A DNA stretch of 22,261 bases from a virus: positions 1 to 22,261 of the IMG/VR virus record IMGVR_UViG_3300020419_000759; one strand, written 5' to 3'. The notes below the pieces were generated by a model that did not search any database, was not told the origin of the DNA, and was given only the letters and a program-made list of their open reading frames with translations. A program made the translations under genes and the position numbers. Below, piece after piece: positions 1-22,261 of this stretch (position 1 is the first letter of the stretch; each line of letters starts with the position of its first letter).

Positions 1-12
1 TTGCTGGATAGT

Positions 13-342
13 TCATTTTCGCTTTTTTAAGAAGGTTTTAGTGCGTTTTGTGATGTCTGCCTTGACCTTGTTAGTATCCAGTCTAAAATCGACGTTTTTG
101 ATAGCGTCTCCGTAGGTCTTGAATAGTTCTGTAATCTGCTTTTCCAACTCTTTGTTGGTCATCTTTTGTCTGTTGTTTTTGAGTCTAATCTCCCAATTTT
201 TGCCATCTTTAAATGTTACTTTAATAGACAGCAAATATTCTACAGGGATAGACTCCACATGAAGGTCGGAAAAGATCTCCGGCCAATGTGCCACCACTTC
301 CTTAGGCAATCTTTTTTTAGTAAACTTGACCACAACAGACAC
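13..342 (-). CDS. Unknown small basic phage protein (GTG start)
   Basis: This 109-residue protein has no family I recognise. It is rich in Lys and Arg, with a strongly basic C-terminus (KRTKTFLKKRK) that suggests contact with nucleic acid or another acidic partner; that is inference. The reading frame opens with GTG at 342-340, and I see no clear Shine-Dalgarno sequence before it. It begins 6 nt after the stop of the upstream 185-residue gene, so it may be translated by coupling. The frame closes at base 13, so the gene is complete. It is the last gene of the minus-strand run in this window. I am fairly sure it is a real gene because of its spacing and uninterrupted frame, but I assign no function. 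Confidence 0.7.
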   Translation of the reverse strand: MSVVVKFTKKRLPKEVVAHWPEIFSDLHVESIPVEYLLSIKVTFKDGKNWEIRLKNNRQKMTNKELEKQITELFKTYGDAIKNVDFRLDTNKVKADITKRTKTFLKKRK

Positions 343-348
343 GTGTTT

Positions 349-906
349 TTACTTAGACTTTTCTTTTTTTGGTGACAATGTCTCTGCTTCTTTACGTAGT
401 CTTGCCGCTTCTTTGTAGAAACGATCTGCTTGACTTCTCATTTGAGCCGCTAACTGATCATCTGATAATGCTTCAGTATTTCTAGCCGTTTGAGCCGTCG
501 CCGCCGTAGTAGCAGTGTCTGGTTTTACAGCAAGGTCATCAATTGATATACCTTTCTGTTCTGCGATTATTTTATTCAATTCATCCAAACCAATTGTTGT
601 AGTTGTGTTAGGTGTCATTACCACAGAGTCAGTTGATACTTTTTGCATATTTCCATTTGTATGGAATTTTACCAACATATTTTGACCATCTGGTGTAACA
701 CTTCTTGTTAACACTTCGTACAATTCAAATGCAGTTTGACCTGCATTGCCTTCAACTGCTTTCATCATTGCGTCATGATCTTCTGGTGATAATTTAGCCG
801 TCGAAATTACAACTGCCGAATGACTGTCGCCTGGGATTGTTCTGTAAGGCACAACAACTCTTTCGTCACTGCCTTTCATTTTTCCTACGTGTTTTAAATC
901 AGCCAT
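349..906 (-). CDS. Conserved phage protein of unknown function with C-terminal coiled coil
   Basis: The protein has 185 residues. The first 120 or so look like a compact globular domain. A low-complexity Ala/Thr linker follows at about 130-145, and then a charged helix (about 150-180) with Arg/Lys/Glu/Ala repeats typical of a coiled coil. From memory the N-terminal half resembles a conserved protein of T4-like cyanophages that has no assigned role; I could not check this by search. The ATG overlaps the stop of the upstream gene by one base (TAATG) and is preceded by GGAG eight bases upstream. The same GGAGAAAAAATAATGG context recurs at the gene starting at 7134. A structural or assembly role is possible but unsupported. 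Confidence 0.8.
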   Translation of the reverse strand: MADLKHVGKMKGSDERVVVPYRTIPGDSHSAVVISTAKLSPEDHDAMMKAVEGNAGQTAFELYEVLTRSVTPDGQNMLVKFHTNGNMQKVSTDSVVMTPNTTTTIGLDELNKIIAEQKGISIDDLAVKPDTATTAATAQTARNTEALSDDQLAAQMRSQADRFYKEAARLRKEAETLSPKKEKSK

Positions 907-1202
907 TATTTTTTCTCCGCTGTCGCCTGATCTTCAGGTTTTTTGTTTACGTCTTTTTGAGATTTTTCAACAATCTTTAAAAAGCCGTCTAGTTTATTAA
1001 AGGTTGCTCCTACCATTGCCATTTCATTGGCTTTGAAGGCGCCCCTTTGACTTGCAACATCAATTATTGTTCTTAACACAGTCAAGTCTTGAACAGTTAA
1101 TTCTGCTCCAGCGCCAACTTGTGGTTTGGCTTCAGCAGGTGCTTGACCTGTTGCTTGTTCTGGTAATGGAGATTGCACAGTCTTTGTCTTTGTATCTGTC
1201 AT
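906..1202 (-). CDS. Small conserved phage protein, unknown function
   Basis: The protein has 98 residues when started at the ATG at 1202-1200. I choose this start over an upstream ATG at 1232 because AAGGAG sits at the proper distance before it, and the upstream stretch instead carries a 14-base palindrome. The first 40 residues are Pro/Ala/Thr/Lys-rich and probably disordered. Residues of about 40-80 contain a predicted helical region (LTVQDLTVLRTIIDVASQRG, then a Lys-rich tail). I recall the motif around LTVQDL...ASQRGAFKANEM from cyanophage and pelagiphage hypothetical proteins; the function is unknown. Its stop overlaps the next start by one base. Confidence 0.8.
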   Translation of the reverse strand: MTDTKTKTVQSPLPEQATGQAPAEAKPQVGAGAELTVQDLTVLRTIIDVASQRGAFKANEMAMVGATFNKLDGFLKIVEKSQKDVNKKPEDQATAEKK

Positions 1203-1219
1203 TTTAAAATGCTCCTTTA

Positions 1220-1233
1220 TTTGTATATACAAA
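1220..1233. promoter_or_regulatory. Perfect 14-bp palindrome before the 98-residue gene
   Basis: TTTGTATATACAAA reads the same on both strands and lies about 20 nt before the start codon at 1202, just upstream of AAGGAG. It contains TATATA, which could serve as a -10 element, but no convincing -35 box lies 17 nt upstream. It may be an operator, a weak promoter or a chance AT-rich palindrome. Confidence 0.3.
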
Positions 1234-1241
1234 GATACTTA

Positions 1242-1529
1242 TTAACGATGTATGTAAGGGCAACTAAGATTGAACAAAGACAGTTCTTTTGGATTTTCGA
1301 ATCCTACCAAAATAAAATTCCTTATTCTATTTTGGTTATCAACGGCAAGATGTTTGCCAACATAATATCTACCTTTTAGATTTTCTAAAATCCATTTTTC
1401 TATTCCTTCTAATGACTGATCAAACATTGTGTAATCTAATTGTAAAAATTCTAAACCGTGAGGTTTTTTTGCGAACTTTCTACAGTCGTAGATGTTAAGT
1501 GGATTGGGTGTGTTGTTTTTAGGAAACAT
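1242..1529 (-). CDS. Unknown 95-residue phage protein
   Basis: I place the start at ATG 1529-1527 (MFPKNNTPNP...), giving 95 residues. A longer frame to 1586 would run 68 nt into the metallopeptidase gene. With the chosen start the overlap is only 11 nt, typical of translational coupling; there is no clear Shine-Dalgarno. The sequence has several aromatic residues and a pattern suggestive of a small alpha/beta fold (WILENLKGRYYVGKHLAV, then RNFILVGFENP). I recognise no catalytic motif or domain family. The gene follows the VWA gene and probably shares its transcript. Confidence 0.7.
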   Translation of the reverse strand: MFPKNNTPNPLNIYDCRKFAKKPHGLEFLQLDYTMFDQSLEGIEKWILENLKGRYYVGKHLAVDNQNRIRNFILVGFENPKELSLFNLSCPYIHR

Positions 1530-2787
1530 TATCGTAATGAACAGTTGTACCAAAAGGTGCTTCCATATTTTTATCATGGTGTCCATTTATAACAAATAAT
1601 GTATCACAGTATGATTCATCTCCCCAACTATCCCAAGGATAACCATCTGTGAACATAATAAACTTCTTAGGTACTATATCATTTTCTTTCATGTATTCCC
1701 AGTTTGCATCAAAGTCAGTACCGCCTCCGCCTTCTATAGAGTATTGCTCTAAGCCATAATCATTAGCAGAAAAATCTTGCTCATTATGTATTTCAGTATC
1801 AAAACACCATATTTTAATTTTGTAATCTTTGTATTGTTCCATTATGCCTTGTACTTCACTTAAGAAGTCATTCACTTGTTCATTCATAATTGAACCTGAT
1901 GTGTCAATAGCAATACACAAATCAATTGTTTCTTCGTAGTTTGTGCCAGGTAAAATAACACCTGTACCAAAACCTTTTCTGCTTGGTCTTGCCCAAGTGT
2001 AATCATTTTTAACAACACTTTGAATCTGTTGTTGTAATAATTCTCTCCAGTTCATTTTAGGTTCTGTAAACTGATTAATAATTCTTTGTATTGCTTCAGG
2101 TAAGTTTTCATTACCAGCCGCCTGTGCAGATTGTAGCATACCTTCTTTTACCTCGTTTTTAATTTGTTCCATTTCTGCTTTACTGTAAACGGGTCTACTG
2201 CCACCATCTTTCTTGTCTTTGTTTTTTCCTTTACCAGCACCTGCTCCTTCTTCTTTCTCCCAATCAATATGTTCATCTAAAAGTTTGCCTATTTGTTCCA
2301 TAGCCTTTTTACCTTTTTTGTAGATGTCATCATAGACTGCTTCAGAAGACCAACCACTGTATTTGTAGTCTTGGAATATTTGTACGTCTTTAGGTTTCTC
2401 ACCAATGTTCTGATCCATTAATGTATTGTTCACAATATAGTCACAAGCGATATTATGAAGTTGTGGGTCTCTATCTTCTCTTCTTGTCATGTGATCAAAT
2501 ACACAATGCAAGATTTCATGTGCAATTACAAATTCAATTTCTTTACTAGACATCTTGCTGAAAAACTCTGTGTTGTAGTATAGGTGTCTGCCATCAGTTG
2601 CGGCAGTTGGACACCACTCATCACATTCTTTTATTATTAATCTTGTAGCCATGTTACCAAAGAAAGGATGTCTTAAAAGCAATCCTACTCTTGCAACAAC
2701 AATCTTATCTAAAACTTCGGGTCTTAGCCTATCAATTTGTTCTGGTGTTAATTGTTCTATTTCTTGTTCCATTATTTGTGCGGTCAT
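1519..2787 (-). CDS. Putative zinc metallopeptidase with C-terminal VWA domain
   Basis: The 422-residue protein (from ATG 2787) has two parts. The N-terminal part holds HEILH with a further His five residues on, an HExxHxxxxH zinc site at residues about 90-99, as in DUF2201-type putative metallopeptidases. The C-terminal part is a von Willebrand A-like domain with the MIDAS motif DTSGS at about 295-299, a GGGGTDF segment and FTDGYPWD. A Lys/Gly-rich linker (about 180-198) lies between them. The frame runs further upstream, but those codons would lie inside the promoter and hairpin, so I prefer Met at 2787 (alternative: Met at 2772). The gene follows a MoxR-type ATPase. Such AAA+/VWA pairs act as chaperone-like or metal-insertion machines in bacteria. 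Its phage substrate is unknown. Confidence 0.85.
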   Translation of the reverse strand: MTAQIMEQEIEQLTPEQIDRLRPEVLDKIVVARVGLLLRHPFFGNMATRLIIKECDEWCPTAATDGRHLYYNTEFFSKMSSKEIEFVIAHEILHCVFDHMTRREDRDPQLHNIACDYIVNNTLMDQNIGEKPKDVQIFQDYKYSGWSSEAVYDDIYKKGKKAMEQIGKLLDEHIDWEKEEGAGAGKGKNKDKKDGGSRPVYSKAEMEQIKNEVKEGMLQSAQAAGNENLPEAIQRIINQFTEPKMNWRELLQQQIQSVVKNDYTWARPSRKGFGTGVILPGTNYEETIDLCIAIDTSGSIMNEQVNDFLSEVQGIMEQYKDYKIKIWCFDTEIHNEQDFSANDYGLEQYSIEGGGGTDFDANWEYMKENDIVPKKFIMFTDGYPWDSWGDESYCDTLFVINGHHDKNMEAPFGTTVHYDNVS

Positions 2788-2793
2788 ATTATT

Positions 2794-2822
2794 ATTATAC
2801 ATTCTTTTGGTAGTTGAGTCAA
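2794..2822 (-). promoter_or_regulatory. Sigma70-type promoter P5 (TTGACT-N17-TATAAT), predicted leaderless
   Basis: The -35 box TTGACT is at 2822-2817 and the -10 box TATAAT at 2799-2794, separated by exactly 17 nt. Counting the last -10 base as -7 places +1 at 2787, which is the A of the ATG chosen for the metallopeptidase/VWA gene. No Shine-Dalgarno precedes that ATG. The promoter lies between a strong hairpin and the gene, so it should drive this gene separately from the upstream ATPase. Confidence 0.75.
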
Positions 2823-2834
2823 GCATTTTTTGGT

Positions 2835-2862
2835 AATAGGGCACCTCGAAAAGTGCCCTATT
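2835..2862 (-). terminator. 10-bp perfect hairpin between the ATPase and VWA genes
   Basis: AATAGGGCAC and GTGCCCTATT pair perfectly around an 8-nt loop (TTTTCGAG on the minus strand). The hairpin begins 10 nt after the ATPase stop codon. It lacks a T-run afterwards (TTACCAAAAAA... in the template sense), so it is not a textbook intrinsic terminator. It could be an attenuator, an RNA-stability element or a weak terminator. A promoter for the next gene starts 12 nt further on. Confidence 0.55.
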
Positions 2863-2872
2863 CTAAACACTA

Positions 2873-3982
2873 TTAGTTGGTGCTTTGAGCGGCTGTAATA
2901 TATTTGCCGAACTTTTCGTGGAATTCATCAAAGCATTTGACCTTATCAGGATCAATAGGTAATTGATACTGAGTTAATGCCAACTTAATACCCATAACAA
3001 CAAGTTCTGTATCAAAGTTGTCCATCATAAATCTAAGGAATTTGTCTACTTTCGTATCAAACTTCTTATCTTTTTTGTCATTTGCTTCTTTGAGTTCATA
3101 ACATAATGAAACCGTAAGTGAGTACATTGCTGATATTTCTTTAGATTTCATTTCTGTTATTTTGCCATCTAATATTTCAGATGGATTAGGTAACTCAGAT
3201 GCTACCTTTCTATGGGCCATGAACTTAACTGCAAGTCCTTCACCCACTGCACCGCTGACTAGGTCAGTCACAGTGTTTTCATCAAGGTCGTCTGAAAGCA
3301 ATTCGCTCACAAAAGACCAGGATCTTGGCGTAGCAAAAGAACGACTTGGTGATTTCGGATCAAAGTCATACAAGTCCTTCTTGCTAAAAGTTAGATAACC
3401 TACAACATCTTTATGGATGTTATGGTTTACTGCCCACTCTAACCAGTCATCAAACTCTGGTTTCATCTCCAAGTGGATAAATCTGTTTGCCAACGGAGCA
3501 GGCATTCTATATACAACACCTTTGTCAGCCTCTCTATTACCTGCCGCTACAATTAATACGTTATCAGGTAATGTGTAAGTTCCTACTTTTCTGTTTAAGA
3601 TAAGTTGATAAGCCGCCGCCTGTACACTAGGTGCCGCTGAATTCATCTCATCTAAAAACAATACAATGTTTTTATGTTTTTTAGCCAATGTTGATGTAGG
3701 CAATTCCGAAGGTTGTGCCCATACCATATTGTTTTCTTTTGAATTAAAGTATGGAATACCTTTAATATCTGTAGGCTCCCATAAACTTAATCTGATATCA
3801 ATCACCTTTGCTTCAATGTTTTTAGCAATTTGGTGAACTACTTCAGATTTACCAATACCAGGGCCTCCCCATAAAAATATTGGTCTTTTAATCTTTAGTG
3901 CGTGTAATATACTCGCCTTTGCTTTATTAGGCGAAAGTTGTCTAGTTGTAAGTCCAGACTCTTGTGTGCTTTTCTTAGGCAT
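2873..3982 (-). CDS. MoxR-type AAA+ ATPase
   Basis: The 369-residue protein carries Walker A GGPGIGKS at 39-46, Walker B LFLDE at 108-112, a sensor-1-like AAGN at about 146-149 and an ANR segment near 166 that may be the arginine finger. The spacing fits the MoxR/AAA_5 group. Such ATPases remodel partners with VWA-domain proteins, and the next gene is exactly such a VWA protein with a metallopeptidase domain. Cyanophage cobS-like genes are related AAA+ proteins and are the main alternative label, but no cobaltochelatase large subunit is here. The start is well supported: AAGGAG lies 9 nt before the ATG, and a strong promoter lies upstream. Confidence 0.9.
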   Translation of the reverse strand: MPKKSTQESGLTTRQLSPNKAKASILHALKIKRPIFLWGGPGIGKSEVVHQIAKNIEAKVIDIRLSLWEPTDIKGIPYFNSKENNMVWAQPSELPTSTLAKKHKNIVLFLDEMNSAAPSVQAAAYQLILNRKVGTYTLPDNVLIVAAGNREADKGVVYRMPAPLANRFIHLEMKPEFDDWLEWAVNHNIHKDVVGYLTFSKKDLYDFDPKSPSRSFATPRSWSFVSELLSDDLDENTVTDLVSGAVGEGLAVKFMAHRKVASELPNPSEILDGKITEMKSKEISAMYSLTVSLCYELKEANDKKDKKFDTKVDKFLRFMMDNFDTELVVMGIKLALTQYQLPIDPDKVKCFDEFHEKFGKYITAAQSTN

Positions 3983-4019
3983 TGTTTTGTACTCCTTAAT
4001 AAATTGTTGTTATAGTTTA

Positions 4020-4048
4020 ATAATATATTCTAGTACCAAAAAAGTCAA
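4020..4048 (-). promoter_or_regulatory. Sigma70-type promoter P4 (TTGACT-N17-TATTAT)
   Basis: The -35 box TTGACT is at 4048-4043 and the -10 box TATTAT at 4025-4020, with a 17-nt spacer. The predicted start near 4013 gives the AAA+ ATPase gene a leader of about 31 nt containing AAGGAG. The promoter lies in a 123-nt gene-free gap (3983-4105), which otherwise holds only a small hairpin at its distal end. Confidence 0.75.
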
Positions 4049-4095
4049 CCAGAAAGATTGCTTAAAAACGTCAATGATTATGCGGGTGATTTAGC

Positions 4096-4116
4096 CTGTG
4101 GATAACTATTCCACAG
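4096..4116 (-). terminator. 7-bp hairpin over the stop codon of the 129-residue gene
   Basis: On the minus strand CTGTGGA and TCCACAG pair around a 7-nt loop that contains the TAG stop codon (4108-4106). No T-run follows, so termination is uncertain. The distal arm includes TTATCCACA, identical to a consensus DnaA box, which I regard as probably coincidental. Confidence 0.35.
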
Positions 4117-4495
4117 TTTCTATGCGTGAAATTGCCTTATTGAGACCGTATTTTCTAATATCTCCAGAAAATAACATCAGTTCCATAGCCTTCTTTTCGT
4201 TGGTTACAATGACACCGTCATCTGCTAGGTAGTATGGACAGTCAATATATTTGTCTAAGAATATAATTGTTTGAGTGGTAAGGTTAAAATCGTTGGGGAA
4301 AGGCACATCATAAGTTTGCACCTGTAACTTTTCTTTTACAAATGTTATGCCATCATCAGTAAGTCTTAAACCACCAGTTGCTTTACTTCTACTGTTTTTC
4401 CACCACATAGGCATATACTCTTTTAGAGTATTTTCACCAATTGAAATGTTGGCTTGTTTTAGGAATATTTTAGTGTAGGTTTCTTTCCAATTCAT
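4106..4495 (-). CDS. Conserved phage protein of unknown function
   Basis: The protein has 129 residues. It opens with MNWKETYTKIFLKQ, has a Trp-rich stretch (MPMWWKN) and continues with LRLTDDGITFVKEKL, which suggests a small winged-helix-like or helical fold; that is only an impression. I recall similar proteins in T4-like cyanophages annotated as hypothetical. The ATG overlaps the upstream stop by 4 nt (ATGA), indicating coupled translation with the 96-residue gene. It is the last gene before a hairpin and a new promoter, so it probably ends a transcription unit. No catalytic motif is visible. Confidence 0.8.
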   Translation of the reverse strand: MNWKETYTKIFLKQANISIGENTLKEYMPMWWKNSRSKATGGLRLTDDGITFVKEKLQVQTYDVPFPNDFNLTTQTIIFLDKYIDCPYYLADDGVIVTNEKKAMELMLFSGDIRKYGLNKAISRIETVE

Positions 4496-4782
4496 TTTTC
4501 ACTGACAGTTTCACCCTGTGTCAATTTGACCACCGTGAACTCTTCAGTGTTGAATAGTGTATTCAATTTTTTGGCTAGATTGAAGGCGTGTCCAGGGTTT
4601 GAAAAACTAACCTTTTTGTATTTAGGTCCTGGGTAGTTATTAAGCAAATTAGCGGACTTAAGGTTAAATGCTTTACCTTGATAAAACACTGCCCATATGC
4701 CTTCAGCCGCTAGGATTTGTTCAGACTTGTAGTCTTTCTTGTTTGTGTACTCCAAAAGTACTGTTGGTTTAGGTCTACTCAT
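4492..4782 (-). CDS. Small conserved phage protein, unknown function
   Basis: The protein has 96 residues. It begins MSRPKPTVLLEYTNKKDYKSEQ and contains a PGPKYKKVSFSNPGHAFNLA segment that I associate from memory with a cyanophage hypothetical family of unknown role. There is no transmembrane segment and no recognisable active site. The start at 4782 has a weak ribosome binding site, but a GATAAATA element lies 19-26 nt upstream, so it may be expressed late and partly independently. It is coupled to the next gene by an ATGA overlap. Confidence 0.8.
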   Translation of the reverse strand: MSRPKPTVLLEYTNKKDYKSEQILAAEGIWAVFYQGKAFNLKSANLLNNYPGPKYKKVSFSNPGHAFNLAKKLNTLFNTEEFTVVKLTQGETVSEK

Positions 4783-4800
4783 ACGTTTTCTATATATGAG

Positions 4801-4808
4801 TATTTATC
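4801..4808 (-). promoter_or_regulatory. Possible T4-type late promoter element (GATAAATA)
   Basis: GATAAATA on the minus strand matches the NATAAATA late-promoter motif described for T4-like cyanophages (T4 itself uses TATAAATA). It sits in the 41-nt gap before the gene starting at 4782. A TATAAT also occurs just upstream, at 4829-4824 around the preceding stop codon, but with no good -35 box. The call rests on one short match. Confidence 0.35.
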
Positions 4809-4823
4809 AGTTTTTCGGTTGTA

Positions 4824-5060
4824 TTATAATTTACCGCCGTCTACTTTAACTTCTACAGTATCCTGTTCTGTTGATTTACGGCTCATTAATGCTTCATAAT
4901 CGCCTGTTAAACGGGCAAGTATTGTGGCAAGTGCATACGTGAGTTGTTTGGCTTGTTGGATAGGAATCCGCACTTCTTTTTGGTTGCTCATATCAGCACC
5001 TTTAACTTGCTGTATGAATTGTTGTAAACTGCTGGTGTTAATCGGTTCGTTTGTTTGCAT
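4824..5060 (-). CDS. Small conserved phage protein, unknown function
   Basis: The protein has 78 residues. It contains a helical segment, EVRIPIQQAKQLTYALATIL, followed by a Leu-rich helix, consistent with a small alpha-helical protein that may oligomerise. I recall comparable short proteins with an IPIQQA motif in cyanomyoviruses, all without function. GGAG lies 7 nt before the ATG. Its start lies inside the upstream gene (23-nt overlap). It ends 41 nt before the next gene, the largest gap in this subregion. Confidence 0.75.
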   Translation of the reverse strand: MQTNEPINTSSLQQFIQQVKGADMSNQKEVRIPIQQAKQLTYALATILARLTGDYEALMSRKSTEQDTVEVKVDGGKL

Positions 5061-5538
5061 TGGCTAACTCCGTTTTCATTTCCAATATAGTTCTAAAAGG
5101 ACCTTTAAAAGGATATCTTTCTAGTGTTAATAGTTTAGGGCAATAACTTCTTACCCAACCTTTTTCAAATTTAATAATGTAATATCCTGCACAATATAAA
5201 CTTTTAGACTTTTTACTCTTATTAAAAAGTGGTAATTTTCTCTTTACGTCGAATACCATATTGAATGGTTTGAACTTACTAGGATAATCATACACATCAT
5301 TATCAGTATTTTCTTCTTCTATTTCAGGTGCACTTAAAGTTGTACCCCAAAACCAATCTCCTGTAAAACTTTCTTCTAGTTGTGATTGATTATCATACAG
5401 TCTAGTTCCTTGTTCACAACTAAACATATAACGTCTATCTTCTTGTTTACAAATAGTGCCTATTTTTTGACCATTTGATTCTAATATCCAGAATCTATTT
5501 TCTAATATAGGTTTTGCATATAATTTTAGTTTTGTCAT
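5038..5538 (-). CDS. Unknown 166-residue phage protein
   Basis: The predicted protein is rich in aromatic residues and beta-like stretches (NRFWILESNGQKIGTI, GYYIIKFEKGWVRSY). An acidic loop in the middle (EIEEENTDNDVYDY, about 72-85) is followed by a basic patch (KRKLPLFNKSKKSKS, about 98-112). I recognise no family. GAGG precedes the ATG by 7 nt. The ATG overlaps the stop of the RNase H gene by 4 nt (ATGA), so the two are translationally coupled. A DNA-metabolism accessory role is possible from context only. Confidence 0.75.
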   Translation of the reverse strand: MTKLKLYAKPILENRFWILESNGQKIGTICKQEDRRYMFSCEQGTRLYDNQSQLEESFTGDWFWGTTLSAPEIEEENTDNDVYDYPSKFKPFNMVFDVKRKLPLFNKSKKSKSLYCAGYYIIKFEKGWVRSYCPKLLTLERYPFKGPFRTILEMKTELANANKRTD

Positions 5539-6530
5539 GCTGTTACCTCATTTGGTTTATATTTTGCATTTAATGGCTCTGCGTAACTCTGAGGATAGTC
5601 TGCAATCTTTTGCAGGTCCCATTTTGCACAAAATTTAATTAATTTTAATCCTACCTGTTCAATCTGTTTCGTGTTTGCACTACCTATTGTTTCTTTTATA
5701 ATTGTTTTAATATTTTCTGGCTGTGCAGATAAATCGCATAGGGTTACATTTCTTTGATAATCATCAATTACTCTGTGTTCAAAACCTTCGTGATCTACCC
5801 AACGTTGTAACATCATATTGTTCCAACTATAACCTTTAGAATCTCTGTCTGCAAAGGCTTCTTGTAATCCAACCTTAGTCTTTGTTCCTTTTGTACGCAC
5901 ACCTGGATATGCTGAAAACACATTGTCTGAACTATCGCCTCTCATACACTTTTCAAATAAAAGCCATTGTGGGTTTGGAGCAGACTTTTCTTCACCAGTT
6001 TTTTTGTCTTTAACTCTATTTCCTTTTGCATCAAAGTAACCTTCATGTGTAATCATCACTTCTTGCACACCATTATATTGTGCAACATTTGGAGCAATCA
6101 ACTGGGCAAAGTCACCATCTGTGCTTATTATAAAGTGATTATCGTTAGGATGTGCTTGGACCCAACCTGCAATTAAATCATCTGCTTCTAATTGTTCATG
6201 TCTCAATACAGTACAATTAGTTTTTTGATCTATAAAGTTTTTGAAGTTATCAAATGTTTCCCAAAACACTTCATCCTCTTCAACCTCTTTTTCTGTTCTA
6301 GCATCTCTGGCATTCTTTCTGTTTCTTTTGTAAGGCTCATAGAAGTCTTTACGCCAACTTCTACCTTCCAAACAGAATACAACGTGATCTCCTTTAAAGT
6401 CTTGCCATACTTTTCTAATACTATTAAAGGTGATATGCAACGCCATACCTATCTTACTGTCCAAATCGCTTTGTATAGCGAACTTGGATCTAAAGAAAGT
6501 ATTTGCAGTATCAACTAAAATGTAGTTCAT
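5535..6530 (-). CDS. rnh: T4-type RNase H / 5'-3' flap exonuclease
   Basis: This 331-residue protein belongs to the FEN/PIN nuclease family, slightly longer than T4 RNase H (about 305). It would remove RNA primers and 5' flaps from lagging-strand fragments. Expected metal-binding segments are visible: D7 in ILVDTAN, E114-A-D-D117 in EADDLIAGW, D137 and D139 in STDGDFAQLI, and the helix-3-turn-helix segment RGDSSDNV at about 196-203. WRKDFYEPYKRNRK (58-71) matches the arch region with basic residues. The gene lies in the same strand-wide cluster as the polymerase. The start overlaps the preceding stop by one base (TAATG). Confidence 0.92.
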   Translation of the reverse strand: MNYILVDTANTFFRSKFAIQSDLDSKIGMALHITFNSIRKVWQDFKGDHVVFCLEGRSWRKDFYEPYKRNRKNARDARTEKEVEEDEVFWETFDNFKNFIDQKTNCTVLRHEQLEADDLIAGWVQAHPNDNHFIISTDGDFAQLIAPNVAQYNGVQEVMITHEGYFDAKGNRVKDKKTGEEKSAPNPQWLLFEKCMRGDSSDNVFSAYPGVRTKGTKTKVGLQEAFADRDSKGYSWNNMMLQRWVDHEGFEHRVIDDYQRNVTLCDLSAQPENIKTIIKETIGSANTKQIEQVGLKLIKFCAKWDLQKIADYPQSYAEPLNAKYKPNEVTA

Positions 6531-6751
6531 TATTCAATATCTATTCTAACTATGTGTTTTCTTAATTCTTTTACAAAGAACTCCAACTTATCAATCATAG
6601 AAATTAAGTCTTTATCTGTAATATATCTACTTCGTTCTTTTAACTTATCATACTCTTTGATTGATATTTGCACCATAGGTGAAAGGTCTCTTCTACCTTC
6701 GTTTTCCATAGTAGCATCAAGTCCTCTTTGTTTTTCGTCTGAGTCTGTCAT
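6530..6751 (-). CDS. Small charged protein, unknown function
   Basis: The protein has 73 residues. It is highly charged, with a predicted helical C-terminal half (DLISMIDKLEFFVKELRKHI) that could form a coiled coil. Nothing identifies a family. It starts 8 nt after the preceding stop; AGGA of that stop region serves as ribosome binding site. Its stop overlaps the ATG of the RNase H gene, so it may function mainly in the coupled expression of that gene or as a partner. The evidence for a real gene is its position in a tight operon. Confidence 0.7.
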   Translation of the reverse strand: MTDSDEKQRGLDATMENEGRRDLSPMVQISIKEYDKLKERSRYITDKDLISMIDKLEFFVKELRKHIVRIDIE

Positions 6752-6759
6752 TGTCTTTC

Positions 6760-7134
6760 CTAACTTATTTCTGATTTGTCTTTGCCCAAATCTTTAACAT
6801 TAATATATCCAGCACCTCTTGTTGGATCAAGTCCTTCTTCTTTAAGAATGTTACTTGCAATAGTTTTAAACCATGCATCAACAATCTGTTCATTTGTTTC
6901 GCCTTTATAGCCTGCATCTAAAAGTTTTTCAATAAATTCATTGTTCCAATCTAGTTCAAAGAATCCATTTCTTATATTGTCTTCATTTATTTTTGTATCT
7001 AATACAGCAACCCACGGCTCACCATTTTTAGTTGCTTCTTCTTTTTCTTTCATTAAAGCCTCTAATTTAGCACTTGGAGTTTCTTTAGTTTCTTCTTTAT
7101 TGAAGATCCCTTTTACTTTTTTAATCACGTCCAT
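6760..7134 (-). CDS. Conserved phage protein of unknown function
   Basis: The protein has 124 residues. It has a basic, Lys/Glu-rich N-terminus (1-35) followed by a domain containing EPWVAVLDTKINEDNIRNGFFELDWN and LLDAGYKGETNEQIVDAWF. I recall this ELDWN...GY.GE..E.IVD.WF pattern from uncharacterised cyanophage and pelagiphage proteins. GGAG precedes the ATG by 8 nt in the same GGAGAAAAAATAATGG context as the gene at 906. It lies between QueE and RNase H. No catalytic residues are obvious. Confidence 0.8.
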   Translation of the reverse strand: MDVIKKVKGIFNKEETKETPSAKLEALMKEKEEATKNGEPWVAVLDTKINEDNIRNGFFELDWNNEFIEKLLDAGYKGETNEQIVDAWFKTIASNILKEEGLDPTRGAGYINVKDLGKDKSEIS

Positions 7135-7166
7135 TATTTTTTCTCCATTTCATTTTATTAATTTCC

Positions 7167-8081
7167 TCAAGTCCCCCAGGCGTTTCCGAATATGTCGACA
7201 TGGAGTCTTGGAGTATATCTCCATCCTCTTGCCATTGCCAATTCTGCGACCTTTTTTGTGTTGAGTTTGTATTCTTCTGATCTTCCTCCCAGTGGCATGA
7301 TATAAACGGGAACGTCGATTCCCGCTTGATTGTATTCGGCAACTGCCTTAGTAACTTCATCAACATCGGTTGAATCAGCAACCACAAATTTAAAATACAT
7401 TTTACTGTTAGGAATCCTATAATAAGAAAGAGCAATTTCAGGTTTGATAGCAGTGTGCCAAGGTTCACCTGATACGGAAAGTTTCGGAGAGCAACTCCAA
7501 GTGACTTCGAATCTGTTTTGTTTTCTGAGATAGTCCTCAAAATCCTTGTGTAAAGTCTGCGTTGTATTTGTTTCGAAAGTAACATTTTTCAAATCCTTCA
7601 TTTTAGGATGTTCAAATAAATCTACATAAAACCTCTGCCACCCCAACAAAGGCTCACCTCCAGTAAGTATAAAATGCACATCTTGTCCATTTGACATTGT
7701 CCACTTGCCTTCAGGAGTTAATGATAACACATGATCCACCACTTCGTCAATCGTTTTATCCATCATATATTTTTTGAATTCTGGATAGATACTGGCATAA
7801 GTGTCGCAACCTGTGTGTATAATTGGCAAGTCTTCAAACTTGTCAACCTTGTCCAAAACACCATCATCTAACAGTGCTTTAACCTCTGGATTATATTTTA
7901 TTCCTTGTTTTAACTTCTCTGCTCTATCAGGATGTCTGTCTATTCCAAAGTTCATGCATCTAAAGTTACAACCAAATGTTCGCAAGAACACCGAAGGCAC
8001 ACCTACAAAACGTCCTTCACCTTGTACAGAATAAAATGCTTCACTGTACCTTAATCTTTGATTGTGTAATTTACTGTGCAT
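7167..8081 (-). CDS. queE: QueE-like radical SAM enzyme (7-carboxy-7-deazaguanine synthase)
   Basis: QueE converts 6-carboxytetrahydropterin to 7-carboxy-7-deazaguanine (CDG) in the queuosine/7-deazaguanine pathway. The 304-residue sequence starts with the family-typical RYSEAFYSVQGEGRFVG (substrate-side), then FLRTFGCNFRC, has GGEP at 141-144 (SAM binding), SCSPKLS at 196-202 and a C-terminal TPRLHVDIFGNAWGT. The iron-sulfur motif is unusual: C38-x3-C42-x2-F45, so the third Cys of CxxxCxxC is Phe. C92, in HTGCDTYAS, is a candidate third ligand. The gene overlaps folE by 11 nt, which pairs the first and third pathway steps. It is longer than typical bacterial QueE (about 210-240), with an insertion at about 50-90. 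Confidence 0.88.
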   Translation of the reverse strand: MHSKLHNQRLRYSEAFYSVQGEGRFVGVPSVFLRTFGCNFRCMNFGIDRHPDRAEKLKQGIKYNPEVKALLDDGVLDKVDKFEDLPIIHTGCDTYASIYPEFKKYMMDKTIDEVVDHVLSLTPEGKWTMSNGQDVHFILTGGEPLLGWQRFYVDLFEHPKMKDLKNVTFETNTTQTLHKDFEDYLRKQNRFEVTWSCSPKLSVSGEPWHTAIKPEIALSYYRIPNSKMYFKFVVADSTDVDEVTKAVAEYNQAGIDVPVYIMPLGGRSEEYKLNTKKVAELAMARGWRYTPRLHVDIFGNAWGT

Positions 8082-8748
8082 GGCCCTTCATACTTAAACA
8101 GATATCATAAAACTCTTTTTTCAATGGAGCGTGTTTATCAAATGCACCAAGTAAAATTGCAGTTGTCATATCTGATTCATGTTCTCTCACTCCCCTTTGC
8201 GTCATGCAATGATGTTCTGCTTTTATTAATACAGCCACATTTGGAGTTTTTGCATATTTTTGTAATGCTTCTGCAATTTGTGTTGTCATCTCTTCTTGTA
8301 TCTGAGGACGTTCCGCAATATGATGAACTATTCTATTAAATTTAGATAATCCTATTACTTCTTGTTCTGGCAGTATACCTACCCAACACTTTCCTACAAT
8401 ATTCTGAAAATGGTGAGCACACGTTGACTTAACACTTATCGGACCACTTGTATATAAACTTCTATATCCCATATTAGGAAAAGAAGTAACCTTAGGTGGA
8501 TTTACAAATCTACCAGCAAAGATTTCTTGCATATACATCTTTGCCACACGTCTTGCAGTTTCTTTTGTGTTGTGATCGTTTTCAGTGTCAATTACTAGAG
8601 CATCTAGTACGTCTGAAAAAGAATCTTCAACTTCTTTTTGTAGTTCTTCTATTTCGCCTTTTTCGATATAATCAGCAATATTATCATTACTGTGAAATCG
8701 CACTTCTTTTTCCTTAAGCCTTTGCCTAATCTTTTCCGATGTTTTCAT
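8071..8748 (-). CDS. folE: GTP cyclohydrolase I
   Basis: This enzyme opens GTP to 7,8-dihydroneopterin triphosphate, the first step of both folate and 7-deazaguanine synthesis. The 225-residue protein is full length for type I. Zinc ligands are at C110 and H113 (STCAHHF) and C181 (EHHCMTQRG); the family signatures GxxS(R)F-like GLSKFNRIV and RGVREHESDMTT are present. It starts 3 nt after the upstream gene's stop, with AAGG near the ATG. In this phage it probably serves DNA base modification rather than folate, since queE overlaps it directly. Confidence 0.95.
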   Translation of the reverse strand: MKTSEKIRQRLKEKEVRFHSNDNIADYIEKGEIEELQKEVEDSFSDVLDALVIDTENDHNTKETARRVAKMYMQEIFAGRFVNPPKVTSFPNMGYRSLYTSGPISVKSTCAHHFQNIVGKCWVGILPEQEVIGLSKFNRIVHHIAERPQIQEEMTTQIAEALQKYAKTPNVAVLIKAEHHCMTQRGVREHESDMTTAILLGAFDKHAPLKKEFYDICLSMKGHAQ

Positions 8749-8751
8749 TCC

Positions 8752-8958
8752 TTACCTTTTAATATATTTTTCTAACACTTCGATTTCATCATGATATTGA
8801 GCAATGATAGTTAATTCTTTTTCTATTGCTTCTAATATATCAGGATGTTCACCAACGCCGACTGCTTTCTCCATGTATATCTCAACATTCGCAGAGTGTT
8901 TCTTAATATGACCTTTTGCGTGTTCAATCAAAGCGTCATAAATCATTTGTCTAGCCAT
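8752..8958 (-). CDS. Small conserved phage protein upstream of folE
   Basis: The protein has 68 residues when started at ATG 8958 (MARQMIYDALIEHAKGHIKK). I prefer this over a start at 9006 because AGGAG lies 7 nt before it and the longer version would run through the -10 and -35 boxes of a promoter. It is probably helical. The segment KHSANVEIYMEKAVGVGEHPDILEAIEKEL resembles a short protein I recall from T4-like cyanophages, with no assigned role. It heads the transcription unit that includes folE and queE. No zinc or nucleotide motif is visible. Confidence 0.85.
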   Translation of the reverse strand: MARQMIYDALIEHAKGHIKKHSANVEIYMEKAVGVGEHPDILEAIEKELTIIAQYHDEIEVLEKYIKR

Positions 8959-8977
8959 GTTTTTTCTCCTATGTGTT

Positions 8978-9006
8978 ATATTAACAAATTTTGTCCAATT
9001 TGTCAA
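8978..9006 (-). promoter_or_regulatory. Sigma70-type promoter P3 (TTGACA-N17-TAATAT)
   Basis: A perfect -35 box TTGACA (9006-9001) and a -10 box TAATAT (8983-8978) are separated by 17 nt. The predicted start near 8971 gives a leader of about 13 nt carrying AGGAG before the ATG at 8958. The -35 box lies inside the 3' end of the SGNH-type gene, whose stop codon overlaps the -10 box. Confidence 0.75.
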
Positions 9007-9583
9007 CTATTTGATTATAAACAATTTGGTTTCCTTCTACCGTATAATGATTGATATTCCCACGGTATTTGGGCCAAGTTTTACTCAAATCCAAAATGTG
9101 ATCTTCTGTAGCATAAAAATTGCTTATTTCAAAATGATCAACTGCCAAATATGGAATTGATATAAACTTTTTAATTTTTTCACGTATCATATTGTAAATG
9201 TCAATTTGATACTCATCATCATAATGATGCCAAAACCAATTTTTTGCAGTTTTTAATCTGGAATTAAACCAATCAAATCTTTTTTCTAAATCAGAATAAA
9301 TCAGGTCACAGTTTTTGTGTAGTCCTTCTTTGTGTACAGGATGTTGAGGTGTGTGTATTCTGCTTGGACTTGTATGACACACAATTACGCAATCATAGTT
9401 GTTTACCCAATAAGGGTCTGTGGCACTCACATTATGAAGTTGTTTCAATATTTTGTATTCACCAACACCTGCTTGAGCAACAATATTCACAGCATTGTCT
9501 TCAGCAAGTTTGTGAACCCAACCTTTACCAGTGGGCCATTCAGCCGCAAAACTATCACCTGCTACTAAAATTCTTTTAGCCAT
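8981..9583 (-). CDS. SGNH/GDSL-like hydrolase, second of a tandem pair
   Basis: The protein has 200 residues. It begins KRILVAGDSFAAEW, the block I GDS motif with S11 as candidate nucleophile. Near the C-terminus NINHYTVEGNQIVYNQI offers a His (about 178) at the position of the SGNH catalytic His. No signal peptide is seen, so it would act in the cytoplasm or be packaged. SGNH enzymes cleave or transfer acyl groups on lipids and sugars. With a glycosyltransferase in the same operon, sugar deacylation or acylation is conceivable. The overall fit is weaker than for the N-terminal motif alone. It overlaps the preceding SGNH-type gene by 19 nt. Confidence 0.65.
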   Translation of the reverse strand: MAKRILVAGDSFAAEWPTGKGWVHKLAEDNAVNIVAQAGVGEYKILKQLHNVSATDPYWVNNYDCVIVCHTSPSRIHTPQHPVHKEGLHKNCDLIYSDLEKRFDWFNSRLKTAKNWFWHHYDDEYQIDIYNMIREKIKKFISIPYLAVDHFEISNFYATEDHILDLSKTWPKYRGNINHYTVEGNQIVYNQIVDKLDKIC

Positions 9584-10383
9584 TTTAAATATTCCTTTGC
9601 AACCAATTCATGATATTGTTTATTAAAGTGTTCATTGTCTTCAAGATAGAATTCTTCTGCTTTGTGTCCTAATGTATTTAGATATTGTTCGACACTCTGA
9701 CCTGCTCTTTTCAGTGTTTTCATTTTACCAAAATATTCAAAGTTATTGGGCCATGCACCTCTTGTTCTAAAATTAAACACATACAACTTGGCGTTGTGAT
9801 CTGCACAAATATTGTCCCAAGCATATATGTTCAACAAAAATTCTCTTTTTTCTAAAGTAGTATTGCATTCATTCCATAGTTTAACTTTCATATATGAATC
9901 TTTTCTGACGTCAGGTTTTACCAATCCTTTTTCAGGTGACAATTCAAAGTCAGGTCTTTGCTGATAATCTTCTATTGTAGGTTTAGATAACAATTGAACT
10001 GTATTTCCTGCTACTGCTTGATCAGAATATTTCTTAATCATGTCTGTAGATTCTTTATGCTCAATCATAAAATGATCAATTGGCTCCGCTTCTTGTTTTA
10101 AATCAGGATCAAAACTTAAAACCGTTCTGTTCAAAGGAGCCAAACAGATATACACTTCATCTATATCAGGATGTTTTTCAAATGATGTTTTAAGCCAGTT
10201 TGTATATAAACTGTTTACAGCACCTGGTTGTGCATATATCACCACAGGCTTATTGTGTAAGTTAGAATATTGTTCGCAATAGTTATTATCGTTCCAAAAA
10301 GAATAACTGCCTGGACCAACTTTACCTTCTATTGTTTGATATCCAATTGTGTGACTGTCGCCTAAGAAAAGTGTCTTACTCAT
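9565..10383 (-). CDS. SGNH/GDSL-like hydrolase, first of a tandem pair
   Basis: The protein has 272 residues. KTLFLGDSHTIGY at the N-terminus supplies the GDS motif (S10). D249-x2-H252 near the C-terminus (LEDNEHFNKQYHELVAKEY) is a good match for the catalytic DxxH of SGNH hydrolases, so this copy looks the more complete of the two neighbours. There is no signal sequence or membrane segment. The ATG overlaps the HIT gene stop by 8 nt. The substrate is unknown; a sugar or lipid ester is the family expectation. The pair probably arose by acquisition of two related genes or an old duplication, but the two are divergent by eye. Confidence 0.72.
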   Translation of the reverse strand: MSKTLFLGDSHTIGYQTIEGKVGPGSYSFWNDNNYCEQYSNLHNKPVVIYAQPGAVNSLYTNWLKTSFEKHPDIDEVYICLAPLNRTVLSFDPDLKQEAEPIDHFMIEHKESTDMIKKYSDQAVAGNTVQLLSKPTIEDYQQRPDFELSPEKGLVKPDVRKDSYMKVKLWNECNTTLEKREFLLNIYAWDNICADHNAKLYVFNFRTRGAWPNNFEYFGKMKTLKRAGQSVEQYLNTLGHKAEEFYLEDNEHFNKQYHELVAKEYLKWLKEF

Positions 10384-10759
10384 TTTTTGTGTAGTCCCCT
10401 TTGCCAGGAATCACATGACGTACACCACCTTTTGGATTTTCACAATCACCTTTTTTTCTAGGAATAAGATGAACGTGAGGATACATCACTGTTTGCCCTG
10501 CCGCTTTACCAACATTTATGCCAATGTTGTAACCATCTATAATGCCTTTGGCTACATTGTCATTCCCAATCTTCATTGCAAGTTCCATACATTTAATAAT
10601 TCTTTCCTGTGTTGCTTCTTTAGGCACAATTAAAGAATGTCCTTCAGTAACTGGAAATCCATCATTGTACCAAACCATGTCTTTAAAATCATAAACAACA
10701 TCAGTCCAAGGTGCCCTTCCTTCTTTTTTTGCTGTTTCTAAATTATCTACTTTTAACAT
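10376..10759 (-). CDS. HIT-family nucleotide-binding hydrolase
   Basis: HIT proteins hydrolyse or transfer nucleotidyl groups from nucleoside phosphates. The 127-residue version starting at ATG 10759 (MLKVDNLETAKKEGRAPW) has the family layout: TEGHSLIVPKE at 38-48, GYNIGINVGKAAGQTV at 76-91 and the histidine motif YPHVHLIPR at 93-101. In the usual H-x-H-x-H pattern the first His is Tyr93 here, while H95 and H97 are kept. The C-terminal GGVRHVIPGKGDY is common in phage and bacterial HIT proteins. A longer start at 10804 would run 44 nt into the phosphoribosyltransferase gene and adds residues not typical of the family. Confidence 0.88.
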   Translation of the reverse strand: MLKVDNLETAKKEGRAPWTDVVYDFKDMVWYNDGFPVTEGHSLIVPKEATQERIIKCMELAMKIGNDNVAKGIIDGYNIGINVGKAAGQTVMYPHVHLIPRKKGDCENPKGGVRHVIPGKGDYTKNE

Positions 10760-10760
10760 C

Positions 10761-11210
10761 CTACCATTCTTCCCACGGAAATACAATCCAACACGGTACA
10801 ACACTCTTGTCTATTTCATAACAATAGTAATCCAAGTCTTTAAAATTACTAGGTGTGTTGTGTATTATTGATGCAGTTCTAACTTTGTCTTCGCCACCAA
10901 AGTTATTTTTAATATAATTGAAAGTTTCACCTGTATCATTTATATCATCAATAATCAATATTTTCTTTTGAAACGCATATGCTTTTTCTAAATTGCGTAG
11001 ATCAGGTTTTGCTTTATGATCTCTTAATCTTACATCTAATGCTTCGTGTGGTTTATTCAATCTATGACTTAGATATATTCCTGGTATGCACCCGCCTCTG
11101 TTGATACCCATAATCACATCTGGCTCCCATTTATCATTAGACATTTTGTCTGCAATTTGTTCCAGTGCGTTACGCACCTGTATCATTGTAAAATATTGTT
11201 TATTGTCCAT
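10761..11210 (-). CDS. Purine-type phosphoribosyltransferase
   Basis: The 149-residue protein is a type I phosphoribosyltransferase. The PRPP-binding loop ILIIDDINDTGETF is at 84-97, GINRGG (35-40) is the pyrophosphate-side loop, and the C-terminal VPCWIVFPWEEW resembles the end of xanthine/guanine phosphoribosyltransferases (Gpt). It could salvage a purine base, or act on a 7-deazapurine intermediate given the modification genes nearby; that second idea is inference. It starts in a TAATG overlap and ends one base before the HIT start. The two make a plausible nucleotide-handling pair. Confidence 0.9.
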   Translation of the reverse strand: MDNKQYFTMIQVRNALEQIADKMSNDKWEPDVIMGINRGGCIPGIYLSHRLNKPHEALDVRLRDHKAKPDLRNLEKAYAFQKKILIIDDINDTGETFNYIKNNFGGEDKVRTASIIHNTPSNFKDLDYYCYEIDKSVVPCWIVFPWEEW

Positions 11211-11599
11211 TAATAGTTTTCCTCATCAGGGTTTTTTGAAACATAATCGTTGTAGCATATTCTCCATACATTTCTAAATTTATCATATGCAATTTTTAAA
11301 GCAGGATATTCTGCACACAACTCATCTATTTTTTCTAAAGTAGGCACACTGTTTTCAAAAGGTTTTCTTATATTGTAATCTTCGAATGTAAAGTTTTCCA
11401 TTCCTTTACCAGCGTCTTGCCTCATCATATCACTGACATCCATTGTGTCTACTGTGCCTATACTTGCTCCTGAAGGCGTAAGACCATCAGTAGCATAACT
11501 GACTGTGAATGATTCAGAAGCAGGTGCCCAACCGCCTGATGTACTGTTTTCGTCTATTGAATAAGAGACTTCTACTTTTTCTTCTTCTTTTTTAGCCAT
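11210..11599 (-). CDS. Unknown 129-residue phage protein
   Basis: The N-terminal 60 residues are Ser/Thr/Gly-rich and probably unstructured. The C-terminal half (PTLEKIDELCAEYPALKIAYDKFRNVWRICYNDYV) looks like a small helical domain, a pattern I have seen in marine phage hypothetical proteins. There is no known motif. AGGAG lies about 10 nt before the ATG. The gene overlaps the glycosylase gene by 8 nt and the phosphoribosyltransferase gene by one base, so it is firmly embedded in the operon. Confidence 0.8.
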   Translation of the reverse strand: MAKKEEEKVEVSYSIDENSTSGGWAPASESFTVSYATDGLTPSGASIGTVDTMDVSDMMRQDAGKGMENFTFEDYNIRKPFENSVPTLEKIDELCAEYPALKIAYDKFRNVWRICYNDYVSKNPDEENY

Positions 11600-11990
11600 A
11601 TAATTTCATCTCCTCTTGGATATATCTGTTAAGTTCATGATCCCCAACATCATTAGGAATCTCATTTTTATAAAACAATCTATAACTGTCTGAACCATAT
11701 TTTCCTATACCGTAAAGGTCAGTGGCGTCTTTACCATCCCAACTTAAATAGTCAACACTCATGTTCCTTAACCTTTTAAGTCTGACTTTCAACATACCTA
11801 AAGGCTTCAACATTCTTTCCTGTGTTGCTTTATGCCCTCTTATAAATTTAACGGCATCTGGATACTTTTTAAAAAGTTTAGGTAGTACTGCTTTGACTTG
11901 TTTGCGATTAGTTTGATTCAAACAGATCACTCCAACCATATGTTGCCACACATTGGATACCTGTTGTTGAACCATTAAGTCTTCTCGCAT
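11592..11990 (-). CDS. MBD4-like HhH-GPD DNA glycosylase
   Basis: The 132-residue protein matches the catalytic domain of MBD4-type mismatch glycosylases over nearly its whole length. WQHMVGVICLNQTNRK (15-30) opens the fold, KPLGMLKVRLKRL (62-74) precedes the helix-hairpin-helix LYGIGKYGSDSYRLF (92-106), and GDHELNRY (116-123) carries D117 at the position of the catalytic Asp. Such enzymes excise thymine or uracil opposite guanine, or damaged pyrimidines. There is no methyl-CpG-binding or iron-sulfur domain. It starts in a TAATG overlap with the ClpP-like gene. In a phage it could repair deaminated bases or attack unmodified or host DNA; the target is unknown. Confidence 0.85.
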   Translation of the reverse strand: MREDLMVQQQVSNVWQHMVGVICLNQTNRKQVKAVLPKLFKKYPDAVKFIRGHKATQERMLKPLGMLKVRLKRLRNMSVDYLSWDGKDATDLYGIGKYGSDSYRLFYKNEIPNDVGDHELNRYIQEEMKLYG

Positions 11991-12553
11991 TAGTACAACT
12001 CTTCAATTTTATCACATATTTTAAGTTTGTATGCTTCTTTGGCATCTAACCAAACGTCTTGTGGTGGTAGCAATACTTCTCTTATTTGCTTTTCATTCAT
12101 GCCAATACATTTTTTGTAGTGTTGTATCATTCTTTTTGTGCTGAGTTCAAATTCTTTTACTCTAGCATAAAGTTCATGTTCTTTACCAGCACTGCCCCAA
12201 CTGTATTGGTGTGACAGTATAGATGTATTTGGTGTTAAAATTCTTCTGCCTTTTGTTCCTGCTATGAACAATAGGAAACCACAACTTGCAATTAATCCTA
12301 ATCCAACAGTTTTTATTGGTATAGTACTTGCTTTCATTGTGTCTATAAGAGCAAATGCGGCGTGAACATCTCCACCAGGTGAATTTATAATTAAAGTCAA
12401 TTGCGGAAGTCTATTATCACCTAAATTATGATTCATAATCCATTTAATACACTCTCTACAACTTTCCATTGTGATCTCGTCCATTAATACATAGACTCCG
12501 TTTGATGCCAGATTATTTGCTGGCGCCATTTCTGCTCTACCTTTTTTAGCCAT
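11990..12553 (-). CDS. ClpP-like serine protease
   Basis: The 187-residue protein has the ClpP fold markers in order: LIINSPGGDVHAAFALIDTM (54-73), nucleophile S90 in GLIASCGFLL, catalytic H115 in SILSHQYSWG and D166 in PPQDVWLDAKEA. The S-H spacing of 25 equals that of E. coli ClpP. The sequence around the Ser (ASCG instead of ASMA) is non-standard. ClpP normally works with ClpX or ClpA; no such ATPase lies here, so the phage enzyme would use a host unfoldase or act alone. Head-maturation proteases of some phages also have this fold, but no capsid genes flank it. GGAG precedes the ATG; the gene overlaps its neighbours by 8 nt and 1 nt. Confidence 0.9.
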   Translation of the reverse strand: MAKKGRAEMAPANNLASNGVYVLMDEITMESCRECIKWIMNHNLGDNRLPQLTLIINSPGGDVHAAFALIDTMKASTIPIKTVGLGLIASCGFLLFIAGTKGRRILTPNTSILSHQYSWGSAGKEHELYARVKEFELSTKRMIQHYKKCIGMNEKQIREVLLPPQDVWLDAKEAYKLKICDKIEELY

Positions 12554-13622
12554 TAGTTATTACTCCATATAGTTTATTTCCTGAGAAAAATTTATCTTTC
12601 AGTCTTTCTTTTTGTTTTAATATTGCAGGTACATACTTCACATAATTTTCCATGTAGTCATCAATCTTCTTCATTATGTTTTGTTTGTTTGCTCTATAAC
12701 TTTCCATATCTTGTGTCCATTCACTAGGATATGCAAATTCTGATAATGCCATTTCTTTATAACTTAATCTGTTAGGTATCATAGGTATCACGTTAAGCAA
12801 TACTCCTTCATACCAACTTATACCAAGTGTCTCTTGTAAGTTTGCACTGAAAATAAGTTTTGCAGAACCTAATAAGTTATGATACTCATTTTTGCTTAAT
12901 TGCTTTTCTTGGCACACAACAAATTCATATTGTGGCATTGCTTTTTTTAAGTCTTCAAATATTGCTGGTTGTTTTTCAGGAGCCATTCTGTGTGGAAATA
13001 ATATTAAATTTCTTTTAGGCATATTTTCATATAAACTTAATGAACCTTCCATATACTCCATAGGCCAACCTACTCTACATATTTTTTCTTTTGGTCCAGG
13101 ATTTAATCCTAAATATTTTCCTGTGTCTTTAAATACTTCTGTAAACATATCAATATGAAAATCTGTTGCAAAGAAATTGTGATCAAATACATCAAACATT
13201 GCTCGTTCAGTATTTCTAACCCAGTCTGCATCACCAATTAATCTTCCTAAAAAGTCTTGTGGATCATATGATCCGGCGTGCCACATACCGCCTATTTTAA
13301 TTTTAACTTTTAATAATTCTGCCATATACTTCAGTTGCAACACAGTTGGATTCCATGCATCAGTGTACAGGAAGTAATCACCATTTTTAATTTTTCCATC
13401 ACAAAACATTTTTCCTATTTTTTCCATCTGTGCTGATTTATAAACATTAGTTCCACCAAAGTTTAAAAACGCACCAGGAGTAGTTGCCTGTGGAGTATCA
13501 CCTCCACTGATTGTGACCACTGCTTGATTAGTTGCACGTTTTATTTGTTTAGGAAGATGTTCCTTCCACTCTTTTGTGTACCTTGTATCTACTGCTTCTA
13601 AATCAACTATGTATATTGTCAT
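12546..13622 (-). CDS. GT-B glycosyltransferase (GT4-like)
   Basis: The 358-residue protein has the two-domain GT-B plan. The C-terminal domain shows NLILFPHRMAPEKQPAIFE (205-223), a GT4-like nucleotide-sugar domain start, and the EX7E motif E264-TLGISWY-E272. The N-terminal half would bind the acceptor. The donor sugar cannot be read from sequence. The acceptor could be phage DNA, a virion protein or host surface material. T4 glucosylates hydroxymethylcytosine with GT-B enzymes, so base glycosylation is worth considering, but resemblance here is to the general GT4 group rather than to the T4 enzymes. The gene overlaps its neighbours by 4 and 8 nt. Confidence 0.85.
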   Translation of the reverse strand: MTIYIVDLEAVDTRYTKEWKEHLPKQIKRATNQAVVTISGGDTPQATTPGAFLNFGGTNVYKSAQMEKIGKMFCDGKIKNGDYFLYTDAWNPTVLQLKYMAELLKVKIKIGGMWHAGSYDPQDFLGRLIGDADWVRNTERAMFDVFDHNFFATDFHIDMFTEVFKDTGKYLGLNPGPKEKICRVGWPMEYMEGSLSLYENMPKRNLILFPHRMAPEKQPAIFEDLKKAMPQYEFVVCQEKQLSKNEYHNLLGSAKLIFSANLQETLGISWYEGVLLNVIPMIPNRLSYKEMALSEFAYPSEWTQDMESYRANKQNIMKKIDDYMENYVKYVPAILKQKERLKDKFFSGNKLYGVITNG

Positions 13623-13786
13623 TTTTCTTCGTAATATCCTAACACTGCTAATCCGATGAAAAAGAATGATGCAAACATAAGCATATCACTCACAAATTCA
13701 TCTCCGCCTGGCAAGCCTGGCATTGGCATAAACCATGCAAAGCCTACTAGACAGATTAATCCTATCGTTCCAAATAGTTCCCACAT
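13619..13786 (-). CDS. Two-helix small membrane protein
   Basis: The protein has 55 residues from ATG 13786. I reject the longer frame to 13900 because it runs back into the QueD-like gene, and AAGGTG lies just before the short start. Two hydrophobic segments (about 5-21 and 33-49) are separated by a Pro/Gly turn (PMPGLPGGDE) and the protein ends in YYEEK. This is the layout of a small two-span membrane protein; a class II-type holin would look similar, but no endolysin is nearby. The function is unknown. It overlaps the glycosyltransferase start by 4 nt. Confidence 0.7.
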   Translation of the reverse strand: MWELFGTIGLICLVGFAWFMPMPGLPGGDEFVSDMLMFASFFFIGLAVLGYYEEK

Positions 13787-13787
13787 A

Positions 13788-14174
13788 TTACTCACCTTTG
13801 TGATAATATGCATGACTTCCGTTTTCGCCATCCTCACTAACTTCAATTTCAACATCTCTGTTAGGATATCTCTTAATAATTTCTGCGTAGAGATCATCAC
13901 TTATCATTTCACAAGATTTAAAGTTTAGTTGAAGAGTTTTATCAGAATATAATTTTTCTAACCATCTCTTGAATTGTATAAACTCAATATCTCTGTCATC
14001 ATGGAATACTTCGATTCCTACTTTAAAATGAAAGATGTGTCTGTGAGGATAACCTAAAAAAGAAACATCATACTCATCTCCTGTTGCTAGTTTTGGATCG
14101 TCCAAAGCCGCAGGATATTTGTGAATACCTTCTTTTCTAAATGTTACCCAAATTAATTTATTAACGTGTTTCAT
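13788..14174 (-). CDS. QueD-like 6-carboxytetrahydropterin synthase family protein
   Basis: The 128-residue protein belongs to the PTPS/QueD fold family, which converts dihydroneopterin triphosphate to 6-carboxytetrahydropterin, the step between FolE and QueE. Candidate zinc ligands are H18 (EGIHKYPAA) and H44, H46 (YPHRHIF, corresponding to the HGH motif). VEIEVSEDGENG near the C-terminus carries the expected Glu (E112). However, the usual catalytic Cys four residues before HxH is absent (Leu40), and the LDH motif is replaced by LQLNFKSC, which has C88. It may use a rearranged active site or a different substrate. The predicted mRNA starts at the ATG. Confidence 0.75.
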   Translation of the reverse strand: MKHVNKLIWVTFRKEGIHKYPAALDDPKLATGDEYDVSFLGYPHRHIFHFKVGIEVFHDDRDIEFIQFKRWLEKLYSDKTLQLNFKSCEMISDDLYAEIIKRYPNRDVEIEVSEDGENGSHAYYHKGE

Positions 14175-14179
14175 ATCTT

Positions 14180-14208
14180 ATTATAGCAATTTTAGTTGTC
14201 ATTGTCAA
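14180..14208 (-). promoter_or_regulatory. Sigma70-type promoter P2 (TTGACA-N17-TATAAT), predicted leaderless
   Basis: Both hexamers are consensus: TTGACA at 14208-14203 and TATAAT at 14185-14180, with a 17-nt spacer. The ATG of the QueD-like gene begins 6 nt after the -10 box (A at 14174), so a normal start point would leave no 5' leader and no Shine-Dalgarno. The -35 box lies within the last codons of the 170-residue gene. This promoter should drive the run from the QueD-like gene down to the SGNH genes. Confidence 0.8.
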
Positions 14209-14704
14209 CGTCAATTACTGTGTCTCCTACATATTCAGACCAATCTGTGTAGTGCATATGTTTTGTGATTTCTTTTAAGTTTTTACTCCAAACACCTGTA
14301 TTAGAATGTCCCCACGTCACATCATCTATTTTCAGTGTCGTGTTTTTATTCAATTTATAAATGTTTGGTATTTTTGCACTTACCATCGGAATGAATCTTT
14401 CAAATTTCATTAATCCTGTTTCAGTTACCTTTTCGATATATTCAATGCCGAAATCTAAAGTAACCCAGTATTTGTTTTCTAATAATTCTTTCATCACTGT
14501 TGCAAATTTTCCATCACCATCATAACTTTGGCTAGTACCAAAGTAAATGTGTTTGCAATTATGATGATCAGCCAAGTCCATTATTTCTTTTGGATCTCTT
14601 GTGCCTACAACAAATAATGTTCTAAATCCTTTTGCTACTGTGTTTTCTATTTCATCACCAACAAAATATATAACCTGTTTTCTTTTTGCTGTGTCTAAAG
14701 CCAT
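14192..14704 (-). CDS. Conserved phage protein, unknown function
   Basis: The protein has 170 residues. It begins MALDTAKRKQVIYFVGDEIENT, continues with alternating beta and alpha segments (GFRTLFVVGTRDPKEIMDLADHH, KHIYFGTSQSYD), and contains KYWVTLDFGIEYIEK and TLKIDDVTWGHSNTGVWSKNL. I recall a related cyanophage hypothetical protein with the same VTLDF...KIDD.TW...GVW pattern; its function is not known. It could be a small alpha/beta enzyme or an inactive relative. GAGG lies 8 nt before the ATG. It overlaps the dehydrogenase gene by 10 nt and ends just before the next promoter's -10 box. Confidence 0.8.
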   Translation of the reverse strand: MALDTAKRKQVIYFVGDEIENTVAKGFRTLFVVGTRDPKEIMDLADHHNCKHIYFGTSQSYDGDGKFATVMKELLENKYWVTLDFGIEYIEKVTETGLMKFERFIPMVSAKIPNIYKLNKNTTLKIDDVTWGHSNTGVWSKNLKEITKHMHYTDWSEYVGDTVIDVDNDN

Positions 14705-15597
14705 TCTATGTATCCTCTGTTAAATCCTGGTTTTCTATTGTCGCTTTCTTTAAATGCATCTTCCCATTCAGATAGTCTATCATATCCTTTTGTCCAAAAC
14801 TCATTGATGTCTAATGCACCTGTTTCAATCATCTTTACAGCCATTTCCATACATCTTTTAAAGTTTTTTTGTCTCGGACTTGGAAATATCACTGTTACTG
14901 CATTCCAAAGAAGTTTTTCAAATCTTGTTGTAATACCATTTGATTTTTCTGCACCTAATACAATTAAACCTTGTTCTGTTACTAAATCTTGAGTAAACAC
15001 TTCATCTCTTGTGTTTAAGTCTATCACAATCTCATAAGTGTTATCTAAACTGTCTTTCAGTTTGTCTCCCCAAAGTTCTTTATTGCTTTTGCCTAGTACA
15101 TCTATTTCAAAGAAATAATGTGCATTTAGATATTGGTATACTACCCATGCTAAAAAGCCACTGCCTATTATTGCAATTCTGGCTCCTTTTACATTACGTT
15201 TTTCAAATTGATCTTCTTCTTGCATTACAACATTCAAACCACAAGCAACTGGTTCTATGATGTATTTAGGGTCGAGGCGTGGCACCTTAACAAAAGTTCC
15301 GTCATTTGCATTATACTCATCTGCATATGCAGGCTCTCCTCTTGTAGCAACATAGTCTCCAACATCTACGTCTTTAACGTCAGCACCTACTTCTAGCACT
15401 TCTCCTAGACCTTCATGTCCTTGCATTTCAAGTGGCAAAGGACCAAAGTTGCCATGCATCATTTCTATATCACTTCTGCACACACCAGTCATTTTACTTT
15501 TTACACGTATTTGATAAGGCTCCAAATCAGGTATAGTAATTTTACCTTCTTCGAATTTGCCTTTACCTTCAGTGTACAGTATCGATACTTCTTTCAT
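14695..15597 (-). CDS. Zinc-dependent alcohol dehydrogenase-type (MDR) oxidoreductase
   Basis: The 300-residue protein is a medium-chain dehydrogenase/reductase. Catalytic zinc ligands are C40 (TGVCRSD), H61-E62 (GHEGLG) and the EPVACGLN segment (115-122). The NAD(P)-binding loop IIGSGFLAW is at 143-151. The four-Cys structural zinc lobe of classical enzymes is missing, and the protein is shorter than usual (about 340-370). Family members oxidise alcohols or sugars, such as polyol dehydrogenases. AGGAG precedes the ATG by 7 nt. It overlaps the Gfo/Idh-type gene by 29 nt, so the two may act in succession on one substrate. Confidence 0.88.
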   Translation of the reverse strand: MKEVSILYTEGKGKFEEGKITIPDLEPYQIRVKSKMTGVCRSDIEMMHGNFGPLPLEMQGHEGLGEVLEVGADVKDVDVGDYVATRGEPAYADEYNANDGTFVKVPRLDPKYIIEPVACGLNVVMQEEDQFEKRNVKGARIAIIGSGFLAWVVYQYLNAHYFFEIDVLGKSNKELWGDKLKDSLDNTYEIVIDLNTRDEVFTQDLVTEQGLIVLGAEKSNGITTRFEKLLWNAVTVIFPSPRQKNFKRCMEMAVKMIETGALDINEFWTKGYDRLSEWEDAFKESDNRKPGFNRGYIEWL

Positions 15598-16480
15598 TTA
15601 TTAACTCCTGAATCCATAAATCATAATCTAATTGCTTGTTCCAAAATGCATCATCGTCTTTGTGTACTATTGATGATCTTATCATCTGTTCATACGCACT
15701 TTCAGGACACAATCCTAATTCGATTGATTCCAAATGCGAATCACCATCTTTATAAAAATGCATTGCAACGTCATCATGCATATTACTTTTCCACATTGTT
15801 TTTAAAATAAATGTTTTTTCACCATTTGATAATGTAATTTCTGCTTCATCATCAACGTCATACACACCATCTTTGTTTACTACACCATACTCTGTGCCTA
15901 CACAATCATTTAGAGACCAACGTTGATTTTTATCAAACTTTTGTACTTTATAGTCTTTGTATTTGCCATTTGTTAATTGCACAAATAAACTTAACAAGTG
16001 TGGCAATAAGTCTTTGCTTACTCCACCCAACGCATATTTTTTATTTGTAAACCAAGTGCCTGGACCCGGTATTCTATTTTTGTTAATCCAATTAATTTGC
16101 ACAAGGTCACTTGCGTCGACTGATTGTTGCATTTCATTTATATTCTCTCTAAACATATTGTTTTTAGTCATCATAAATTTTGTTGGTTTATGTAAACTGT
16201 TCAGCAATCTCCAATGATTAGTTGATTCAACTCCTGGCTTTTCTACAAAAACCATGCTGGCACATGGCGCCACTTTCTGTGCTGTCTTATAATGCAAATG
16301 ATTAGGCACACAGATATGAGCAGTATCAAATGGTGAATGCGTTGCCAATGCTGTTGTTAGTTCTAAGAAGTCTGCTTGTTTGCTAGGATCATTGTCCACA
16401 GTAATTACTTCATGTCCCATTTTTAATAAGACATCTTTGTACAACTGTCCGAAACTTAATCCTACAACCAAACTTTTCAT
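15569..16480 (-). CDS. Gfo/Idh/MocA-family oxidoreductase
   Basis: The 303-residue protein has the N-terminal Rossmann fold (SLVVGLSFGQLYKDVL, a loose GxGxxG; then VITVDNDPSK as the end of strand 2), the EKP motif at 80-82 (FVEKPGVES) and GGVSKDLLPHLLSL (152-165), the family segment with the likely catalytic D157 and H161. These enzymes usually oxidise or reduce sugars and cyclitols with NAD(P). Canonical glycines of the nucleotide loop are reduced (GLSFGQ), so cofactor binding could be altered. GGAG lies 5 nt before the ATG. It sits immediately downstream of the DpdA gene and a small basic gene. Confidence 0.85.
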   Translation of the reverse strand: MKSLVVGLSFGQLYKDVLLKMGHEVITVDNDPSKQADFLELTTALATHSPFDTAHICVPNHLHYKTAQKVAPCASMVFVEKPGVESTNHWRLLNSLHKPTKFMMTKNNMFRENINEMQQSVDASDLVQINWINKNRIPGPGTWFTNKKYALGGVSKDLLPHLLSLFVQLTNGKYKDYKVQKFDKNQRWSLNDCVGTEYGVVNKDGVYDVDDEAEITLSNGEKTFILKTMWKSNMHDDVAMHFYKDGDSHLESIELGLCPESAYEQMIRSSIVHKDDDAFWNKQLDYDLWIQELINERSIDTVH

Positions 16481-16677
16481 TATACTCCGATTGTCCTTTT
16501 CATATGATCAATCTGTGTTTTTAAAAACAATTTGATCTTTTTAAATTTTACTAGAAGTTGTTTAGAGTCCCAAGTTCTATCTAATCCTCTTTCCACTTCC
16601 ATTTCGTCTACTTTCTTTTTGTACCAATCGTACTCTTTTTGTAGTGCCTTTACCTTTTTACTTTTCATTTTCGCCAT
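16480..16677 (-). CDS. Small basic coiled-coil protein
   Basis: The protein has 65 residues from ATG 16677, chosen because a strong AGGAGG precedes it by 6 nt; a longer frame to 16719 would overlap the DpdA gene. It is rich in Lys and Arg, starts MAKMKSKKVKALQKEYDWYKKK and is probably all helical. This suits a nucleic-acid-binding or adaptor protein. I recognise no family. Its position one base after the DpdA stop suggests co-expression, and a partner role in DNA modification is possible but unproven. Confidence 0.72.
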   Translation of the reverse strand: MAKMKSKKVKALQKEYDWYKKKVDEMEVERGLDRTWDSKQLLVKFKKIKLFLKTQIDHMKRTIGV

Positions 16678-16678
16678 A

Positions 16679-18157
16679 TTATACCTCCTCAAATAAGTTT
16701 TGAAATTGTGTACTTGCATTAACAGTTTTCTTTCCTGTTGCTCCTCTTGTGCCTATAATTGACATCCAAAATCTCTGAAACTCTTCAATCACTGCATTTG
16801 CTTCATCTCTACTGCTTGTTGCAAATACGGCATTAACAATATCTCTAAAAGCAATTCTGTCAAACTGTTCTTGTACAAGCATCTTAGGATTGATACCTTT
16901 GTCATACATTTGATTTGCTTCTTGTACTGCTTGTATATGCATCCAAACATTGTGAGCCATCTGTAGTGTGTAACTGAAACTGTCCCAACTTGTTTTAGGA
17001 TCATTACCCATTTTATTTAGGTCTCCTGGATTATAGCAAGTGATGTCTTTCAACATCCATCTTGCACTAACAGGACTGTCTCTAAACGCAGGAAATATTC
17101 CTTTTTCTAAGACAGCATCTTTGAATGCTTTTGTTTCTTTTGCAAATCCTTTATCATCTGCACTTGCCATCATTCTGTATACCCATTTGGCTTTATCTTT
17201 AATTTCTATATCTGTGTAAACTTGTCCATTTGCACTTGCTAAAAAAGGACTTGCACAATCAAATGTAATCATAAAGTTTTCGTTGTGATACTTTCTTATT
17301 GCTCTTTGTACATCAGTTAATAGCACTGCCCATTCTAATTTACTTGTACCTAAGAAGTGCATGACATCATGTTTACCTTTTTCAAGTAATCCATCAAATC
17401 TTAATGCAACCAAACGTTTTAATGCCAAATGTATATCACACATATTTTGACCACCCATTGCCCAACCATTGAAGTGTGTGCTTGGATACTTTTTAGGATC
17501 ACAGTAATCTTTCATTTGAAGATACCAATCGTCTGCTTGTTGGAAGTTTTCACCTTGTAGTACATTTAAAAATTTACAATTACCATTTCTATTTTTCATA
17601 AAGTAATCATTATTAATTCTTGTACCATCTACCGCTTCTTGATAAGAATTGATATTACTTGCTTTTGCACCTTCTGGAGAACGAGAAACCCAAGCAGGAA
17701 TATCAAGTATCATGCCATAGTCCATATTACCGTCCATGAATTCAAGCACTTGCTCTCTTTTCTTTTTAGCCTTAGGACAGGTTGGATCTTTCCAATCACC
17801 TTCCCATACACCCTTACCAATCTGGAAACCACCTGAATCACCTAATAACCAATTATCATTTCGATCTCTTTGTCTAATGATATCATCACGCACACTAAAT
17901 TTCTTCATGTTTAAATCTGCGTGACCCGCCGAGTATAAATGCCACTTGTAATAAAAATATGTGTCTTTGGACTTCATATAATTTAATCCTTCAACACCAT
18001 GCTCAAAGTTTTGAGGTATTCTTTCTGGCTTAATATAATCTTCTTCGTGTCTTGCTTTACCCAAGTCTCGAGCAAAGAAACTGCTCATAGCAGGAAGGAA
18101 CGTTGCGTAGTCCTTCTGCTTCTCAGTTAGATTATCAGTTGGTATCTTCTTATCCAT
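16679..18157 (-). CDS. dpdA: DpdA-type DNA-guanine transglycosylase (TGT-like)
   Basis: DpdA exchanges guanine in DNA for a 7-deazaguanine base, by the chemistry of bacterial tRNA-guanine transglycosylase (TGT). The 492-residue protein has each key TGT segment: D107-SGGFQ (proton acceptor), D152 in MILDIPAW, Q201 in VLQG, G235 in WAMGGQN, and D300 in TFDCASPF (nucleophile). The structural zinc CxCxxC motif of tRNA enzymes is not kept, but a lone Cys and the HN of QMAHNVWMH (near 398) align with its surroundings. This fits a DNA-acting relative rather than a tRNA enzyme. The gene follows the probable sliding clamp by 3 nt. FolE, QueD-like and QueE proteins in the window would supply the base. 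Confidence 0.88.
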   Translation of the reverse strand: MDKKIPTDNLTEKQKDYATFLPAMSSFFARDLGKARHEEDYIKPERIPQNFEHGVEGLNYMKSKDTYFYYKWHLYSAGHADLNMKKFSVRDDIIRQRDRNDNWLLGDSGGFQIGKGVWEGDWKDPTCPKAKKKREQVLEFMDGNMDYGMILDIPAWVSRSPEGAKASNINSYQEAVDGTRINNDYFMKNRNGNCKFLNVLQGENFQQADDWYLQMKDYCDPKKYPSTHFNGWAMGGQNMCDIHLALKRLVALRFDGLLEKGKHDVMHFLGTSKLEWAVLLTDVQRAIRKYHNENFMITFDCASPFLASANGQVYTDIEIKDKAKWVYRMMASADDKGFAKETKAFKDAVLEKGIFPAFRDSPVSARWMLKDITCYNPGDLNKMGNDPKTSWDSFSYTLQMAHNVWMHIQAVQEANQMYDKGINPKMLVQEQFDRIAFRDIVNAVFATSSRDEANAVIEEFQRFWMSIIGTRGATGKKTVNASTQFQNLFEEV

Positions 18158-18160
18158 ATA

Positions 18161-18889
18161 CTACTTTGTTTGTGCAGGCAATATGTAATTGTATTCACCA
18201 ATTCCACTATCCACAGTAATCTGCATTGCTCCTTGATCAGAAATATTCATTTTAATTCTGCCATCAAGACTCAAAATGCTTATCACTTGTTGTATAGGCC
18301 AACTCCAAGAATTTTTAAGTTCTTTAGTTACGTTGCCTTCAAAAACAAATGATCCTGCGTGTGAGTTTGCATCACCAAAGTAAAGCACTAAATTATTGTT
18401 TTCTGTTTTCACAGTAAACACAGTTTCTTCAACGTGTGCCGCCGCTTGTAATTTAAGTCTAGCAATCGCCGCCACTCTTGGTTCAAACTCTATGTCCCAA
18501 GCAGTTCCTTTGAATTTAACTGATTTTAGTTTTTCATTGATGATTTCAGTGCTCATAAATCTGTAATCATTTTTAAAGTCTTTACCAGCATTTTCAAAAT
18601 GTATGTGCGTTGGCACAGTTTTTCCATTTCTTTCTGCTGACTTAACTTCTATTTTTGCGTCCTTTTGATATTCAGGACATTTTAAGTGAAGTGCTAACTT
18701 GTCTAAGTTAGGCATTCCAAACACACCATCAAATTCATTTACTTTGTTGTTCGTGTTTCCTGCAAGTATCACTGATCTATCTTCAGCCATACTTTCTATT
18801 TTTGTTTGCTCTTCGTTGCTTACTTTAACAAGGCTTAGAAATCCAAGCGAATGTGTATGTGCAACGATATCTTGTAAGATGTCTTTCAT
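18161..18889 (-). CDS. 45: Probable sliding clamp (T4 gp45-like)
   Basis: The 242-residue protein is close to the length of T4 gp45 (228) and has the mixed strand/helix pattern of clamp folds. Alternating hydrophobic strands are evident (FTVKTENNNLVLYFGDA, IKMNISDQGAMQITVDSG), and its C-terminal EYNYILPA resembles the last strand of phage clamps. The N-terminal GVFGMPNLDKLALHLKC fits a clamp helix-strand unit. Sequence similarity to gp45 is not obvious by eye, so the call leans on fold pattern and context: it lies 61 nt after dexA and near the polymerase. A strong promoter and AAGGAG precede the ATG. The clamp loader genes (44, 62) are not in the window. Confidence 0.6.
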   Translation of the reverse strand: MKDILQDIVAHTHSLGFLSLVKVSNEEQTKIESMAEDRSVILAGNTNNKVNEFDGVFGMPNLDKLALHLKCPEYQKDAKIEVKSAERNGKTVPTHIHFENAGKDFKNDYRFMSTEIINEKLKSVKFKGTAWDIEFEPRVAAIARLKLQAAAHVEETVFTVKTENNNLVLYFGDANSHAGSFVFEGNVTKELKNSWSWPIQQVISILSLDGRIKMNISDQGAMQITVDSGIGEYNYILPAQTK

Positions 18890-18909
18890 TATATGTTCTC
18901 CTTATCTAC

Positions 18910-18938
18910 ATTATATTTAGGTTTTGGCGAAAAGTCAA
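18910..18938 (-). promoter_or_regulatory. Sigma70-type promoter P1 (TTGACT-N17-TATAAT)
   Basis: The -35 box TTGACT is at 18938-18933 and the -10 box TATAAT at 18915-18910, with a 17-nt spacer. The predicted start near 18903 coincides with AAGGAG, giving a leader of about 14 nt before the clamp ATG at 18889. The -35 box lies in an 11-bp inverted repeat (AGTCA-A-TGACT, 18933-18943). It is positioned to drive the clamp, dpdA and the oxidoreductase genes. Confidence 0.75.
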
Positions 18939-18950
18939 TGACTAATTCTA

Positions 18951-19490
18951 TCATCTTTTCTTAACTCCAAAATTTTTATATGCTTTTTGAACTGACTTTG
19001 CCTGGAAATAACAATCAGCAAGTGCATTGTGTAAATCCATTTGGACATCTTTTCTTGGATCTTTTGGTAACATATTGAACAGTGTTCGTGAATCACGTAT
19101 CTGCCAATAGTTCCAAGGCACAGGTTGTCCTAATTGTGCATATAAATTCTGTAATATTGCGTAGTCAAACAAAGGACCTTGACACCAAAGTTCATCTAGT
19201 CCAACGCAAAATTTGTTTAATTGTTTTATAAATTCTAATAAAGTGGTACGGTCTTCATCACCTAATGCTTCATCTCTTATTTTTGCATCTTGTTTGCCCC
19301 ACCATTCTAAAGTGTTATCATCTACATGACGATCAAGTTCACTTTGCTCATCTACATTAAGACGCAAATACAAACCTGAATGTGGCTCTTCATTTGTGTA
19401 AGGATCAAATTTAATGGCACCCACAGTCAATATTGTAGCATCTGGTCTAGTGCTTAACGTTTCTAAGTCTATCATTCCGTGTGTTGCCAT
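18951..19490 (-). CDS. dexA: DexA-like 3'-5' exonuclease (DEDDh)
   Basis: The 179-residue protein is a DEDDh exonuclease of the RNase T/DexA kind. Active-site residues are D8 and E10 (MIDLETLS), D109 (PLFDYAIL), and H154 with D159 (LHNALADCY). T4 DexA (227 residues) helps degrade host or damaged DNA and affects recombination; the phage protein here is somewhat shorter but full across the catalytic core. The ATG directly follows the TAA of the polymerase gene, with GGAGGA of the polymerase end acting as ribosome binding site, so the two are tightly coupled. Confidence 0.9.
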   Translation of the reverse strand: MATHGMIDLETLSTRPDATILTVGAIKFDPYTNEEPHSGLYLRLNVDEQSELDRHVDDNTLEWWGKQDAKIRDEALGDEDRTTLLEFIKQLNKFCVGLDELWCQGPLFDYAILQNLYAQLGQPVPWNYWQIRDSRTLFNMLPKDPRKDVQMDLHNALADCYFQAKSVQKAYKNFGVKKR

Positions 19491-22163
19491 TTATCCTCCA
19501 AAATCAAATAGGTTGTTGAATGTGTTTTTACTTTCAGTTGACTTTATATCCCAACCAAGTACGCCTAACAAGTTGCCAAGTTTGTTATCAATCAATGTGC
19601 TTTCCATAGCATCATTGTCAAATGGCAGTTCTTTAAACCAATTAGGAATATGCATTTCATCTGTTGGATAAGCCACAGATGTAAAGTCTAGTGGATTCTT
19701 TTTAAGTTTACACACAATAACTTTCATACCGTCCATAATTTCCATAGAGTATTTGTCGCTATGCATTCTTTTTAAATTGTTCCAATTGATACTTGCTCTC
19801 ACGTGTCCTGGCATATTTGCTTTGCCTTGACGTGCTTCTTTTTTAGCATACTCTTGAATGTTGTTTGCTCTACGTGGAGATCCTTTCTCCCAACCTGGTC
19901 TTTGTTTAAATTCATTTCTAAATTGACTTATTCTATCCAGTACTTCATCTTCAGTTTTCTTTGTAAGCACCATTAATAATAATTCATTTAAGAAGTCCTG
20001 TATAAACACAGGAGTATCTGACCTTTTCAGATCAAGACCCATTGCTTTTATTTTTCCTGGTTTGTTACCTTCATCCTGTCTATAACCTTCTAGATCATAT
20101 ATCAATATAGCATATCTTTTCTTTGTGATAAACAATCCAGTTTCAGCAACAGATTCTCTACCTGCTTGAATTACTTCTGCTCTTGATTTCAAACAATGAA
20201 ATGCTTTTCCCATAAATTTTTTGAAACTGCCATTTACTTCTTCACACACTTGATCATAAAGTTTTATAACACTTTCTTTAGTCCACGGAATTTGTCCCGC
20301 TTGTATTTCTTTTTTCAATACTTCATATGCAGAAAAGTATGCGGAATCTGTATCACCATATATTATTGATTTACCAACATGGTTGTATTCACCTGTGATC
20401 ACTTCATTAATTTTTGCCGCCATGTGTTTACTAATCTGTCTACCGGATAGTGTAGTTGATTGTCCAATACGTTTGTCAAAGAATCTACATCCTGGATTTA
20501 AAATTGCACCATATAAACTGTTCAAATTAATCTTCTTAACAAGTTGTCTTTTATCCCAGAATTCTATTTCAGCATCGTTGTTTGCCTCTTTGGCTTTCTT
20601 CAACATACCTTGCATTTCTTTTCTTTCTTTATACCAACGTGCAAGTAGTCCTGGTATTACTCCTTCAAACTCACTTGTGAAAATTGTACCATTAGCACTC
20701 ATCATCATAGGATTATTACTGTCGAATATCATCTTGTAAATTTCAGCACCACTCATTACTTCTGATTTGCCATCTTCCCAATCAACATGAATTGAAATGT
20801 CTTTTCTTTGTTGCATTACTGCATCATATTCTAGTGAACCAAAATGATTTTCCCAAGAACCTGCAAAGGATTTCTTTTGTAGTGTCATTTGTTCTTCAAT
20901 GTATTCATCAGTATGACTAGGTCTCAATTGTCCCATGACACATTCAGGAGCCATATTCAATGCTCTAATCACAGAAGGATAAAGTGAATTAATGTCCATT
21001 GATCCTATCCAGTTGTGTAATCCTTTTCTTGGATATGCCACATAGGCACCAGCCGCCGCTGTGTTTTCTCCTACATCTCTTTTAGGTCTATTTGGAACTT
21101 GCACCCCTCGTCTATGTGCTTCATTTATAATTGCTTGTTCTGTAACTGCAACTGCACCTAGTGTTGTTTGACATAACACTGTGTTTGCGTGTGCTAGTTC
21201 ATTTGATAATGAAATGAATCTAAGTTTCCTATCTAGTTTATCAATTAGTCTTGTATCTTGTCTGTTGTATTCTATAAAAGTTCTAAAGTCTTGGTTGTAT
21301 AACTGATCCAGACTGCCTTCATACACAGTTTTCTTTTCTCCTAGTTCATGTTCACCAATAGCATCTAATCTATAACTGTGTCGTTCTTCATATGTGTATT
21401 TTCTATAAAGTTCTAAAGAATCTAAATGCACTCTACCCACTAGATCATAAGTTTCTTGTTCACGACCAAATCTTTCAAATACTCTTTTCTTAGGCAGTTG
21501 TTTCCATAAACAAAGTTTTCTTGTGTCATCTTTGCTTAATACTTTTTGAATTCTGTTTATTACGTATGGAATATCGTAACCTTCTGAGTTCCAACCACTT
21601 AACACGTCAGCATCTTGAATTATATCTAAAAATGCTTTTAACATTTCACCTTCGTCTTTATAAAGATATAAGTTGTCTATGCCTTTTGTAATTTCTTCTG
21701 CTTCTTGTATACTCATTGTTTTTGGTGGAACAGCAAAGGTAACCAATGAGTCCATCCATTGCAACGCAACTGATATCGCTGTGATTGGCATAAATGGATC
21801 ACTTGGAGTACTAAATCCTTTTTCAGGATCAAAGTCAGCCTCAATATCAAAGAATGCAATTTTTAAATCAGGTGCATCTGCATTAAGATAATTTTCACTT
21901 AAACATTGAAATATTGGATTGATGTCTGATTCGAATAATTGTTTGTTTCTGTTTATTGCTAATTCTTTGTGAAAGTCTTTTGTTGTTTTAGATATTACTC
22001 TATTGAGTGTTTTTCCAGTTGTACTTTTATATTTTCCTCTTGGATCTTCATAGTAGAATGTGTATTTGATTGGATATTCTTTGAAAACTCTTTCACCATT
22101 TTGACGTTCAACAACTCTTACAATGTCTGCTCCTCTATCAAAATAGCCGTCTATATAACTCAT
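19491..22163 (-). CDS. 43: Family B DNA polymerase (T4 gp43-like)
   Basis: This 890-residue replicative polymerase nearly equals T4 gp43 in length (898). The 3'-5' exonuclease domain shows D106/E108 (FFDIEADF), D197 (WNSEGYDIPY) and D303 (YNRQDTRLIDK). The palm shows motif A D390-INSLYPSVI, motif B KKINLNSLYG (543-552) and motif C YGDTDS (602-607, D604 and D606). KKRYAIL follows near 690. The C-terminus NTFNNLFDFGG resembles a clamp-binding peptide such as that of T4 gp43. The ATG at 22163 has AGGAG 5 nt before it and two tandem hairpins just upstream, which may serve as an autoregulatory operator. The gene is intact within the window. Confidence 0.98.
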   Translation of the reverse strand: MSYIDGYFDRGADIVRVVERQNGERVFKEYPIKYTFYYEDPRGKYKSTTGKTLNRVISKTTKDFHKELAINRNKQLFESDINPIFQCLSENYLNADAPDLKIAFFDIEADFDPEKGFSTPSDPFMPITAISVALQWMDSLVTFAVPPKTMSIQEAEEITKGIDNLYLYKDEGEMLKAFLDIIQDADVLSGWNSEGYDIPYVINRIQKVLSKDDTRKLCLWKQLPKKRVFERFGREQETYDLVGRVHLDSLELYRKYTYEERHSYRLDAIGEHELGEKKTVYEGSLDQLYNQDFRTFIEYNRQDTRLIDKLDRKLRFISLSNELAHANTVLCQTTLGAVAVTEQAIINEAHRRGVQVPNRPKRDVGENTAAAGAYVAYPRKGLHNWIGSMDINSLYPSVIRALNMAPECVMGQLRPSHTDEYIEEQMTLQKKSFAGSWENHFGSLEYDAVMQQRKDISIHVDWEDGKSEVMSGAEIYKMIFDSNNPMMMSANGTIFTSEFEGVIPGLLARWYKERKEMQGMLKKAKEANNDAEIEFWDKRQLVKKINLNSLYGAILNPGCRFFDKRIGQSTTLSGRQISKHMAAKINEVITGEYNHVGKSIIYGDTDSAYFSAYEVLKKEIQAGQIPWTKESVIKLYDQVCEEVNGSFKKFMGKAFHCLKSRAEVIQAGRESVAETGLFITKKRYAILIYDLEGYRQDEGNKPGKIKAMGLDLKRSDTPVFIQDFLNELLLMVLTKKTEDEVLDRISQFRNEFKQRPGWEKGSPRRANNIQEYAKKEARQGKANMPGHVRASINWNNLKRMHSDKYSMEIMDGMKVIVCKLKKNPLDFTSVAYPTDEMHIPNWFKELPFDNDAMESTLIDNKLGNLLGVLGWDIKSTESKNTFNNLFDFGG

Positions 22164-22175
22164 TTATTCTCCTAA

Positions 22176-22193
22176 TGTCATTTGTGGCTGACA
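22176..22193 (-). promoter_or_regulatory. Polymerase leader hairpin 2 (5-bp stem, 8-nt loop)
   Basis: On the minus strand TGTCA-GCCACAAA-TGACA forms a 5-bp stem with an 8-nt loop. It ends 2 nt before AGGAG of the polymerase gene. The geometry is that of the T4 gp43 translational operator hairpin, while the loop sequence differs. A G-U pair could extend the stem by one. Confidence 0.65.
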
Positions 22194-22203
22194 CATACCA
22201 AAT

Positions 22204-22221
22204 AATCACTTGTGGCTGATT
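22204..22221 (-). promoter_or_regulatory. Polymerase leader hairpin 1 (5-bp stem, 8-nt loop)
   Basis: AATCA-GCCACAAG-TGATT on the minus strand forms the same 5-bp stem and 8-nt loop, 28 nt upstream of hairpin 2. The loops share seven of eight bases while the stem sequences differ and still pair, so the structure, not only the sequence, appears conserved between the two copies. Confidence 0.65.
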
Positions 22222-22261
22222 GGGCCTAACGCAAATAATATAACAGTATACCGCCTATTCC

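Follow-up and report, generated by a model that had tools for sequence, protein, structure and literature searches.

The polymerase leader and its promoter

The window, i.e. the whole stretch of 22,261 nucleotides analysed here, derives from an uncultured, apparently marine phage. Its minus strand carries the gene of a family-B DNA polymerase of 890 amino acids (19491–22163; Pfam DNA_pol_B PF00136 and PF03104; PHROG 262), which is the first gene of the transcript. The leader of this gene reads ...TTAGGC CC AATCA GCCACAAG TGATT ATTT GGT ATG TGTCA GCCACAAA TGACA TT AGGAG AATAA ATG. Two hairpins with 5-bp stems and 8-nt loops (GCCACAAG and GCCACAAA) can be read from it at the site given in the initial annotation. 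As described there, 28 nt separate the starting points of the hairpins, and 2 nt lie between the end of the second one and the Shine-Dalgarno (SD) sequence AGGAG of the polymerase gene (22169–22173, minus strand). The core TCAGCCACAARTGA occurs in two perfect copies in the window, both located in the polymerase leader.

The 8-nt loop had been regarded as a free loop of the T4 type. This view had to be given up: the first three loop bases are predicted to pair with the triplets GGC and GGT upstream of the hairpins, which had been overlooked, and the resulting fold is an H-type pseudoknot. Comparison with the relatives described below yielded a common grammar of the unit. It consists of a 3-bp stem S1 (GGY·GCC or AGY·GCU), a crossing loop L1 of 1–4 nt, a stem S2 of 4–6 bp, an L2 of 0 nt and an A-rich L3 of 5–6 nt; the hairpin loops comprise 8 or 9 nt of the form GC(C/U)NNAA(A/G). 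The proximal pseudoknot (22176–22199, minus strand) is composed of S1a GGT (22199–22197), L1 ATG, S2a TGTCA (22193–22189), S1b GCC (22188–22186), L3 ACAAA (22185–22181) and S2b TGACA (22180–22176). It is supported by covariation of S2, by covariation of S1 and S2 together and by a covariance model match with E = 4.7e-9. The distal pseudoknot (22204–22226, minus strand) was recognized from the sequence as a second unit conforming to the grammar, as in 20 other leaders. It contains S1a GGC (22226–22224), L1 CC, S2a AATCA (22221–22217), S1b GCC (22216–22214), L3 ACAAG (22213–22209) and S2b TGATT (22208–22204). Nested folding of the window leader alone gave an ordinary stability (z = +0.88), so that the argument for structure depends on the comparison with relatives.

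A -10 box, TATACT (22245–22250, minus strand), had likewise escaped the initial annotation. The window ends before reaching the -35 region, which in close relatives is TTGACA at a spacing of 17 nt. Promoters of the window's lineage match 11–12 of 12 consensus letters, while the best of 300 shuffled sequences reached 10. A near-consensus, early-type sigma-70 promoter hence lies directly 5′ of the pseudoknots, followed by a short leader. Judged from the promoter position, the transcript probably begins close to 22238, and most of the resulting leader of about 75 nt is made up of the two pseudoknots.

Covariation of the two interlocking stems

Relatives were collected in five protein-based scans of IMG/VR, their polymerases being about 70–98% identical to that of the window or to each other, and 143 distinct 75-nt leaders were extracted from near-relative loci. 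In 108 of these leaders, the proximal element directly precedes the gene of the family-B DNA polymerase. About 15 more carry it 5′ of a single gene that has been inserted in front of the polymerase, and its apparent absence from 35 leaders is therefore partly an artefact. Altogether, hundreds of related viruses retain the pseudoknot.

The sequence of S2 differs widely between near relatives (TGTCA/TGACA, TGTCC/GGACA, GTTG/CAAC, CGTTG/CAACG, GTTCG/CGAAC, GTCCA/TGGAC, GCCG/CGGC and TGCGA/TCGCA), and despite these changes the loop stays GCC followed by A-rich sequence. A structure-free alignment of 34 diverse relatives displayed two-sided changes at all five pairs. Paired cells accounted for 94.7% compared with 70.1% in shuffled alignments and at most 53% when the partner strand was slid, the paired percentage being inflated by the choice of leaders that have the hairpin and the count of compensatory changes being free of this effect. 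The covariation score of S2 in the same 34 relatives was 0.733 versus 0.251 ± 0.030. The four inner pairs require 7, 6, 4 and 3 changes when mapped onto the polymerase tree. The leader alignment that had been proposed as a check thus found the hairpins present and their pairing kept among relatives, and it bears out the earlier claim that the differences between the stems reflect selected RNA structure.

Concerning S1, all 87 distinct near elements contain a GG(T/C) triplet 6–9 nt 5′ of their loop. Such invariance is not sufficient to demonstrate pairing, and the evidence comes from distant relatives. There, a loop starting with GCU is accompanied by the upstream triplet AG(T/C) in 15 of 15 cases. 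Among 120 elements, the combinations GCC/GGY and GCU/AGY occur 105 and 15 times, respectively, while GCC/AGY and GCU/GGY are never found. Complementary S1 triplets are present in 120/120 elements compared with a mean of 20 after shuffling of the upstream letters, and S1 is 100% paired in two gapless alignments. One S1 pair changes on both sides between G-C and A-U, another alternates between U-G and C-G, and the middle pair is invariant. At least four G-C/A-U switches have to be placed on the polymerase tree; one of them separates L619 from its sister L636, and another separates L603 from its sister group.

The position of the element relative to the gene is also constrained, as in 119 of the 120 elements the fourth S2 pair and the start codon are 10–20 nt apart. 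In L615 and its relatives, S2 is reduced to CCG/CGG and its 3′ strand extends into the SD sequence (CGGAGAA). This overlap ties the fold to ribosome access. A mirror-image fit to the pseudoknot was seen in the distant polymerase leader of L581 (2480–2502; GCC-A-CUUAA-GGC-AAAAA-UUAAG), which may have arisen by chance given that 1.35% of shuffled leaders also conform to the grammar and about 80 distant leaders were considered.

Taken together, the element is almost certainly a selected RNA pseudoknot, its H-type topology being deduced from covariation. Inverted repeats about 20–70 nt after a promoter could also bind a dimeric protein at the DNA level. However, the stem letters vary freely as long as pairing is kept, the distance to the start codon is maintained, and interlocking of S1 and S2 has no meaning in DNA. 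A DNA operator or a fortuitous repeat near the promoter can hence be virtually dismissed, and a chance repeat was rejected on the basis of both covariation and specificity.

Association with the polymerase operon and copy number

A covariance model of the element (R1) was run on 15 long virus records of 43 to 358 kb and detected a single convincing site in each, located at the polymerase in every case. These sites had E-values of 7e-5 or better and the next best match in the 15 records had 0.07. Weak matches elsewhere in G001, G005, G019, G021, G028 and G030 were rejected as chance; those inspected were located inside coding sequence, had broken stem pairs or contained large loop insertions. 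Scans with DNA patterns, which are independent of any protein, gave 238 matches, 213 of them directly 5′ of the polymerase. The remaining ones were found before one inserted gene (20), cut at contig ends (2) or attributable to chance (3). The placement at the polymerase ribosome binding site expected of an autogenous operator was thus recovered well beyond the window, and it is specific to this operon.

In the 20 cases with an inserted gene, the polymerase follows 636–1534 nt farther downstream and the element stays beside whichever ribosome binding site comes first in the operon. That it tracks both the polymerase operon and its first ribosome binding site fits translational control. Repression of a polymerase gene located behind an inserted gene would presumably need translational coupling. 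The insertions are recurrent, involve differing genes and amount to between 7 and 10 changes when placed on the tree (L131–L134, L177, L180, L200, L205, L207, L213–L218, L248, L457, L467 and L495). The inserted genes code for a tryptophan-halogenase-like protein (Pfam PF04820), a 2OG-Fe(II)-oxygenase-like protein slightly below the Pfam cut-off or an unknown protein of 240 amino acids.

The element is absent from one polymerase clade (L110, L113, L116, L142, L145, L150, L162, L311, L317 and L319) and from L073, L076, L310 and L159, which indicates that it is dispensable. L106, nested within the clade lacking it, possesses the element. This clade offers a natural comparison for locating RNA-binding residues of the polymerase. 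Among cultured phages, the element was found neither in the closest relatives checked (Phosso, Atu_ph07, Paride, 121Q, GAP32 and Vibrio 2.275) nor in T4. One polymerase locus with the leader, L640, is a contig binned with a Halobacteroidaceae MAG; it is probably of phage origin and offers a possible hint at the host.

The specificity for one operon bears on the nature of the regulator. Another phage or host protein, such as a gp32-type SSB, a repressor like RegA or a ribosomal protein, might bind the pseudoknot and control the polymerase, and gp32 does bind the best-known translational pseudoknot of a phage (PMC3014915, PMC535899). A general repressor should target further genes, however, and there is only one strong site per long record. 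In addition, gp32 operators require a long unstructured A+U tract 3′ of the pseudoknot, whereas the present pseudoknot is separated from the SD sequence by 0 to about 6 nt, and RegA sites are without RNA structure (PMC3014915). We therefore consider control by such a protein rather unlikely.

Two pseudoknots conforming to the grammar, 26–30 nt apart, were found in 21 of 221 leaders scanned. In addition, L080 contains two pseudoknots 5′ of an inserted gene. On the tree of near-relative polymerases the doubled state forms one well-supported group that includes the window, with L562 and L080 outside. Distal and proximal copies have different stems, which vary separately. Most other lineages carry another covarying hairpin, CG-YY-N...GRRC-A(U/A/G)G, at the distal position, which makes the two-site leader general and the doubled pseudoknot a special case of it. 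In L038–L254 and L588–L639 this second hairpin (CG(C/U)(C/U)N...GRRC, then A(U/A/G)G) is located about 8 nt 5′ of the single pseudoknot. The idea of a two-copy operator consequently stands for the window's lineage and a few others and fails as a general description, given the 21 of 221 leaders plus L080.

The additional covarying hairpin, kept 5′ of the element in most relatives, and the location of the element close to the 5′ terminus of a short leader would also suit a constitutive role, in which the structure sets basal initiation or protects the 5′ end of the mRNA in the absence of any repressor. Such a role would require neither specificity for the polymerase nor a loop in which GCC and AA are conserved across divergence, and it appears improbable to us.

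Putative autogenous control and relation to known operators

The best reading of these data is that the leader acts as an operator through which translation of the replicative DNA polymerase is controlled. The polymerase itself is the putative binder, as suggested by the specificity of the element for its gene, the lack of a second target and the precedent of T4 and RB69, whose gp43 binds its own leader hairpin and represses translation when not replicating (PMC3014915). We assign a probability of roughly 60% to autoregulation of the polymerase through the pseudoknots. According to this model, free polymerase that accumulates would bind the pseudoknot via a nucleic-acid-binding surface and stabilize a fold that is weak alone. 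The stabilized pseudoknot would then block access of the 30S subunit to the adjoining SD sequence, and polymerase synthesis would keep pace with the number of replication forks. The second unit, located 26–29 nt upstream in the lineage of the window, might strengthen or grade repression by engaging a second polymerase or a second domain.

Autogenous control of a phage replicative polymerase has so far been worked out chiefly in T4 and RB69. The present element would represent a second, unrelated-looking solution, spread across hundreds of uncultured phages. Nature provides versions with one copy, two copies or none, and evolution has diversified both loops and stems, so that recognition of RNA by the polymerase and cooperativity through operator doubling could be tested with few short RNAs.

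The window contains a gene for a 492-aa protein and, nearby, QueE-like and FolE genes, all on the minus strand (16679–18157, 7167–8081 and 8071–8748). The 492-aa protein has no Pfam, PHROG or NCBIfam match and is conserved in 20 of 21 related records. Given its QueE-like and FolE neighbours, we presume that it may be a DpdA/TGT-like enzyme of 7-deazaguanine DNA modification.

The pseudoknot might be a riboswitch that binds a nucleotide-related ligand, for instance a 7-deazaguanine precursor, and controls polymerase translation directly. The phages carry QueE and FolE, QueE being present in the window as well as in 19 of the 21 related records that were searched, and the preQ1 class I riboswitch shares the architecture of a small H-type pseudoknot with an A-rich L3 beside the SD sequence (PMC11625349). 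This riboswitch controls queuosine genes, however, whereas the QueE and FolE genes of the window are without the element and the polymerase operon alone has it. Moreover, the base preceding the 3′ strand of P1 in preQ1-I riboswitches is an unpaired specificity C that is strictly conserved (PMC11625349). The corresponding position is here the last base of S2, which is paired and varies between A, C, G and U. No Rfam 15 family matched at the gathering threshold or at E-values up to 5, and G012 and G026, which may be fragments, have polymerase and element and no QueE match. A preQ1-like riboswitch was set aside because the Rfam match and the defining base are missing, and a metabolite riboswitch of any kind seems quite unlikely. 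If it existed, it would be a new RNA family that senses a replication-related small molecule or the nucleotide pool, with tandem copies providing a cooperative response.

A literature search, with subscription papers mostly outside its reach, found no description of such an element, and the preferred reading, a translational operator of the polymerase, is best compared with the two T4-type operators. The gene 32 operator of T4, T2 and RB69 is likewise an H-type pseudoknot 5′ of the ribosome binding site of a replication gene, and its function is autogenous repression. A 2010 review states that no other viral pseudoknot may be employed for autoregulation of translation (PMC3014915). It differs in the gene controlled, which encodes an SSB, and in the position of the T4 pseudoknot 67 nt upstream, followed by a long unstructured UUAAA tract. 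The present element, by contrast, is almost fused to the SD sequence and may be doubled.

The gp43 operator of T4 and RB69 resembles the present element in its location in the leader of a family-B phage polymerase, adjoining the ribosome binding site, and in its stem of about 5 bp with an 8-nt loop and A-rich 3′ half. In RB49 the loop core is UAAA, and some of the loops described here also contain UAAA. The gp43 operator loop has the core UAAC or CAAC and is otherwise free, whereas the UAAC motif was not found here and GCC or GCU pairs upstream. A scan of the T4 gp43 operator, AGCCU AAUAACUC GGGCU, with the present grammar revealed no H-type pseudoknot, in agreement with the 2010 review, which states that evidence for a pseudoknot is lacking in the operator of gene 43 (PMC3014915). 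Unlike the operator of T4 and RB69, the present element can occur in tandem copies. As the search for a free UAAC-type loop failed, the best reading is that the element works like the gp43 operator and does not belong to that family.
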